DNA of 64,000 nt from Rudanella paleaurantiibacter (GTDB lineage Bacteria > Bacteroidota > Bacteroidia > Cytophagales > Spirosomataceae). This document shows positions 1 to 64,000 of the stretch, one piece after another. Within the stretch, counting starts at the first letter, position 1. The number at the start of each line of letters is the position of its first letter. The translations under genes were made by a program, and so were the position numbers. The DNA is taken from the NCBI RefSeq assembly GCF_009184635.1, contig NZ_WELI01000013.1:1-64000 (forward strand). Reading direction: 5' to 3'. The notes beneath the pieces are model-generated. The model did no database searches and was not told the origin of the DNA. It worked only from the letters and a program-made list of their open reading frames with translations.

Positions 1-73
1 CTGAGCCTGCCTGTCCTGGTAGAAGAGGGGTGATTTTAGTCCATTCCTGCTCGGTGATCTCATAGCGTCTCAT
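1..73 (-). CDS. IS5-family transposase, N-terminal fragment cut by window edge
   Basis: The complement of this stretch starts with ATG and reads MRRYEITEQEWTKITPLLPG before leaving the window. That opening (MRRYE-T--EW--I-PLLPG) is the typical N-terminus of IS5-family transposases carrying the DUF4096-type domain. Only about 24 codons are visible, so it cannot be said whether the gene is intact. It marks the left edge of the nitrogen-oxide island as a place where mobile DNA has inserted. The outer end of the element should lie in the following 100 bases or so, but no terminal repeat could be confirmed because the other end is outside the window. Confidence 0.75.
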   Translation of the reverse strand, partial: MRRYEITEQEWTKITPLLPGQAGS

Positions 74-436
74 GCCACAAAGATCGTAGGATTGGGTAAG
101 TTTATCCTAATTGTCCACACACTCTAGTTCGTTAACACGAACAGCTACATTTTTCATGTCACAAAACACTGGCATACACCGTTTTGACAAACTCAGGGCG
201 ACTTAGAACTTGAGTCTAATTGGCTAATTTGGTTCTATTTGTCCGTCACGCTGAGCCTGTCGAAGGGCTGTGCGCCAGCTTTTTTCCAACTTGCTGTTAA
301 TCGAGATCCTTTCCCAGAAGAAATCTCATAGTTCGCGTTAACGTTAGTTTTTCATGCCGACGAAGGACCGGGCCGCTGTAGGATAAAATGCCACATTAGT
401 CCTAATAGCCTTCCCATCTCACCAGCCAAACCAACC
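74..436. other. Intergenic region between transposase and nosY, with one REP-like repeat
   Basis: No credible gene is seen. The left part is probably the end of the IS5-like element. A REP-like repeat lies at 245-280 and is listed separately. The rest is moderately AT-rich and shows no clear terminator for the leftward nos operon. Confidence 0.5.
245..280 (+). repeat. REP-like repeat, single copy
   Basis: The core CTGAGCCTGTCGAAGGGC is shared with the inverted pair at 15762-15880. This copy reads GTCACGCTGAGCCTGTCGAA onward and diverges near its 3' end (TGTGCGCCAGC instead of CGTGCGTCAGC). Such extragenic repeats sit outside genes and are usually scattered around a chromosome. Confidence 0.75.
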
Positions 437-1204
437 CTACAGGTCTTTCTTGGCAAACACCCGAACGGCCAGCCATACCGGCACCACCGCCCAAACCAAC
501 ATCACCCCCAGTGCGTACAACGAACCGGTCATACTGCCGAAAAACTCCTGATACAAAGCCCCCGTGTAACCCATCAGGGCCGACACATCCATTTGCAACA
601 TGATAAAAATCCGGGCCAGGTCAACGGGGTTGAGTGTCGTCAGCACGAGCATGGCTTTTTCGAGGGGGTAGTCGCTGAAACTAAAGAGGATGGTGAGCAC
701 AAGCCCGTCGTACAGCAGCCCGAAATAAAACCAGATGAGCAGAGCCAGACCAATGCCCTTGGCTTTGTCGCGGGTGCAAACCGAAGCCAGAAACGCCAAC
801 GCCACAAAAACCAGTGTGAGCGCAACACCCGCAGCCAGCAGGGCGGCACCGGTTGAACCGGGGGCATACAGCAGTACCGGACCACCAACGCCCACCAGAA
901 ATGCCGTTACCAGCGACGAAGCTACCCCCGCAAATTCGCTCAGGAGCAGCTTGCTCCGGTTGATGGGTTGGGCCAGCAACAGCTCGATAAACTCGTAGGA
1001 GTTGTAAAAGTGAATAGTCGTAAAAATGAGGCTGATGAGCGGCACCACCATCAGCACAATGTTGAGCAGGCTCATCAGCCCTTTGCTCGCATTGCTTTCC
1101 ATGCCGAATAGCGTGGCCGATACCACCAGCAGAAACACCGTGTAGGCAAGCACAATCCGATTTTGCAGAATGTCGAGCCAAACGTATTTGATGACCTTGT
1201 TCAT
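437..1204 (-). CDS. nosY: NosY-type ABC transporter permease
   Basis: This 255-residue protein is a hydrophobic membrane protein with about six membrane segments, of the ABC-2 permease type. It opens with MNKVIKYVWLDILQNRIVLA, the usual NosY start in which a short cytoplasmic helix precedes the first membrane span, and the cytoplasmic loop contains the typical FIELLLAQPINRSKLL. With NosF it would form the ABC transporter that, together with periplasmic NosD, supplies sulfur for assembly of the CuZ centre of N2O reductase. It is the last gene of the leftward nos operon. It follows nosF after an 85-bp gap containing GAGCGAA-type repeats. The family assignment rests on position and overall pattern, since ABC-2 permeases are poorly conserved in sequence. 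Confidence 0.88.
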   Translation of the reverse strand: MNKVIKYVWLDILQNRIVLAYTVFLLVVSATLFGMESNASKGLMSLLNIVLMVVPLISLIFTTIHFYNSYEFIELLLAQPINRSKLLLSEFAGVASSLVTAFLVGVGGPVLLYAPGSTGAALLAAGVALTLVFVALAFLASVCTRDKAKGIGLALLIWFYFGLLYDGLVLTILFSFSDYPLEKAMLVLTTLNPVDLARIFIMLQMDVSALMGYTGALYQEFFGSMTGSLYALGVMLVWAVVPVWLAVRVFAKKDL

Positions 1205-1225
1205 ATTGAGTGATTGGGCGAAATT

Positions 1226-1320
1226 GAGTGAATGAGCGAATGAGTTAACAAGAGCGGGAACGTATGTGGGGTATCATGCTGAAGCGAAATCACTCGTTCA
1301 CGCGTTCGCTCTTTCGCTCA
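1226..1320. repeat. GAGTGAA/GAGCGAA low-complexity repeats, inverted across the nosF-nosY gap
   Basis: The gap strand carries GAGTGAATGAGCGAATGAG (1226-1244) and the opposite strand carries a related GAGCGAAAGAGCGAACGCG run at 1292-1320. The second run encodes the last residues of NosF, so the NosF tail may have been extended by repeat sequence. The two runs could pair imperfectly in the transcript. No function is known. Confidence 0.45.
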
Positions 1321-2036
1321 TTAGACATGATGCTCGCTATCGCCCGACCCAGCTTGACCTCGCCGGTAATGTCTTGAAGCCATTCGACGGGCTTGAAAAA
1401 CTGCAACTGACCGTCCTGCAAATACATGACATCGGTGGTAAGCTCGTCGAGGTCACTCAGCACGTGCGACGTAATCAGGATCAGCTTGCCTTTGGCTTTT
1501 TCTTTCAGGATTTTGTCTTTCAGAATCTCCGACGCCAGCGGGTCGAGACCAGCGGTTGGTTCGTCGAGGATAAGCACTTTCGGGTCGAACAAAAAGGCCA
1601 GGCAGGCGCTTACTTTCTGGCGCGTCCCGCCCGATAGCGACTGCATTGTTTTGTCGAAAAGCGCCGGTAAGCCAAACGCCCGAATCAGCTCTTCGTCGAG
1701 GTAGTTGCTCTGCGCCGGGCTTTGGTTGGTGCCCCGCAAATCTTTCATCATTGCAAACACCTGCCGAATCTTCATATTGTCGGGGTATCGGCCAATCTGC
1801 GGCATGTAGCCAATGTCGCGCCGGTACTGCCACCCACCCCGGATCGGCTCGCCCAGAAAGCTGATTTCACCGGCATCGGGCACCACCAACCCCAAAATCG
1901 ACTTGATAAACGTGGTCTTTCCCGACCCGTTAGGGCCAATGAGCGACACGGCCTGCTCGGCCTGAAACGTCGCCGAAAGCGGTTGTAAAACCTTCAGCCG
2001 ACCGTACGATTTTTCGAGTTTGGTTACGGTAATCAT
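1290..2036 (-). CDS. nosF: NosF-type ABC transporter ATP-binding protein
   Basis: This 248-residue protein is a single ABC ATPase domain. The Walker A motif GPNGSGKTT lies near residues 34-42, the signature is LSGGTRQK, and Walker B plus the catalytic Glu are VLILDEPTAGLDP, followed by the switch His in ITSHVL. It powers the NosY permease for copper-site assembly of NosZ on the cytoplasmic face of the membrane. Its ATG overlaps the nosD stop by 4 bp (2033-2036), which points to translational coupling. It is shorter than the roughly 300 residues of Pseudomonas NosF. The C-terminal dozen residues (SNERKSERVNE) are low in complexity and coincide with an intergenic repeat type. Confidence 0.93.
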   Translation of the reverse strand: MITVTKLEKSYGRLKVLQPLSATFQAEQAVSLIGPNGSGKTTFIKSILGLVVPDAGEISFLGEPIRGGWQYRRDIGYMPQIGRYPDNMKIRQVFAMMKDLRGTNQSPAQSNYLDEELIRAFGLPALFDKTMQSLSGGTRQKVSACLAFLFDPKVLILDEPTAGLDPLASEILKDKILKEKAKGKLILITSHVLSDLDELTTDVMYLQDGQLQFFKPVEWLQDITGEVKLGRAIASIMSNERKSERVNE

Positions 2037-3259
2037 GGTTGTTTCATCAGAGGGTTGGCATCGACCAGCGCTTCGGGCGTCAGGCTCGGTATTACCTTTT
2101 CGGCCCGGTCGAGGAGGGTTACAATAAAGCTGCGTAGGAGCACCACACCATGCGGCATCTGCTCAATAATCATGGAGTACAGACTGACCGGGTGGTAGGG
2201 CACATCGCCCCGTCCATCGCGGTTGAGGTCGTAGCCTTCGTACTTGTCCCAGTAGTTTCGGTCGAAGGTGTTAAACACCGTAGTGCCGTTGGTCGCTACG
2301 TCGAACGTATTGGCAATGAACGTATTCTGGCTGAACACATTATCGTTGCAGCTCGCCTGAATCCGCATTCCCCAGCCGTTTTCGGTCAGGCGGTTGTTGC
2401 GGCAGTTGATTCGGCTGGTACCTTCCATGTGAATACCCACGGTGTTTTTGCGGAAGGTATTCTGCTCAATCTGACTGTCGGATATGTCTTTCAGCAGCAG
2501 ACCATAAGCCGCGCTGCCCCAGTTCTGTTCAAAGTGGTTGTGGCGCATAATCACCTTGCGGGTGTACATCACGGCCACGCCCGCGCCATTCTCGCGGAAG
2601 GTGTTGTAGAAGTAGCTGTTTTCGTGCGAAAACATAAAGTGCAGCCCGTAGCGAATATTGCCATGACTGTAGTTTTGGCGAATGGTGGAGTGCGTAACAA
2701 ACTCAAAATAGATACCGTCGCGGTGTCCCCGAATATGGTTGTTCAGAATAGTCAGGCTGTCACACTTCCAGGCATGAATGGCGTTGCCGGTGGTTTGTTC
2801 TTCCTGCGGGCTCCCGGCAATGTCGTTCTGCCGCACCAGACAGTTGTCCGAAGCCGACATATACACCCCGAAATACGCGTTTCGGATTCGGTTGCCAACC
2901 ACGCGCACACGCCGGGTCGACAGGATTTTTACGGCGGCCCAGTCAATGGTACTCGTCCGCCCAACGTTGCGAAGCTCCAGCCCCTGCACCGTGACATCGG
3001 CCGCCCGAATGGTGAAAATTTCCCCTTTTTTCTCTCCATCGACAACCGGGTAATTCTGTCCCAAAATCACCAGCGGCTTATCGACCATCAGGTTTATTTC
3101 GCGGTACAGCCCCTTCTGAATCAAGAGCGTATCAAACGGAGCCGCCTGGGCCAACCCCTGCCGAATGGTATGCACAGGCCCGCTCGGGCCAACAACCACC
3201 GTCCGGGCCGATGCCAGCAACGGAAACAACAATAGCAAAACGTAACGCAGCAGCTTCAT
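2033..3259 (-). CDS. nosD: NosD, periplasmic beta-helix copper-site assembly protein
   Basis: This 408-residue protein has a Sec signal peptide (MKLLRYVLLLLFPLLASA) followed by repeated parallel beta-helix (PbH1 / CASH) coils rich in N, G and H, such as NAYFGVYMSASDNCLVRQND and GIYFEFVTHSTIRQN. This is the architecture of NosD, the periplasmic protein that works with NosF and NosY in building the CuZ centre. It lies between the nosL fusion and nosF and overlaps nosF by 4 bp. The length matches NosD from other bacteria. The conserved stretch near the C-terminus (FNTFDRNYWDKYEGYDLNRD) is also typical of NosD, where it includes the NxWDxYxGxD motif. Confidence 0.93.
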   Translation of the reverse strand: MKLLRYVLLLLFPLLASARTVVVGPSGPVHTIRQGLAQAAPFDTLLIQKGLYREINLMVDKPLVILGQNYPVVDGEKKGEIFTIRAADVTVQGLELRNVGRTSTIDWAAVKILSTRRVRVVGNRIRNAYFGVYMSASDNCLVRQNDIAGSPQEEQTTGNAIHAWKCDSLTILNNHIRGHRDGIYFEFVTHSTIRQNYSHGNIRYGLHFMFSHENSYFYNTFRENGAGVAVMYTRKVIMRHNHFEQNWGSAAYGLLLKDISDSQIEQNTFRKNTVGIHMEGTSRINCRNNRLTENGWGMRIQASCNDNVFSQNTFIANTFDVATNGTTVFNTFDRNYWDKYEGYDLNRDGRGDVPYHPVSLYSMIIEQMPHGVVLLRSFIVTLLDRAEKVIPSLTPEALVDANPLMKQP

Positions 3260-3366
3260 GGAGTGAGGAGTAAGAAACGATGAGTAAGGAGCGATAAGTA
3301 ATGAGCACTTTAAACGTCAAGTCGTCCAGAAGAGAAACACTTGATTACCAAGCCCAAAGACATTGT

Positions 3367-4386
3367 TCACTGTTCACTGTCCCCAAACATCTTCTTCACC
3401 TCTTGCCAGCTCCGGCCGGGTTTACCGTCGGCTTTGGGAAAAGCGGCCAGGTTGCCCGCCATAGGGCTCCGGTACTGTTCGCCCTGAACGAAGGCGGCTT
3501 CGCGGACGTCGATGGGCGAACCCGGTTTGTGGTAGTTATCTACCTGCACAAAGGCCAGGTCGGCGTCGGCGACTTCGTTTTCGGCCAGATAATGCGCCAT
3601 GCAGGCTACATCATCGAAGGTAAACGACCGACCTTTCTGCGTGACGAATTGGGCCGCAAACTTCGGATCAACGATCGTCATTTTGCAGTGGGCGCAGGCA
3701 TCATGCCCGTACCGAATCGGTTCGGGTTTCACCTCGCAACCTTGCATAATCAGGCCAGCCAGCAGAATACCCGTGGCCACGGCTCCCTGACGAAAACCGC
3801 CTTTTACGTTTACCGAGGGGCTTTTTTTGCATAAATACCACTCACAGGCGGTGGCACCCGCTACCAGCAGGCCCGCCAGGATGAAAATCCAACCGCCCAC
3901 ATCCGGCACCGAATACGCACCGAAGTTGAGCAGCGCCTTGTAGCCAATCACCGGTGGCTGATACGCCATGCCCGGCACCTGAATAGGCGCTTTGGGGTCC
4001 AGATTATGCCCGTATTCGTAGCCCCATTTCCAGAAATCGTACAGGGCCAGTACACCTGCCCCCACAAACAACACCAGATTGGTCAGCAGTAACACGCGGT
4101 TTCGGAGCGCGGCCGTCAGCAACCCAAACCCGATAAACGCCCCCACCAGCCACGGCATGTACGTAAACTCGGGAAACATTTCCTCTTTAATGTGCGCCAT
4201 GCCGATGTAGTGATTCAGGCCATTGATGACCTCCACATCGCCCGACAGCTTGTTCAGCCAGATTTTCATAACCAGCCCCTCCGGGTATTGCGGAGCCCAG
4301 AGGTCGATGCGCCAAAGGGGCAAAAAGTACGTACCTATGAGCGAAAGAGAAGCCAATAGGACGGCGAAGCGGGATGTCGTTTTCAT
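3367..4386 (-). CDS. nosL: NosL copper chaperone fused behind an N-terminal membrane domain
   Basis: This 339-residue protein has two parts. Residues 1 to about 205 form a membrane domain with several spans (starting near SRFAVLLASLSLIGTYFLPLW). The C-terminal third is NosL-like: a lipoprotein-like LIMQGCEVKPEPIRYG, then HDACAHCKMTIVDPKFAAQ, which holds the CxxCKM metal site, and FDDVACMAHYL. NosL delivers Cu(I) to NosZ. Classical NosL is a lipoprotein of under 200 residues, so here the lipid anchor seems to be replaced or supplemented by a multi-span membrane anchor. The gene follows nosZ after 112 bp containing a strong stem-loop and precedes nosD by about 107 bp. The fusion has been seen by eye only; the role of the N-terminal half is unknown. 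Confidence 0.88.
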   Translation of the reverse strand: MKTTSRFAVLLASLSLIGTYFLPLWRIDLWAPQYPEGLVMKIWLNKLSGDVEVINGLNHYIGMAHIKEEMFPEFTYMPWLVGAFIGFGLLTAALRNRVLLLTNLVLFVGAGVLALYDFWKWGYEYGHNLDPKAPIQVPGMAYQPPVIGYKALLNFGAYSVPDVGGWIFILAGLLVAGATACEWYLCKKSPSVNVKGGFRQGAVATGILLAGLIMQGCEVKPEPIRYGHDACAHCKMTIVDPKFAAQFVTQKGRSFTFDDVACMAHYLAENEVADADLAFVQVDNYHKPGSPIDVREAAFVQGEQYRSPMAGNLAAFPKADGKPGRSWQEVKKMFGDSEQ

Positions 4387-4421
4387 AACTTATTGGTTTG
4401 CCACAAGGATGAGGGTTATTT

Positions 4422-4459
4422 TGTTATTCCGACCAGCCTGCCGACCGGTCGGAATAACA
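4422..4459 (-). promoter_or_regulatory. Stem-loop between nosZ and nosL
   Basis: There is a perfect 13-bp inverted repeat (arms 4422-4434 and 4447-4459, loop 12 bases) in the 112-bp gap between the nosZ stop and the nosL start. No U-tract follows on the transcribed strand, so it is more likely an mRNA-stabilising or processing hairpin than a strong terminator. It could keep nosZ message more abundant than the assembly genes. Confidence 0.6.
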
Positions 4460-4498
4460 GCACCGCATTCCATGCAGCGTTGGGAAAGGGTAATGGCT

Positions 4499-6487
4499 TT
4501 ACTTTTTAGCGACTTTTTCGGCCTCAGGAGCGGCTGTTTTACCCGTACTGAACGTCAGCGGAACATTGCTACCCTTGGCCGACACCCGCACGTATCCCTG
4601 CATTTCCTGGTGCAGTGCCGAGCAGAAATCGGTGCAGTAGATAGGTGTAATGCCCACCCGGCTCGGTACCCACTTGAGCGTCTGCGTTTCGCCGGGCATA
4701 ATCAGGATTTCGGCGTTGTTGCTGCCTTTCACCGCAAAGCCGTGCGGAATATCCCAATCCTGCTCCAGGTTTGTGACGTGGAAATACACCTCGTCGCCCA
4801 GTTTTACGCCCTCGATATTGTCCGGGGTAAAGTGCGAGCGGATGGCCGTAATGTACACGTGTACCTGATTACCCTCACGCACCACTTTGGCTTCTTTCTC
4901 GCCTTTGGCCGCGTATTTGTGGCCGTTCTCCTCAATCTTGAAGATTTTCTTCGAGTTTTTCTCCAGCAAACTCGCCGGGATCGACTCAGCATAGTGCGGT
5001 TCGCCCACGGTGGGGAAGTCGAGCAGGAGCTTCATCTTGTCGCCCGAAATGTCGTACAACTGCGCCGACTGCGTCAGTTCGGGGCCGGTGGGCAGGTAGC
5101 GGTCTTTCGTAATTTTGTTGTAAGCCACTACATATTTGCCGTGCGGCTTGCTGGTTGGCCCACCGGGAATCGACAAGTGACCCACCGAGTAGTACGTTGG
5201 CACGCGGTCCAGCACTTTCAGGTCTTTGATGTTCCATTTCACCAGCTCCGACGATACGAAGAACGAAGTAATGGCGTTGCCCTGTCCGTCAAATTCGGTG
5301 TGCAGTGGCCCAAGGCCCGGCTTTTGTACTTCGCCGTACAGCACGCTTTCGTATTTCAGCACCGGAATCCCATCAAACTCGCCGTCGTAGGTTTTGCCCG
5401 CAATCGCCTTCTGAATTTTGTCGAACGAAAACACCGGAATCACAGCCGCCAGCTTGCCTGAGCCCACAATAAATTCGCCGGTGGGGTCAACATCGCAACC
5501 GTGGGGCGATTTGGGGCATGGCATAAAATACACCAGGCCGGGGCATTCTTTCGGGTCGAGGGTCATCACCTCATTAATGATGGTCGACGTGGCCGAGTGC
5601 GTTTTTTCGTCGTACAGATTGTGGGCGTATTTGGCCGCCACTTTCTTGCCTTTGCCCTGTTTCAGGTATTCTTCGGCCTTTTTCCAGTTTACCGCCAGAA
5701 TAAAGTCTTTGTCTTTCTGCGACGCGTTCACCTCCAGCAGGGTGCTTGCCTGCTCGGTATTGTAGCAGGAGAAGAAGAACCAGCCGTGCGATTTGCCCTT
5801 GCCAGCCCGCGCCAGGTCGAAGCTGATACCCGGCATTTTCAGCTGAAACTTGATACCCATATGACCCGACTGCGGGTCGACGCTGATAAAGCTGATGTAC
5901 CCCTTAAAGTTCTTCTTGAACGAGCTGATGGGCATATCGCCATCATTATCGGGTGGCACCGAAAACCGGGTTGAAGCCACCACGTACTCGGTATTTTCGG
6001 TGATAAACGGCGATGAGTGATTACCGCCCGAGTTGGGGAGTTCGATAATTTCATCGGTACGGAACGTCGACAGGCTGATCCGGGCCACGCGCGGGGTGTT
6101 GTTGGCATTGCCAAAGGCCCACCGGCCATCATGCTCGCCTTTGGTTTGCGAGAGCGAAATGTGGTGTAAATCATCCCACGGAATGTAGCCGTGCGAGGTG
6201 TTCAGCATCGGTTTGGTTTCCTCGCTGTAGCCCCAGCCGTTTTCGGGGAAGGTCGAAAACACGGGAATGATCTTGAACATCCGCCCTGACGGTAACCCAT
6301 ATACGGACATCTGCCCGTTGAACCCGCCCGACACGATGTTGTAAAACTCGTCGTGCTGTCCGGGGGTGACGTAAACTTTCTGGGCGGCATCGCCCGATAC
6401 AGCCGAACCCGCATCTTTGGGCTTACAGCTGGTTAAGTGAAGGCCGAGAGCGGCCAGGGCGGCTACGGCAACAATAGTACGTTTCAT
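4499..6487 (-). CDS. nosZ: Nitrous oxide reductase NosZ, Sec-type lipoprotein (clade II-like)
   Basis: This protein of 662 residues reduces N2O to N2 in the periplasm. The start was set at MKRTIVAVAALAALGLHLTS with a lipobox Cys at 21, and no twin-arginine motif is present. This is the Sec-dependent type typical of clade II NosZ. The beta-propeller includes WDDLHHISLSQTKGEHDGRW, with CuZ-type histidines near 108, 109 and 119. The C-terminal cupredoxin domain has the CuA site CTDFCSALHQEM, with Cys618, Cys622, His626 and Met629. The residue between the cysteines that is Trp in Pseudomonas NosZ is Asp here. A possible upstream in-frame start adds 28 residues with no signal character, so it was not used. 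The gene sits right behind a cytochrome c gene and ahead of nosL, D, F and Y. Confidence 0.97.
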   Translation of the reverse strand: MKRTIVAVAALAALGLHLTSCKPKDAGSAVSGDAAQKVYVTPGQHDEFYNIVSGGFNGQMSVYGLPSGRMFKIIPVFSTFPENGWGYSEETKPMLNTSHGYIPWDDLHHISLSQTKGEHDGRWAFGNANNTPRVARISLSTFRTDEIIELPNSGGNHSSPFITENTEYVVASTRFSVPPDNDGDMPISSFKKNFKGYISFISVDPQSGHMGIKFQLKMPGISFDLARAGKGKSHGWFFFSCYNTEQASTLLEVNASQKDKDFILAVNWKKAEEYLKQGKGKKVAAKYAHNLYDEKTHSATSTIINEVMTLDPKECPGLVYFMPCPKSPHGCDVDPTGEFIVGSGKLAAVIPVFSFDKIQKAIAGKTYDGEFDGIPVLKYESVLYGEVQKPGLGPLHTEFDGQGNAITSFFVSSELVKWNIKDLKVLDRVPTYYSVGHLSIPGGPTSKPHGKYVVAYNKITKDRYLPTGPELTQSAQLYDISGDKMKLLLDFPTVGEPHYAESIPASLLEKNSKKIFKIEENGHKYAAKGEKEAKVVREGNQVHVYITAIRSHFTPDNIEGVKLGDEVYFHVTNLEQDWDIPHGFAVKGSNNAEILIMPGETQTLKWVPSRVGITPIYCTDFCSALHQEMQGYVRVSAKGSNVPLTFSTGKTAAPEAEKVAKK

Positions 6488-6521
6488 TGTCTTGGTCGTT
6501 AGTGGAGGGGGTATCGGTTCG

Positions 6522-6983
6522 TTATTTCTCTCCGTCGTTTGAGCGCATAAATTCCAGTACGGCGCGGGCATCAGACTCGCTCAGGTTTTGGTTGGGCATC
6601 CGAACCAGGCACTGTTCGAGCATCTTCTGGGCTTCGGGGTCTTTTTCGAGCATCATGTCCACGTTCAGAATCATGTTCATGATCCACTCAGGCTTCCGCC
6701 GTTTGGTTACGTCTTTCCAGCCGGGCCCTACCAGCTTCGTTTCGTCCAGCTTGTGGCACGAGCCGCATTTCACATCGTAAATACTTTTGCCACTGCTTAC
6801 CATAGCCTTATCGAGGGGATTAGTCAGACTGATGGCCTTCACTTCACTACCGTGCACCTCTTCCTGCGCCACTGTCTCGGCCGGATCGGTGGGGGCCTCC
6901 TGAGCCCGTTGCTGTGCACCATCCGAGCAGCCGTACCACCCGACGGTGAGCGCCAGCAGTGCCGTTGTAATGGATCGTTTCAT
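6522..6983 (-). CDS. Monohaem cytochrome c lipoprotein, first gene of the nos operon
   Basis: This protein of 153 residues starts with MKRSITTALLALTVGWYGC, a lipoprotein-type signal peptide ending in Cys, followed by an Ala/Glu/Gln-rich linker. A single class I haem-binding motif KCGSCHKL is followed by KLVGPGWKDVTKRR and the axial-ligand region VRMPNQNLSE. It is probably anchored to a membrane facing the periplasm and is the likely electron donor to NosZ, whose start is 34 bp downstream. An in-frame upstream ATG at 7076 would add 31 residues that do not look like protein. Such a cytochrome gene ahead of nosZ is common in clade II nos clusters. The electron path from quinol to this protein is not visible in the window. 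Confidence 0.92.
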   Translation of the reverse strand: MKRSITTALLALTVGWYGCSDGAQQRAQEAPTDPAETVAQEEVHGSEVKAISLTNPLDKAMVSSGKSIYDVKCGSCHKLDETKLVGPGWKDVTKRRKPEWIMNMILNVDMMLEKDPEAQKMLEQCLVRMPNQNLSESDARAVLEFMRSNDGEK

Positions 6984-7114
6984 GATTAATCTGGTTTGGT
7001 TTCTGTTAATCCAATAAAAGATTTTCGCATCCTCTATTCTTCGACAAAGCAACGGGAGTCTATACGCCCAATGCATGACAAAAGTCAGGTTGCCGTGAGA
7101 TTGATGTCAGGATT

Positions 7115-7129
7115 CAGAATAAAAGACCT
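7115..7129 (+). promoter_or_regulatory. 15-bp motif upstream of ric, shared with the norB upstream region
   Basis: CAGAATAAAAGACCT occurs here, 67 bp before the ric start, and again at 10999-11013, 27 bp before the norB start. On this copy AATAAAAGA is followed by TCTTTATT, giving an imperfect inverted repeat over roughly 7118-7141. Two exact 15-mers in front of two NO-related genes suggest a binding site for a shared regulator or a shared promoter. The Rrf2 regulator at 8043 is an obvious candidate, but that is inference. Confidence 0.55.
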
Positions 7130-7196
7130 CTATATCTTTATTCCCGAATTCGCGATGTGGGTACGCTCGTCGCGCATCCTTTATAGATAGAATCTC

Positions 7197-7946
7197 ATGG
7201 AAACGATTTCTGCATTTAATGCCTCGACTGTTACCGTTGGGCAATTGGTAGCCGACGATATTCGGGCGGCCGAAGTATTCAAACGATTAGGCATTGATTT
7301 TTGCTGCAATGGCAAACGGACCCTTGCCGATGCCTGTGCGCGGGCCGAGGTCTCGGTTGATACCGTGCTCGATAAACTGAGCCAACTCCCCACGGGTAAC
7401 CGCCTGGGCTCCGAACGGTTCGATGAGTGGGAACTGGGCTTTCTGGCCGATTACATCCTCAACGTTCACCACGCGTACCTGTACCAGAACCTCCCGTTTA
7501 TTGAGGAGCTGGTGGTGAAAGTGGCCAATAAACACGGCGTCTACAACCCCACGCTGTTGGTGGTTCGGCAGGTGTTTACCGAACTGAAAGACGACTTGCT
7601 GTCGCACCTGAAAAAAGAAGAAATAGCTCTGTTTCCGTTTATCCGTAAACTCATCAACGGTCAAACAGACCCCTCGGCCGCCTTTGGCGGGCAAGCCGTT
7701 TCGCTCAAAGCACCCATCGATTGTATGGAGCACGAACACAGCTATGCCGGCTCGCTGCTGGCGCAACTCCGCGAAATCACCAACGACTACACGCCCCCGA
7801 CCGACGCCTGCAACTCGCACCGGCTCATGCTGGCAAAAATGGAAGAATTGGAAAACGACCTAATGCGGCACATTCACCTCGAAAACAACATCCTTTTTCC
7901 GAAAGCACTGGCCCTGGAGGGCAACTACAGCCGGGTTGTCGAATAA
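7197..7946 (+). CDS. ric: Di-iron iron-sulfur cluster repair protein RIC (ScdA/YtfE type)
   Basis: This 249-residue protein has the two-domain layout of RIC. An N-terminal ScdA_N (DUF542) segment, TVGQLVADDIRAAEVFKRLG, is followed by the Cys pair FCCNGKRTL (Cys36-Cys37). A hemerythrin-like four-helix domain follows, with HHAYLYQNLP, SHLKKEEIALFPF, MEHEHSYAG and RHIHLENNILFP supplying the di-iron His and Glu ligands. The family repairs Fe-S clusters damaged by NO or peroxide in the cytoplasm. It is divergent from the nos operon and is followed by the Rrf2 regulator, so its context fits a response to NO. The length agrees with E. coli YtfE (220) plus a small insertion. Confidence 0.95.
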   Translation: METISAFNASTVTVGQLVADDIRAAEVFKRLGIDFCCNGKRTLADACARAEVSVDTVLDKLSQLPTGNRLGSERFDEWELGFLADYILNVHHAYLYQNLPFIEELVVKVANKHGVYNPTLLVVRQVFTELKDDLLSHLKKEEIALFPFIRKLINGQTDPSAAFGGQAVSLKAPIDCMEHEHSYAGSLLAQLREITNDYTPPTDACNSHRLMLAKMEELENDLMRHIHLENNILFPKALALEGNYSRVVE

Positions 7947-8042
7947 AAATGGAAGCAAAAAGAGAGTCGTATCTTTTTTTCTGTTTTGTTTTACAATTCA
8001 AAATGTACGGTTTCTCCTATTCACCATTCATTCTTGACAACC

Positions 8043-8501
8043 ATGATTTCAAAAACATGTGGCTACGCAATACGCGGGCTGGTGTATCTGGCCCTCAAAA
8101 GCTCGGAACATCACAAAATTGGCATTCATGAGCTTGCGGAAGAGCTGGGCGTACCGCAACCTTTCCTGGGTAAAATTATGCAGGGACTGGTTCGGCGCGA
8201 CATTATCAGCTCCACCAAAGGCCCTAACGGCGGCTTCTACATTAACGACCGAACCCTGCACACGCCTATCATCGACGTGGTAGACGCTATCGACGGGCTC
8301 GGCATGTTTCGGCGGTGTTTTCTGGGTCTTCCCGAATGCGACAGCCATAACCCGTGCCCGCTGCACTCGCATGTGGTCACGTTTCGGGATTCGCTTTATG
8401 ATACCCTCCACGGGTTGAGCGTGGAGGAAATGGTCGAACATGTTCAGCAGGGCGAGTCGGTGCTGAGCCGACTCCCCAAAAGCTTTGGCGAATCGACCTG
8501 A
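8043..8501 (+). CDS. Rrf2-family Fe-S transcriptional regulator, NsrR-like
   Basis: This 152-residue protein has an N-terminal winged helix (SKTCGYAIRGLVYLALKSS, then ELAEELGVPQPFLGKIMQGL and STKGPNGGFYI). Three cysteines, Cys92, Cys99 and Cys105, lie in RRCFLGLPECDSHNPCPLH. In Rrf2 proteins such as NsrR and IscR these carry an Fe-S cluster; spacing here is C-x6-C-x5-C, slightly wider than in E. coli NsrR. NO reacting with the cluster usually lifts repression, so it is a likely sensor for ric, norB and perhaps nos. The start at 8043 was preferred to an upstream ATG at 7986 because family conservation begins at MISKTCGYAIRGL. The gene lies 96 bp behind ric. Confidence 0.9.
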   Translation: MISKTCGYAIRGLVYLALKSSEHHKIGIHELAEELGVPQPFLGKIMQGLVRRDIISSTKGPNGGFYINDRTLHTPIIDVVDAIDGLGMFRRCFLGLPECDSHNPCPLHSHVVTFRDSLYDTLHGLSVEEMVEHVQQGESVLSRLPKSFGEST

Positions 8502-8537
8502 CCGATTCACATTCACCAATTACCAAACCGTACTTTT

Positions 8538-9092
8538 ATGAAAACCCCATTCATTACCTTACTCATTACCAGCGCCTTGCTGGGATGCAACACCGAATCG
8601 ACCACACAAAACACAGATACCGGGCAGGAAACGACGGCTACGGTTGCCGGGCAATCGGCCGTACAAGACGACGACTCTCAGAAAGACGTGGTGAAAGTAG
8701 CCGCCGGCTCGCCCGACCACACCACGCTGGTAAAGGCCGTACAAACCGCCGGGCTGGTTGATGCGCTCTCCAATGCCGGGCCGTTTACCGTTTTTGCACC
8801 AACCAACGCGGCCTTCGACGCCCTGCCCGCCGGTACCGTTGATGATTTGCTCAAGCCCGAAAACAAAGAAAAACTGGCCGATATTCTGCAATACCACGTA
8901 TCAGTGGCGGGGTATCCGCTCGAAAACCTCCAGGATGGCCAGAAAATCAATCAGGTCAACGGGGGCGACGCCACCATCAGCGTGAAAGATGGCAAGTACA
9001 AAATCAACGATGCCAACATTGTCGGAACAGTAAAGGCTTCAAACGGCATTGTGCACATCATCGACAAAGTCATTTTGCCCCCGGCCAAGTAG
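8538..9092 (+). CDS. Fasciclin-domain (FAS1) lipoprotein
   Basis: This 184-residue protein starts with a lipoprotein signal peptide MKTPFITLLITSALLGC, then a low-complexity Thr/Gln-rich linker. A single FAS1 domain covers residues 55 to 184: SPDHTTLVKAVQTAGLVDAL, GPFTVFAPTNAAFDALPAG and the C-terminal IVGTVKASNGIVHIIDKVIL. FAS1 domains usually act in adhesion or protein-protein contacts at the cell surface. The gene starts 36 bp after the Rrf2 regulator and 45 bp before the next gene, so it probably belongs to the same transcription unit. Why a FAS1 lipoprotein would be made with NO-stress genes is not clear; a role in the envelope under nitrosative stress is only a guess. Confidence 0.92.
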   Translation: MKTPFITLLITSALLGCNTESTTQNTDTGQETTATVAGQSAVQDDDSQKDVVKVAAGSPDHTTLVKAVQTAGLVDALSNAGPFTVFAPTNAAFDALPAGTVDDLLKPENKEKLADILQYHVSVAGYPLENLQDGQKINQVNGGDATISVKDGKYKINDANIVGTVKASNGIVHIIDKVILPPAK

Positions 9093-9137
9093 TAGCCCTT
9101 ACGTTGCTCAACTGCGTTCACCTTTACTATTTCCATC

Positions 9138-10925
9138 ATGACAATTCCAGTACACCGGTTTCACATACCGGTTATGGGGCTGGCGTTTACCGTCGATACA
9201 CCGATTAAAGTTGCTCGATTCGGTATTTCGTCAGTGATGTCCATTATCGAAGACCGGCTGCTCGAAACCATGCGGCAGTATTATTATGGCCAGTTGAAGG
9301 AGCCGTATATCCCGATCAGCGACCGCGAAGATGACTACCGGGCCCGCCGGGTTACGGATTACCTTAATCTGGTCGACCGACTGGTGCAGGACGGGGTCAA
9401 TACCCTCAAACAAGCCGCATTCGATGCCGGCTCGGAGCTGGTGCGGTATTTTGAGATGCTCCCCGACGATAGTTTTCTCAAGAGCCAGTACCGGCAAATG
9501 CTGCAACTGGAGCCCGGAACGGATAAACACGGATTACAAACGTGGCTTCGGCAGCAGATTCGGCCCGGCAGCATTGATGTCAACATCATGACAAAGGTCG
9601 ACAAGAACAATGTCGACGCGTCGGGGGCAGTGCGCGAAAATGGCTCCGATGCCGTGACGGCCCTGCGCGGGTACGCCAACAGCACACTTACCAACTCGTC
9701 GGTTATTTTTTCGGCTGGCCTGAATCCGCGTCTGTTCAACTACCTCGAATCACTGCCAGCCTTTGAAGCCACGGGTTTGGGTGAGTTTCCGAAAAAAGTG
9801 GTCATTAAAGTGAGCGATTACCGTTCGGCGCTGATTCAGGGAAAGTACCTCGCCAAAAAAGGAATCTGGGTGAGCGAGTTCCGCATTGAATCGGGGCTGA
9901 ACTGCGGAGGGCACGCCTTTGCTACCGACGGCTTTTTGCTCGGTCCTATTCTGGCCGAGTTCAAAGCCCGCAAAGCCGAACTGACCGACGCTCTGTTTGG
10001 GCTGTACACACAGGCGTTGACCCAAAAAGGAAAACAGACCTTTGCGGAGCCGCACCCGCTCCGAATAACCGTGCAGGGGGGTATCGGCACACCAGCCGAG
10101 GCCGACCTCCTGCACCGGCTTTACGACGTGGACAGTACCGGTTGGGGTACGCCTTTTCTGCTGGTGCCCGAAGCGACTACCGTAGACGAACCCACGTTGA
10201 ACAGACTGTGTGGGGCCCGCGAAACCGACGTAGTGCTGAGCAAAGCCTCGCCCCTGGGAGTTCGGTTTTATTACCTCAAAGGCACCAGTTCGGAACGGGA
10301 AAAGCTGGCCCGTATCGGTCGGGGTAAACCCGGCAGCCCGTGCACCGAAAAACACCTGATTACAAACACCGAGTTTACGGAGCAGCCCATCTGCATGGCC
10401 TCGCGTGTGTATCAGAAGCAAAAACTCGCGCAACTGGCTACCCTCAACCTCAACCCGGATGCATACCAAAAACAAGCCGCCGACGTGCTCGAAAAAGAAT
10501 GTCTGTGTGTGGGTTTGAGCAACTCCGTGACGCACGTATATGGTACACCGTTCGTAAAAAATCGGTCGAGTGTCACGATTTGCCCCGGCCCCAACATTGC
10601 CTATTTTTCGCGGGTGGTTTCGTTGCAGACCATGACCGACCACATTTACGGGCGTACAGACCTGATTTCGGACCGCAACCGGCCGCATATGTTTCTGAAC
10701 GAACTGACGCAGTACCTCAACTACCTGGCCGAGCAATTGAACGAACTACGGCCGGAAGACACCAAACGGGCAACGTACTGCCGCGAGTTCGCTAAAAATC
10801 TGGCCGAGGGCATTGCGTACTACAGCCATCTGGCCGACGAGTTACCATCGCCCTCCGACCGGGATGCCTTTGCCCTCGGATTAGCCGATGCCCAACAACG
10901 ACTACACTCCTTAACGATCCGTTGA
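9138..10925 (+). CDS. Unrecognised 595-residue protein with nitronate-monooxygenase-like motifs and a Cys cluster
   Basis: I do not recognise this as a named family. It has no signal peptide and looks cytoplasmic. Three spaced segments recall FMN-dependent TIM barrels of the nitronate monooxygenase / FabK type: an opening PVMGLAFTVDTPIKVARFG (11-29), ESGLNCGGHAF (251-261) resembling the EAGGH segment with its catalytic His, and TVQGGIGTPAEADLL (311-325) with GWGTPF (335-340), resembling the phosphate-binding GGI...GT-FL segment. A second half holds Cys402, Cys419, Cys455, Cys457 and Cys482 (in KECLCVGL and TICPGPN), which could bind an Fe-S cluster or metal. It lies 45 bp behind the fasciclin gene and just before a terminator and norB. 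A role in NO or nitro-compound metabolism is inference from motifs and context. Confidence 0.6.
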   Translation: MTIPVHRFHIPVMGLAFTVDTPIKVARFGISSVMSIIEDRLLETMRQYYYGQLKEPYIPISDREDDYRARRVTDYLNLVDRLVQDGVNTLKQAAFDAGSELVRYFEMLPDDSFLKSQYRQMLQLEPGTDKHGLQTWLRQQIRPGSIDVNIMTKVDKNNVDASGAVRENGSDAVTALRGYANSTLTNSSVIFSAGLNPRLFNYLESLPAFEATGLGEFPKKVVIKVSDYRSALIQGKYLAKKGIWVSEFRIESGLNCGGHAFATDGFLLGPILAEFKARKAELTDALFGLYTQALTQKGKQTFAEPHPLRITVQGGIGTPAEADLLHRLYDVDSTGWGTPFLLVPEATTVDEPTLNRLCGARETDVVLSKASPLGVRFYYLKGTSSEREKLARIGRGKPGSPCTEKHLITNTEFTEQPICMASRVYQKQKLAQLATLNLNPDAYQKQAADVLEKECLCVGLSNSVTHVYGTPFVKNRSSVTICPGPNIAYFSRVVSLQTMTDHIYGRTDLISDRNRPHMFLNELTQYLNYLAEQLNELRPEDTKRATYCREFAKNLAEGIAYYSHLADELPSPSDRDAFALGLADAQQRLHSLTIR

Positions 10926-10930
10926 CCATT

Positions 10931-10985
10931 CCCTGAGCAGAGTCAGGCAAACGCCTGATAAATACCCTATCTGCTCAGGGCTTTT
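10931..10985 (+). terminator. Rho-independent terminator after the ric-regulator-FAS1-595aa unit
   Basis: An 11-bp perfect stem CCCTGAGCAGA / TCTGCTCAGGG (10931-10941 and 10970-10980) encloses a second small hairpin (TCAGGC/GCCTGA, 10943-10958) and is followed by CTTTTT. It starts 5 bp after the stop codon. It separates norB from the upstream unit, so norB needs its own promoter. Confidence 0.85.
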
Positions 10986-10998
10986 TCGGTCAGATTTG

Positions 10999-11013
10999 CA
11001 GAATAAAAGACCT
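10999..11013 (+). promoter_or_regulatory. 15-bp motif upstream of norB, shared with the ric upstream region
   Basis: CAGAATAAAAGACCT is identical to 7115-7129. It sits between the terminator at 10931-10985 and the norB ATG at 11041, in the only space where a norB promoter can be. The following bases are T-rich, as in the ric copy. Confidence 0.55.
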
Positions 11014-11040
11014 TATTTTCTTTTTTTAATCGATTCAATC

Positions 11041-13353
11041 ATGCAGTATCGAAAATTATGGTGGGGGTTCATTCTGGTCATGGTGGGCTCTTTTGCCGTA
11101 CTTGGCTATTTTGGCGCAGAGATTTACCGGCAGGCTCCGCCCATTCCTGATAAAGTAGTGACACCCGACGGCCGGGTTTTATTCACCGGCGAGGATATCC
11201 GCAACGGACAAAACGTGTGGCAGTCGATTGGGGGCCATGCCGTAGGCTCAATCTGGGGGCACGGTGCCTACGTTGCCCCCGACTGGACCGCCGACTGGCT
11301 GCACCGTGAAGCCACGTACATTCTGGACAGCTGGGCGCAGGTAGCCAAAGGCAAACCATTTGCCGCAGCCGATGCCGAAACACAGGCCGCCCTCAAAATA
11401 CGCTTACAGCAGTTGCTCCGCAAAAACACTTTTAACCAGCCAACGGCCACCCTCACGGTTGCCGGGGTTCGGGCAGAGGCCGTATCCGCAAACAGCCAGT
11501 ATTATACCGGACTGTTTATGAACGACAAGGCGTTGGCCAGTCATCGGGATGCGTACGCAATACCGGAAAACAGTGTGAAAGACCCCGCCCGGATGCGGCA
11601 GCTCAACGCCTTTTTCTTCTGGGCGTCGTGGGCCTGTGTTACGCAGCGTCCGAACGAAACCATTAGCTACACCAACAACTGGCCATCGGAAGAACTGGTT
11701 GGCAACAAGCCAAGCACCGATCTCGTATTCTGGACCGGCTTCAGCGTAATTGTTCTTCTGGCGGGCATTGGTTTACTGGTATGGCACCATGCCTCCACGC
11801 CCGAAGACACCCTGGAACCGGGTTTTCTGCCCAAACGAGACCCGCTTCTGGGCCTTGTTGCGACGCCATCTATGCGGGCCACCGAGAAATACTTCTGGAT
11901 TGTGACAGCCCTACTGGTGGTGCAGGTGGGCCTTGGCGGTATAACGGCGCACTTCGGCGTTGAGGGGCAAGGGTTCTTTGGGTTTCCGCTTGCGGAGTAC
12001 CTCCCCTACGCTGTTTCGCGCAGCTGGCACGTACAACTGGCTATTTTCTGGATTGCTACCTCGTGGCTGGCTACAGGTCTGTTTATTGCCCCGGCCGTAT
12101 CGGGGGTTGAGCCCAAATTCCAACGACTGGGTGTTAATTTTCTGTTCGGTGCCCTGCTGGTCATTGTGGTGGGTTCACTGGCAGGTCAGTGGTTTGGGGT
12201 GATGCAGAAACTGGGGCTGGTTGAGAATTTCTGGTTCGGGCATCAGGGGTACGAATACGTCGATATTGGCCGGTTCTGGCAGATTTTCCTCTTGGTAGGT
12301 TTGTTTCTGTGGCTGTTTCTGATGGGTCGCGCCATCTGGCCTGCGCTCAAACCCGATGCTGACGGACGCCCGGCCGAAAGTCGCCATTTGCTGACGTTGT
12401 TCCTTATTTCGTCTATTGCCATTGCGGCTTTCTACGGCGCGGGACTGATGTGGGGTCGACAAACGAACCTCGCCATTGCCGAATACTGGCGGTGGTGGGT
12501 GGTACACCTCTGGGTTGAAGGCTTTTTCGAGGTATTTGCCACGGTGGTTATCGCGTTCTTGTTTGTGCGACTGGGTTTACTGCGTATTCAGAGTGCCACG
12601 AGTCAGGTGTTGTTTTCAACCATTATCTTTCTCTTTGGGGGGATAATCGGCACCTGCCACCACCTTTATTTTAGCGGTACACCCACCTCTGTGATGGCCC
12701 TCGGTGCTACGTTTAGCGCCCTGGAGGTAGTGCCGCTGGTGCTGCTGGGTTTTGAAGCCTACGCAAATCTCAAAATCAGCCGCTCAACACCCTGGATTCA
12801 GGCGTACAAATGGCCTATTTACTGTTTCGTAGCAGTTGCGTTCTGGAATCTGGTCGGGGCCGGCCTGTTTGGGTTCATCATCAACCCACCGCTTGCCCTG
12901 TACTACATGCAGGGGTTAAACACCACCCCTGTACACGGTCACACGGCACTGTTTGGTGTGTACGGAATTTTGGGAATCGGGCTAATGCTGTTCTCTCTAC
13001 GGGCCATGAACACCCGTTCGGTCTGGAAAGACGGCACTATCCGGTTTGCGTTTTGGTCAATCAATATCGGGTTGGGCCTGATGGTGCTACTGAGTGTACT
13101 GCCCATCGGCCTGTTGCAAACCTGGGCCAGCGTAGAACACGGTCTTTGGTACGCGCGCTCATTGGAGTTTATGCAAACCGACACCATGCAGTTGTTGCGC
13201 TGGTTGCGGGTAGTGGGCGATACCGTTTTTGCGGCCGGTGTGCTGGCGTTGGCCTGGTTTATCATTGGCCTGAAAACGGGCCGGTCTTTGGTGCCAACCG
13301 CACCCAATCGTCGGCCTACGCCCGACTATGAACTGGCCGATGCCGAGGTATAG
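11041..13353 (+). CDS. norB: Quinol-dependent nitric oxide reductase (qNorB)
   Basis: This 770-residue membrane protein reduces 2 NO to N2O with electrons from quinol. It has a first membrane span (WWGFILVMVGSFAVLGYFG) and then a long periplasmic N-terminal region with GQNVWQSIGGHAVGSIWGHG, the fused NorC-like domain of qNor that lacks a haem c motif. A haem-copper oxidase-like core of about 13 spans follows, with metal-binding His residues in SWHVQLAIFWI, HLWVEGFFEVFAT, GTCHHLYFSGT and PVHGHTALFGVYG. The Glu in WVEGFFE is typical of NO reductases. The start was set at ATG 11041, not the in-frame TTG at 10996, because the TTG falls inside the shared upstream motif. A terminator follows directly. 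Confidence 0.97.
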   Translation: MQYRKLWWGFILVMVGSFAVLGYFGAEIYRQAPPIPDKVVTPDGRVLFTGEDIRNGQNVWQSIGGHAVGSIWGHGAYVAPDWTADWLHREATYILDSWAQVAKGKPFAAADAETQAALKIRLQQLLRKNTFNQPTATLTVAGVRAEAVSANSQYYTGLFMNDKALASHRDAYAIPENSVKDPARMRQLNAFFFWASWACVTQRPNETISYTNNWPSEELVGNKPSTDLVFWTGFSVIVLLAGIGLLVWHHASTPEDTLEPGFLPKRDPLLGLVATPSMRATEKYFWIVTALLVVQVGLGGITAHFGVEGQGFFGFPLAEYLPYAVSRSWHVQLAIFWIATSWLATGLFIAPAVSGVEPKFQRLGVNFLFGALLVIVVGSLAGQWFGVMQKLGLVENFWFGHQGYEYVDIGRFWQIFLLVGLFLWLFLMGRAIWPALKPDADGRPAESRHLLTLFLISSIAIAAFYGAGLMWGRQTNLAIAEYWRWWVVHLWVEGFFEVFATVVIAFLFVRLGLLRIQSATSQVLFSTIIFLFGGIIGTCHHLYFSGTPTSVMALGATFSALEVVPLVLLGFEAYANLKISRSTPWIQAYKWPIYCFVAVAFWNLVGAGLFGFIINPPLALYYMQGLNTTPVHGHTALFGVYGILGIGLMLFSLRAMNTRSVWKDGTIRFAFWSINIGLGLMVLLSVLPIGLLQTWASVEHGLWYARSLEFMQTDTMQLLRWLRVVGDTVFAAGVLALAWFIIGLKTGRSLVPTAPNRRPTPDYELADAEV

Positions 13354-13358
13354 TTAAA

Positions 13359-13400
13359 AAACACAAGGGGGCTGCGTTTCGACGTAGCCCCCTTGTGTTT
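13359..13400 (+). terminator. Rho-independent terminator after norB
   Basis: There is an 18-bp stem with one mismatch (arms 13359-13376 and 13383-13400, loop TTTCGA), GC-rich in the middle (AGGGGGCT) and bounded by A and T runs. It starts 6 bp after the norB stop. The A-rich left flank also gives a U-tract on the opposite strand, so it could work in both directions. Confidence 0.88.
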
Positions 13401-13546
13401 ATACTTGTTCAACTTTTGTTCATGTATTGCCGAGTAACAAAACCGCCTTTAGGCGCTATGAGGCAACGTATAGTGTGTAAACATGGGCTCAAATGAGGCC
13501 ATTTGTTTAATGGAACCTCACCCTTATTGCCCCATCTTACCGAGCA

Positions 13547-15706
13547 TCAATTGAAAAATACCTCGTCGACAAATACCCAGCCGGGTTGACCCTTGCCCGG
13601 ATGCCAGGCTGGTAGCTTGGTAACCGGCCGGGCCACAATCTTGACCACAGCACAATTCTCCCCGTTCAGAGCGGCCTGAATGCCCTCAATCCGGCCCGAC
13701 TCCTCTTTCTGCGGCTGCGTGGGCTGAATTTTCTGAATCAGTTTCAGATGGGCTTTATCGGGGCCACCCCAAACCTCGACGGTGGTCGGCGGCATAATGT
13801 AGCTACCCGTATTTTTGCCGATGCTCATGGTCACCGATTTGAGCGGTACCGGACGGGTGAAGGTAAAAAATGCCTCAAACGGCTTTTCGCGGAAGCCTAG
13901 CCAGGCTACGTCCTTGAAATTTTCGATGGTGCCTTTTTTGCCGTCAATGAGGGTTTTGCCGCCTTCGCCGAGGTATTGCGGGTTGGGTTCGTTAATCAAC
14001 TCGGCACGGTCGGGCTTGTGTTGCCCCCCAAAGAAGGTGTACTCCACGAGTTCGCTCGCGTACCATTTGTCTTTGGTGGCCCGCGCTTTCACGACCGTGA
14101 AGCCGTTGACGGCAAACGGTTTCTGGTACACGGGCGATTTAAGCGTGTCGGGCTCTGAACCGTCGGTTGTGTACCGAATCTGTACGCCCGGCAAGGGGTG
14201 CTTAAAGGTTACGGGCGTTTGAGCCGTTATCACAAACTGCTCGTTGACCAACATCGGCGGGTTTAGCTTCAGCCGTTCGTTATCGCTCGGCACATAGCCA
14301 GCCACAAACCGAATACCCTTGTTTTGCCCCTGCAACTGAGCCAATTCGGCCGTACCGAGCGGGGTATTCCAAACAAAAACCTCTTTCAGTGAGGCCAGTT
14401 GCGACAGCGACGCCAGCGCATCTTTGTTCACTTTTGTGCCCGACAAGGCCAGCGAACGCAGGTTGGGTAGGCTTTTCAGATCGGCCAGCGTTTTGCCAGT
14501 CACCTCGGTGTTGTTCAGAATGAGCTTTTCGAGGTTTTCGAACCCGGCAACCGTTTTCAGATCTTCATCTCGCACCGGCATATTGGTCAAATTGAGCGAC
14601 ACAAGCTGGGTTTTCACCGCCGACAACTCGGCTAAATGTTCGGGCTTGTAGGCTTCGCGCACAAAGAAACTGGCCTGCAAAGCCGGGGAGTCGTGGGCCA
14701 GCGGTACTACCACCCGAAACGGTGTATTGACTTGCTGGAGCGCATCTTCCGAAACCGCATCGAAATCGTAGGCCACAACCTCGGCCTCTGCCCCACCCCG
14801 CACAGCGTTCAGGTGCGCTTGTACCAACACCCGCAACGGGTCGTTTTGCGCCAGGGCACCGAGCGATTTTTTGGTATCGGCACCGGCCTTAATCCAGGCC
14901 GTCAGCAGGGCTACCTCCTCGGGCGAAAGTTGCGTTTTGCCTTTTGGGGGCATGTGCTTTTTGTCGTCCAGCGGCAGGTTAGCCCGTTGGATCATGTGGC
15001 TGTTAAGTGGGTCACCAGCCACCCAGATGGGGCCATTTTTGCCACCTTTGAGGAGTCCGGCCAGCGTGGTCATCAGCAACTCACCTTTCTGCTTCTGCTC
15101 GTTATGGCACTGATAACATTTGGTTTTCAGAATGGGCTCGATGGTGCTTACAAACACGGGCGTATCGTCGGTGAAGACCATTTCCGGCGCGGCTTCTTCG
15201 TTCGGAAACAGGTAATCTTCGCCGTGGGTCAGGCTCGCCCCAAAATGCCCCGTAACGAACAGGCAAAGGGTACTCAGGCCCAGAACCGGAGCGAACAACC
15301 GGCTATTGCGTTCGGGCCGCTCGTTGAGCACCACCAACGCGTAGGCCAGCAGACTCATGCCCACGCCCGTGTACTTATGCCAGTTGAGCAGGTTATCGGT
15401 ATAGCCGCCCTCCCGCGACAGAAAAAAGCCCATCAGGGCCGCCGTTGCCGCCGACAGAGCTGTAACCACCAGTAAAAACCGAAACAGTTGGGCTACCCCC
15501 TCCCCCGCAAACGCTTTACGGAATACCCACAACAACCCAACCAGCACCAACAACCCAATGGGCAGGTGCAACAGCATAGGGTGCATGCGGCCGACGGGTT
15601 GCAGCCAGCCCGGCAGGACTACTTTTTCCTGAAAAATGAGCAGGAAAACGAGCAACAGGTTTAACGCTAACAGAACATTGGCGGCAACCGCCTGAAAACG
15701 ACGCAT
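13547..15706 (-). CDS. Multidomain membrane cytochrome c with LRR-like repeats and chitobiase-type C-terminal domain
   Basis: This protein of 719 residues starts at MRRFQAVAANVLLALNLLLV with about five membrane spans, including MLLHLPIGLLVLVGLLWVF as in DUF2231-type membrane domains. Next is a Planctomycete-type cytochrome c domain: TKCYQCHNEQKQKGELLM and MPPKGKTQLSPEEVALLTAW. Leucine-rich-like repeats follow (LKTVAGFENLEKLILNNTEV, LADLKSLPNLRSLALSGTKV), then a CHB_HEX_C-like module (GVQIRYTTDGSEPD) and a discoidin-like tail. It is the last of three leftward genes with DUF1501 and DUF1553 partners. An upstream in-frame start at 15814 runs through a REP repeat and was rejected. The substrate and electron partner are unknown; the family is common in Planctomycetes and Bacteroidota. 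Confidence 0.85.
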   Translation of the reverse strand: MRRFQAVAANVLLALNLLLVFLLIFQEKVVLPGWLQPVGRMHPMLLHLPIGLLVLVGLLWVFRKAFAGEGVAQLFRFLLVVTALSAATAALMGFFLSREGGYTDNLLNWHKYTGVGMSLLAYALVVLNERPERNSRLFAPVLGLSTLCLFVTGHFGASLTHGEDYLFPNEEAAPEMVFTDDTPVFVSTIEPILKTKCYQCHNEQKQKGELLMTTLAGLLKGGKNGPIWVAGDPLNSHMIQRANLPLDDKKHMPPKGKTQLSPEEVALLTAWIKAGADTKKSLGALAQNDPLRVLVQAHLNAVRGGAEAEVVAYDFDAVSEDALQQVNTPFRVVVPLAHDSPALQASFFVREAYKPEHLAELSAVKTQLVSLNLTNMPVRDEDLKTVAGFENLEKLILNNTEVTGKTLADLKSLPNLRSLALSGTKVNKDALASLSQLASLKEVFVWNTPLGTAELAQLQGQNKGIRFVAGYVPSDNERLKLNPPMLVNEQFVITAQTPVTFKHPLPGVQIRYTTDGSEPDTLKSPVYQKPFAVNGFTVVKARATKDKWYASELVEYTFFGGQHKPDRAELINEPNPQYLGEGGKTLIDGKKGTIENFKDVAWLGFREKPFEAFFTFTRPVPLKSVTMSIGKNTGSYIMPPTTVEVWGGPDKAHLKLIQKIQPTQPQKEESGRIEGIQAALNGENCAVVKIVARPVTKLPAWHPGKGQPGWVFVDEVFFN

Positions 15707-15761
15707 GGTAAAAATAGTGAATGCTTGAGGGATTCGGTGGTAGTGTGGAGCTAACGCGTAG

Positions 15762-15880
15762 CTGCTGACGCAAGGCCCTTCGACAGGCTCAGGGTGACGA
15801 TCAGCAGCTGTCACAAAAGCAAGATTTGAGTTAGGCGTGTCGTGTCACCCTGAGCCTGTCGAAGGGCCGTGCGTCAGCAA
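15762..15880. repeat. Inverted pair of REP-like repeats
   Basis: Two copies of a 37-bp repeat face each other: 15762-15798 (minus orientation) and 15844-15880 (plus orientation), differing at only one or two positions and separated by 45 bp. The core is the same as at 245-280. The pair lies between the DUF1501 gene and the cytochrome gene on the same strand. Paired REPs of this kind are often moved by RAYT-type transposases and can form mRNA hairpins that affect expression of the downstream gene. Confidence 0.88.
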
Positions 15881-15917
15881 TAGACAATCAAAACAACCAT
15901 TTGATAATCAACTATTA

Positions 15918-17369
15918 TCAGGCCATCAGGCCCGGCAGTACTTTCCCGGCTACATCGGTCAGGCGGTAACGCCGACCGAGGTGCTTGTAGGTTAGCTTCT
16001 CGTGGTTGAGGCCCATCAGGTGCATCACCGTCGCATGGAAATCGTGAATATTGACCGGGTCGCGTACCACGTTGTAGCCAAACTCGTCGGTTTCGCCGTA
16101 CACGGTGCCGGGTTTTACGCCCCCGCCGGCCATCCAGGTGCAGTAGGCCCGTGGGTGATGGTCGCGGCCGTAGTTATCTTTGGTAGCCGTACCCTGTGAG
16201 TAATTCGTCCGGCCAAATTCACCGCCCCAGATCACGAGCGTTTCGTCGAGCAGACCGCGCTGTTTGAGGTCGGTAATCAGGGCCGCCGACGCCCGGTCGG
16301 TATCGCGAGCCTGCAAGGGCATTTCGCCCACCATATTCCCGTGCTGATCCCAGCCCTGATGGTAGAGTTGTACAAACCGCACCCCGGCTTCGGAGAGCTT
16401 GCGGGCCAGCAGACAGTTGGCCGCAAACGTACCCGGCACGAGGCACTCAGGGCCGTACATTTTGATGATGTGATCGGGCTCTTTGCTCAGGTCGGTCAGT
16501 TCAGGCACAGCCGTTTGCATCCGGTAAGCCATTTCGTACTGCTGCACCTTGGCCTTGATTTCGGGATCGCCAAAATCATCGTACGCCATGTTGTTCAGCT
16601 CGGCGAGGTTGTCGAGCATTTTCCGGCGCGAGGTCCGGTCGGTGCCTTCGGGGTTGTTGAGGTACAGAATCGGTTCTTCGCCACTACTGAACACCACGCC
16701 CTGATGGGTTGAGTCCAAAAAGCCGTTGGTCCAGAGTTTCGAGTACACACCCTGCCCGTTGCCCTTACCCCGCGACAGCAGTACCGAGAAGGCAGGCAGG
16801 TTTTTGTTATCGCTGCCGAGGCCGTAACTCACCCACGCGCCCATGCTCGGACGGTTGCCCTGCTGCGCGCCCGTTTGCAGGAACGTCAGTGCGGGGTCGT
16901 GGTTGATGGCCTCCGTGTTCATGGTCTTAATCATACAGATGTCGTCCACGATGTTGGCGATGTTGGGGAACAGTTCGCTAATCCACATGCCCGACTGCCC
17001 GTATTGCTTGAACTGAAAGTGCGAGCCCACCAGGGGAAACTTGGCCTGATTGGCCGTCATACCCGTGAGCCGCTGCCCTTTCCGAATCGAATCGGGCAGG
17101 TCCTGACCCGCCAGCTTGTTGAGCATCGGCTTGTACTCGAAGCTTTCGTACTGCGAGGGAGCCCCGTTCTGAAACAGATAAATTACCCGCTTGGCTTTGG
17201 GCGCAAAGTGCGAAATACCCAGCGGCAGGGCATCTGACTCCTCATCGCCCCCCCGAAACAGATCAGGCACGAGCAACGAACCCAGGGCCAGACTTCCAAT
17301 CCCGGCGGCTGCTTTCCCCAGAAAATGCCGACGGTTTACATTCAGACGATTTTCGATGAACTCGTTCAT
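15918..17369 (-). CDS. DUF1501 family protein with twin-arginine signal
   Basis: This 483-residue protein belongs to the DUF1501 family, whose fold is related to sulfatases and alkaline phosphatases. It opens with an export signal containing NRRHFLGKAAAGIGSLALGS, a twin-arginine motif, so it should leave the cell folded. Family segments visible are RVIYLFQNGAPSQYESFEYK, GAWVSYGLGSDNKNLPAF, VQLYHQGWDQHGNM and LVIWGGEFGRTNYSQGT with GRDHHPRAYCTWMAGGG. Its ATG overlaps the stop of the DUF1553 gene by 4 bp, which points to coupled translation. DUF1501 and DUF1549/DUF1553 genes are nearly always neighbours, but no enzyme activity has been firmly assigned to the pair. A terminator was not found; REP repeats follow. 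Confidence 0.93.
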   Translation of the reverse strand: MNEFIENRLNVNRRHFLGKAAAGIGSLALGSLLVPDLFRGGDEESDALPLGISHFAPKAKRVIYLFQNGAPSQYESFEYKPMLNKLAGQDLPDSIRKGQRLTGMTANQAKFPLVGSHFQFKQYGQSGMWISELFPNIANIVDDICMIKTMNTEAINHDPALTFLQTGAQQGNRPSMGAWVSYGLGSDNKNLPAFSVLLSRGKGNGQGVYSKLWTNGFLDSTHQGVVFSSGEEPILYLNNPEGTDRTSRRKMLDNLAELNNMAYDDFGDPEIKAKVQQYEMAYRMQTAVPELTDLSKEPDHIIKMYGPECLVPGTFAANCLLARKLSEAGVRFVQLYHQGWDQHGNMVGEMPLQARDTDRASAALITDLKQRGLLDETLVIWGGEFGRTNYSQGTATKDNYGRDHHPRAYCTWMAGGGVKPGTVYGETDEFGYNVVRDPVNIHDFHATVMHLMGLNHEKLTYKHLGRRYRLTDVAGKVLPGLMA

Positions 17370-19720
17370 AGCATGATAGTTTCTTCGAGGTTGTACAACA
17401 TCAACAGGGTTTGCATGAGGGCCGCCGTAGCGGGTTTATCGGCTACGGTAGCATGGGGCGTTTCGCCCACGGCCAGCAGGTTTTCAGCTTTTTTCGGGGT
17501 AGACGAGAACGTCGTTTTCTCGTCGGCAAAGTACTTCTGCAACACCTTCAACTCTTTGTCTTTTGGGGTGCGGCACAAGATCTGCCGGAACGCCTTTTCT
17601 ATTTTCTGGTCGGCTGAGGTTTTCTCCACCATCAGTTTCTCGGCCAGCACCCGCGCCGATTCGAGCACCATCGGGTCGTTGAGCATCACGAGCGCCTGCA
17701 GGGGCGTGTTGGTGCGCGAGCGTTTCACCTCGCACTGATCGCGGTTGCTGGCGTCGAACATAAGCATAGACGGGGGCGGCACCGTGCGTTTGATAAACAC
17801 ATACATACCGCGCCGGTACAGGGCTGTGCCGTGATCCTGCACGTACCGCGCCAGCGAGCCCCGGCCCGACGTAGCCACTTCCCAGAGGCCTTTCGGCTGG
17901 TAGGGCTTCACGCTGGGGCCACCAATTTCGGGGTTCAGCAGGCCGCTGCTCGTGAGTACCAAATCGCGCACCAGCTCGGCGGGGAGCCGCAGGCGGGGTG
18001 CGTGCGAGAGAAACACGTTTTCGGGGTCTTTGGCCAGTTTATCTTTCGTAATCTGGGCCGACTGCCGGTAGGTAGCTGAGGTAACAATCTGTTTCACCAG
18101 CCGCTTCATATCCCAGTTGTGCGTGCGGAAATCGACCGCCAGCCAGTCGAGCAGCTCGGGGTGGCTGGGCAGTTCGCCCTGCATCCCGAAGTCGCCCACG
18201 GTTTTGACGATACCCCGTCCGAAAAACTCCTGCCAAACCCGGTTGACAAACACCCGCGCCGTGAGGGGGTTCTTCGGGTCGGTCATCCAGCGGGCCAGCC
18301 CGAGCCGGTTTTGCGGGTATTTCTTCTTGTCGAAGGGCATGATAAACGTCGGCATGGCGGCCGAGACAATCTCCGACGGCTGATCGTAATTTCCCCGACT
18401 CAGGATATGCGTTTTGCGGAGCGTGTCGGCATCTTTCATCACCATCACCATCACCGAGGCCGTATCTTTTTTATTCACGAACCGCAGAATGTCTTTCACG
18501 TCCTGCGAGGAAATTTTCATGTTCGGTGGATCGGCAAAGGAAGCGTCGATGGTTCCGAATAGCCCTTTTTCGGGCACCTGATTGAAAAACGCGAAGGTGC
18601 TGTAATAATCCTTTTGCAGGATAGGGTCGTATTTGTGGTCGTGGCACTTGGCGCACTCGTAGGTCAGGGCCAGAAACGTCTTGCCGAACGTATTGGTCCG
18701 GTCGGTGACGTACTCAATGCGGTACTCCTCGTCGATGACCCCGCCCTCCTGCGTGATTTTGTGGTTCCGGTTGAACCCCGTCGCCAGCATCATTTCTTTG
18801 GTAGCCTTGGGGAGCAAATCACCCGCCAATTGCCAGGTCAGGAACTTGTCGTAGCCGTAGTTCTGATTGAAAGCGTGAATCACCCAGTCGCGCCAGGGCC
18901 ACATGGTCCGCAAGCCATCGTCCTGATACCCGTGTGAGTCGGCGTAGCGGGCCACATCGAGCCACTGAAGAGCCATTTTTTCCCCGTAGTGCGGACTTTT
19001 CAGCAGTTCATCCACCACTTTCTCGTAGGCATTCTCTGACTTATCGGCCAGGAACCGCTTTTGCAGATCAAGCGAAGGGGGCAGGCCCGTAATATCGAGC
19101 GATACGCGTTTCAGTAGCCGCTCCTTATCCGATTCTGGGTTGGGTTCCAGCCCCATTTCGGTCATTTTGGCCAGTGTAAAATGGTCGATCTCGTTGCGGG
19201 GCCAATCCTCATCGTCAACTTCAGGCAGCTTGGGGGTTTGCGGTGCAATAAAGGCCCAGTGCGGTTTGTATTTGGCGCCTTGCTTGATCCACTTCTCGAT
19301 CAGGGCAATCTGATGCTCGGTCAGCTTCAGGTTCGAGTTGACCGGCGGCATCACATCGGCCGTGTCTTTGGTGGTGATGCGCAGCCAGATGGCCGACTTG
19401 AGCGGGTCGCCCGGTACCAGCGCGTGCATCTTGGGGTTTTCCTTCAGGGCGGCATAGGCGTCGGCCTCCGTGTCGAGCCGGAGGTTGGCCTCCCGCTTGT
19501 TGGCGTCGGGGCCATGACACATAAAGCAATTATCCGACAGAATGGGCCGAATATGGAAGTTATAATCGACCTCGTCGGGCATGGTCATAGTGACTGACCC
19601 TGTATTTCGGTTTGTGGTGAAGAAACAGGCCGTCAACAGCGACGTCAAGGCGATACCCGTAAGCAGCGCAAGCCTGAATCTGACAACCCATTGTATAACG
19701 TTTCGAATTGGTTGCACCAT
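17366..19720 (-). CDS. PSCyt1-DUF1549-DUF1553 cytochrome lipoprotein
   Basis: This 784-residue protein begins with a lipoprotein-like signal ([15 protein letters not shown]). A Planctomycete-type cytochrome c domain follows: [20 protein letters not shown] with the CxxCH site and [20 protein letters not shown]. Then come DUF1549 ([40 protein letters not shown], a second [12 protein letters not shown] haem-like site) and DUF1553 ([40 protein letters not shown]-type C-terminus). It is the first gene of the three-gene unit and overlaps DUF1501 by 4 bp. Such proteins are exported and may pass electrons from an oxidised substrate, but the substrate is unknown. Confidence 0.92.
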
Positions 19721-20173
19721 AGTACAAAGGGGGATGGAAGCTGGAAAACAACGAATTGTGCTACAATTTCAAAAAAATATCTATAACACCCAAAGTTTAT
19801 AAAAAATTTTAAAATAAATAAGGCCTTTCATCGCTGTAAGTTACCCTAAAGTTAGTAATATGATTACTTCCACGCATCGGAAGTCCGGAAAGCAGGAGGT
19901 CAGTGTAGAAAAATTAAATCAACCTACGTACAAAAGGGGTCTTCGAGCGTTCGTCTACCGATGGATGGAAGCTGTGAGAGGATCTAAAGTACCAGCCGCT
20001 TTACGTTGTCAAGAGCAGGTCTGTGAGCTTCCTTAACCGGGTAAACCTCTAATCGCCAATTAAACAAAAACAGCCGGTTTACCGTGGAGGTAATCACCGG
20101 CTGTTCGATCGGTTGTTAAAATATACCCGAGCAGGTTCGTTCGCTGCACGGCTTTTGATGGCAAGGGATGCGT
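19721..20173. other. Intergenic region, AT-rich upstream of the cytochrome lipoprotein gene
   Basis: This divergence-free gap holds the promoter region of the leftward DUF1553 gene (very AT-rich around 19760-19830) and, at its right end, the terminator of the SRPBCC gene. No gene or further structure was recognised. Confidence 0.5.
20062..20105 (-). terminator. Terminator downstream of the ArsR-SRPBCC pair
   Basis: There is a perfect 10-bp stem AACAGCCGGT / ACCGGCTGTT (20069-20078 and 20096-20105). Read leftward, it is followed by TTTTTGTTTAA, a good U-tract. It lies about 70 bp past the stop of the SRPBCC gene. Confidence 0.82.
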
Positions 20174-20662
20174 TTACTTTTGCCCTGATAACGTCGCCAA
20201 TAACTCTTCCAGGTTTTTCAAATTCATAGCCGTTCCTTCCTTGAAGCCCATTTCGAGCATCTTCTCCATGCGGGCGAGTGATTCATTGTAGATACTGACG
20301 TGCACGGTTGTTTTGCCGTTCAGATCGCTGAAACGCAAATCCCACTCTGAACCCGGCAATTCCGGGTTTTCATCTTTGTCGGCAAAGGCATTCAGCAATG
20401 TGAAGTTGGTCTTCGGGGTAATAGACGTATAGGTTTGCAGCGACCAAAACTCCTGCCCTTCGGGGCTAACCATGGCATAAAACCGTCGGCCGCCCACTTC
20501 AAAATCCATGTATTTTGTTTTGGAAGTCCAGGGTTTTGGCGCCCACCATTGATCAAGTATTTCGGGCTTCGTGTACGCATCCCATACCAACGCGAGATCG
20601 GCATTGAATTCGCGGGAAAAGCTTACCGTTTTTGTCGTTTTGTCAACAATAAAATCGTTCAT
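20174..20662 (-). CDS. SRPBCC / AHSA1-domain protein
   Basis: This 162-residue cytoplasmic protein has the AHSA1-type START-like fold: [60 protein letters not shown] and a C-terminal helix [19 protein letters not shown]. The domain forms a hydrophobic pocket, and many small members have no known ligand. The gene starts 11 bp after the ArsR gene ends, and such ArsR-AHSA1 pairs are widespread. The likely arrangement is that the repressor controls both genes and that the pair senses or handles a small molecule. What that molecule is cannot be read from the sequence. Confidence 0.93.
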
Positions 20663-20673
20663 TTTGCTTGTGA

Positions 20674-20979
20674 TTAAAGGGTTGTTAATACGTCGTCAAG
20701 TTGCGTAAAGCGTGTCTCCCAGCTTTTTCTGAATTGGTCAATCCAGAGGTCAACCTCTTTCATTTTTTCAACTTCCAGGGAGTAATAGATCTCCCGGCCT
20801 TGCTGTTCCTGTTTCACCAGCTCGCATTCAGCGAGTATACGGAGGTGTTTGGAAACAGCCTGTCGGGTGGTATTGAAGTTCTCGGCGATGGCATTGGGCG
20901 TCATTGCCTGAAACGCAATCAGCGTCATGATGGCCCGCCGGGTAGGGTCAGCTATGGCTTGAAAAATATCTCGTCTCAC
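20674..20979 (-). CDS. ArsR-family repressor paired with AHSA1 protein
   Basis: This 101-residue winged-helix protein starts with a GTG codon; the next upstream in-frame codon choices run into a stop, so GTG is the only start that keeps the family N-terminus [20 protein letters not shown]. The helix-turn-helix is [20 protein letters not shown], followed by the wing [13 protein letters not shown]. It has no cysteines in the usual metal-binding helix, so it is not an arsenic or cadmium sensor of the classic type. A perfect 19-bp inverted repeat 18 bp upstream is the probable operator. Confidence 0.93.
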
Positions 20980-20997
20980 CGGGTTTGAATGTTATAA

Positions 20998-21045
20998 TGC
21001 GAAACCGAACGGTTGCAAATTTATTAGCAACCGTTCGGTTTCGCA
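20998..21045 (-). promoter_or_regulatory. Large palindromic operator upstream of the ArsR-AHSA1 pair
   Basis: There is a perfect 19-bp inverted repeat, arms 20998-21016 and 21027-21045, with a 10-bp AT-only or near AT-only spacer. Each arm itself contains a near-palindrome around AACCGAACGGTT, so it may bind two repressor dimers. It lies directly upstream of the ArsR start. Confidence 0.82.
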
Positions 21046-21293
21046 AAGTATTTCAATTAAAAAATAAGCCGGTGCTGCTGGTTTGGTGAGGTAGTATGGA
21101 ATGGCTACGAACACATAACCTGTCATGACCCGGCAGAGCGCTTACGCAATGAAGCTGTGGTTGCGAACCACCGGGCGGCAACCACAACAGGAACGCCTTG
21201 ATTTTTATCGAAAGCAGTAGGTTGGCCGTTTTGCGCCGTTTATGGCGTTGGAAGCTGATTTCCTGAAGATAATTTTACTCTCCTACCAGCCCT
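21046..21293. other. Intergenic region between ArsR operator and CitMHS gene
   Basis: This holds the divergent upstream region of the CitMHS transporter gene. No further gene, repeat or clear promoter was recognised. Confidence 0.45.
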
Positions 21294-22589
21294 ATGCTGT
21301 CATTACTTGGCTTTGCCACCATTGCCATTTTTCTCCTTTTGATTATCACGAAGCGTTTGTCTGTCATTACGGCGCTGGTGCTGGTACCGGTGAGTATGGG
21401 TTTACTGGCCGGATTTAGCCCGAAAGAACTGGGCGACATGATTCTGGCGGGTATCAAGCAGGTGGCCCCAACGGGTATTCTGCTCATGTTTGCCGTACTG
21501 TATTTCGGGACCATGCTTGACGCGGGCCTGTTCGACCCGATCATTGCGGCAATTATCCGTTTCGTGAAAGGCGACCCGCTGAAGGTTCTTCTGGGAACAG
21601 CCGTGCTGACCATGATTGTTCACCTCGACGGCGACGGAACGGCCACGTTTATGATTGTTATGTCGGCCTTCTTGCCCATTTACAAGCGCTTAGGCATCAA
21701 CCGGCTGATCTTAACGGGCATTGTCGCGCTAAGCGTAGGGCCTTTGCATCTGGTACCCTGGTCCGGCACCTCAGCGCGGGCGATTTCGACACTTAAAACG
21801 GATGCGACTCAGCTATTCAACCCCAACATACCGGCTATTGTCGCGGGCATGGCGTGGGTCCTTTTTGTCGCCTACCGGTTTGGCCTACAAGAGCGTAAAC
21901 GCCTGGGCATTAGCAACCTAAACTACGTACATGAAGAAAGTCTGACCGACGAACAGCGGCAATTTCGTCGGCCCCGCCTGTTCTGGGTCAATGCCCTACT
22001 CACTATTGGCCTCATCACAACCCTCATGAAAGGCTGGGTGCCGGCCCCGGCCCTGTTTGTTTCAGCGGCTATTATCGCCTTGCTGATTAACTACCCCCGT
22101 CTGCCCGATCAGCAGAAAGTGCTCCGTAGCCACGGCAACAATATCTTCATGGTATCGAGCATGATCTTTGCGGCCGGGGTATTTTCGGGTATCCTGACCG
22201 GGGGCAAAATGATCGACGCGATGGCAACGTCTGTCGTTTCGCTCATTCCCCAGCAACACGCGGCCTGGTTACCTACGCTGACGGCCATCACCAGTATGCC
22301 CGCCAGTCTGCTCTTTACGCCCGATGCCTACTACTTCGGGGTTGTGCCTATTCTGAGCCAGACGGCCACGCAATTCGGCATTGACCCCCTCGAAATCGGG
22401 CGGGCCGCCTTGCTGGGCCAGATGACGGTCGGGTTTCCGGTTAGCCCGCTCACAGCTTCGACCTTCCTGCTGGTTGGTCTGGCCGAGGTAGATTTGGGCG
22501 ATCATCAGAAATTTATCCTTAAATGGGCCTTCGGCACCACCCTCGTCATGACGCTGGCAGCCCTCTTAACCGGCTCCATTCATTTATGA
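21294..22589 (+). CDS. CitMHS-family citrate/metal transporter
   Basis: This 431-residue inner-membrane protein has about 11-12 spans and the features of the CitMHS family: MLSLLGFATIAIFLLLIITK, LMFAVLYFGTMLDAGLFDPI, VLTMIVHLDGDGTATFMIVM, LVPWSGTSARA and a C-terminal VGFPVSPLTASTFLLVGLAE. CitMHS proteins import citrate complexed with Mg2+, Ca2+ or other divalent ions, driven by protons. The stop overlaps the next ATG by 4 bp (22586-22589), so it is coupled with the AtuA-like gene. That neighbour suggests the true substrate may be an organic acid broken down by the AtuA pair, not necessarily citrate. Confidence 0.92.
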   Translation: MLSLLGFATIAIFLLLIITKRLSVITALVLVPVSMGLLAGFSPKELGDMILAGIKQVAPTGILLMFAVLYFGTMLDAGLFDPIIAAIIRFVKGDPLKVLLGTAVLTMIVHLDGDGTATFMIVMSAFLPIYKRLGINRLILTGIVALSVGPLHLVPWSGTSARAISTLKTDATQLFNPNIPAIVAGMAWVLFVAYRFGLQERKRLGISNLNYVHEESLTDEQRQFRRPRLFWVNALLTIGLITTLMKGWVPAPALFVSAAIIALLINYPRLPDQQKVLRSHGNNIFMVSSMIFAAGVFSGILTGGKMIDAMATSVVSLIPQQHAAWLPTLTAITSMPASLLFTPDAYYFGVVPILSQTATQFGIDPLEIGRAALLGQMTVGFPVSPLTASTFLLVGLAEVDLGDHQKFILKWAFGTTLVMTLAALLTGSIHL

Positions 22590-23896
22590 AAACCTCGGTA
22601 CGAATTGGGTGCGGGGCTGGCTTCTCCGGCGACCGGCTGGAACCAGCCCTCATGCTCGTCCAGCAAGGCGAGCTGGACTATCTGGTGCTGGAATGTCTGG
22701 CGGAGCGCACCATTGCGCTGGCACAGAAACGAAAACGGCAGGATGCCACGCTGGGCTATGACCCTCTGCTGGAACGCCGAATCGAACGTCTGTTGCCCTA
22801 TTTATTAGCCCAAAAGGTTCGTCTGATTACCAACATGGGCGCGGCTAATCCCCTGGCAGCTGCTCAGAAAATTGTCGACATTGCGCAACGATTATCACTC
22901 CCGGTACGCGTAGCGGCTGTCACCGGCGACGATGTGTTCAGCCTGCTCTCGGCGCTGGAAACAGGCCAGCCCTTATCCGCTTCGGGGCCGCTGATTTCGG
23001 CGAATGCGTACTTGGGTATCGAGGCTATTTTACCGGCTCTGGCAACAGACGCCAACATAATCATTACCGGCCGGGTGGCCGATCCCTCCCTGTTTCTGGC
23101 TCCGCTGGTACACGAGTTTGGCTGGTCTCCGAACGATTATGACCTGTTGGGACAGGGTACCGTAATTGGGCATTTACTCGAATGCGCCGGTCATCTGACG
23201 GGGGGGTACTTCGCCGATCCCGGCCGCAAAGACGTACCCGACATGGCACATCTGGGCCATCCCTTTGCCGAGGTGTCATCGGATGGCACGGCCGTTTTCG
23301 GGAAGGTAGCCGGAACGGGTGGTTTGTTGAATCTGGCCACCGCCAAAGAGCAATTACTTTACGAAGTGATGGACCCCAGCCAGTACCTAACTCCCGATGT
23401 GGTGGCTGATTTTACGCAGGTGCGGTTGGCCGAAACCGGCCCGAACCAGGTAAGAGCCTCGGGCGGGCAAGGTCAGCCCCGACCAGATAAACTTAAGGTG
23501 AGCGTGGGCTACGAAGCCGGTTTTATCGGCGAAGGCGAAATTTCGTATGCCGGGGCTAACGCCCTCGGGCGGGCACAATTGGCCGGTGCTATTATTCAGG
23601 AGCGGTTACAGGACCGATTCACCGATCTTCGCATCGACTACATCGGCAGTACCTCGGTTCATCGAACCAATTTTGGTCATTACCCGGCCCCCTACGAAAT
23701 TCGGTTGCGCGTGGCCGGAAGAGCCCTGACGGCACAACAGGCGGCTTTGGTCGGTGAAGAAGTCGAAGCCCTGTACACCAACGGGCCAGCGGCCGGGGGC
23801 GGTGCCCGCAAGTATGTGCATGAACTCGTCGGCATCGTCTCAACCCTCATCGACCGAAATCAAGTAAGCCCACACGTAACGCTCTTTCAGTCATGA
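22586..23896 (+). CDS. AtuA-type (DUF1446) acyclic terpene utilisation family protein
   Basis: This 436-residue cytoplasmic protein starts at MKTSVRIGCGAGFSGDRLEP, typical of the AtuA / DUF1446 family. Other family segments are LDYLVLECLAERTIALAQ, LITNMGAANPLAAAQKIVDI, NIIITGRVADPSLFLAPLVH, ECAGHLTGGYFADPG and NGPAAGGGARKYV. In Pseudomonas, AtuA is needed for growth on citronellol-type terpenes, but its reaction is not settled and most homologues are in other settings. An in-frame start at 22523 lies inside the transporter gene and was rejected. It overlaps its neighbours by 4 bp on both sides (with CitMHS and with the AtuA-C-like gene), giving a tight three-gene operon for uptake and processing of one substrate. 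Confidence 0.92.
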   Translation: MKTSVRIGCGAGFSGDRLEPALMLVQQGELDYLVLECLAERTIALAQKRKRQDATLGYDPLLERRIERLLPYLLAQKVRLITNMGAANPLAAAQKIVDIAQRLSLPVRVAAVTGDDVFSLLSALETGQPLSASGPLISANAYLGIEAILPALATDANIIITGRVADPSLFLAPLVHEFGWSPNDYDLLGQGTVIGHLLECAGHLTGGYFADPGRKDVPDMAHLGHPFAEVSSDGTAVFGKVAGTGGLLNLATAKEQLLYEVMDPSQYLTPDVVADFTQVRLAETGPNQVRASGGQGQPRPDKLKVSVGYEAGFIGEGEISYAGANALGRAQLAGAIIQERLQDRFTDLRIDYIGSTSVHRTNFGHYPAPYEIRLRVAGRALTAQQAALVGEEVEALYTNGPAAGGGARKYVHELVGIVSTLIDRNQVSPHVTLFQS

Positions 23897-24213
23897 CCAT
23901 CAAACTCTACGACATTGCTCACAGCCGGGCAGGCGACAAGGGCAATACCCTAACCCTCTCGCTTATTCCGTACAAAGCCGAGGACTACCCGTTGTTGCAG
24001 GCTCAGGTTACGGCCGAAGCCGTCAAACAGCACCTGGGCGACATTGTTGCGGGCGAGATAACCCGGTATGAGTTGCCCAACCTGCCTGCTCTTCAGTTCG
24101 TTTGCCAGCAGGCGTTAATGGGTGGTGTAACAACCTCACTCACGATGGATACCCACGGCAAAAGCCTGAGCTTTGCGCTGCTGGAAATGCGCATAGACGG
24201 TGGAGATAAGTGA
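23893..24213 (+). CDS. AtuA-like ferredoxin-fold small subunit
   Basis: This 106-residue protein matches the C-terminal domain found in longer AtuA proteins: MTIKLYDIAHSRAGDKGNTL and FVCQQALMGGVTTSLTMDTH with LSFALLEM. Here it is a separate gene starting 4 bp inside the AtuA stop. The split into two genes is common and suggests the two products form one complex. It ends the operon, and a low-complexity inverted repeat follows. Confidence 0.92.
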   Translation: MTIKLYDIAHSRAGDKGNTLTLSLIPYKAEDYPLLQAQVTAEAVKQHLGDIVAGEITRYELPNLPALQFVCQQALMGGVTTSLTMDTHGKSLSFALLEMRIDGGDK

Positions 24214-24341
24214 ATGGAGAATGCATAATGGAGAATGGACGATGGATTACCCTGCTGATTGTCAACCTGTTCACTATTCATTATACACTATTCATTCTGC
24301 ATTCTACATTATACATTATTCATTCTCCATTCTCCATTCTA
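24212..24341. repeat. Low-complexity inverted region of AATGGAGAATG-type repeats
   Basis: The left arm (24212-24238) is built from GAATGGAGAATG units, and the right arm (24307-24339) from the complement (CATTCTCCATTCTCCATTC). Between them runs a chain of similar heptads (TTCATTATACACTATTCATT). The arms pair imperfectly and could form a long hairpin between the convergent AtuA and metallophosphoesterase genes, where it may end transcription from both sides. Similar runs occur between genes in many Bacteroidota and cyanobacteria. Confidence 0.65.
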
Positions 24342-24374
24342 CACCACTAAAGCTTGACTCGGTACCTGAGTGTG

Positions 24375-25190
24375 TCAGGCCGTGCGTAACATATCGGCAT
24401 AGGCGTCGGGGAGTTCGCTTGCTTCAATCGCGCGGGCGGCTTTCTCGACATCGTATGCTACCCGAATGAACTCGACCTCTACCCCGTTGCGCGAACCCGG
24501 CCGGGCGGTTTCGTTAATAGTCAGCATCACGTAACAGCTACGGGGGTCGCCGTCTTTGGGCTTGCCCACTGAGCCGATATTGATAGCGTGCCGCCAGTAG
24601 GTTTCTTCTCCTTCCGGTTCGGTGCTCACCATTTTGTAAAACGGCTTGTGGGTATGCCCAAAGCACAGAATATCGGCCCCGGTCGCTTCGAGCACCCGCG
24701 CCAGGCTACGGTCGCCCCGGTCTTCGAACAGGTACTCGTTGATGCGCCGGGGACTACCATGCACCAGCAACAGCGAAAGTGGCGACTGTGGCTGCCAAAG
24801 TGAAACGGGCGGCTTGGCCGTTTCGCCATTATCCAGCTCGAACGAAACCCGAATCTGCGTCGGTAACGTGCGCAAAAACCGGCGTTCCGCATCGCCTACG
24901 TGCTTATTTGTGTACGCGATAGACTGCTTCCCCCGCTCTTTTTCAATTTCTTCCTTGTAGGCACACCCGCAATCGTCGGAGGCCCGGCCAATGCCAAAAT
25001 CGTAATTGCCCGCTATAGTCGGAATACCGCGTTGCCGAATGAGGGCGACAACCTCGTTGGGCCATACGTTATACCCGACCAAGTCGCCCAGGCAGTAAAC
25101 GGCATCTACGTCCCGGCCATCAATATCGGCCAGAACAGCCTCCAGCGCGGGCAGATTGGCGTGAATGTCGGAGAAAAGGGCAATTTTCAT
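24375..25190 (-). CDS. Metallophosphoesterase at the end of the arsenic operon
   Basis: This 271-residue protein is a calcineurin-type phosphoesterase. It has the metal-binding motifs [20 protein letters not shown] (DxH), [17 protein letters not shown] (GDxxGY), [13 protein letters not shown] (GNxD), [13 protein letters not shown] (H) and [11 protein letters not shown] (GHTH). The overall pattern is like bacterial YfcE-related phosphodiesterases with an extended C-terminus. Its ATG overlaps the ACR3 stop by 4 bp, so it is translated with the arsenite exporter. Such a coupling of phosphoesterase and arsenic efflux is suggestive, because arsenate mimics phosphate, but the substrate is unknown. 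Convergent to the AtuA operon. Confidence 0.93.
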
Positions 25191-26266
25191 ACTAAATCGG
25201 ATTGGGATTGAGGTTCAGACGTAACGAATCGCTTTTGCTGTTTTCGGGCAAAATTGACTAGTAAAATCAATACGGGCACCTCGATGAGGGGACCGATAAC
25301 AGCCGCGAAGGCCGCTCCCGAATCAATACCAAATACGGCGATGGCTACCGCAATACCCAGTTCGAAGTTGTTGCCCGCAGCCGTGAATGCAAGTGAAGTC
25401 GATTTGCTGTATCCGGCCCCCGCTCGCTTGGAGAGGTAAAAGGCGGAGAAGAACATAATGGCAAAATAGACGGTCAACGGTAAGGCTATGCGCAACACAT
25501 CAAACGGTATCGATACAATCAGTTGACCTTTCAGGCTAAACATCACCACTATGGTAAACAACAGGGCCACCAATGTAATCGGGCTAATGGTGGGCAGGTA
25601 GGTTGTCTCATACCATTCGCGCCCTTTCAGCTTCGTAAGCCCCCAGCGAGACAGCAAGCCCAGCAGAAACGGCACCCCCAGATACAAAAACACACTCTGC
25701 GCCACCGCCCCCATGGTGATATTGACATCGTAGCCCTGAAGACCCAGCCAGGGTGGTAACACCGTGATAAAGACGTAGGCATAAAGCGAGTAAAAAAACA
25801 CCTGAAACAGGCTGTTAAACGCGACCAGACCAGCCGCGTAGAGCCGATCGCCCCCGGCGAGGTCGTTCCAGACAATCACCATGGCGATGCAGCGGGCAAT
25901 CCCGATCAGGATCAGGCCGGTCATGTATTCGGGTTTATCGGGCAAGAACAGCACTGCCAGTCCGAACATAAGCAGCGGCCCAACAATCCAGTTTTGCAGA
26001 AGCGATAACCCCAGAATACGGGTGTTGGCAAACACCTTGGGCAGCTCCTCGTAGCGCACTTTAGCCAGGGGCGGGTACATCATCAGTATCAGGCCAAGCG
26101 CCAGAGGTACGTTAACCCCCACATCACCGGTTGCACCGGCATTGAACGAGTTAATCCAACCCGTCGACTGCGGAACCAGATTTCCGATGGTCACCCCCAA
26201 TAACATAGCGCCAAAAATCCAGAGCGTGAGATAGCGGTCGAGGAATGATAATGTAGGGTTATTCAT
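25187..26266 (-). CDS. acr3: ACR3-type arsenite efflux permease
   Basis: This 359-residue protein has ten membrane spans and the family segments [55 protein letters not shown] (with the conserved Cys used in arsenite transport) and [20 protein letters not shown] followed by [13 protein letters not shown]. It exports arsenite as a proton antiporter. It overlaps the GNAT gene by 8 bp upstream and the phosphoesterase gene by 4 bp downstream. No arsenate reductase (ArsC) is present in the window, so the operon as seen handles arsenite and methylation; ArsC may be elsewhere. Confidence 0.96.
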
Positions 26267-26714
26267 GGGTTAAAACGGGCAGCGTCCGCTGCATAACAAT
26301 GGCTGAGGCCGGGCATAGGCCGCTAAACTGATCGGTTTGTCGAATGGCGTCAGGGACATTCGCACGCGCTACGGAGGTAAACCCGCGCCGGGCAAAATAG
26401 CCATCGGCCGTGGTGGTAATGAGGTATAAATTCTGCAAGCCAAGCGACTGTGCCTTCTCAAAAAGCCTATCGACCAGCTGGTTAGCAATCTGATGCCCCT
26501 GATACGAGGGTTTCACGGCAACGGAACGGAGCAAAGCCTCGTTTGAAAAAAGCTCCAGTCCGGCAACGCCTACCAACTGGTCACCGTTCAGTGCCACCAT
26601 AAAATGGTCGAGGTTTGCGGGTAAATCGTCGGTTGGGAGGTTGGCTTCTTTCAGCAAAGCCACCAGTTCAGCCCGATCCTGCGGGCGGGCTACTGCATAC
26701 TGAATCGTCATCAT
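26259..26714 (-). CDS. GNAT N-acetyltransferase, ArsN2-like
   Basis: This 151-residue protein shows the GNAT acetyl-CoA site [20 protein letters not shown] and the C-terminal [20 protein letters not shown] with [20 protein letters not shown]. The last segment, with SxxCPxSAxxM, is typical of ArsN2-type proteins found in arsenic operons, proposed to act on arsenic compounds or on glutamine-synthetase inhibitors such as arsinothricin in the related ArsN1. The gene overlaps ACR3 by 8 bp. The distance from arsM (231 bp) is filled by an inverted-repeat element. Confidence 0.85.
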
Positions 26715-26826
26715 TTAGCCTGATTCAAAAAAGGAATGTGTGTCGGGTTTATCGAGTATGACCCAGATTCGGCCGATTTTCACCCAGTAACAATCAAAAG
26801 GTTAATCGGCGTCTGAGTACTAAGGC

Positions 26827-26930
26827 CTCAGTACTGGACATTAGATGTTGGACATTAGACGTTAGACCTCCCTTTATAAAGGTAGTAAGTCTAACGTCCA
26901 GTGCCTGAAGTCCGAATGGCCAGTACTGAG
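26827..26930. repeat. Nested inverted-repeat element between arsM and the GNAT gene
   Basis: Outer arms CTCAGTACTGG / CCAGTACTGAG (26827-26837 and 26920-26930), inner arms GACGTTAGAC / GTCTAACGTC (26858-26867 and 26889-26898) and a central CCTTTATAAAGG palindrome make a roughly 104-bp hairpin. The segment TGAGTACTAAGG lies on both flanks (26814-26825 and 26927-26938) as a direct repeat. The outer end CAGTACTGGACAT is shared with the element at 61178-61340. It sits within the ars operon and may act as an mRNA stem-loop. Confidence 0.8.
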
Positions 26931-26945
26931 TACTAAGGTTGTTAC

Positions 26946-27836
26946 TTAGCAGCAATCGGGACCGCAGCAGGCCGCTTTAGGCGAAGTTGCCTCAACGGTA
27001 CGCTCGGCCGGTTTTTGGGCAAATACCGTGACACTAAAAATACCCCGACGCGTAGCCTCGTCCAATGGCCGACGGTACTCGGCAATCTCGGCGTCGGTGA
27101 GGTAATTCTGTAGCACCTCATCGGGCAGCCCGATCTCGCGCTCTTTCTGGATCGTGATGTTTACGAAACCAGCCTCTGCCACTTGCTGCAAATAGGCCTC
27201 TTTCTGAATCGCGCCGGATACACACCCCACGTACAGCTCGGCATCGCGCCGGAGGTTTTCGGGTAGTTCGCCCTGCAACACAATGTCGGAGATGCTAAAA
27301 TGGCCACCCGGCTTCAGGATTCGAAACGTCTCGGTAAAAGCCTGCCCCTTGTTTGGCACCAGATTCATGACGCAGTTGCTCACGACTACATCGGCCAGGT
27401 TATCGGGCAAAGGCATGTCTTCAATGTCTCCGTACACAAACTCCACATTGGTGTAGCCCAGGGTTTTTGCGTTTTTACGAGCCCGGTCGATCATGGCGGG
27501 AGTCATATCCAGGCCAATCACCCGGCCAGTCTCGCCGGTTTCGGCCCGAGCCACAAAACAGTCATTCCCGGCTCCCGAACCCAGGTCCACGACCACGTCG
27601 CCCGGTTTGATTTGGGCGAACTGGGTAGGCAATCCACACCCCAGACCGAGATCGGCTTCAGCTACGTACCCATTCAGGGCATCGTACCCCACAGCCATGT
27701 CGATGGGGATTGCTGAAGTGGTTTGCGGACCACAGCAGGAAGTTGGGCCGCAGCCGCAACCATCGGCTTCGGATAACTCGGCAATGGCACCGTATTTCTG
27801 GCGCACAACGTCTTTGATTTGTTCGGCAGTTTCCAT
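26946..27836 (-). CDS. arsM: Arsenite methyltransferase ArsM
   Basis: This 296-residue SAM-dependent enzyme methylates arsenite. The start was set at METAEQIKDVVRQKYGAIAE (ATG 27836), since the upstream alternative is TTG in the operator. The SAM site is VVVDLGSGAGNDCFVARAE and later GLDMTPAMIDRARKNAK. The three conserved arsenic-binding cysteines are present: GLGCG (Cys67), VSNCVMN (Cys155) and VGCVSG (Cys205). It is rich in other Cys: DGCGCGPTSCCGP near the start and AACCGPDCC at the end, which may bind the metalloid. It begins 58 bp after the arsR stop and has its own operator-like site at 27845-27860. Confidence 0.95.
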   Translation of the reverse strand: METAEQIKDVVRQKYGAIAELSEADGCGCGPTSCCGPQTTSAIPIDMAVGYDALNGYVAEADLGLGCGLPTQFAQIKPGDVVVDLGSGAGNDCFVARAETGETGRVIGLDMTPAMIDRARKNAKTLGYTNVEFVYGDIEDMPLPDNLADVVVSNCVMNLVPNKGQAFTETFRILKPGGHFSISDIVLQGELPENLRRDAELYVGCVSGAIQKEAYLQQVAEAGFVNITIQKEREIGLPDEVLQNYLTDAEIAEYRRPLDEATRRGIFSVTVFAQKPAERTVEATSPKAACCGPDCC

Positions 27837-27844
27837 GTTATTCA

Positions 27845-27860
27845 ATTGCTATATTGTGAT
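27845..27860 (-). promoter_or_regulatory. ArsR operator-like site before arsM
   Basis: Read leftward the site is ATCACAATATAGCAAT. It agrees at 14 of 16 positions with the site at 28251-28266 upstream of arsR. It lies 8 bp before the arsM ATG, so repressor binding would affect arsM separately from arsR. Confidence 0.6.
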
Positions 27861-27893
27861 ATTACGATAAACTCGTCTAAAAAAAGGCCCCGA

Positions 27894-28223
27894 TCAAGGG
27901 CAGCAGGTAGCGGGCGAAAATGCCTTCCACAGGTCTCCGAATGCGGTTTGGGCTTCGGCCCAGACTTCGGGATTGATGCAGTAACATACCCGGGGTGGGT
28001 CTATCTCACCCTGGATAATCCCGATCCGTTTGAGCTCTTTCAAATGCTGCGAAACGGTAGCCTGCGCCAGCGAAAGCTCTTCAACCAGGTCGCCACATAC
28101 GCAGGTTTTCCGAGTGGTCAGGATTTGCAGAATGGCAACCCGGGCCGGATGCGCAAAGGCCTTGGCCAAATCGGCCAGCCGGTTTTGATCGGTGGTGAAT
28201 ATTTCGGTTTTGGTAACTCCCAT
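27894..28223 (-). CDS. arsR: ArsR-family arsenic-responsive repressor
   Basis: This 109-residue protein is a winged-helix repressor: [20 protein letters not shown], then the metal-binding [14 protein letters not shown] (Cys41 and Cys43, the CVCxDL site) and the recognition helix [15 protein letters not shown]. It ends in ATCCP, giving a further Cys pair. The start was set at MGVTKTEIF, since the upstream ATG at 28265 overlaps the operator. Binding of arsenite to the cysteines usually releases the operon. It heads the leftward ars operon. Confidence 0.94.
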
Positions 28224-28250
28224 ACGACAAAGGTAGGACATTTTCGATTC

Positions 28251-28266
28251 ATCGCAATATTGCAAT
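28251..28266 (-). promoter_or_regulatory. ArsR operator-like palindrome upstream of arsR
   Basis: ATCGCAATATTGCAAT contains the perfect 10-bp palindrome GCAATATTGC (28254-28263). It lies 28 bp upstream of the arsR ATG and resembles the site before arsM (14 of 16 positions), which supports autoregulation. Confidence 0.65.
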
Positions 28267-28398
28267 GTATTTTTTATTTACAGACGGGTGCTCATGTAAC
28301 ATGCGTGTTAAACAATGTAACGAGCGTGTTAGCCCATGCCGTGAAACTTCCCCTATTTGCCTACAAAATCTACGGCCAAAATTCCAGTCAAAAATTAA

Positions 28399-28562
28399 GA
28401 AGCTGTTTGAGCTAGCGATTTGAGGCCGTAAGTAGCGGATTTTGGTTGCTGACAAGCCAATTTTTGCCCGTCGTAGCCGTTGCTACGGCCCAAAAAAAGT
28501 GGCGCAGACAGCGACCAAAAGCTGCCCTTGCGGGCCAAAGTGATTAACTCAAACAGCTTCTA
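28399..28562. mobile_element. MITE-like element with 14-bp terminal inverted repeats
   Basis: Perfect 14-bp ends AGAAGCTGTTTGAG / CTCAAACAGCTTCT (28399-28412 and 28549-28562) bound a 164-bp noncoding stretch with internal short inverted repeats such as CGTAGCCGTTGCTACG. There is no room for a transposase. The ends differ from those of the inverted elements at 26827 and 41830. Size and structure fit a non-autonomous miniature transposon. Confidence 0.7.
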
Positions 28563-28633
28563 ATCGTGCTCAGATTGGATTTCGCCCTGCCCTACGAATT
28601 ACTCTAACCCATAAATTGACGCACCCAGCCGCG

Positions 28634-28665
28634 CCGACCGGAGTCTTGTCCGGTCGGTTTTTTTT
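28634..28665 (+). terminator. Orphan rho-independent terminator
   Basis: The stem CCGACCGGA / TCCGGTCGG (28634-28642 and 28649-28657) with a 6-base loop is followed by eight T. It points rightward, but no rightward gene is seen in the 360 bp before it. It could end a small RNA starting after the MITE (28563 onward) or a decayed gene's transcript. Confidence 0.75.
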
Positions 28666-28939
28666 ATTCTCAACCCGTATTACTTATTCAACTGCTCTGT
28701 ACTGATTTCAGGACCTCAACGTTGGTAACTGTTTTTCACTAATTCAAACTTTGCGATTTCGGTAGTAAACGGGTTTAGTTAATCACCAAACTAAGGTGAA
28801 AATTTAGATACCAGTTATTCGATTTTTCTAAAAAATCGAACACGACCTATTACTCTTACCGATTCGTTTGTGCCAAATAGCCTACGCGGAACAAACATCT
28901 GACACCTTAATTTTCCCGGTATTTTACCTTCATGAGCTT

Positions 28940-31900
28940 ATGAAGCCAAACCGTTTACTTATTACTTTTTGCCTATCACTTTTCTTCCTGATCGGTATTC
29001 ACTCAACAGCCCAGGCGAGCCATGCTATGGGGGTGGATTTGACCTACGAGAGTATTGGAGCCAACCAGTACCGGGTACGGCTTAAATTCTTCCGGGACTG
29101 TAACGGTGTTACACCCGGCAGCACCGTCTCGGTCAATATCCGCTCTGCCAGTCGTGGGACAAGTCAAAACATTACGCTGACACAGGTAGGGGCGGCAGTT
29201 GATATTACCCCCACTTGTCCGGGGCAACTAAGCCGATGCCAAGATGCCTCCAGCGCGTTTCCCTTTGGCACTCAGCAGTATATCTATGAGGGTACAGTAA
29301 CACTGGGAACACCAGCCCCCGATTACATTCTGTCGTTCTCATTATGCTGCCGAAATGCAGTGGTTAATACACTGGTCAACCCCGGTGCCCAGAACATTTA
29401 CGTGGAGACATTACTCAACAATCAGGCAACATCAACGAACAGTTCCCCCCAATTCAACAATGTACCTGTACCCTTAAGCTGTTCCAACCAGCCTTTCAAT
29501 TATAACCATGGCGCTGTCGATCCGGACGGAGACGAGCTGGTATTCAGCCTGGTGAGTGCCTTACAAGGACAAGGCACACTGGTGAACTACGCAACTGGGT
29601 TTTCGGGCACCCAACCGTTGACTACAACAGGGCCCGTCACTATCAATCCGAGCACAGGGAGCCTATCATTCACCCCCAACGGTACGCAGGTTGCTGTGAT
29701 ATGTATCAAAGTGGAAGAGTACCGGGTTATTGGAGGAATCCGAACTAAAATCGGCGAAGTGGTTCGGGATATGCAATTTAGCGTACTTGACTGCAACAAC
29801 ACGATTCCGATTGTATCGGGTATTAACGGAACAGCAAATTCAGGTGGCACTACAGGTGCTTATAGTACCACTATTGGCAGTGGATCGAACGCGTGTTTTA
29901 ACGTTGCCGCCTTTGATATTGAGTCAACTTCGCTTACCCTTTCGTGGAATAACGGAATTCCGGGAGCCAGCTTTACAACGAACAGTTCAGGCCGAGTAGG
30001 TACGTTTTGCTGGACACCAACGGCTGCCGATGTGGGAACAAACATTTTCACGGTTACCGTAGAAGACGGTAATTGTCCGGTGAAGGGCGTGAATACATAC
30101 GGGTATTCGGTCACGGTTTTAGACGTCCCTCAGGTTGGCATAAACGGTTCCACCTCAATATGTGCCGGAGGAGGCACCACCAGTCTTACAGCAAGCGCAG
30201 CGGGAACCTGGGTCAGCAGTAATACAGCCGTAGCGACGGTCAATAACGCAGGTGTTGTCACGGGCGTTACGGCTGGTACAGCCAACTTCACCTTTACAAG
30301 CACCTCGTCAGGCCAGTCAGCAACAACGCCCCCAATTACGGTAGTTGCCTCGCCAACCGCCACAATTAACAGTAGCACAGAACCCGGCTGCTTTGGAGGA
30401 AATGCACAGTTCCAGGTTACCGGCACAAGTGGTGCCATATTGAGTTACACGGTTACAGGACTCACGGGAACACAAACCCTAACCCTTACAGGCAGTAACC
30501 AAGTTATCAATGTGGCTTCCGTCACAACTTCGGCCACGTTACAGCTACTCAGTGTCTCGGTGGCCGGATGCTCCATACCATTGAGCGCTTCGGCCACCGT
30601 AGCGGCCCCACCCCAGTTATCGCTCACACGCACCTCCGCGACCGGTTCTGATGCACAAACTGTATGCGTCAACGCCCCAATTTCAGCCATCAGTTACGCG
30701 GCAACCAGTGGCCAGAGTGTAACTGTGCCCGGTCTGCCAGCCGGTGTTAATGGAGTTCTGGCAGGCAGCACTGTAACCATCAGCGGGGCTCCCACACAGG
30801 CAGGTACATTCAACTACACGGTAGTTCTGAGTTCATCCTGCGGATCAACGTCGGCAACCGGAACACTAACCGTTAACCCAAGCGGCTCCATTACCGAACA
30901 ACCTCTCAGTAACACAGCCTTGTGCGCTGGTGAAAGTATCTCGACGCGTGTTCTGGTCAGCGGATCAGGCCCATATACCTATCAATGGTATCGGGGAAGC
31001 ACCTTATTGGCAAATCAGAATACGGCTACATTAACCCTCACCAATGTCCAGGCAAGCGATGCAGGTAGTTACTCGGCAGTCGTGACCGGAACTTGTACGT
31101 CGCTTACATCAACCGCCTTCAGCCTGGCGGTATCAGCTACCCCTACCGCAACCCTATCAGCCAGTCAAACTGTTATTTGCGCAGGTACCAGCCTCACTTT
31201 GTCAGCAGGCGGAGGCTCTGCCTACACCTTTACGGGCCCCGGACTCAGCCAGAGCGGCAGCAATGCAAGCGCGGTCGTGAATCAGCCAGGCACCTATACC
31301 GTACTGGTTACCAACGCCAGTGGCTGTACCGCCATTGCAACCACTACGGTTCAGGCCAGCAACTCAGCCCCAACCGCTTCGTTAGCAGCAAGTGGTACTG
31401 TCAGTTGCGCTGTACCAACTATAACCCTGACCGCATCACCGGCGGGTGCCACGTACCAGTTTAGCCCTGGAGCCGTTCAAGTAGGGGGTACTACTGGCAA
31501 CACCGCCAGAGTGACAGCCGGTGGGGTGTACTCCGTAACCGTGACCGATGCCAACGGGTGTACCAATATGGCATCCGTTACAGTGGCCGAGAATAAAACG
31601 CCACCCAATGTAGCCATCTCTGGGAACGTCAGGCCGCTCATTTGCGCTGGCCCATCCCTTCTCATTACGGCTTCGGGCGGGGGAACCTACCAGTGGAGCA
31701 CAGGAGCCTCAACGGCAAGCCTTAACGTCACTGCGGCCGGCGTCTATTCGGTTACATGCACCGATGTCAGAAATGGCTGTACAGCTGTGGCATCCACCAC
31801 GGTTACCGCCGACTTTACCCCGCCAACGGTTTCGCTGTCTGCTTCGGGAACGGTCAATTGCGCCAATCCGACCGTGACCCTAACAGCCACGCCCGCCGAA

Positions 31901-34456
31901 ACATCGATCTTCCGTTTTAGCACAGGGGCGACACTCGTCAATAACAATTCGGCTACAGTAACCACGGGTGGTGTTTATTCCGTTACGGCCACCGGTGTGC
32001 CAAACGGCTGCACCGCCACCGCATCCACGACCGTAAGTGAGGACAAAACCCCGCCCACGCTCTCGCTCGCGGCTTCCGGCTCGGTCACCTGCGCCAACCC
32101 CACTGTCACACTCACGGCCTCGCCCGCCGGGCAGGGCACCTACCGATTTGCCGGGCCCGGCCTCAATCAGACCGGAGCGGGTAACACCGCCACCGTATCG
32201 GCCGGAGGACTCTACTCCGTGACGGTCACGGCCGCCAATGGATGCACCGCCACGACCACCACTACGGTCGAAAGTGCCACCAACGCCGTCAACGCGACCC
32301 TGGTCGCGTCGGGTTCACTTTCCTGCGCCAACCCAGCCGTGACCCTGACAGCCGCTCCCGCCGGAGCGAGCTATGCCTTCAGCGGGCCAGGGCTCAACCA
32401 ATCGGGAGCCAACAACACGGCTACTGTCTCAACAGCTGGCACTTACTCGGTCGTTGTCACTGCGGCCGGAGGCTGCTCAGCCGTCGCCACGGTTACTGTG
32501 ACCGGCAGCACATCAGCCCCGCTCGTGACCATCAACGCGGCTCCCGCAGCCACCGTATCGCAGGGACAAAGCGTCACCCTAACCGCCAACGGCGCAACTA
32601 CCTTCCTATGGAACACCGGAGCGACCACAGCCGCCATTCAGCCACCCACCTCCGTCATCGGAACAACGAGCTACTCCGTTACCGGAACAGCACCCAATGG
32701 ATGCTCAGCCAACGCGCAGATCACCCTGACCGTGCTCAACCCAACCGTGTTCTGTGGGGCCGACCCGGCCACTCTGGGCACGCCCCTCACCCTGCTCGAA
32801 CCCGCCTACAACTGTAACACCGGACAGATTCAGTTCCGCATCAGCGGGGGCAACGGGGCGCCTGTCACCTATGCAGCCGTCGGCATCACCGCCCCTACCA
32901 CTTCCTGCTCGGCGATGGTCGATACCCAACTCGCCCAGGACATCCGCAACCAGAGACCCAACGTCGAGCCCTTTACCATCACCGCCACCCAGAACGGGAT
33001 CACCGTCACCCTCCGATGGGACGCCCGGGCCACCTGCGCCGGGGGCGGAGGAAACACCCCACCCACCGTGGCTAATCCCGTGGGGCCTCAGTCGGCTACA
33101 GTCGGCGTGGGGTATAGCCTCAACGTGGGCACCGTGTTTACCGATAGCCAGACGCCCGCCAGCTTAGTGCTTTCAGCGGCCGGGCTACCCGCCGGGCTCG
33201 CCCTCATCGGCAGCACCCTCACCGGTACGCCCTCCACCTCCGGCCTGAGCACGGTGACCCTCACCGCTACCGATCCGGGCGGGCTCACCAGCAGCACGAG
33301 CTTCCAGCTCACCGTCAGCAACCCCGCCAGTCAGACTACCACCCCGCCACCCTCGGGCAGCGCCTTAGCCGCGACTCTGGTGAGCTACAACTGCTCGGCC
33401 GGGGCCATCACCTTCGGCTTCACCGGCGGCAACGGGGCACCCGTCGAGTACCTGGCCATCGGCGTGACGGGCTGGACGACCAACCCCAGCCATCTGATCG
33501 AAGCGGGCCTGCGGCTCGACCCTAAGCCCATCACCATCCGCGTCCGCCAGAACGGCGTGGAGGGGACGCCCTTCCTCTTTGACTTCGGTGCTTTCTGCGC
33601 GGGCAACCCGCCTGCTCCCCCTTCCAACACTCCGCCTACCGTGGCTAATGCGGTAGGGCCACAGTCGGCGACAGTCGGTGTGGGCTTCAGCCTCAACGTG
33701 GGTAGCGTCTTCACCGACGCCCAGACGCCGGGCAGCATCGTACTATCAGCTTCGGGCCTGCCCGCTGGGTTAAGTCTCAACGGCAGCACCATCTCAGGCA
33801 CGCCCTCCGCATCGGGCGTGAGCACGGTGATTCTGACGGCCACTGATGGGGGAAGCCTGAGCAACAGCACCAGTTTCGTGCTCACCGTGAGCCCGGCAGG
33901 TAGCAGCACCTCGACCCCACCCGTAAGCGGGCCGCTGGCGGCTACGGTCCTGAGCTACAACTGTCAGACCGGGGCTATCACCTTTGGCTCGACGGGCGGC
34001 AACGGGGCAACGGTGGAGTACTTCGCCATCGGCATCACGGGCTGGACGACCAACAGCAACGGGACCATTGAGGCCGGGCTGCGGGCGGACCCCAAGCCAG
34101 TGACGATTCGGGTGCGGCAGAACGGAGTGGAAGGCGCCCCGTTTGTGTTCGACTTCGGTGCTTTCTGTAGCCGACCGGCCCGGGTAGCGACCGAGGCCCT
34201 AACCGAACTGGAGGTAATGGTACTGGGTAACCCCACCGGGGAGAACTGGGTGGACGTAGAGGTAGGCAACCCCGCCGGGGAGGCTCTGCAACTGCGGGTG
34301 ATTTCGGCTCAAGGGCGATTGCTGAGCAGTCAGACGGCTGCGCCCACACGTGGTCCACTTCGGCAACGGGTGCAGTTAGGCACCGGTGCGGGCACGTATC
34401 TGCTGCAAGTCGCGACACCGACCCGTCAGAAAACGGTGAAGGTGCTGCGGCAGTAA
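28940..34456 (+). CDS. Giant Ig-like repeat surface protein with type IX secretion tail
   Basis: This protein of 1838 residues starts with a signal peptide (MKPNRLLITFCLSLFFLIGI) and SHAMGVDLTYESIGANQYRV, the opening of a large class of Bacteroidota exported proteins. The middle is a string of Ig-like/PKD-like repeats, most marked by LSASGTVNCANPTVTLTATP-type units (about five between residues 780 and 1160), then two He_PIG-like units with SATVGVGYSLNVGTVFTDSQ and LPAGLALIGSTLTGTPS. The last 80 residues (DVEVGNPAGEALQLRVISAQ to TYLLQVATPTRQKTVKVL) form a type IX sorting domain. Start 28940 was chosen over an in-frame TTG at 28868. GC content rises visibly from about 32040 on. It probably acts in adhesion or matrix building. 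A strong terminator follows. Confidence 0.9.
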   Translation: MKPNRLLITFCLSLFFLIGIHSTAQASHAMGVDLTYESIGANQYRVRLKFFRDCNGVTPGSTVSVNIRSASRGTSQNITLTQVGAAVDITPTCPGQLSRCQDASSAFPFGTQQYIYEGTVTLGTPAPDYILSFSLCCRNAVVNTLVNPGAQNIYVETLLNNQATSTNSSPQFNNVPVPLSCSNQPFNYNHGAVDPDGDELVFSLVSALQGQGTLVNYATGFSGTQPLTTTGPVTINPSTGSLSFTPNGTQVAVICIKVEEYRVIGGIRTKIGEVVRDMQFSVLDCNNTIPIVSGINGTANSGGTTGAYSTTIGSGSNACFNVAAFDIESTSLTLSWNNGIPGASFTTNSSGRVGTFCWTPTAADVGTNIFTVTVEDGNCPVKGVNTYGYSVTVLDVPQVGINGSTSICAGGGTTSLTASAAGTWVSSNTAVATVNNAGVVTGVTAGTANFTFTSTSSGQSATTPPITVVASPTATINSSTEPGCFGGNAQFQVTGTSGAILSYTVTGLTGTQTLTLTGSNQVINVASVTTSATLQLLSVSVAGCSIPLSASATVAAPPQLSLTRTSATGSDAQTVCVNAPISAISYAATSGQSVTVPGLPAGVNGVLAGSTVTISGAPTQAGTFNYTVVLSSSCGSTSATGTLTVNPSGSITEQPLSNTALCAGESISTRVLVSGSGPYTYQWYRGSTLLANQNTATLTLTNVQASDAGSYSAVVTGTCTSLTSTAFSLAVSATPTATLSASQTVICAGTSLTLSAGGGSAYTFTGPGLSQSGSNASAVVNQPGTYTVLVTNASGCTAIATTTVQASNSAPTASLAASGTVSCAVPTITLTASPAGATYQFSPGAVQVGGTTGNTARVTAGGVYSVTVTDANGCTNMASVTVAENKTPPNVAISGNVRPLICAGPSLLITASGGGTYQWSTGASTASLNVTAAGVYSVTCTDVRNGCTAVASTTVTADFTPPTVSLSASGTVNCANPTVTLTATPAETSIFRFSTGATLVNNNSATVTTGGVYSVTATGVPNGCTATASTTVSEDKTPPTLSLAASGSVTCANPTVTLTASPAGQGTYRFAGPGLNQTGAGNTATVSAGGLYSVTVTAANGCTATTTTTVESATNAVNATLVASGSLSCANPAVTLTAAPAGASYAFSGPGLNQSGANNTATVSTAGTYSVVVTAAGGCSAVATVTVTGSTSAPLVTINAAPAATVSQGQSVTLTANGATTFLWNTGATTAAIQPPTSVIGTTSYSVTGTAPNGCSANAQITLTVLNPTVFCGADPATLGTPLTLLEPAYNCNTGQIQFRISGGNGAPVTYAAVGITAPTTSCSAMVDTQLAQDIRNQRPNVEPFTITATQNGITVTLRWDARATCAGGGGNTPPTVANPVGPQSATVGVGYSLNVGTVFTDSQTPASLVLSAAGLPAGLALIGSTLTGTPSTSGLSTVTLTATDPGGLTSSTSFQLTVSNPASQTTTPPPSGSALAATLVSYNCSAGAITFGFTGGNGAPVEYLAIGVTGWTTNPSHLIEAGLRLDPKPITIRVRQNGVEGTPFLFDFGAFCAGNPPAPPSNTPPTVANAVGPQSATVGVGFSLNVGSVFTDAQTPGSIVLSASGLPAGLSLNGSTISGTPSASGVSTVILTATDGGSLSNSTSFVLTVSPAGSSTSTPPVSGPLAATVLSYNCQTGAITFGSTGGNGATVEYFAIGITGWTTNSNGTIEAGLRADPKPVTIRVRQNGVEGAPFVFDFGAFCSRPARVATEALTELEVMVLGNPTGENWVDVEVGNPAGEALQLRVISAQGRLLSSQTAAPTRGPLRQRVQLGTGAGTYLLQVATPTRQKTVKVLRQ

Positions 34457-34505
34457 AGTCGGCGCACAGCCTCAGAATTGTCTAAACCTTAGGGGAACCC
34501 AAACG

Positions 34506-34543
34506 AGCGACGCCCGATGCAGTGCATCGGGCGTCGCTTTTTT
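34506..34543 (+). terminator. Strong terminator after the giant surface protein
   Basis: A perfect 16-bp stem (34506-34521 and 34523-34538) with AGCGACGCCCGATGCA as its left arm is followed by six T. It lies about 50 bp past the stop codon. Confidence 0.95.
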
Positions 34544-34635
34544 AAGAACCGTAAAATTCTCCAACCGCACTAATACGCTGAAAAAAAGCAATTTTTAGTC
34601 GAAAAATGGGTCATGGGCGTAGTTTTTCACCAAAG

Positions 34636-35742
34636 CTACCAGTCGAGCTCCCATTGCAGCGGAAACCGCTCCAGATGAACACGATACCGCTCGTCGGGCT
34701 CCCGCACAATCTGATAAGGGGCTGCTATTGAAGCGCCAAGTGTGTCGTTAAACGACTTTCGAATGCGGGAAAGGTTTTCATTAAAACTGTTCTCCAACGG
34801 ATTGACCAATCGCTGAACGGATGCCTGCATTTGTTCCGGGCTTCCGGAACCACTAATGCGTCCGTACAACCGGTGCAGTTCATGCGTGTTATCGCCGAGG
34901 TCCGTAAAGCGAACCCCTTCCCGATGCTGTAGAAAAAACAGGTAAAGGGTCCGCGACAAAGCAGGCATACTGACCTCCAGATTCCCCTGCTGAGGAAATA
35001 ACAACTTGCCATGTCGGTTTACAACCAGCGGCCCCACCGACCGCCGAAACCCCTGCCGAAACAGCATCTGACGCCGTAACTGCTCAAAACCCGACAGCGC
35101 CGACTCCACCAGCAAGTCGGGGACTTCGGCCTGCTGTAAGCGGTTGAGGCATTCTGTGCAGATATCCCCTGTTCGTAACTTCAGACTAACCTGTTGCTTG
35201 TGACCACAAAAATCATTCATGCAGCCAATCGGCTCCTGATGAATCAGGCTGGCATCCTTATCTAACCCCATACTTTGCTGTAACGTATTAGACAGAACCT
35301 GATAGGCAATCGGATATTTAGCATCAGCCGAAACGTACCGCTCCCAATCAGCCGTATGAATGAAAATATTCCCGTTCCCATCAAACGCACTAAACCAGTT
35401 GAGTGCATTTGGGCGCTTGGTCAACAGCACAATTTCGTGAGAGGGGTCAATCCGGTGATTTGTACGATAATGTTGGCACACGGCAAACAACTCGCGCCAG
35501 GAGAGCGGGGCATGACGGCCGTAACAATACATGATTTTGTGCACCGGCGAGTGATACCGAAATCGTACCTCTTCGGGCCGGCGACGACCCCCGCCCCAGT
35601 TCGGGTCAAACTCTTCAGGGTCAATCTCTACTTCGGGAACGATAAAGTGCCAGCCGGGCAAGTCGAGGGTTTTCAATAGACTACAGACCGCGAAGTAGTC
35701 GTCGGGGTCATAATCGGGGGCGCGCAACAGATGAACAGTCAA
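34636..35742 (-). CDS. Unrecognised protein with Cys4 ribbon and winged-helix-like C-terminus
   Basis: This 368-residue protein has no signal peptide. I do not recognise its full length. Cys174, Cys179, Cys195 and Cys198 (GCMNDFCGH and DICTECL, C-x4-C-x15-C-x2-C) probably bind zinc; the spacing vaguely recalls the tail of archaemetzincins, but no HExxH motif is present. The C-terminal hundred residues (LYLFFLQHREGVRFTDLGDN, then NSFNENLSRIRKSFNDTLG, then a wing YQIVREPDERYRVHLERF) look like the winged-helix tails seen on many uncharacterised Bacteroidota proteins. The start codon appears to be TTG, as no ATG exists before residue 71. It follows the vWA gene by 80 bp on the same strand, so the two may act together. 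Confidence 0.6.
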   Translation of the reverse strand: MTVHLLRAPDYDPDDYFAVCSLLKTLDLPGWHFIVPEVEIDPEEFDPNWGGGRRRPEEVRFRYHSPVHKIMYCYGRHAPLSWRELFAVCQHYRTNHRIDPSHEIVLLTKRPNALNWFSAFDGNGNIFIHTADWERYVSADAKYPIAYQVLSNTLQQSMGLDKDASLIHQEPIGCMNDFCGHKQQVSLKLRTGDICTECLNRLQQAEVPDLLVESALSGFEQLRRQMLFRQGFRRSVGPLVVNRHGKLLFPQQGNLEVSMPALSRTLYLFFLQHREGVRFTDLGDNTHELHRLYGRISGSGSPEQMQASVQRLVNPLENSFNENLSRIRKSFNDTLGASIAAPYQIVREPDERYRVHLERFPLQWELDW

Positions 35743-35822
35743 GGTATGATGAAAATGGTCTGGAAATGGGAAAGATAGCGAAAGTGCCCGTAAGCAGTCA
35801 ATTGTACAGCAAAAAAACGACC

Positions 35823-36470
35823 CTATTCCTGATTGAAGTAGTCGGCTTCAGCATCCCGGCTCGACATTCCCCGGCGCTTTTTCTCGTAGTAGGCCATTCT
35901 GCCTTTTCGCTCCTTCAGAAACACCTGTTCGATGCCTTCAGGTGTATGTACAAACCGGACTAAATTAGTAATGGCAATGGAAGCTGCGGCATTTTCAACC
36001 GCGTGATTGGCCCCCATATATGTAAAGCTCCACCCGTTTTGTTTCAGTCGCTCAACCATAGCCCGCACCGATGCCGCTGTAAACTCACGCGATGCATTTT
36101 CTTCGCCATCTGTCAGTACACTTACCAATACCGTTGGGTTGGTTTCCTGCTCCAGTTGCAGCTCCAGACGCATCAGGCTGCGCCCCATGGCGTCGAACAA
36201 GGGCGTGCCTCCGTTAGGTTGGTACTGATGGCTTGTGAGTAACCGAAGCCGGTCGGCAGGCTCCTTGTCGAGAATCGTACGAATACCGGAGCCGTTGAAC
36301 GTGACAAAGCTGACAAACTGCGGTTGTTCGGGAAACTGCTGGGCGGTGGTCTGAATCGTTTGCACGATTTCGTTGAAGCCGTTGAGGGTAGTTTGCCGAA
36401 GGGCGCCCATCGAACCGCTTTCGTCGAGGATAATCAAGTTGAAAACCGGGGTAGCAAGGGGTGTGTTCAT
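35823..36470 (-). CDS. Stand-alone von Willebrand factor A domain protein
   Basis: This protein of 215 residues is almost only a vWA domain: VFNLIILDESGSMGALRQTT carries the MIDAS DxSxS motif, with PTVLVSVLTDGEENAS as the third metal-binding loop and GGTPLFDAMGRSLMRLELQL (MIDAS Thr) between. It has no signal peptide and is therefore likely cytoplasmic. A basic, charged tail follows the domain (KERKGRMAYYEKKRRGM). Cytoplasmic vWA proteins often assemble multi-protein complexes, for example in defence, stress or cofactor insertion. The start at 36470 was chosen over 36515 because conservation begins at MNTPLATPVFNLIIL. Function unknown. Confidence 0.9.
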   Translation of the reverse strand: MNTPLATPVFNLIILDESGSMGALRQTTLNGFNEIVQTIQTTAQQFPEQPQFVSFVTFNGSGIRTILDKEPADRLRLLTSHQYQPNGGTPLFDAMGRSLMRLELQLEQETNPTVLVSVLTDGEENASREFTAASVRAMVERLKQNGWSFTYMGANHAVENAAASIAITNLVRFVHTPEGIEQVFLKERKGRMAYYEKKRRGMSSRDAEADYFNQE

Positions 36471-36670
36471 ACTGGTTTGTGTGTTTACGGGCTCGTTGGT
36501 TAAAACCCTGTGCAAACCTACGCCCCGCTGCCTCCGAAGCGAAAAGGCTGCAAGCTTGCAAGTTTTGCACGTATGTCGAAACCCAGCCGACCATTATAGT
36601 ATGCCCCTCGGCCGTCTTTTCGTATTATTATGGCTCCGTGCGTTTGCCGAGCAACAATCCCCGTTCAACC

Positions 36671-38182
36671 ATGAAATTTGTTAAAATCCTGACCCTCCTG
36701 CTTCTGATAGCCGTTTCGCTGTCGGCGTTCCTGACGCTCCATCAACCCAAAGACAACCGACCCGGCAGCGCTCCCGCCAAACCCAACGTGATTCTGGTTC
36801 TTGTAGATGACCTGGGCTGGACCGACCTGAGCGCTTACGGCAGTGATTTGTACCAAACCCCGAACGTGGATGCACTGGCGAAAGACGGAGTCCGGTTCAC
36901 GGATGCGTACTCGGCCTGTACGGTTTGCTCGCCAACGCGCGCCAGCCTGATGACGGGCAAATACCCGGCCCGGCTCCACTGCACCGACTGGATTGCGGGT
37001 CACAAGAAACCATACGCCAAACTACAGGTCCCCGACTGGACCATGTATCTGCCCGATAGCGAATATACCCTGGCCGAAGCCCTCAAAGACAACGGCTACA
37101 CAACCGCGCATATCGGTAAATGGCATCTGGGTGAGGCAGAAAAAAACTGGCCTGAACGGCACGGGTTCGACCTCAATCTGGCGGGTTGGAGTGCCGGGTC
37201 GCCCGTGGCCAATGGTGGGAAAGGGTACTTTAGCCCGTATAAAAATCCCCGGCTCCAGGACGGCCCTCCGGGCGAATACCTGACCGAACGCCTGGCCGAC
37301 GAAGTGGCTCAGTTTATTCGGACCAACAAAGGCAAACCGTTTTTCCTGAACTATTGGCTCTATCAGGTGCACACGCCCTTACAAGCTAAACAGGAGAAAA
37401 TTGATAAATACAAAGCCCTGGTAAAAGCCGGCAACCACCACATCAACCCGACCTACGCAGCTATGGTGGAGCATATGGACGAAGCCGTGGGCAAGATGAT
37501 GCGTACCCTGCGCGAAACCGGTCTGTACGAGAACACCATCGTTATTTTTTACTCCGACAATGGCGGCTTGCGGGGCAATTACGAAAATGGCCGCAAAACC
37601 GTCACCGACAATTTCCCGCTGCGGTCGGGTAAGGGCGACGTGTTTGAGGGGGGCGTACGCGTACCACTAATCGTCAGCTGGCCCGCCAAAATCAAGGCAG
37701 GCCGCGAAAGCAACGTACCGGCCATTTCGCCCGATATTTACCCGACTATTCTGAGCCTGACGGGCGGCAACGTGAAATCAAGTGTAAAGCCCAACCTCGA
37801 CGGGGTTGATCTCAGCGGCCTGCTCCTAGCTAACAAAACGCCCAACCGGAAGGCCATTTTCTGGCATTACCCCCACTACCACCTGGAAGGGGCCAAACCC
37901 TACAGCGCAGTGCGAATGGGCGACTGGAAGCTGGTTGAGGTGTTTGAACAGGACTCGCTTCAACTCTTCAATCTGAAAGGGGATATAGGAGAAAAGCGGA
38001 ATCTGGCCACCACCAACCCGGCCAAAACCAAGGAGCTGCACAACGCCCTGATTGCCTGGCGGAAACAGGTTGGCGCCCAGATGCCGATAAAGAACCCGAA
38101 CCACGACCCGGCCCGCGAGGAGGTCTGGGGCAGTGCCAAAGGAGCAACGGAATCTGGCGCACAAAAAGGCAAAAACGAATAA
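36671..38182 (+). CDS. Sulfatase (arylsulfatase type)
   Basis: This 503-residue exported enzyme removes sulfate from sugars. It has a signal peptide (MKFVKILTLLLLIAVSLSAF), the N-terminal metal site NVILVLVDDLGWTDLSAYG and the formylglycine motif CSPTR at Cys86 in VCSPTRASLMTGKYPARL, followed by TAHIGKWHLG and FYSDNGG. The Cys form needs an anaerobic-type or FGE-type maturase; none is seen in the window. It is divergent from the vWA gene and 165 bp ahead of the large GH128-like protein. The longer ORF start at 36461 is in the vWA promoter region and has no signal peptide, so it was rejected. It ends in a tail rich in charged and small residues. Confidence 0.95.
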   Translation: MKFVKILTLLLLIAVSLSAFLTLHQPKDNRPGSAPAKPNVILVLVDDLGWTDLSAYGSDLYQTPNVDALAKDGVRFTDAYSACTVCSPTRASLMTGKYPARLHCTDWIAGHKKPYAKLQVPDWTMYLPDSEYTLAEALKDNGYTTAHIGKWHLGEAEKNWPERHGFDLNLAGWSAGSPVANGGKGYFSPYKNPRLQDGPPGEYLTERLADEVAQFIRTNKGKPFFLNYWLYQVHTPLQAKQEKIDKYKALVKAGNHHINPTYAAMVEHMDEAVGKMMRTLRETGLYENTIVIFYSDNGGLRGNYENGRKTVTDNFPLRSGKGDVFEGGVRVPLIVSWPAKIKAGRESNVPAISPDIYPTILSLTGGNVKSSVKPNLDGVDLSGLLLANKTPNRKAIFWHYPHYHLEGAKPYSAVRMGDWKLVEVFEQDSLQLFNLKGDIGEKRNLATTNPAKTKELHNALIAWRKQVGAQMPIKNPNHDPAREEVWGSAKGATESGAQKGKNE

Positions 38183-38294
38183 GTTGCCTACCAGAAGTGA
38201 CCGTTTAGTCAGGCGTTTAACGTAACCACTACCATTTGCCCCAATAGCCCCGTAAGCTGCACGATTTGCCCCCCTGTTCCAGAAATAACCCCGG

Positions 38295-38302
38295 TACTTT
38301 TG
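38295..38302 (+). promoter_or_regulatory. Possible Bacteroidota -7 promoter element before the GH128-like gene
   Basis: TACTTTTG matches the TAnnTTTG -7 consensus and lies 45 bp before the ATG. A TTTG at 38265-38268 could serve as the -33 element, but spacing to it is longer than usual (about 26 bp against 19-20). Confidence 0.35.
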
Positions 38303-38347
38303 GCATAAATAGTATGTCAAAACCAATTTCAATCATTTCCTGGAACG

Positions 38348-41300
38348 ATGAAGAAGCAATACCTGTGTTCGCTCGCTATTTGGGCCGGTGCGCTAACGTT
38401 TCCCTTGGCGGTTGGGGCAACCACAGCTCCGCCACCCTGCCCCGACAATGGGAAGTACCTGTACTGGACGGGTGAGGTCAACGGTGATTTTTTTAACGAA
38501 AACAACTGGCGCGAAACCACGCAGTCCCCCTCGGCACCAACACCGCCAGGCCCCGGTACAACCGGCAAGCCTGCGCAGAAAGCCAAGCCGTATTGCCTGC
38601 CCGGGGTTAACAAACTTCCTTACCAGATTTGCCTGAACCAGCCCAACCTGTCGAACGATAAACACCCCAAACCGGGCACCCTCGATCCGGGCGTGCCTAT
38701 TGGGTATAACCTGTTCATCGCCGACGGTACGGTCGATATTAATGGCGATGTCACGTTTGAGTGTCCCCAAATTGGTATCACCGCCGAGGGGAGTACACTT
38801 CGGTTTCAGAACCAACTGACCAACGGGGTGCTTTCGCTCGACGAGGAGACCGACGCTTACTTTGCCCTGAACAATGGCCTGGGTGCCGACGCGGTGGTGA
38901 ATCTGCTCGACGCCCAATCGTGGGTTCGCTTTCAGGCCACAACCCCCGATCAGCTGGTGGCTCAGCGGTTGGGAGCCCTTTGGGTGAACGACGTGGCCGG
39001 TGTGTACAAGCAGAACCTCCGCATCAATCAATACTACCAGAAAGGGGCTATTGCGCGGGTTATATCGCCCGACTATCAGCCACTGGAAATCTTTAGTGGC
39101 GCTAACCGAACTGGCCGGAGCGCCGGCCTGGCCGAAAGCACTATTTACACAGGCGGAGGCATTCCCAACGGAATGGACAACGCCATGCAGTCGTTTCGGC
39201 TGAAGCGGGGCTATATGGTTACGCTGGCGGTGGAAGAAAACGGAACCAGCAAAAGCAAGGTCTACATTGCCTCCGAAAAAGACCTTACGGTTGACCTACT
39301 GCCTGCGGCTTTGCGGGGAACGGTGAGTTTTATCCGGGTACTGCCCTGGAACTGGGTCACTAAAAAAGGCACCGGCGGCTATATTCAGGGGCTCGACGCG
39401 GGCTGGTTCTATACTTGGTCGGCCACAAACACCTCGAAAGAAAACAATGAGTACGTACCCATGACCTGGGGGGCCGGTGCCACCTCCGATGCCAGCCTGA
39501 ACGATATTATTGGCAAATACCAGACAACCCAGTTGCTGGGTTTCAACGAATCGGATAATTGCAGCGATCAGTCGGGGCAGTTTAATAACCTGTGCGATCC
39601 GGCCGTGGCCGTGGCCTACTACGAGAACATCATGCGCACTGGTATGCGGTTGGGTACTCCTGCTCCGCGCGAAAACGGCCCATCGACCTGGCTCCGGGAG
39701 TTCAACCGGATTGCCAAAGCCAAAGATGTGCGTTTCGACTTTGTGGCTGTACACTGGTACGACTGGGGCAGCTCTCCGCAAAACTCGCCCTTTGCGAACC
39801 CGCAGGATGTGTTCAACCGCTTCAAGGCGTATCTCCAGCGGGTGCACGACGAGTATCAGCTCCCGATCTGGATTACGGAGTTCAACGCCAATCCCAACCG
39901 AGACAACTCGGTGCAGGCCGCTTTTCTGGAACTGGCCCTCCCCTACCTGGAGCAACTCGATTACGTAGAACGCTATGCGTATTTCCAGCCGAATCCGCAA
40001 TTCGCAAGCACCAACGTGGCTACGGCCAACTACTTTGATGCGAGCGGGAACCTGACCAACATCGGTTCTATTTACCTCAATCATACGTCTACGCCTTCCA
40101 TCCCGGAGGATACCTACATCAATTCGAGCAACTTGCTGGGCATGGACCAGCCTTGGGCGGAACAAGCCCCCCGCTTGCGGCCTTTCGAAGCCGAATGCGC
40201 GCTCTATCCGGGTAGTCAGTGGGACATGAAGTCGGACGGGGATGCCTCCAATCAACTGGTCATTCAGGGGAATCCGGGTAAAGCCGGGGCCTCGGCCATT
40301 GCCAAGCAGGTGCATTTCGAGTTCGATCTGGACGGGTCGGAGTCGTATCGTCTTTGGGTACGGGCCCGGGCCAACGGCAATAGCAGCATCCGGGTCAAGA
40401 TGGACGGGGGCGAGTTTGCTACCATCGGCGGCATCACCGGAAGCGGTTTCTTCTGGTACAAAATCCCGCGTTTCTACGATCTGAAAGCAGGCAAACACCG
40501 CCTGACCTTTGAATTTCCGAATGCCAGCCTCGAACTGGATCAGGTTGTGTTTACCACGAGCAGTGCCGCCGTTCGGTTGGCCCCGCAGCCCGCCATGTCG
40601 TGCACGCCCGGCGCGCAACCCTGGGGATTAGTCCAGACGAACGTGACCTATTTTAAAGAAGCCGAAGCGGCCAGTCCTCTGGGCGGAAACTGGGCGGTAA
40701 AATCGGCACCAAAGGCCAGCAACGGGCAGTACATTCAGTCGGCCGACGGGCAATCGTCGCTCAACGCGGCACCAGAAGCCGCTGGTCAGGCCGTGTTTGA
40801 AATCACGGTAGCCGAAAGCGACCACTACGACATCTGGGGCAAAATCCAGTCGAAAGGGGGTGCCGGCAACATCTACTGGATCAAGGTAGACAACGAGCCG
40901 TTCCGGCCCTGGGCCAACCTCGGCAACGATCTGTTCGACTGGTACTGGAAGAAATTTCACTACAGCCAGGGGGGCGAAGACCGCAGCTTTACGCACTTCC
41001 TCTCGGCAGGTACGCACCGCATCACGGTGGCCTATGCCAGTTCAAGTGCCCGGCTCGACCGACTGGCCGTGAGCAGTGTGGGCCGGAACCCAGCCGACGA
41101 AGACCCCAATGTAGTGAAAGCGGTGTTTGTGAGCGATTACGAGGCCGAAAACGCCGAGTTGCTGGGTACAGTTGCCGTGGTCGATTGTGATAAATCGTCG
41201 AACCTAAAGCAGGTTAACATGGGTAGGGCGTTTGCCAACGGGGTACGGTTCAATGAGGTCGTGACGGACGCAGCCGGTACCTACGAACTGTCTACTCATT

Positions 41301-41815
41301 ACATGAGTAAGGTAAATCGGCCTTTCCGGTTGCTGGTCAACGGCGTAAGTCAGGGCCAAAAGACCGTAAACGCTTCGGGTAACTGGTGTTTTGAAGGCGG
41401 ATTGACGGCGATTTACAAGGTAAACATCACGCTCAACGAAGGGGTGAACACCATTGAGCTTCGCACGGTAGGAACCGGAACACAACCCGATGCTCCGTTC
41501 ATGGATAAGATCAACCTCGCCAAGGTTTCGGCCGGTGCGCGGGTCGCTACCGAGGGCGAAACCGAGGCCCTTGGGCTGGAGGTGTATCCGAACCCGGCCG
41601 CAACCAATGAATCCATCCAGATCAAAATCCCGGCCTCCATGCAACCCAGCCGACTGAACATTCTGGACCTGACGGGTAAAATTCACTACTCGACCGTTCA
41701 GGAGGCTTCGACTGGTAAAACAATCAGCCTGACGCCAACCTTACCGGCGGGCCTGTATCTGATTCAACTCCAGAACGGCGTACGGCAACAAACGCGTAAG
41801 CTGATGGTGCGGTAG
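38348..41815 (+). CDS. GH128-like secreted glycoside hydrolase with carbohydrate-binding modules and type IX tail
   Basis: This 1155-residue protein has a signal peptide (MKKQYLCSLAIWAGALTFPL), a Thr/Pro-rich linker and an N-terminal beta-rich part. Residues 340-560 hold an Asl1/GH128-like barrel: AGWFYTWSATNTSKENNEYV, LGFNESDNC (likely acid/base Glu401), FVAVHWYDWG and LPIWITEFNANPNR (likely nucleophile Glu511). GH128 enzymes cut beta-1,3-glucans. Two or three CBM6-like modules follow (FEAECALYPGSQWDMKSDGD, FKEAEAASPLGGNWAVKSAP, VSDYEAENAELLG). The tail LEVYPNPAATNESIQIKIPA to LPAGLYLIQLQNGVRQQTRK is a type IX sorting domain, so it ends on the surface or outside the cell. It follows a sulfatase on the same strand. 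The substrate is inferred from the family only. Confidence 0.88.
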   Translation: MKKQYLCSLAIWAGALTFPLAVGATTAPPPCPDNGKYLYWTGEVNGDFFNENNWRETTQSPSAPTPPGPGTTGKPAQKAKPYCLPGVNKLPYQICLNQPNLSNDKHPKPGTLDPGVPIGYNLFIADGTVDINGDVTFECPQIGITAEGSTLRFQNQLTNGVLSLDEETDAYFALNNGLGADAVVNLLDAQSWVRFQATTPDQLVAQRLGALWVNDVAGVYKQNLRINQYYQKGAIARVISPDYQPLEIFSGANRTGRSAGLAESTIYTGGGIPNGMDNAMQSFRLKRGYMVTLAVEENGTSKSKVYIASEKDLTVDLLPAALRGTVSFIRVLPWNWVTKKGTGGYIQGLDAGWFYTWSATNTSKENNEYVPMTWGAGATSDASLNDIIGKYQTTQLLGFNESDNCSDQSGQFNNLCDPAVAVAYYENIMRTGMRLGTPAPRENGPSTWLREFNRIAKAKDVRFDFVAVHWYDWGSSPQNSPFANPQDVFNRFKAYLQRVHDEYQLPIWITEFNANPNRDNSVQAAFLELALPYLEQLDYVERYAYFQPNPQFASTNVATANYFDASGNLTNIGSIYLNHTSTPSIPEDTYINSSNLLGMDQPWAEQAPRLRPFEAECALYPGSQWDMKSDGDASNQLVIQGNPGKAGASAIAKQVHFEFDLDGSESYRLWVRARANGNSSIRVKMDGGEFATIGGITGSGFFWYKIPRFYDLKAGKHRLTFEFPNASLELDQVVFTTSSAAVRLAPQPAMSCTPGAQPWGLVQTNVTYFKEAEAASPLGGNWAVKSAPKASNGQYIQSADGQSSLNAAPEAAGQAVFEITVAESDHYDIWGKIQSKGGAGNIYWIKVDNEPFRPWANLGNDLFDWYWKKFHYSQGGEDRSFTHFLSAGTHRITVAYASSSARLDRLAVSSVGRNPADEDPNVVKAVFVSDYEAENAELLGTVAVVDCDKSSNLKQVNMGRAFANGVRFNEVVTDAAGTYELSTHYMSKVNRPFRLLVNGVSQGQKTVNASGNWCFEGGLTAIYKVNITLNEGVNTIELRTVGTGTQPDAPFMDKINLAKVSAGARVATEGETEALGLEVYPNPAATNESIQIKIPASMQPSRLNILDLTGKIHYSTVQEASTGKTISLTPTLPAGLYLIQLQNGVRQQTRKLMVR

Positions 41816-41829
41816 TAGACTAAGAAGCT

Positions 41830-42092
41830 AAACATGAGTCATCCCGAATTTTAGGTTAGGGGGAGATTCCTTACTCGAATGCCCCGTCGGGGGCCCAATA
41901 TTGGTAGAAAAGACGTCTCCTCAGAACACCAGAGCCCCGAAGGGGCGTAACCCTAAACAAGTTACGCCCCTTTGGGGCTCTGGCCTTGGGTCTATGCTCG
42001 GGTTGGCTACCCATGTTCGGCCCCTACGGGGTATCAAAACAAGCGTTGAGCCCAAAACACCTGGACTTTAAAATTCGGGATGACTCATGTTT
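41830..42092. mobile_element. MITE-like element with perfect 24-bp terminal inverted repeats
   Basis: Ends at 41830-41853 and 42069-42092 are exact complements over 24 bp (left end AAACATGAGTCATCCCGAAT...). Inside is a second, 21-bp inverted repeat with one mismatch (41931-41951 and 41961-41981), built from AGAGCCCCGAAGGGGCGTAA. The element lies between the convergent GH128-like and Gfo/Idh genes and has no coding capacity. It is either a miniature transposon or a composite extragenic repeat. Confidence 0.85.
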
Positions 42093-42142
42093 ATTGTAGC
42101 CTGCACCAGCAAAGGCACCTTCTTTCGCTTTGGCACGGCCAT

Positions 42143-42174
42143 AAAAAAGCCGGGCTCTCCGCAGAAAGCCCGGC
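42143..42174 (-). terminator. Terminator downstream of the Gfo/Idh/MocA gene
   Basis: The perfect 8-bp stem GCCGGGCT / AGCCCGGC (42149-42156 and 42167-42174) is followed, reading leftward, by six U. It lies 19 bp past the stop of the leftward gene and closes the SusC-to-Gfo unit. Confidence 0.88.
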
Positions 42175-42192
42175 AACATAGCTAAAAAACGT

Positions 42193-43566
42193 CTACACCC
42201 CTTTTACTTTCCAGCCCTTTCGGTACGTTCGGCTGAGGTATTTATTGGCAGCGGGGTTGTTGGTAAACTTCATCTGGGCAGAATTCCACTTTAACAACTG
42301 ACCCGGAACCCGTATGGCCACTGTACCTAACAGAACGGCCTCGGTCATCGGACCTGACTGCGCAAAATGGGACTCTGCTTTTTCGCCACCCAGACAGGCA
42401 TCTACAAAATGATGGTAATGATTCCGCTCTTTTAATTCTGGAGCACTGTATGCCTTAACGTTACCCGTCGGGATAACCACGGGCATTTTCTGGTGGGGAA
42501 TCAGCAAAGCGCCCTCAGTCCCAATCAGCATGGCCGATTCAGCCGGGTATTCGCCACCCGTATATAAATCCCGGATAGCCTGCGGGGGGTAAAATTCGCC
42601 ATCGAACCACTCCACCGGTAACGTATCCGACTCGGTGAGTGCATTTCCCGGAAACTCCCAGGTAATGTGGTTGCCTTGTGGCCAGGTGTCGGCCCGACGT
42701 TCGGCCGATTCCTCCCACGATTTTTGCACCTCTGCCTGTACCGACAGCGGAGGCTGCATACCCAACCCTTTCCAGACGGCATCGAAAATATGGCAGCCAA
42801 TATCGCCCGACCAACCCGTACCGAAGTCTTGCCAGGTCCGCCATATGGCCGGGTGGTAAATGTCAGGGGCATAGGGCCGGTACGGGGCTGTGCCCAGCCA
42901 CTTGTCCCAGTCTAAATGGGCCGGAGCCTCCTGACCTTGCGCCGGGCGAGGCCCCACCAATCGGTACTTGGCCACGGCTCCCGGCCGGTTCGAACATAGG
43001 TAGGCATGCTTTACTTTCCCAATAATCCCCTGCTTGATCCACTGCACGGCTGTTCGGTCGCCCAGGGAAGAGGCAATCTGTGTCCCTAACTGCGTTACCA
43101 CACCGGCTTTGATGGCCGCCTGCGTAAGCTCCCGCACTTCGGCCACGTCATGGCACATCGGCTTCTGACAGTACACGTGCTTGTTCAGCCGAATAGCGCC
43201 GTACGCAATCGGAAAATGATTATGGTCCGGAACCGATACATTGACCGAATCGATGGCATTGGCTTCTACCCGCAACATTTCCCGCCAGTCGGTATACGTC
43301 CGGGCACCGGGAATAAGCTCGGCAGCCCTCTTCAAGTGCTTTTCATCGACATCGCAAAGGGCTACGATTTCGACGTTTGGATGCTTTTTAAATTGGTTCA
43401 GATCGCCCCAGCCCATGCCCCCAACACCAATACAGGCATGTCGGAGTTTTGTATTAAGACCCGCTGCCCGAGCCGATTCGCTCAGTAAAAGGGGGGCTGC
43501 CATAGCAGCTGTGGCAGCTTTTACCAGAAATTCCCGACGGGAATCCTGTATCGCGTTTTTATCCAT
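42193..43566 (-). CDS. Gfo/Idh/MocA family oxidoreductase, exported
   Basis: This 457-residue protein has a twin-arginine signal (SRREFLVKAATAAMAAPLLL) and a Rossmann domain LRHACIGVGGMGWGDLNQF, with VALCDVD and SVNVSVPDHNHFPIAYGA and the family motif QKPMCHDVAEVREL (EKP-type Lys). The second half is the beta-sheet substrate domain with NHYHHFVDACLGG. Exported members of this family in Bacteroidota carbohydrate regions act on sugars with tightly bound NAD, and some are GH109-type glycosidases. It is the last gene of the leftward unit before a strong terminator, 149 bp after the beta-helix gene. Confidence 0.92.
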   Translation of the reverse strand: MDKNAIQDSRREFLVKAATAAMAAPLLLSESARAAGLNTKLRHACIGVGGMGWGDLNQFKKHPNVEIVALCDVDEKHLKRAAELIPGARTYTDWREMLRVEANAIDSVNVSVPDHNHFPIAYGAIRLNKHVYCQKPMCHDVAEVRELTQAAIKAGVVTQLGTQIASSLGDRTAVQWIKQGIIGKVKHAYLCSNRPGAVAKYRLVGPRPAQGQEAPAHLDWDKWLGTAPYRPYAPDIYHPAIWRTWQDFGTGWSGDIGCHIFDAVWKGLGMQPPLSVQAEVQKSWEESAERRADTWPQGNHITWEFPGNALTESDTLPVEWFDGEFYPPQAIRDLYTGGEYPAESAMLIGTEGALLIPHQKMPVVIPTGNVKAYSAPELKERNHYHHFVDACLGGEKAESHFAQSGPMTEAVLLGTVAIRVPGQLLKWNSAQMKFTNNPAANKYLSRTYRKGWKVKGV

Positions 43567-43715
43567 TGGACGTAAAAGGTAAGGTAGATAGGTAACAACT
43601 GTCTATCTATAAAGCGACCGTAGCACCCTTTATCCTTACCTGATTATCAGCTATTTTATTATTGCGGCTCCCGACAGACAGCGTCACCTACCGACTACAC
43701 AACCGAGCCATTCCC

Positions 43716-45371
43716 CTACTCCATCTCGCCTACTTCAATAGCGCCCAGACCCGGCGTGTCGGGTACGGGATTGCCCATAAAATCGGTGTTCATTTTCAAC
43801 CCCTGCATCAGACCAAACGTATCACTTTCAAGGTAGGGAATGGCAATCCCTTTCGCCCGAACGGCCTGCCGGTTTTTGGGTAGATAATCGGCCGGGTTCA
43901 GGCTGCCGGGCTTGCTGAATTTGGGGTCGCCAACCTGTGCTCCCCGATCCTGAATAATGGCGTCGGTAGGCCAGCAATCGGCTTTCAGATAGAGGTTATG
44001 GGTAAAGAGTACCCGCTCCAGACCCAAGCCCTCACTTTCATCGGGCTTTAGCTGATCGCCCTGTACCGATTTAAGGCCGGCTGGTACATAGAAGATATTG
44101 TTGGCAATCAACACCCCCTGAGAGCCATTGTCGATGGCCAGACGACCCACTTTGCCCGGACTGGTATAAATGGTATTGTTGTAGAAATACGAATTGATGG
44201 GACCTTTGCGCTCGCGCTGATTGCCCTGATAGCCACTCAGCCAGAAAATCTTTCCTTCCTGAAACGCCCCGTTTTCGCCTTTGATGCGGTGCCCATCGTC
44301 GACACTGATGTTGTAGCGGTACGCACAATTGTAGTTGTTGCCCAGAATCTCGCAAAAGCCGCCCGCATTATGGGCCGAGAAATTGTACTGCATCACCACA
44401 TTGTCGCAGTTGTAGTCGATATGTGCGCCGGCCGAGTCGCCGGGTCCGTTGGCGTACATAAAGCTGTTTTTTTCGATCAGCACCTGCGAGGCTCCCCAGG
44501 TCCAGAGGCCGCTACCCCGGCCCCACTTGCGGCCATCGTCGGTGCTACCCGAATATTTCACCTCGTTTCGGCCCACGTACACAAATTTGACGCCCGACAT
44601 CTGAATGCCCGGTCCGCCCGACCGCTGCACCCGGTTGCCGGTAATGTCAACCCGCTGAATGTTCTGGTTTTTGCCGGTGAGTTTAATGCCGGTATGACTC
44701 ACGTTTTGGACCACACAGTCGGCAATGCGGATATTTTCCATCACCGCGGCCTCGACCGAATTGATGAGCCGGATGCCCCAGCCGTATTTCTGGGTTCCGT
44801 TCGGTGATTTCACCTCCTCGGCGGTGCGAACTACCCCCGGATTTTCGTAAAAAACGTCCGCGATGTTCAGCTTTTCCAATCGAATGTCGACCACTTTTTT
44901 GGCCTTCTCGGTGGTGACGAGCACGCCCACACGCATGGCCTGCTGGGGATTGCGGGTGGTGTAGCCGTTGGCCGTAATGGCTACGTTGCGCACGTACACA
45001 TGGCTACAATCGAGCAGCAAAATACCTTCGGCTTCGTTTTTGGCGTCTATCAGAGCCGGTTTGAAACCCGCTGTATTTTGCCAGCTTACCGACTCAATCA
45101 CAATGGGTTGCCCGGCGCTTCCCTGCCAGCCGGGGCAACGCAGGCTGCCCACAAACGTTTGCCCATCGGCCAGGAGCAGCCGGTCGCCGGATTGCAGGGG
45201 TAGCGAACTCGCCTTGGTCAGGGTCTGAATAGGGCTGGATTTGGATGTCCCGGTGTTGGTATCGGAGCCCAGCGTCGGGTGCACGTAGTAATCGGTAGCC
45301 AGTGCGTTTTGCCCGATGCCGTTGAGTAACCCCATAAAAATCAGGCAGGAGAGATACGTATTTCTCATCAT
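43716..45371 (-). CDS. Exported right-handed beta-helix protein, possible polysaccharide lyase
   Basis: This 551-residue protein has a signal peptide (YLSCLIFMGLLNGIGQNALA) followed at once by TDYYVHPTLGSDTNTGTSKS, the DUF1565-type entry to a right-handed parallel beta-helix. Coils are seen as NIRIADCVVQNVSHTGIKLT, NIQRVDITGNRVQRSGGPGI and NSFMYANGPGDSAGAHIDYN. Many such proteins in sulfatase regions are polysaccharide lyases or hydrolases, but no catalytic residues could be assigned. Its ATG overlaps the sulfatase stop by 4 bp (45368-45371), so the two are made together. Confidence 0.88.
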   Translation of the reverse strand: MMRNTYLSCLIFMGLLNGIGQNALATDYYVHPTLGSDTNTGTSKSSPIQTLTKASSLPLQSGDRLLLADGQTFVGSLRCPGWQGSAGQPIVIESVSWQNTAGFKPALIDAKNEAEGILLLDCSHVYVRNVAITANGYTTRNPQQAMRVGVLVTTEKAKKVVDIRLEKLNIADVFYENPGVVRTAEEVKSPNGTQKYGWGIRLINSVEAAVMENIRIADCVVQNVSHTGIKLTGKNQNIQRVDITGNRVQRSGGPGIQMSGVKFVYVGRNEVKYSGSTDDGRKWGRGSGLWTWGASQVLIEKNSFMYANGPGDSAGAHIDYNCDNVVMQYNFSAHNAGGFCEILGNNYNCAYRYNISVDDGHRIKGENGAFQEGKIFWLSGYQGNQRERKGPINSYFYNNTIYTSPGKVGRLAIDNGSQGVLIANNIFYVPAGLKSVQGDQLKPDESEGLGLERVLFTHNLYLKADCWPTDAIIQDRGAQVGDPKFSKPGSLNPADYLPKNRQAVRAKGIAIPYLESDTFGLMQGLKMNTDFMGNPVPDTPGLGAIEVGEME

Positions 45372-46792
45372 TTAAAATCTTCGACGACCTTGAAGCGGTC
45401 GGGGTGCAATTGGTTGTATTCTTTTTCCTGCATCAGGCCCAAAAAGGCAGGGGGCGGTAGTTGCCGGTTCCAGTCGTTCGCCTTTGTTTTAAGGGCTTCC
45501 CGTGTTTGGGAGTCCTGTTGGGACAGGTTGTTCTTCTCCGCTATATCGTCTTTGATCCTGAACAGAAACTCCATGTTCGGCTGCGTGATTAGCTTATCGG
45601 TCGGGCTACGCACCGCCAGCTTCTGCCCATCGATGTTGCGCCAAAAGAGGTAATCGTGCGGTATGCCTTTGTTTCGGCCGCTCAGGTACGGAATCAGGTT
45701 TACGCCATCCAGCCGATTTTTGGGCTTAACGTTTGCCACCGCTGCCGCCGTTGCAAAAATGTCCAGCGAGCTCACCGGCTGCGTGTACCGACTACCCGCC
45801 GGAAGCGTACCGGGCCATTGCACGGCAAACGGTACCCGGACCCCACCGTCGAAGAAATCGCCTTTTTTGCCCCGCAGCGGTGTATTGTCCGAGGCATTGT
45901 CGGGCGTGGGGCCACCGTTGTCCGAGAGGAAGAAGACAATGGTGTTTTTATCCAGCTCCAGTTCTTCGAGTTGATTCAGAATATTGCCGACGCCATCGTC
46001 CACGGCGCTGACCATGGCCGCGTAAGTCCGTCGACGCGGGTCGGCAATGTCCGAAAACCGGCTCAGGTACTTTTCGGAAGCCTGCAAGGGTGCGTGGGGC
46101 GCATTATAGGCCAGATACAGAAAGAAAGGCTTGTTCTGCTGCTCCCGGATAAACCGCACGGCCTCCCGCGAGAGGGCATCGGTCAGGTATTCGGTTTCTT
46201 CTACCCGTTTCGTGTTGTGCATCAGCCGGGTACGGTACGAGTCGTACTCGGATTTCATCTCTGACAGGTCTTTCAGCGTCAGGTTTTTGGGGAAGTACTG
46301 GTGCCCACCGCCCAGAAAGCCAAAAAACTGATCGAAACCGCGCTTATTGGGGTGTAATGAGGGGTGCGCACCGAGGTGCCACTTACCTACAACGGCCGTG
46401 GTGTAGTTGGCTTTTTTAAGCAAATCGGCTATGGTTTGCTCCGACGTAGGCAGGCCCATAGCCGGGTCGTTGGGGGCAACGAGTGGGTTACGGGAAAACC
46501 CAAACCGGTCCTGGTAGCGGCCCGTAAGCAGCCCCGCCCGACTCGGCCCACATACGGCAAAGGATACGTAACCCTCCGAGCATACCACGCCGTTGCGGGC
46601 AATGCGGTCGATGTTGGGCGTGCGAATGTCTTTACTGCCGTGAAAGCCCACATCGGCATAGCCCTGATCGTCGGTCAGGATAACGATAATATTTGGCGGC
46701 TGGGCTGCGGGAGTCTGTGAATGGTTGGCAAAATCGTGGTTCCAGCCGAAGTACAGACAACCGGCCAGTATCGTTGAGAGGATTTTTAGCAT
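45368..46792 (-). CDS. Sulfatase in the SusC/SusD operon
   Basis: This 474-residue sulfatase starts with a lipoprotein-like signal MLKILSTILAGCLYFGWN. The metal site is NIIVILTDDQGYADVGFHGS, and the formylglycine motif is CGPSR at Cys81 (FAVCGPSRAGLLTGRY). VVGKWHLGAHPSLHPNKRGF and FFLSDNGGPTPDN follow. It is 263 bp after susD, with two stem-loops in the gap, and overlaps the beta-helix gene by 4 bp. The upstream ATG at 46852 is outside the signal peptide and was rejected. It likely desulfates oligosaccharides before or after uptake by SusC/SusD. Confidence 0.95.
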   Translation of the reverse strand: MLKILSTILAGCLYFGWNHDFANHSQTPAAQPPNIIVILTDDQGYADVGFHGSKDIRTPNIDRIARNGVVCSEGYVSFAVCGPSRAGLLTGRYQDRFGFSRNPLVAPNDPAMGLPTSEQTIADLLKKANYTTAVVGKWHLGAHPSLHPNKRGFDQFFGFLGGGHQYFPKNLTLKDLSEMKSEYDSYRTRLMHNTKRVEETEYLTDALSREAVRFIREQQNKPFFLYLAYNAPHAPLQASEKYLSRFSDIADPRRRTYAAMVSAVDDGVGNILNQLEELELDKNTIVFFLSDNGGPTPDNASDNTPLRGKKGDFFDGGVRVPFAVQWPGTLPAGSRYTQPVSSLDIFATAAAVANVKPKNRLDGVNLIPYLSGRNKGIPHDYLFWRNIDGQKLAVRSPTDKLITQPNMEFLFRIKDDIAEKNNLSQQDSQTREALKTKANDWNRQLPPPAFLGLMQEKEYNQLHPDRFKVVEDFK

Positions 46793-46879
46793 CAGGAAAC
46801 GGTGAAATGGCCTTCGAGATTCGCGAATTTGAGCGACAGGATCGTTCGCCAAATCGTTTTGGTAATCAAAAAAACTCCA

Positions 46880-46965
46880 CTGTCAGCAACCTCCATTGTG
46901 GAGCTTTCGAATACTGACAGGGAGTAAATAACCCCAAACCTTTTCAGTGGTCGTTGACCACTGAA
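46880..46965. promoter_or_regulatory. Two stem-loops in the susD-sulfatase gap
   Basis: The first is CTGTCAG / CTGACAG (46880-46886 and 46914-46920) enclosing CTCCATTGTGGAG. The second is TTCAGTGGTC / GACCACTGAA (46943-46952 and 46956-46965), a perfect 10-bp stem with a 3-base loop. Neither has a strong U-tract leftward, so they may limit read-through or protect the mRNA between susD and the sulfatase. Confidence 0.55.
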
Positions 46966-47054
46966 ACGCTTACAGGGCTACAGCTAAACGTGAATGACTT
47001 TGTCACCCGACCCACGCAAACCAAAAAGGGAAGTGTTTTGAGGTGTCACAGGGA

Positions 47055-48590
47055 CTACTTCCAAACCGGGTTCTGCACCAGATTCTTGTTCGCGTCGATT
47101 TCGGTTTGCGGAATCGGGAATACCTCCGACATACGGCCCCGGTACACGGGCCGGTAAGCCGCTACCCGATCATCGGTAGCCCGCTTGTAGGCGGCTTCTA
47201 CCTCGCCCCAGCGCTTCACGTCGAAGAAACGTAAGCCTTCCATGGCCAGCTCCACGCGCCGTTCGTGCCGCACAATGTCGCGGAGAGCCGCCTGCGAAAG
47301 GTTCGAGCCTTCTACATCTTCGACCTTGGGCATGCGCACCCGCGTCCGCACCTGATTGACCAGCGGATAGACTTCGGTCAGTTGGTTCGTTTCGACCAGC
47401 GCTTCGGCCCGCATCAGCAGCACGTCGGCATAGCGAATGACGTAAAAATCCTGACCACCCGGCGACCCCACCCCGATACCACTGGGCGAGGGGGCATTGC
47501 GGATATACTTTTTCTGACCGAAGGTCGTGGCCGTATTCCCGGTGAAAGGCCGGTTCAGATCAAGCAGGAAGATATCGTCCCGGAAGTAAATCGAAGCGGC
47601 CAAACGCGGGTCGCGGTTGAGTTTGGGGGTGGCCGCCCGGTACAGGGGCGAGCGGGTTATGGGCAAGCCATCGGTGGCGTAATACTCATTGACGAGGTTA
47701 CGCATGGGCTGCACATTCACCTTCGGAATCCCGGTAAAGGTGGCCGAGAACGTCTCGCCATTGTCCGACTGATCCTGCGAGAAGCGCACAGAGAACACCA
47801 CCTCTCTCGACTTTTCGCCGGCCTCGGTAAACAGTTGATCGTAGCTGGCATTCAGGCTATAGCCCAACGTGAGCACCTGCGCCGTCAAGGCCACCACTTC
47901 GGGATAATTTTTCTGGTACAACTGAAACCGGGCCAGCAACGACAGAGCCGCTCCTTTGGTGGCGTAACCGAACTGGTTGGCCGGGTAGGTGGCCGGCAGT
48001 GCTTCCCCCGCAAACTTCAGATCGGCAATGATCTGATCCGATACCTCCTTGTTTGCGTTTTTGGGTACGTAGGCTTCCTGCAACGACTGCACCGCCAAAA
48101 TCAGGGGTACATCCTCGTAATGAATGGCCAGATTCATGTAAAACAAGCCCCGCAGAAAACGCGCCTGTCCCAGCAGAGCCGTCCGGTTCGCATCGCTGAT
48201 GGCCGACTTCGGCATCCGCTCGATGTTGGCAATGGCGTTATTGGCGCGGGCAATGCCCCGATAGTTGGCTGTCCAGAATTCGTTGAAAAAGCTCGTTGCC
48301 GGATCGACGCGGGCCTCCACAAAATTACCGGGGCCTTCAAACTTGTAGTTGTTGAAGGTATTATCGGCAAAACTGTCGTGCTGCGGAATACCCGCCGTTC
48401 CGTTCAGATTACCGCCGTACATAACGCGGGCTTGCAGCACTTCATACACCCCGTTGAGGCCCAGTTGGGCGTCCTTCTCGGTTTGCCAGAAGTTACCCTC
48501 GGCCAGCTGCGTCAGGGAGCCCCGGTCCAGAAATTCCTCTTTGCAACTGAACAGCAACAGCAGAGGCAGTACGAATAAAATCTTTTTCAT
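47055..48590 (-). CDS. susD: SusD/RagB-type surface glycan-binding lipoprotein
   Basis: This 511-residue lipoprotein has a signal peptide MKKILFVLPLLLLFSC with Cys16 as the lipid site, then EEFLDRGSLTQLAEGNFWQT, a typical SusD start. Helical TPR-like segments include ALLGQARFLRGLFYMNLAIH and the C-terminal IVRHERRVELAMEGLRFFDV with KRWGEVEAAYK, near universal in the family. It forms the lid of the SusC transporter on the outer membrane surface. It lies 4 bp behind susC. Confidence 0.96.
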   Translation of the reverse strand: MKKILFVLPLLLLFSCKEEFLDRGSLTQLAEGNFWQTEKDAQLGLNGVYEVLQARVMYGGNLNGTAGIPQHDSFADNTFNNYKFEGPGNFVEARVDPATSFFNEFWTANYRGIARANNAIANIERMPKSAISDANRTALLGQARFLRGLFYMNLAIHYEDVPLILAVQSLQEAYVPKNANKEVSDQIIADLKFAGEALPATYPANQFGYATKGAALSLLARFQLYQKNYPEVVALTAQVLTLGYSLNASYDQLFTEAGEKSREVVFSVRFSQDQSDNGETFSATFTGIPKVNVQPMRNLVNEYYATDGLPITRSPLYRAATPKLNRDPRLAASIYFRDDIFLLDLNRPFTGNTATTFGQKKYIRNAPSPSGIGVGSPGGQDFYVIRYADVLLMRAEALVETNQLTEVYPLVNQVRTRVRMPKVEDVEGSNLSQAALRDIVRHERRVELAMEGLRFFDVKRWGEVEAAYKRATDDRVAAYRPVYRGRMSEVFPIPQTEIDANKNLVQNPVWK

Positions 48591-48594
48591 GGCG

Positions 48595-51500
48595 TTAGAA
48601 TTTGAGGTTTAAGCCAAGGCTGTAAATCTTGTACAGGGGCGTCAGACGGTCGGAATTACCGCCGGAAGTACGCTCAGGATCAAAGTTTTTGAGTTTGGTG
48701 AACGTCAGAATATTCTGTCCGCTCGCATACACGCGCAGCTTGCGAATACCCGCCTTGCTGCTCAGTTGCACGGGTACCGTGTAGCCCAGTTCGAGGTTTT
48801 TCAGGCGCAGGAACGAGGCATCCTGAATGTAGAAAGAAGACAATACCGTGTTGTTGACACCGCCCAGCCGGGGTAGCTCGGTCGATGGGTTCTCGGGGGT
48901 CCAGCGGTTAAGCCAGTACGACAGGGCGTTGTTGCGGTCGTCGGCCATCGGGAGTTGCCCGTTGCCGTTCAGCACCCGGTCAACGCGGTCCAGACCCTGA
49001 AACAGGATGGTAAAGTCAAAGCCCCGGTAGGTCATGTTGGCGTTGAAGTTGTAGATCAGCCGGGGGAACGGATTGCCAATAACCACCCGGTCGAAAGCGT
49101 CAATTTTTCCGTCGGGGGTTCCGTTGGCACCCGACACGTCGGCGTAGCGCAGATCGCCCGGAGCCGTAAGCGGGCTGCCAAACTGCACGGGTGCCCCGGC
49201 CACTTCTTCTTTGGTCTGGAAAACACCCAGCACCCGGTAGCCGTAATAGGCGTTGAACGGCTGACCGATGCGGATAATGCTGTTGCCGCTGATGGTTTCT
49301 TCACCGCCCGGCCCGAGGCTCGTCACCTCGTTATCGGCCATGCGGGTGACGTTGGCCCCCAGATTCAGTTTCAACCCACCAAAGTTGTTCGAATAATTAG
49401 CGGTTAGTTCGAGACCCCGGTTGAGCATCCCGGCTGCATTTTGCGCGGCCAGATTAGTTACCCCCAGCGAGTTTGGCACCGGAAAGTTGGTGTACAGAAT
49501 GTCGGTACTGTTTCGGCGGAAATAGTCGGCCGAGAAATACAGACGGTTCTGGAACAGTTCGAGATCGAGGCCGACGTTCAGCTGCCGGATTGTCTCCCAG
49601 GTGATATTGGGGTTGGCCAGGCTCGTCAGGGCTACGGCACCCACTACCGCGTCGCCCAGAAAATAGTCGAGGCCCGTGTTGTAGGTTTGCTCGTAAATGT
49701 AATTGCCAATCCGGTCGTTGCCGCTAATACCCCAGCTCGACCGGAGTTTGAAGTTCGATACCCAATTGAGCGACTGCATGAACGGTTCGCGCGTCAGGTT
49801 CCAGCCCACCGACATCGACGGGAACGTGCCGTAACGCTTAGATTGGCCGAATTTCGACGAGCCATCGCGACGCAGGTTCAACTCCAGCAGGTACTTCTCC
49901 ATGTAGTTGTAATTGACCCGGCCAAAAAACGACTGCCAGGCTACTTCCGACGCGGCCCCGCTCACCGACGGATTGGTCACCCCTCCGCCGTTGAACTCCT
50001 GAATATTGTCGGACGGGAAACCCTGCAAGGAACCGGCAAACCCGTCGTCTTTATCGTAAATCACCGAATGACCCGCCATCAGTTGCAGGTTGTGGGCCTG
50101 ATTCCAACTGGTCGAGTACCGCAGAATATTCTCGTTCAGCAGGCGGTAATTGAAGTTGAAGGTATTGGTCAGAGAGTTGAGCAGGCTTTGGTTCACCACC
50201 TGACCGGCCCAGTCGCGGGTGGTGAGCGTGGGGTTAAAGTTGGAGATGTTTTGTACGTTCATCACCAGGCTACCGCTCGTTTCGAAGGTAAGCCCCCGCA
50301 GAATATTGGCCGAAAGCCCAATGCGCTCGCTGATATTGATATTGTCCTGCTTGTTATCGCCCAGAATACCGGTCAAAAGCGGATTGGTCGACGGGAACGA
50401 GAAGTTGACCTTCTGATACGCGCCATCGACAATACCAAAGGCACCGTTGGCATAGTAAGCCGGGATGGTGGGCGACGAACGCTGAAACTGGTTGATGATA
50501 CCCGTTTCGCCCGTGATGGCATCGGCCCCGCCCGCCGGCCCGCGGAATTTCGACCAATAGGCGTTGGTGACGTTGGTCAGAGTCAGCCATTGATTCGCCT
50601 TGGCCGTGAGGTTCAGGCCCAGCGTGTACCGATCCGACTTGAATTTACCACGCACGATGGCATTCTGATTGAGGTAGCCGAGCGACACCCGGTACGTCAG
50701 GTTGTCGGTACCACCCGAAAACGACAGGTAATGATTCTGGATGGGCGCGTCGCGCAGGGTTTCGCGGGCCCAGTTGGTGTTGGCGTACTGATCGGGCTGA
50801 GAGCCGGTTCGGATGGCTTCCAGATCAGCGGCCGAGTACCGGAGCGGGGCGTTGGCACCATTGGCGTTGCGGTCACGTTCGTTGCGCAGCAGGGCGTAAT
50901 TATTGGCATCGAGGTATTCCGGCACCACCGTAACCCGCTGTATACCGGTGTAGCCGTTATAGTCGACGGTCAGCTTGCCTTTCTTTCCTTTTTTGGTGGT
51001 GACCACAATCACCCCGTTGGCCCCCCTTGCTCCGTAAATGGCCGATGCGGAAGCGTCTTTGAGCACCGAAATACTCTCAATGTCGGAGGGAGCCAGGTTG
51101 TTGAATTCGGTCAGGCCGTTGTACTGAATATTGTCGATAACGACCAGCGGATTGCTGTTACCGAAGGTGCCAATCCCCCGAATGTTGATCGAAGACCCGT
51201 CGGCTCCCGGCAAGCCGCTCGATTGGGTGAGTTGTACCCCCGAAAAACGGCCGTACATCATCTGCGAGGTGTTGGTAACGGGCAGGTTCACGGCCCCATC
51301 GAAGCGAATGGTTTCGACTGCCCCGGTGAGGTTGATTTTCTTCTGTTCGCCGTACCCGACTACCACCACTTCGCCAAGCAGGGCCACATCTTCCTGTAGG
51401 CTTACCTTTAGCTGGGTCTGGTTGCCGATGGGCACTTCGAGCGCCGTAAACCCGATATTACTGACCTGCAGTACCGACTCGCGGGAGGGCACCGAGATCG

Positions 51501-51738
51501 AAAAACTCCCGTCGGCCCCGGTTACAGTTCCTAACGTAGTGCCTTTCACGGTGACCGATGCACCGGGAATGCTTTGGCCGTCGGCGGCCGATACCACCGA
51601 TCCGGTGATGCGGATTGACGACTGGGCGAAGGCTGCGGACGTAACCGCCAACGCCATACCGATCAGCAAAAGCAACGCTCTTACCGACCGATTCCCCAGG
51701 TTCCACCCTCGTTGAACTAAAGTACAATTTGACTTCAT
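48595..51738 (-). CDS. susC: SusC/RagA-type TonB-dependent outer-membrane transporter
   Basis: This 1047-residue protein has a signal peptide (ALLLLIGMALAVTSAAFAQ), a carboxypeptidase-D regulatory-like N-terminal domain (ITGSVVSAADGQSIPGASVT), the TonB-box-like EVVVVGYGEQKKINLTGAVE, a plug domain with the SusC signature SIEVLKDASASAIYGARGAN-type segment (here ISVLKDASASAIYGARGANG) and a 22-strand barrel ending in a Phe-rich LYKIYSLGLNLKF. It imports glycans into the periplasm with SusD. It is first in the leftward unit with susD, a sulfatase, the beta-helix protein and the Gfo/Idh protein. Regulation is probably by the hybrid sensor at 55133-59182. Confidence 0.96.
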   Translation of the reverse strand: MKSNCTLVQRGWNLGNRSVRALLLLIGMALAVTSAAFAQSSIRITGSVVSAADGQSIPGASVTVKGTTLGTVTGADGSFSISVPSRESVLQVSNIGFTALEVPIGNQTQLKVSLQEDVALLGEVVVVGYGEQKKINLTGAVETIRFDGAVNLPVTNTSQMMYGRFSGVQLTQSSGLPGADGSSINIRGIGTFGNSNPLVVIDNIQYNGLTEFNNLAPSDIESISVLKDASASAIYGARGANGVIVVTTKKGKKGKLTVDYNGYTGIQRVTVVPEYLDANNYALLRNERDRNANGANAPLRYSAADLEAIRTGSQPDQYANTNWARETLRDAPIQNHYLSFSGGTDNLTYRVSLGYLNQNAIVRGKFKSDRYTLGLNLTAKANQWLTLTNVTNAYWSKFRGPAGGADAITGETGIINQFQRSSPTIPAYYANGAFGIVDGAYQKVNFSFPSTNPLLTGILGDNKQDNINISERIGLSANILRGLTFETSGSLVMNVQNISNFNPTLTTRDWAGQVVNQSLLNSLTNTFNFNYRLLNENILRYSTSWNQAHNLQLMAGHSVIYDKDDGFAGSLQGFPSDNIQEFNGGGVTNPSVSGAASEVAWQSFFGRVNYNYMEKYLLELNLRRDGSSKFGQSKRYGTFPSMSVGWNLTREPFMQSLNWVSNFKLRSSWGISGNDRIGNYIYEQTYNTGLDYFLGDAVVGAVALTSLANPNITWETIRQLNVGLDLELFQNRLYFSADYFRRNSTDILYTNFPVPNSLGVTNLAAQNAAGMLNRGLELTANYSNNFGGLKLNLGANVTRMADNEVTSLGPGGEETISGNSIIRIGQPFNAYYGYRVLGVFQTKEEVAGAPVQFGSPLTAPGDLRYADVSGANGTPDGKIDAFDRVVIGNPFPRLIYNFNANMTYRGFDFTILFQGLDRVDRVLNGNGQLPMADDRNNALSYWLNRWTPENPSTELPRLGGVNNTVLSSFYIQDASFLRLKNLELGYTVPVQLSSKAGIRKLRVYASGQNILTFTKLKNFDPERTSGGNSDRLTPLYKIYSLGLNLKF

Positions 51739-52199
51739 AGTGCAGGGATTAAAAATTTGTTGACCTGTCTTAGTGATAAATTTTAGTCAAATGTCACAAG
51801 ATAAAATCGGCCCAGGGGGGCTAATCCATGCAATCAGAAGGTGTAATCGTTCAACATAGAGTAATTCTGCGGATAGGATCGGTTCCACCCGTGCGGCTAA
51901 GTCACAGTCGCGGTTCTGCGCCGGGACCGGGTCATGCCAGACCGTCGCCGTCGTTTGGGCAAATAGTATCCGAAAATCAGAGAGGTTATTGACAAGGAGT
52001 TGTTAATTCCTCAGATGCCAATCGCACTGCATGGGCGCTCCCACGGCGACCGGTTGAGCTGGTGCTGAGCTACGTTTGACGGAGCCGATATAAGATTGAG
52101 TACCGTCCCATAAAAATGGTCGTTCCCTAAGTTATTGTAAGCCAAAATCCTTATTTTCAATCAAGGTAAATCCATCAGGTGACTTAGACGAACCCAGGA
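51739..52199. other. Intergenic region between divergent susC and AraC genes
   Basis: This 461-bp gap must hold the susC promoter (AT-rich around 51740-51800) and the promoter of the AraC gene (52080-52199). No gene, tRNA or long repeat was recognised, and no confident TAnnTTTG box was found. Confidence 0.5.
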
Positions 52200-53069
52200 A
52201 TGAATACAGGACAAAAGTTCATGCGGCTTTTTCCCAGCCCTGGCTTACGGGAGATTGTTCAATGCTACGGAATTATTCATTTTGTTTTTCCCAGGGATGT
52301 CGCCATTCCGGTGAAAGCCTACACCCCCAAACCGGCCGAAAGCATCGAGTTCTTTTTGAGAGATCCGGAGTATGTAGTCTATCCAGGAGTCAGTCAAAAA
52401 GTCAAACGGCCATCTGCCATCCTTTCCGGTCAGCAGACCGTAACTTTTGATCGGTATGTTGGACGGGATTTTTTATTTTTCAACATACATTTTCAGCCCG
52501 GAACCTTATTTCGCTTATTTGGAATACCTGCTTACGGGTTGACCAACACCTTTATCGACGCGGAAACCGTTTTGTCAAAAGAAATAAAGGAGCTGACCGA
52601 ACAGTTAAAAAATGCCGAATCCTATCCTGAACTGATCCAGCAAGCCGAGTTATTTATCAGTAGGCTTATTCGTCGCTCCAAAAAAGAGGCCCACGGGATT
52701 GATCGGGCCGCTCAACTCCTGCTTCATCATACCAACCCGATTTCTATGGATTGGCTGGCCAGCCAATCCTGCCTAAGTCCCCGTCAATTTGAACGCAAAT
52801 TCAAAGAGCGCATGGGGATAACAGCCTCCCAACTGGCCCGGATCGCCCGCTTTGATAAAGCCTTCATTCTAAAAAATGCGCAACCGCACCTAGACTGGCT
52901 TAGTGTAGCCATTCAGTGCGGTTACTATGACTACTCTCATCTGGTACGCGATTACAAAGAGTTTACCGGCCTTACACCGGCTTTCTTTCTGGAAGTTGAT
53001 GGGCAGGCACCTGAGCGCCTGCTGGGTTTTGCGGATGGGTGTTACCACGTCCCGACTGGCTCAATCTAA
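52200..53069 (+). CDS. AraC-family transcriptional regulator
   Basis: This 289-residue protein has an N-terminal sensor half (LFPSPGLREIVQCYGIIHFV, HFQPGTLFRLFGIPAYGLTN) of the DUF6597-type seen in Bacteroidota AraC proteins. A C-terminal double helix-turn-helix follows: MDWLASQSCLSPRQFERKFK, ERMGITASQLARIARFDKAF and WLSVAIQCGYYDYSHLVRDY with KEFTGLTPAFFL. It has no signal peptide. It may control the next two genes on the same strand. Base composition is more AT-rich than the surrounding PUL genes, which hints that 52200-54898 came in separately. Confidence 0.94.
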   Translation: MNTGQKFMRLFPSPGLREIVQCYGIIHFVFPRDVAIPVKAYTPKPAESIEFFLRDPEYVVYPGVSQKVKRPSAILSGQQTVTFDRYVGRDFLFFNIHFQPGTLFRLFGIPAYGLTNTFIDAETVLSKEIKELTEQLKNAESYPELIQQAELFISRLIRRSKKEAHGIDRAAQLLLHHTNPISMDWLASQSCLSPRQFERKFKERMGITASQLARIARFDKAFILKNAQPHLDWLSVAIQCGYYDYSHLVRDYKEFTGLTPAFFLEVDGQAPERLLGFADGCYHVPTGSI

Positions 53070-53179
53070 AAATGTCGTTTTCTTACTACCAATGACCGGC
53101 ATCAATCCGTCAACTTTGGCGGAGGAGTTGATTCATGAAATCTAAGTTTCAGCCCCGTTAACTAACCGGAAAACAGGTC

Positions 53180-53686
53180 ATGGCAACAACCGCTCAGGCT
53201 CTGCCTATCAGAGCCATCCTCCTCATGCTACTTAGCTTTTGGTATTTACCTACTTTCGGACAAGGCCAGGCTTTGCTAAACACGAATAAGAAACTGGTCG
53301 TCCGGTATTTTAACGAGGTCATCAATACCCAGAAGCTGAACCGCTTCGGGGAGTTCTTTTCATCAGATTATATGTGGCATCAAATGAACGGGATCGATGT
53401 TCGAAGTAGTCAGGATAGTTCACACCTTTCAACAATCCGCTGGCTTTTTACGGCCATACCGGATGTTCATTATTCAATCGACCATGTAATTGCGGAGGGG
53501 GATCTGATTGCCGTGAATACAACGGCTACAGGCACCGCCAGGAGTGAGATGTTTGGCCTTCCGGCTGTCCAAAAGAAGGTTAATTTTAAGCAAATGTTCT
53601 TCTTTCGAATTAGGAACAACAAAATAACAGAGGAATGGGAGGTTGTGGACGTAGGAGGCATCAATGCTCAGTTAGCCAAGCCCTAA
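53180..53686 (+). CDS. Exported SnoaL-like / ester cyclase protein
   Basis: This 168-residue protein has a signal peptide (PIRAILLMLLSFWYLPTFGQ) and an NTF2-like SnoaL fold: NKKLVVRYFNEVINTQKLNR, FFSSDYMWHQMNG, IRWLFTAIPDVHYSIDHVIA, GDLIAVNTTATGTARSEMFG and FFRIRNNKITEEWEVVD. Members include polyketide cyclases and ester cyclases, but many have unknown activity. The gene stands 110 bp behind the AraC gene and 48 bp ahead of the DUF2911 gene. Confidence 0.88.
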   Translation: MATTAQALPIRAILLMLLSFWYLPTFGQGQALLNTNKKLVVRYFNEVINTQKLNRFGEFFSSDYMWHQMNGIDVRSSQDSSHLSTIRWLFTAIPDVHYSIDHVIAEGDLIAVNTTATGTARSEMFGLPAVQKKVNFKQMFFFRIRNNKITEEWEVVDVGGINAQLAKP

Positions 53687-53734
53687 ATTGTAGTGTTTAC
53701 GATGTGTTCCCTACCATTTTTAACTCCTTCCCCT

Positions 53735-54898
53735 ATGCCACTCAAAACCCGATTGCTCGCCATTCTATTTCTTTTTATCACCCCGGATCTGCGAGCCCAG
53801 GAAAAGCATAAAGATACTGGGTATTTGATTTTCACGCTGGGTAAAGACACCACCCTGATAGGTCATTACCAGGTAAACGGTGATGATTTCGATATGACTG
53901 TTTTGGTTAGGCTGACCTCTGAGGTGCATAAGCTCAAAGGAACCCTTTTTCCTACCGGAGAATGCAAATCGGTAGAAGGGTATGCCTACAAAACAGTTCC
54001 CGGAACGGATTCCGTTCTTTTGCAGACCTATTCACTCGTCACCAGGAGTGACTCCACGTTTACTGAACAAAGAATCGGCGGCAACGTATCCAGATTTGGT
54101 TACGCTGGCAAGGGAATGCTTCATCTGGGGATTTATCCATACGTTTTCTTTACGCCACTTATGGCGCTTCGTGCACCTGGTAAATCAGGGGATAGTCTTC
54201 GTAGCGCTCATTTTGTTTATGGAACCAAATACCCGTTTACCCTAAAAAGAATTAATAAATCTACCGTGGCCGCTGGCAGCCCGGTGATGGGTATGTTTAC
54301 GATTTATCTGGACAAAAAGGGGAAACCCAACTATATAGATGCCATTGGTTCATCATTGAACGTGAAGGGAAGGATACTATCCTATTTAAATTTGGATTCT
54401 CTTATCCGGTCAGAAGCCATAAGAGCGCAACAATATGGAGTCATGCCGCCCTTAAATAAACCGGATTCGGTTCAGGCAACTATCGGTACAACGGGTATTC
54501 ACATCGCGTATAGCAGGCCCTCCCGACGGGGCCGGGTTATTTTTGGTGAAGTAGTTCCCTGGAACCGTTTTTGGCGAACCGGTGCAAATGCGGCTACTAA
54601 GATCCGTTTAAGTGGTCCTATCTTCTTTGCGGATAAAGAATTGCCGGCCGGAGAGTACTCTATTTTTACCATACCTTCAAAAAATGGCTGGACCCTGATG
54701 TTTAACAAGGAAGCCAATATCTGGGGAACTCAGTACAATCCTGCCCATGATGTATTACGAGTACCCATGCAGGTAGAACAAGTAAAAGAGCCCGTGGACT
54801 TGATGACTATAGAAGTCGTACCTGTCAATGGAGGAGGAGTTATTCGGGTCTTATGGGAAAACACCAAAGCATCTGTGGCTTTTACGACCAGGAAATAA
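53735..54898 (+). CDS. Exported DUF2911-domain protein
   Basis: This 387-residue protein has a signal peptide (MPLKTRLLAILFLFITPDLR followed by AQ) and an uncharacterised N-terminal half with HYQVNGDDFDMTVLVRL. The C-terminal 150 residues are a DUF2911 domain: IHIAYSRPSRRGRVIFGEVV, PWNRFWRTGANAATKIRLSG, LPAGEYSIFTIPSKNGWTLM and FNKEANIWGTQYNPAHDVLR. DUF2911 proteins are periplasmic or outer-membrane proteins of unknown role common in this phylum. The start was set at the third in-frame option, where the signal peptide begins; a GTG at 53693 and an ATG at 53702 lie upstream. Confidence 0.88.
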   Translation: MPLKTRLLAILFLFITPDLRAQEKHKDTGYLIFTLGKDTTLIGHYQVNGDDFDMTVLVRLTSEVHKLKGTLFPTGECKSVEGYAYKTVPGTDSVLLQTYSLVTRSDSTFTEQRIGGNVSRFGYAGKGMLHLGIYPYVFFTPLMALRAPGKSGDSLRSAHFVYGTKYPFTLKRINKSTVAAGSPVMGMFTIYLDKKGKPNYIDAIGSSLNVKGRILSYLNLDSLIRSEAIRAQQYGVMPPLNKPDSVQATIGTTGIHIAYSRPSRRGRVIFGEVVPWNRFWRTGANAATKIRLSGPIFFADKELPAGEYSIFTIPSKNGWTLMFNKEANIWGTQYNPAHDVLRVPMQVEQVKEPVDLMTIEVVPVNGGGVIRVLWENTKASVAFTTRK

Positions 54899-55070
54899 GG
54901 GATGGCATAAACCGGATAAATTTAGAGTCGTCCTGTAATACTGATACCACCGCCCATATCGGTTTTGCGCAAAAGCGACGCCCCCATTGCAGCTCCTGGC
55001 GGTCCGTTTCTGGCCGGGAGAGTTGGCATCCAGCTACTGCCGCAGAGATACCCAACAGAGATACCCAACA

Positions 55071-55098
55071 TAAAAAAACCGCTCCTAGGAGCGGTTTT
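55071..55098. terminator. Terminator between DUF2911 gene and the hybrid sensor gene
   Basis: The stem AAAACCGCTCC / GGAGCGGTTTT is centred on a CTAG at 55085. Leftward it is followed by seven T, so it ends the leftward hybrid sensor transcript. It may also slow rightward read-through from the DUF2911 gene. Confidence 0.85.
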
Positions 55099-55132
55099 GG
55101 GTTACAATTAGCTGTCTGGTACACTATAAATT

Positions 55133-58100
55133 TTACTCCTTTACCCCTTCCAGAATTTTAGCCCGGTAATCGGAGGGTAAACAGCCAAACTGCTGCTGAA
55201 AGGATTTTCGAAAATGCTTGTAGTCATTGAAGCCTACTTCATACGCCACCTGACTCAGCTTCATGTTGTCCTGCAAAATCATCTGAGCCGCGTTTTTGAG
55301 CTTCACCGACCGGATAAAGCCGGTCAACGAAAGGCCAGTCAGCGACTTGATTTTGCGGTATAGGGTCGACTGGCTCATAAACAGGTGCTCCACCATGTCC
55401 TCGATCCCGAAATTTTCATTTTGCATGTTGTCGTTCACGAGCTTAATGGCCTTGTCGATGAACAGGGCATCCAGATCGACCTCGTTGACCTGCTGGGTGT
55501 CGGGCTCGAAACGAACTTTGTTCAGGTAATGCTCCTGTAGCTTTTTCCGGTTTTCCAGAATTGTGTGGATTCTGGTTTTGATAATGATCGGGTTGAACGG
55601 CTTCGTGATGTAGTCGTCGGCACCGGTTTGTAGTCCGCTCACTTCGTACACCACCGACGAGCGGGCCGTGAGCAGAATTACCGGAATATGGGAGGTAGCA
55701 ATCTGCTGCTTGATTTCCTGACAGAACGTAATCCCGTCCATCAGCGGCATCATCACATCGCAGATAATCAGGTCGGGCAGTTCGCGGTTGGTAATGGAAA
55801 GGGCTTCGAGGCCGTTTTCGGCTTCGAGAATGGTGAAATCCTCTTTCAATAACGAGTTCAGGTACGCCCGGATGTCGTCGTTATCGTCCACCACCAGCAC
55901 GGTGTCTTTCTTTTGCTGCTTGCTTATGTCCAGCGAGTTGTTCTCGGGCCAGATCGGGCCGTCGGTACCGGCTTCGGCCACGTCGGGCAGCGGCTCATCG
56001 GCGGGGGCTGCGCCCGCATGATCGGCCTGCAACAGCACCGTGAAGCAGGTTCCTTTCCCCAGCTCGCTCCGAACGGTAATCTCACCTTCGTGCAGGTCAA
56101 CGATGTTTTTGGAGAACGCCAGCCCAAGGCCACTACCCACCATTTTGGCCGTTTGGGCGTTTTGAACCTGATAAAACCGGTTGAACAGGTTGCGGATGCT
56201 TTCTTCCGAAAGACCAATGCCGTTATCCTCTACATCAATCGCGAGCCAGTCGTCTTTGGGGTAAATTCGGAGCCGAATCGTCCCATTATCAGGCGTATAC
56301 TTGAAGGCGTTCGACAGCAGATTACAGAGCACAATCTCCATCTGATCGCGGTCAAACTCCAGCGGGGCTTCTTCCAAATCGCTTTGAAAGGTGTAGCTGA
56401 TGTTTTTGTTCCGGGCAATGGGCTGAAAGCTCAGGAACACCTCTTTGGCAAACGGGACAAAATCGCTGTACACCCGCTTCAGTTTCAGCAGCCCATGCTC
56501 CGACTTACGGAAGTCGAGCAACTGATTAATCAGGTTGAGCATCCGCTTGGCATTCGACTCCACCAATACCATTTTTTCGCGGAGGTTGCCGTTAAGCGTC
56601 AGGTCGTCCAGAATTTCGGCTACCGGACTCATAATCAGGGTCAGCGGAGTCCGAAACTCGTGCGAAATGTTGGTAAAGAAGTTGATCTTGGCTTCGTTCA
56701 GGGCGTGCTCTTTTTCTTTTTCGATCTGAACAATGCGCAAGTCGGCCTTCAGCCGGGCCTGCCGCACCGATATGTGCCGGACCAGCAGCAGCACACCCAC
56801 CGCCAGACAGACGTAAAACACAAAAGCATACCAGCTGAGCCAGGGCGGCACCCCAACCACAATTTTGAGCTTTTTTTCGGGGCTCCAGTCCTGGTTGTTG
56901 CGGCTCGCTTTCACCAGCAGCTCGTAGGTGCCCGCGCCCAGACCGGTAAAGTTGATTTCATTTTTCCCGCCCATGTTCACCCACCCATCCTTGAAGCCGC
57001 GCAACTGATAGGCGTAGGTGACATTGTCGGCCCCGAAAAAGTCGTTGGCCGCAAAACTCAGCGACAGGTGATTCTGCCGGTAGCTCAGGGCTATTTCGTC
57101 GGTGTACTGAATGGCGCGGTCCAGAATCACCTCGCCGTTTACCTCTTCGCCTACGTCAATCGCCTGATTATTAACCATCAGCTTGGTCCAGACCACCTTT
57201 GGTACGGTAAACGCCTGACTGAGATCGGCCGGTCGGAAGCGGATGATTCCGTTGGCCCCCCCGAAATACAGCTCACCGTCAGCGCCCTGAAACGATGACC
57301 CAATGTGAAAGGAGTTGATCATTACCCCGTCTTCGCGGTCGTAGTTAACAAAGCGCTTGTTTTTCGGGTCAAACCGGGTAATCGAGGTGGTGGTACTGAG
57401 CCAGAACTGCCCGGTTTTATCTTCTTCGATGGAGCAGATAAAATCATTGGTCAGGCCGTTTTTGGTCGTGTAGAGGGTATTCAGCTTGAGCGTTTTGTCC
57501 GTCAGCGACAGGTCGGCAAAGCCAAGGGGCGTAGCCAGATACAGCGTAGACCCCTTGATATACAGGGCGTTGATAATAACGCTGGGCAGTTGCGCAGACA
57601 GCAGCTGATGATGCGGAATAAACGCACCGGTGGCCCGGTCGAGCAGATTCAGCCCCGAATACGTGGCCAGCCAGATGTTCCCCCGACGGTCTTCTTTGAT
57701 CTGATTGATGCGGTTGTTTTCGATGAAAAACCGACCCTGCTGCTCCTCAGCATAAATCTGGCAGTTCGCCAGTTTGGGGTCGTCGGCAAAGCGGGTCATT
57801 TTCAGTCCCCGTTGCTGCGAACCGATCCAGAGAATACCCTGAGAATCTAAATAAACCGCCGTGATTTTGTCATTGGTAAAGGCCAGATAGGCACTGGCAA
57901 AATTGCCGTCTTTGACAACATAAAGGCCCCGATTGGTACCAATAAACAGGGTGTTGTCCTTTTCGTAAATCGTATTGATCCGGGTATCGGCAATCTGATC
58001 AATTTTCTCCAGTTGGCCACCGGCGGTCTTGCGGTACAGGCCATCGGTCAGGCTACCAATGAGTAATTCGCCCCGGCGCGTCTGGAAAATAGCGATGGTG

Positions 58101-59182
58101 TTATGGTCGACCGGGAAAGACGGCCGGGCGTCGGCCATGAAATTGAACCCTTTGTTGGGGTACAGAATCAGCACACCCCCGTGGGCCGTACTCAGCCAGG
58201 CAATGCCGTTGGGGTCAATGTCGATATCCAGAATCATGGAATAATTGACATTGTTGAACAGGCTGCCTTGCGGATTGGTGTTAATTTTCTGAAAACCCTT
58301 TACGGCCAAGTCGCTGATAAACAGACCATCGCCCCAGCTACCGAGCCAAACCCGGCCTTTCTGGTCAACGGCGATGCTTTTCATAAACGTCGCTTCCAGA
58401 TTGATCGGCTCCTCCTGCACCAGCTGCGCATCGAACCGAAAGCTTTGCAGGTGGACTTTCGGCCCCGTGTTGCCCACCATCCAAAGCTTGTTGCGGACTT
58501 TGTCCTGCACCAGATCGTACATGATGTATTGGGTGGGAAAGTCGAACAACCGATTTTCGGAGGGGTCGTACTTGTGCAGTTTTCGCCCGCTGATGTACCA
58601 GATGTTCTGGTGCTCGTCGCGGATGATTTTATAGACCGGCTCGGTCGACGAATGGTGGGCCAGCAGCTTCCGGGCGTTGGCGTCGAGCACAAATACGCCC
58701 TTGTTCCACGTGCCCACCCAAATATTCCCGTTAGCGTCCTGCTGAAGCGCGATCACGCGCAGGTAACGCTGATCGCGGGTTTTCAGAATATCGTTGTAAT
58801 TCCGAATTCGGTTGGTTTTGACGTCCAGTACCGATACGCCCCCACTCTTGGTGCCAATCCAGATGTTGTTGTCTTTGTCTTTAAAAAGCGTTTCGATGTT
58901 CTCGTTGACCAGCTGCGGATACTCCCCGCCCGGCCGGTAGCTTTTGAAGCCGTAGCCATCGTACCGCGATACGCCCCCCTCGGTCGCAAAGTATTTGAGG
59001 TTGTTGTCGTCGCTGATGGTCCGGGTCACAAAATTGCTGAGCAGCCCTTTGCGCACGTCCAGATAGTCGATAACAAACTCATCCGACCGGCCCGCGCCAA
59101 CATTCTGCCCGCTTATCGGGACAGCAATGCTCACGAACAACAGACTCAGTAAACAAAAGCAGATGGCGGACCTCATTGGCAT
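55133..59182 (-). CDS. Hybrid two-component system sensor-regulator (HTCS)
   Basis: This 1349-residue one-piece signalling protein has a signal peptide (SAICFCLLSLLFVSIAVPIS). Two seven-bladed periplasmic propellers of two-component-propeller repeats follow (NIWIGTKSGGVSVLDVKTNR, GILWIGSQQRGLKMTRF), then a Y_Y_Y domain and one membrane span (WYAFVFYVCLAVGVLLLV). The cytoplasmic part has a histidine kinase (INFFTNISHEFRTPLTLIMS with its phospho-His; ATPase LLSNAFKYTPDNG), a receiver (LVVDDNDDIRAYLNSLLKE, DLIICDVMMPLMDG, TKPFNP) and an AraC-type DNA-binding domain (SQSTLYRKIKSLTGLSLTGF). It probably senses an oligosaccharide from the glycan and turns on the SusC/SusD and sulfatase genes. Start 59182 is an ATG two codons before an equally good one at 59176. 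Confidence 0.96.
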   Translation of the reverse strand: MPMRSAICFCLLSLLFVSIAVPISGQNVGAGRSDEFVIDYLDVRKGLLSNFVTRTISDDNNLKYFATEGGVSRYDGYGFKSYRPGGEYPQLVNENIETLFKDKDNNIWIGTKSGGVSVLDVKTNRIRNYNDILKTRDQRYLRVIALQQDANGNIWVGTWNKGVFVLDANARKLLAHHSSTEPVYKIIRDEHQNIWYISGRKLHKYDPSENRLFDFPTQYIMYDLVQDKVRNKLWMVGNTGPKVHLQSFRFDAQLVQEEPINLEATFMKSIAVDQKGRVWLGSWGDGLFISDLAVKGFQKINTNPQGSLFNNVNYSMILDIDIDPNGIAWLSTAHGGVLILYPNKGFNFMADARPSFPVDHNTIAIFQTRRGELLIGSLTDGLYRKTAGGQLEKIDQIADTRINTIYEKDNTLFIGTNRGLYVVKDGNFASAYLAFTNDKITAVYLDSQGILWIGSQQRGLKMTRFADDPKLANCQIYAEEQQGRFFIENNRINQIKEDRRGNIWLATYSGLNLLDRATGAFIPHHQLLSAQLPSVIINALYIKGSTLYLATPLGFADLSLTDKTLKLNTLYTTKNGLTNDFICSIEEDKTGQFWLSTTTSITRFDPKNKRFVNYDREDGVMINSFHIGSSFQGADGELYFGGANGIIRFRPADLSQAFTVPKVVWTKLMVNNQAIDVGEEVNGEVILDRAIQYTDEIALSYRQNHLSLSFAANDFFGADNVTYAYQLRGFKDGWVNMGGKNEINFTGLGAGTYELLVKASRNNQDWSPEKKLKIVVGVPPWLSWYAFVFYVCLAVGVLLLVRHISVRQARLKADLRIVQIEKEKEHALNEAKINFFTNISHEFRTPLTLIMSPVAEILDDLTLNGNLREKMVLVESNAKRMLNLINQLLDFRKSEHGLLKLKRVYSDFVPFAKEVFLSFQPIARNKNISYTFQSDLEEAPLEFDRDQMEIVLCNLLSNAFKYTPDNGTIRLRIYPKDDWLAIDVEDNGIGLSEESIRNLFNRFYQVQNAQTAKMVGSGLGLAFSKNIVDLHEGEITVRSELGKGTCFTVLLQADHAGAAPADEPLPDVAEAGTDGPIWPENNSLDISKQQKKDTVLVVDDNDDIRAYLNSLLKEDFTILEAENGLEALSITNRELPDLIICDVMMPLMDGITFCQEIKQQIATSHIPVILLTARSSVVYEVSGLQTGADDYITKPFNPIIIKTRIHTILENRKKLQEHYLNKVRFEPDTQQVNEVDLDALFIDKAIKLVNDNMQNENFGIEDMVEHLFMSQSTLYRKIKSLTGLSLTGFIRSVKLKNAAQMILQDNMKLSQVAYEVGFNDYKHFRKSFQQQFGCLPSDYRAKILEGVKE

Positions 59183-59225
59183 AATTTGAGCAAAAAACGA
59201 GACAGAACCAAGTTTGTTTAGCCGA

Positions 59226-60815
59226 TCATGGAACAGGGCTACGTTTCGTCTTCTTCCGAATCGCTTCGATTTCGGCCTGCATACTGGCCACAATGGCCGG
59301 ATTTTCGGTGCTCACATTACGTTTCTCACCAATGTCCGTTGAGAGGTCATACAGTTGCGGGGTATGCTGAAAACCTCCCTCAACGCCTTTGTTCGCCATA
59401 AAATCAGGCAGGCGCTTCTCTTTGGGGAATGGCTCGATGTATTTCCAGTCGCCTTTCCGAAGCGAGGTGGTGTACGATTCCTCCAGCAGCCAGGTGCGGC
59501 CGGGCTTGGTATGGTCGAGGAGGGTGGTGAGCAGATTCTGGCTGTCGATAGCCTCATTGTCGGCCAGGGGTTGCCCAACCAGAGCCGCAAACGAAGCGTA
59601 CAAATCCACCTGACTCACCAGCGCCTTGCTGGTACCGGGCTTCACTTTTCCGGGCCACCACAGCACGGTGGGTACGCGGGTTCCGGCCTCGTAGGCGCTG
59701 TATTTACCTCCGCGCATGGGCCCGCCGGGTTTGTGGTTACCCAGCAGCTCCATCGCCCGGTCGTCGTAGCCATCGCTGATAACCGGCCCGTTGTCGCTCG
59801 TGAAAATAACGAGGGTGTTATCGGCCAGCCCCTGCTTCTTCAATTCAGCGATCACCTCGCCCGTCATCCAGTCCATCTGGGCAATGGCGTCGCCCCGGGG
59901 CCCCATAGTGCTTTTGCCCTTGAAACGCGGGTTGGGCAAACGCGGCACGTGAATGTCGTGGAACGAGAAGAACAGAAAGAACGGCTTATCCTTTTCGGCC
60001 TGAATAAACCGTTTCGCCTTGTCGGTCAGCACATCGGGAAACTCCTCATCAACCCACAGGGCTGCTTTGCCGCCTTTCATGTAGCCAATGCGGCTGATGC
60101 CATTGATAATCGAATTGCTGTGCTGTTTATCGGCCCCTTGCCGGAGCAGGTTGGGGCTGTCGAGGCCATTGGCGTACCCATCCAGTTTTTCCTCATAATT
60201 GACCACAATCGGGTCATTTTTATCGGCATTGACCACCCGGTGGTTTTCGACGTACACCGTCGGGACCCGGTCGCCAGTGGCGGGCAGCAGAAAACTGTAA
60301 TCAAACCCAATTTCGCGCGGGCCGGGCTTTATGTCGCTGTTCCAGTCGATAGAGCCATTACCCAAACCCAGATGCCATTTACCAACTACGCCCGTTCGGT
60401 AGCCAGCCTTTTGCAACATACCCGGCAGGGTATAGCTGCCGGGCTGAATCAGCAGCGGGGCATCGCCCTGCAAAATAGCCGCGTTGTTGCGGAACGCGTG
60501 TTGGCCGGTTAGCACGGAGTAGCGCGAGGGCGTGCAGGTTGCCGAGGTGGTATGGGCGTCGGTAAACACAATGCCTTCTTTAGCCAGCCGGTCGACCACC
60601 GGCGTTTTAACCCCGATGGCCCCGTTGTAGCCCACATCACCATACCCCAAATCATCGACGTAGAAAATGACGATGTTGGGGTTTCGCCCGGTGGTTTTCT
60701 CGTCCGTTTGCCGCATGTTTCCGGTGGGCATCAGGCAGGAATTGACGGATAGAATGGTAACGAAGGAAACCAGCACCCGGCGAAGCGACAGTGACCTTAG
60801 GTAATGTAAGCGCAT
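59226..60815 (-). CDS. Sulfatase lipoprotein next to the hybrid sensor
   Basis: This 529-residue sulfatase has a lipoprotein signal (RRVLVSFVTILSVNSC, Cys27), the metal site NIVIFYVDDLGYGDVGYNGA and the formylglycine motif CTPSR at Cys94 (SATCTPSRYSVLTGQHAF). VVGKWHLGLGNG, FLFFSFHDIHVPR and VIFTSDNGPVISD follow. It is probably on the inner or outer membrane facing the periplasm. Its stop is 43 bp before the hybrid sensor start on the same strand, so the two may be cotranscribed. The ORF can be extended upstream to 60950 but has no signal character there. Confidence 0.95.
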   Translation of the reverse strand: MRLHYLRSLSLRRVLVSFVTILSVNSCLMPTGNMRQTDEKTTGRNPNIVIFYVDDLGYGDVGYNGAIGVKTPVVDRLAKEGIVFTDAHTTSATCTPSRYSVLTGQHAFRNNAAILQGDAPLLIQPGSYTLPGMLQKAGYRTGVVGKWHLGLGNGSIDWNSDIKPGPREIGFDYSFLLPATGDRVPTVYVENHRVVNADKNDPIVVNYEEKLDGYANGLDSPNLLRQGADKQHSNSIINGISRIGYMKGGKAALWVDEEFPDVLTDKAKRFIQAEKDKPFFLFFSFHDIHVPRLPNPRFKGKSTMGPRGDAIAQMDWMTGEVIAELKKQGLADNTLVIFTSDNGPVISDGYDDRAMELLGNHKPGGPMRGGKYSAYEAGTRVPTVLWWPGKVKPGTSKALVSQVDLYASFAALVGQPLADNEAIDSQNLLTTLLDHTKPGRTWLLEESYTTSLRKGDWKYIEPFPKEKRLPDFMANKGVEGGFQHTPQLYDLSTDIGEKRNVSTENPAIVASMQAEIEAIRKKTKRSPVP

Positions 60816-61177
60816 GGATAAACGGTTTTGATCAGACGAAATACGAAAAGCAAGGTAGCAGCCCTGAAGAAGCTTGTGGGGGGTCTTTCCGTTCAAAAGG
60901 GGGTATAAGCAGTTCAAAAAGCGGTTTGAGTCCGTTTTAGGGGGCTTCACACCGAACGTTGCGGGCTACTCTACCGGGCGTTACGGAAAATGACTGGCGC
61001 GTAGGTAATACCCCATAGCCTATCTCCCTACACCCCGGCCAGTTTGTTGGCAACACCCACCCGATATACACCTTGACAACAGACGTTAACCTAACCAACA
61101 GCCCGCTTACTAAAAGAAAATCTTTACGTAAAGCGCTGATAATTACCTTAAACCGTCATTAGTTGTACTGTCACGTT

Positions 61178-61340
61178 CAGTACTGGACAAAACGTACAGT
61201 GAAGCGGTGCCGGTCGGCGCTCCGATTCGCTAAGCCACCAGGCTAAAATTGGCCGGACCGCCGGACCGCCGGACCGCTATCGGCCCAACCGACCGGGCTG
61301 GCGTACCAGCACTGCTCAATTGTACGCATGTCCAGTACTG
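61178..61340. repeat. Inverted-repeat element with CAGTACTGGACA ends
   Basis: The ends CAGTACTGGACA (61178-61189) and TGTCCAGTACTG (61329-61340) are exact complements. The pairing goes on inward with CGTACA and GTGC-GGT segments, with small mismatches. The 163-bp element shares its CAGTACTGGACA end with the repeat at 26827-26930, so both may belong to one family. It has no coding capacity. Confidence 0.72.
61253..61276. repeat. Triple tandem 8-bp repeat CCGGACCG
   Basis: Three perfect copies of CCGGACCG lie in a GC-rich stretch inside the inverted element at 61178-61340. Short tandem repeats can vary in number by slippage. The adjacent flanks are also GC-rich (CGGTCGG, GGCCCAACCGACCGGGC). 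Confidence 0.85.
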
Positions 61341-61365
61341 TGTAGTCATCTAAATCCTAATCAAC

Positions 61366-62754
61366 ATGGTTAAACAGTTTACAATTCTTCTGGCATTCGG
61401 GACAATTACCACGGCATATAGTCAAAGTAATTATGTTGCTAACACGGTTAATTCGTCAACGCCGGGCCTATTCAATACCCTTGTAGGGCCTGGGGCTGGG
61501 GGTAGTGGTTCGCTGACGGGCGACCGAAATGCCATTTTTGGATATAATGCCGGGTATCCGCTCACTACCGGAAAGTGGAACGTCCTGGTTGGCGTAGACG
61601 CGGGGCGGTTCATGACAACAGGTTCAGAGAACACGGTGATTGGTTATGAAGCTGGTTTGAACACGACAATGGGTCTGTACAATGTCATGATTGGTCGCGG
61701 AGCTGGCAGAACAAACAGCACGGGGCAGCGTAATCTGTTTTTAGGGTATATGGCAGGTTACGACAATACGGCCTCTTTCAATCATTTTGTTGGGTATGAG
61801 GCTGGTTACAACAATACGAGCGGTAGCAATAATTTCTTTGTTGGGTATCGGTCAGGGTATGACAATACCACGGGGAGCACTAATCATTTCGTTGGTTATC
61901 AGGCTGGCTTCAACAATACAACCGGCAGCAATAACTACTTCAGTGGTTGCGTTGCGGGGTTCTATAACACTCTGGGCTCCAACAATTATTTTAGCGGCTA
62001 TTATGCTGGTTTTAATAACAGTATTGGGCAAAATAACTTTTTCAGTGGTTACGCTGCGGGTTACTTTAATACCACAGGTTCCCGAAATTACATGAGCGGC
62101 TATCTGGCTGGTTATTTGAATAATACAGGCTCGTTCAATGTGATGATCGGTGATAGTGCCGGTTATAGTAGCACCACTTCTTCCAACGTACTGATTGGCT
62201 CCAAAGCCGGTGCCTATAATCAGACTGGTATGCAGAATACGATGCTGGGCGCACAGGCTGGCCTTTTCACCAACGCCACAGGCAACCTGTTTCTGGGGTA
62301 TCGGTCGGGCTACGCGAACACGTCTGGCCAGCTAAATACCTTGCTGGGCTACCAGGCCGATGTGCAGCTGGCCAACCTCACCAATGCAGCCGCCATCGGT
62401 GCCAACGCCAAAGTATCGGTCAGCAACGCCATTGTTCTGGGCGACACGACCCAGAACACGAAAGTGGGTATCGGGACCACCGCTCCGCAGTTTCCGCTTG
62501 ATGTCAGAGGCATCATCAATATTCGGGGCAATGGAACGCTTAAGTTTAGTCATCTCTCCAACCCATCGTACCAAAATGGCCTGACCGACCAGGTGCTGAC
62601 GGTTGACGCAACCGGCGAAACCGTACTGGCCAGGATTTCTAAATTAGATGAGGTGTTGCAACGGCTTGAAGACCTCGAACGCGAGAACCGGGAGCTACGG
62701 AAGCGACTGGAGCATCTGGAGCGGGGAGGTACGCTGGTTGCCGGTAAAGAGTAA
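61366..62754 (+). CDS. Exported YadA-head-like repeat protein with C-terminal coiled coil
   Basis: This 462-residue protein has a signal peptide (MVKQFTILLAFGTITTAYSQ). It has about 14 imperfect repeats of 14-16 residues built on the pattern G-N-N-T-x-G-S-x-N-x-F-x-G-Y-x-A-G, for example NNTTGSNNYFSG and TSGSNNFFVGYRSGYDN. The pattern resembles the left-handed beta-roll heads of YadA-type adhesins. The C-terminus has a VGIGTTAPQFPLDVRG segment as in tail-fibre-like proteins, and a coiled coil (LDEVLQRLEDLERENRELRK) likely to make a trimer. No type IX tail or beta-barrel anchor is seen. It may be a surface-associated adhesin or fibre. The DNA of the repeat zone is more AT-rich than its flanks. 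Confidence 0.85.
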   Translation: MVKQFTILLAFGTITTAYSQSNYVANTVNSSTPGLFNTLVGPGAGGSGSLTGDRNAIFGYNAGYPLTTGKWNVLVGVDAGRFMTTGSENTVIGYEAGLNTTMGLYNVMIGRGAGRTNSTGQRNLFLGYMAGYDNTASFNHFVGYEAGYNNTSGSNNFFVGYRSGYDNTTGSTNHFVGYQAGFNNTTGSNNYFSGCVAGFYNTLGSNNYFSGYYAGFNNSIGQNNFFSGYAAGYFNTTGSRNYMSGYLAGYLNNTGSFNVMIGDSAGYSSTTSSNVLIGSKAGAYNQTGMQNTMLGAQAGLFTNATGNLFLGYRSGYANTSGQLNTLLGYQADVQLANLTNAAAIGANAKVSVSNAIVLGDTTQNTKVGIGTTAPQFPLDVRGIINIRGNGTLKFSHLSNPSYQNGLTDQVLTVDATGETVLARISKLDEVLQRLEDLERENRELRKRLEHLERGGTLVAGKE

Positions 62755-62782
62755 CTCCATGCTAACCGGCTGCCCTTTCAGC

Positions 62783-64000
62783 TTACTGAAACACCGGAGC
62801 GGCTGAAAACAGGGCATCGAAGTTGGCCGGAGCACTCTCCCGAATATTCTGGATTTGAAACATCTCGTGAACCTGAATCGGAAAACCCCGTAGCCAATGG
62901 TCTACGCCCGACCGCATTTGTAAAGTGGGGGCCATTGGCGACGTAAGCGACAAATCGGAGAAGCGTAACGGGATTTGTGACGTGGTCCACCAATACATGC
63001 CAGCGGCCCCACCACCCAATACATATTTTCGGCTGAGGTATTTGCCCTGATACATATCGGTTGCCTTAATGTGCTTTTTGTCGAAATCGCGTCGGGCCTG
63101 CCGACTGCCCCAAAACGCCAGCTCCGATTGCGGTTGCCCCACCTGTTGTGTTTCAGCCAATTGCCCTTGCAGTTCGTTCCGCGTCTGTTGGCCCGCCTTC
63201 AACTGTTTTTCAACCATCGGGATGGTTTTCCGTAATTCGGCGCGTCGGTCGGCGGGCGTATTGGGGTCGTTCAGTTCGGCGCGGGCTTTGGTTAAAGCCT
63301 CATTTATGGCGGCCTCTTGCATGGGCATGGTTTCTTCGAGTTGTTGCCCCATAAAACCCGACCAATCTTTGGGGAAGTTGTGACTCCGAACTCCATCCTC
63401 GTCTTTAACCACCGCAGTTGTAATGGGGCTATCCCGACGCGTAAAGAGCTTCGTCGACGCTTCGGGGCCTCGGTACACCATTACCGCGCTATCTCCTTTA
63501 AAGTACAGGTTGAGCAACATTCGGTTAGCCTGCTTGCCAATAACCATGTCCATTGTCCAGCCCGGTTTGCAGGCAGCAGGAGGGTCTTCGAGCACCCCAA
63601 CAGCATACCAGGCCCGCTTGATGGCCTCGGTAGTCGGGCTACATTCACCGTGCAGTTGCGTAGCGGCCTCGATGGTTTCGCGGCATAAATCTTCGTAGCC
63701 GGAGCGCGGGCTAAGGCGAGGTAGTGCCGCCAGCAAAACGCGGGCTACCGTATTGTAGGCGAGCGTCGGAAATACATCGAAAGGGTGCTTTAAGGCATTT
63801 TGGCCTTTGCCGCCTTTGATGAGCAAGTAAAACCATTTGTTGCCAACGCCCGAATTAGAATGCACGTTTCCGTCGTCTTTCGGAACATCGGTGGGTTTCC
63901 ACGGAAACTCCAGATACGTATCGGGATGGCCTTTGGCGGGTGGATTGGCCATGTCCCGAAATCCTCCGGCTGTAATCTCTTCGTCCACAAGCCAGTTACC
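62783..64000 (-). CDS. M4 (thermolysin-type) metallopeptidase, C-terminal part, cut by right edge
   Basis: About 406 codons are visible; the gene runs off the window at its 5' end. Read leftward from the edge it begins NWLVDEEITAGGFRDMANPP, then NVHSNSGVGNKWFYLLIKGG with the active-site His of M4 peptidases, and FPTLAYNTVARVLLAALPRL, ETIEAATQLHG and RAWYAVGVLED, all parts of the thermolysin C-terminal domain. The zinc motif HExxH lies beyond the edge. After the peptidase domain a roughly 250-residue tail is found (TMDMVIGKQANRMLLNLYFK onward), with a charged helical segment rich in E, K and Q and a hydrophobic end. That tail is much longer than in thermolysin and its role is unknown. Confidence 0.87.
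   Translation of the reverse strand, partial: GNWLVDEEITAGGFRDMANPPAKGHPDTYLEFPWKPTDVPKDDGNVHSNSGVGNKWFYLLIKGGKGQNALKHPFDVFPTLAYNTVARVLLAALPRLSPRSGYEDLCRETIEAATQLHGECSPTTEAIKRAWYAVGVLEDPPAACKPGWTMDMVIGKQANRMLLNLYFKGDSAVMVYRGPEASTKLFTRRDSPITTAVVKDEDGVRSHNFPKDWSGFMGQQLEETMPMQEAAINEALTKARAELNDPNTPADRRAELRKTIPMVEKQLKAGQQTRNELQGQLAETQQVGQPQSELAFWGSRQARRDFDKKHIKATDMYQGKYLSRKYVLGGGAAGMYWWTTSQIPLRFSDLSLTSPMAPTLQMRSGVDHWLRGFPIQVHEMFQIQNIRESAPANFDALFSAAPVFQ

Follow-up and report, generated by a model that had tools for sequence, protein, structure and literature searches.

What does a cysteine-rich protein of 595 residues do among genes for nitric and nitrous oxide in Rudanella paleaurantiibacter? Its gene occupies positions 9138..10925 on the forward strand of the window, the 64,000-nucleotide stretch of DNA analysed here. 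The reading frame is free of stops and gave a single match in its own genome. The original prediction had singled out the motifs PVMGLAFT, NCGGHA, GGIGTPAEAD and GWGTPF as reminiscent of an FMN-type TIM barrel, and both the 595-residue frame and all four motifs are present as described. We annotate the gene as encoding a FabX/NMO-like (NMO, nitronate monooxygenase) TIM-barrel protein with a cysteine-bearing C-terminal half, based on the intact frame, a structure model, Foldseek comparisons and matches across the phylum.

Database searches with the sequence itself gave little. Neither Pfam nor NCBIfam yielded a family for the protein at E <= 1 (0 in each), and a PDB sequence search returned nothing relevant, as did Pfam and PDB sequence searches with alignment A1 of the family. 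When 12 members were scanned against Pfam at E <= 10, 11 families were found, NMO not among them. Weak apolipoprotein and RNA-polymerase matches were taken for chance resemblance of helical stretches. None of the open-licence papers covered by a literature search was recognised as describing the protein.

The gene follows three others on its strand. Upstream of it lie genes for a ric/ytfE-type Fe-S repair di-iron protein (7197..7946, +; TIGR03652, 231 bits against a cut-off of 204.7), an Rrf2-family regulator (8043..8501, +; PF02082, E 5e-22; start taken as the ATG at 8043) and a fasciclin-domain protein (8538..9092, +; PF02469, E 3.5e-35); counted in order from ric to the 595-aa gene, 96, 36 and 45 bp lie between them. 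The original prediction had placed the gene in one transcription unit with ric and Rrf2; these neighbours are where it put them, and the fasciclin gene between Rrf2 and the 595-aa gene had been passed over. Just upstream, on the opposite strand, is a divergent nos cluster, of which NosZ, a cytochrome c and NosL were tested; NosZ, the nitrous oxide reductase, is encoded at 4499..6493 (-; PF18764, E 6e-34). Downstream follows norB, encoding a quinol-type nitric oxide reductase, qNor (11041..13353, +; PF22085, E 4e-70; PF00115, E 3e-58; domain scan run from 11038, the ATG being at 11041).

The qNor ATG lies 115 bp downstream of the 595-aa gene, in keeping with the short spacing originally proposed. 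Between the two, at 10931..10980 (+), an inverted repeat and folding reveal an intrinsic-terminator-like hairpin followed by CTTTTTC. An 11-bp perfect inverted repeat supplies its outer pairs around an inner stem, and folding of 10920-10995 gave -36 kcal/mol (z -6.47, 0/200 shuffles). A simple terminator scan restricted to short loops did not list this hairpin, and the matches of a promoter and terminator scan were no commoner than in shuffled sequence. From the hairpin and its CTTTTTC, norB is therefore probably a transcription unit separate from the one running from ric to the 595-aa gene, which would end at 10931-10980.

The fold was predicted from alignment A2 (122 aligned sequences), which gave a model with a mean pLDDT of 96.1 and a pTM of 0.94. 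Its eight strands (residues 8-10, 31-35, 146-151, 187-192, 219-225, 245-251, 309-313 and 333-335) form, in order, a predicted (beta/alpha)8 TIM barrel. Residues about 37-145 make up a helical insertion in the model, and beyond residue ~384 the chain continues as a helical C-terminal half that bears the cysteines. Structure prediction followed by Foldseek had been put forward as the check for an FMN-type barrel, and a predicted barrel was found, which insertions stretch to about 340 residues (pLDDT 96; Foldseek 24/24). An earlier model from 12 sequences (pLDDT 76) had pointed to PfaD and was superseded by the 122-sequence model.

All 24 Foldseek matches in the PDB at E <= 0.001 were of the NMO/enoyl-reductase kind. 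The best was FabX of Helicobacter pylori (E 2.1e-10, TM 0.65 by target length), and others included PfaD, trans-AT PKS enoyl reductases, NMOs, the quinone reductase PA1024 and FabK. Fatty acid synthase chains from fungi and mycobacteria also matched, presumably via their enoyl-reductase domain, and a viral structure library added one match at E <= 0.001, again NMO-like. By query length TM was only 0.25-0.42 and the rmsd was high; both would follow if neither the insertion nor the C-terminus has a counterpart. PfaD, the trans-AT enoyl reductases and FabK have the fold and a GGH with catalytic His in common with the family; to our knowledge they carry no comparable cysteine site, and we know of no tie between them and denitrification. 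They also differ as NAD(P)H-using reductases, according to the excerpted text of PMC13311796.

Profile comparison with hhalign gave a concordant placement. Against A3, 14 plain NMO/FabK-like proteins, the family gave non-significant E-values of 0.21 (A2) and 0.074 (A1). Against A4, 12 cysteine-bearing FabX-like proteins of ~420 aa (families f36 and f34) from an NMO-type gene search of 118 phylum genomes, the E-values were 5e-6 (A2) and 6.6e-6 (A1) over ~290 columns, along a path running through AGLNxR, GGH, GGI and then K-x-C-L-C-x-G. One A4 member had FabX chains as its nearest PDB sequences (E 3e-28). Searching 395 genomes with A4 yielded five FabX proteins (A5), of which the one tested also lay nearest to FabX chains in the PDB (E 3e-71). 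A2 matched these five alone weakly (E 0.009), and matched A6, 10 sequences comprising FabX (A5) and A4-type proteins, at E 2.4e-7. Three reversed and 45 column-permuted control versions, made from A3, A4 and A6 with A5 left out, gave E 0.049-0.76.

The significant FabX-like profile matches therefore indicate, at the level of sequence, that the protein is homologous to the FMN-barrel NMO/enoyl-reductase superfamily, which is reached through FabX-like profiles only. Among the groups compared, its closest relatives by profile are the cysteine-bearing FabX-like branch. A phmmer search made no connection between the family and FabX, nor did Pfam or NCBIfam, and TIGR02814 (PfaD) had no match above cut-off in 61 genomes. 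Profiles and model alike place the protein far out in the FMN TIM-barrel superfamily, closer to FabX than to the other groups compared.

The family is widespread. Homologues occurred in 12 of 59 relatives and in 142 of 395 phylum genomes, about a third, one of them as a fragment. A contig scan with sequence patterns gave at least 578 confirmed loci among the 593 pattern matches listed, and the best 80 of these at least 578 loci include metagenome-assembled genomes (MAGs) labelled Omnitrophota, Ignavibacteriae and Syntrophobacteraceae. We fetched 141 copies, the window's among them, representing 138 distinct sequences. Invariant in 141/141 were N149, E251, N255-H259, G314, G315, G317, G335, W336, C402, C419, C455, C457, C482 and N486. 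The 80 contig-scan loci were picked by the patterns IDVNIM and ESGLNCGG, which makes the invariance of those two stretches partly selected; the other 61 copies were obtained without patterns. Six cysteines are thus common to all 141 copies (C256, 402, 419, 455, 457 and 482), C256 falling inside the search pattern ESGLNCGG. The family is a new and deeply divergent form of a known kind of enzyme, not itself a new kind.

The four motifs named originally fall at the C-terminal ends of predicted strands: PVMGLAFT (residues 11-18) at strand 1, NCGGHA (255-260) at strand 6, GGIGTPAEAD (314-323) at strand 7 and GWGTPF (335-340) at strand 8. ESGLNCGGH (251-259; 9888..9914, +), past strand 6, holds the candidate catalytic His259, two glycines and Cys256, and its GGH aligns with that of FabX-like proteins both by hhalign and in a MAFFT joint alignment. 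At the end of strand 7, QGGIG (313-317; 10074..10088, +; Q313, G314, G315 and G317 invariant) is what we take to be a glycine motif of the FMN phosphate-binding type, and G314-G315 align with the FabX-like GG. GWGTPF (335-340; 10140..10157, +; G335, W336 and F340 invariant) lies at strand 8, its GTPF resembling the G(T/S)RF of NMOs; T/S338 and F340 align with T and F of the FabX-like proteins, and G335 replaces a Gln there. The barrel asparagine N149 (9582..9584, +) aligns with FabX N99 in the joint alignment. The FMN contacts of FabX given in the excerpt of PMC8626469 are N99, E175, Q240, T243 and glycines, as well as F339-T340-G341, with His182 as the catalytic residue. In the family, N149 corresponds to N99 and T/S338 to T243, E251 is one position off E175, and a Gly stands for Q240.

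With NMO (PF03060) the family has the superfamily fold and motif III, GGH, in common; unlike NMO, it has no recognisable motif I or motif II His and no Pfam or significant profile match. For motifs I (APMxG) and II ([VI]SFHF, with its His near FMN), as defined in the excerpt of PMC13311796, the protein has IPVMGLAF and VIFSAGLNP, the latter reading FSAG(L/M)NP in the family and devoid of the His. With NMO profiles non-significant and this His absent, the suggestion that the protein is itself an NMO, or an enzyme for nitro compounds, was not upheld.

The five conserved cysteines that had been noticed in the second half of the protein are those at 402, 419, 455, 457 and 482, all invariant and all C-terminal to the barrel, and by sequence comparison they do resemble an Fe-S site. 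Candidate Fe-S ligands are Cys402 (10341..10343, +), Cys419 (10392..10394, +) and Cys455-Leu-Cys457 (10500..10508, +). Three of them pair with A4 cysteines by both hhalign and MAFFT (Cys419 with C332, Cys455 and Cys457 with 358 and 360 of the A4 CLC), and Cys402 pairs with C319 by hhalign and not by MAFFT. The A4 proteins thus have four cysteines in the same order, spaced C-x12-C-x25-C-x-C there and C402-x16-C419-x35-C455-x-C457 here; unlike the family, they match the Pfam NMO model and carry two further cysteines, C368 and C371.

FabX has a small C-terminal domain where FabK has its NAD(P)H site, and in it C300, C304, C308 and C320 bind a [4Fe-4S] cluster (excerpt of PMC8626469). The FabX spacing C-x3-C-x3-C-x11-C is absent from the family, and Cys455 faces a FabX cysteine in the MAFFT joint alignment. 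C482-P-G-P-N486 (10581..10595, +; C482 and N486 invariant) aligns with F-x-G-x-N of FabX, which includes the FMN-touching F339-T340-G341, so Cys482 may lie on the flavin side; Cys256, beside GGH, lines up with S179 of FabX, a site that is Ala in all five A5 proteins. Cys402, Cys419, Cys455 and Cys457 may therefore be cluster ligands, and Cys256 and Cys482 may flank the flavin. Overall, the family resembles FabX (HP0773) and its homologues (NGO1024/npd) in the FMN-type barrel fold, GGH, barrel Asn, a C-terminal cysteine site and a G-x-N motif near the flavin. It differs from FabX in length (595 versus 363 aa, with the helical insertion at ~37-145 and the helical C-terminus added), in cysteine spacing and in the extra Cys256 and Cys482.

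Across the 395 genomes, the family co-occurred with nosZ (68 genomes had both, 74 the family without nosZ, 61 nosZ without the family and 192 neither; odds ratio 2.9, p 2e-6, uncorrected for phylogeny) and with ric (both 91, family only 51, ric only 45, neither 208; odds ratio 8.2, p 3e-20, likewise uncorrected), ric being counted above cut-off, for which 136 of 137 genomes were typed. Restricted to the 266 genomes without nosZ, the ric counts were 33 with both, 41 with the family only, 14 with ric only and 178 with neither. Physical proximity was seen for nosZ in 20 of 68 genomes (within 20 kb; five families) and for ric in 24 of 91 within 20 kb and 16 of 91 within 2 kb, 15 of these 16 belonging to family f42 and one being the window's genome. 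Control genes for plain NMOs lay within 20 kb of ric in 0 of 27 cases and of nosZ in 0 of 22. Linkage of the 595-aa gene to nosZ and to ric far exceeds this control.

The linkage is partial. We compared 99 neighbourhoods other than the window, comprising 79 of the 80 contig-scan loci (L062, where ORF calling missed the gene, was left out) and 20 picked by hand, mostly by genus. In 27 of them a nos, qNor, ric, norC-like or nirK-like gene was present within a flank of up to 10 kb, and 72 had none of these in the fetched flank. The check set in the original prediction, whether the neighbourhood with ric, norB and Rrf2 recurs elsewhere, thus came out partly positive: some of the homologues have ric, Rrf2, nor or nos genes nearby. 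Against its refuting condition, homologues lying mostly far from NO-related genes, the 72 of 99 leave a tie to NO genes that is enriched and not universal. A cluster of heme-copper proteins of 447-468 aa, initially called norB, was found to hold also 708-714 aa subunits near ccoP/ccoG-like genes and was left out of the NO-gene count. NosY-like and NnrS-like proteins had no family match, and the norC-like protein matched merely as a c-type cytochrome.

Adjacent same-strand runs gave a broader view of the gene's company. A partner was present at 68 of 100 loci, the window included, among them Rrf2 (8), ric (6), qNor (5), ferredoxin (5), U32 (5), hemN (4) and NadA-NadB (2); a PNPOx-like protein occurred in 8 runs, immediately upstream every time. 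One member each of hemN, NadA, NadB, ferredoxin, U32, DGC, PTPS and NosD was domain-tested. HemN is an oxygen-independent heme enzyme. On an Omnitrophota contig, BioB and a 2-oxoacid:ferredoxin oxidoreductase adjoin the gene. Ric was above cut-off in 2 of nine queried genomes; the five labelled Omnitrophota or Syntrophobacteraceae had no ric match, though as MAGs they could lack parts or contain foreign contigs. What unites these settings seems to us to be scarcity or absence of oxygen more than NO as such.

The window's genome has four matches to the oxygen-dependent desaturase family PF00487 and a weak FabA match below cut-off. PF03060 gave none at E 1e-25; its two weaker matches sit in frames whose length would fit other barrel enzymes. 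A search covering PF00487, FabA and PF03060 therefore showed no recognised oxygen-free route to unsaturated fatty acids in this genome. A precedent exists in Neisseria gonorrhoeae, whose FabX homologue NGO1024 is listed in the excerpt of PMC3032703 as induced 9.6- and 7.9-fold in the anaerobic stimulon together with aniA, the nitrite reductase gene, an induction beside nitrite respiration; its discoverers deemed this unusual for a nitropropane dioxygenase. According to the excerpt of PMC11300592, NGO1024 is reported to be indispensable for making unsaturated fatty acids anaerobically, the electron acceptor being unknown. A4-type/FabX-like matches occurred in 88 of the 395 genomes and the 595-aa family in 0 of these 88, a mutual exclusion that is weak evidence with 81 of the 88 coming from one family.

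The FabX-like fold and sequence kinship, the NGO1024 precedent, the desaturase-only genome and the low-oxygen run partners together lead us to prefer, with a probability of roughly 0.5, a FabX-like, oxygen-independent acyl dehydrogenase/isomerase that serves during denitrification or hypoxia and passes electrons to an oxygen-free acceptor. FMN would sit inside the barrel, and four of the C-terminal cysteines would hold a [4Fe-4S] cluster. A saturated acyl-carrier thioester would be converted to the 2-enoyl and then to the cis-3-enoyl product, with His259 accepting a proton and FMN a hydride, and the cis-3-enoyl product would be elongated to unsaturated fatty acids. The cluster would relay electrons to ferredoxin or to some other acceptor free of oxygen. 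Co-regulation of the gene with the denitrification/NO set would follow from the failure of the cell's oxygen-dependent desaturases in the absence of oxygen. Speaking for this reading are the oxygen-independent or electron-carrying run partners hemN (4 loci), ferredoxin (5) and U32 (5). Against it stand the un-FabX-like cysteine spacing, with Cys402 paired by hhalign alone; FabX E175 and Q240, which have no in-place match; and oxygen, which FabX uses and requires as acceptor (excerpt of PMC8626469). Among the minority of neighbours scanned, genes for making fatty acids did not turn up as regular company, and a desaturase match occurred in 2 of the 5 non-Bacteroidota MAG genomes bearing the family, both of which also count against it.

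Cys256 and Cys482, placed near the predicted flavin and lacking a FabX counterpart, make other chemistry conceivable as well. They fit a same-fold FMN/Fe-S oxidoreductase that serves oxygen-independent biosynthesis with a different substrate (for instance an acyl-CoA, quinone or cofactor precursor) or by enoyl reduction in place of dehydrogenation, as do the fold matches to FabK, PfaD, NMO and PA1024 and the mixed partners NadA/NadB, PNPOx-like and U32, with BioB and the 2-oxoacid:ferredoxin oxidoreductase in Omnitrophota. We regard this as possible though somewhat unlikely, since the nearest relatives in sequence and fold are FabX-like and most C-terminal cysteines are common to A4. The ties to ric (odds ratio 8.2; 24/91 within 20 kb) and nosZ (20/68), and the five runs with qNor, would instead suit removal of a nitrosative product such as a nitronate, nitroalkane, nitro-lipid or S-nitroso compound, along the lines of the original prediction. 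This appears improbable given the non-significant NMO profile matches, the missing motif II His, the five ric-negative Omnitrophota/Syntrophobacteraceae genomes among nine queried, the 72 neighbourhoods without NO-related genes and the 74 of 142 family genomes without nosZ.

A redox or NO sensor-regulator that has lost catalysis, its cysteine site reporting NO or oxygen, would explain the run with Rrf2 in the window and the richness in cysteine, and no enzyme assay is known for the protein. We consider this very improbable: the catalytic-type His and barrel motifs are invariant in 141 copies, and Pfam and NCBIfam revealed no DNA-binding or signalling domain. The metal-binding regulator raised by the original prediction loses ground on the same findings, the fold being that of an enzyme.

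Returning to the FabX-like acyl dehydrogenase/isomerase, its most specific form can be put forward tentatively, at somewhat under even odds. The family would be a third lineage of FMN/[4Fe-4S] acyl-thioester desaturases, set beside FabX and the A4-type proteins, with its own cysteine ligands, a flavin-side cysteine pair and electrons passing to ferredoxin in place of oxygen. It would then be the missing oxygen-independent enzyme for unsaturated fatty acids in Bacteroidota that denitrify or live under hypoxia, and would be induced along with the NO/N2O genes. This 600-residue family, present in about a third of the phylum genomes sampled (142/395), lacks a model in both Pfam and NCBIfam. Were the FabX-like reading correct, it would explain how denitrifying members of the phylum keep their membranes fluid without oxygen, add a member to the few known FMN/Fe-S fatty-acid enzymes, and offer a defined test of the question posed by NGO1024, namely which acceptor replaces oxygen.

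FabX-like proteins of the type collected in alignment A4 (12 cysteine-bearing sequences) are approximately 420 aa long and were located at L217-L229, L235-L244, L250, and L251. Seven cysteines were invariant in the alignment, with an eighth present in 11 of the 12 proteins. A4-type proteins were found in 83 of the 395 phylum genomes, one of them as a fragment. None of the 395 genomes contained both an A4-type protein and a 595-aa family protein, in a set where 81 of the 83 A4-type genomes belong to a single family of genomes (f36; the other two are f34). Within the 595-aa family, two partial matches, one with two internal stops, were identified at G151:C1:4371167-4372137. They represent a broken second copy in genome G151, which also carries an intact one.

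Gene order around the 595-aa family was recurrent at five loci (L018, L019, L026, L030, and L053), where genes for a U32-family protein, a 73-aa ferredoxin, and a PNPOx-like protein precede the family gene on one strand. This ferredoxin may be the electron partner of the family protein. On two Omnitrophota MAG contigs, the family gene is divergent from genes for biotin synthase and for a pair of 2-oxoacid:ferredoxin oxidoreductase proteins; these neighbors were tested at L088 and assigned by resemblance at L082.

The ric-Rrf2 unit of the window contains a fasciclin-domain gene (8538-9092), and at L032 a relative (cluster 27) is found upstream of the family gene, at a distance of three genes. 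A single ccoP-like gene, at L032, was tested, and genes from the same clusters occur near the family gene at L072, L073, L080, and L086. These shared clusters suggest that a cbb3-type oxidase is encoded there, and they point once more to low-oxygen conditions.
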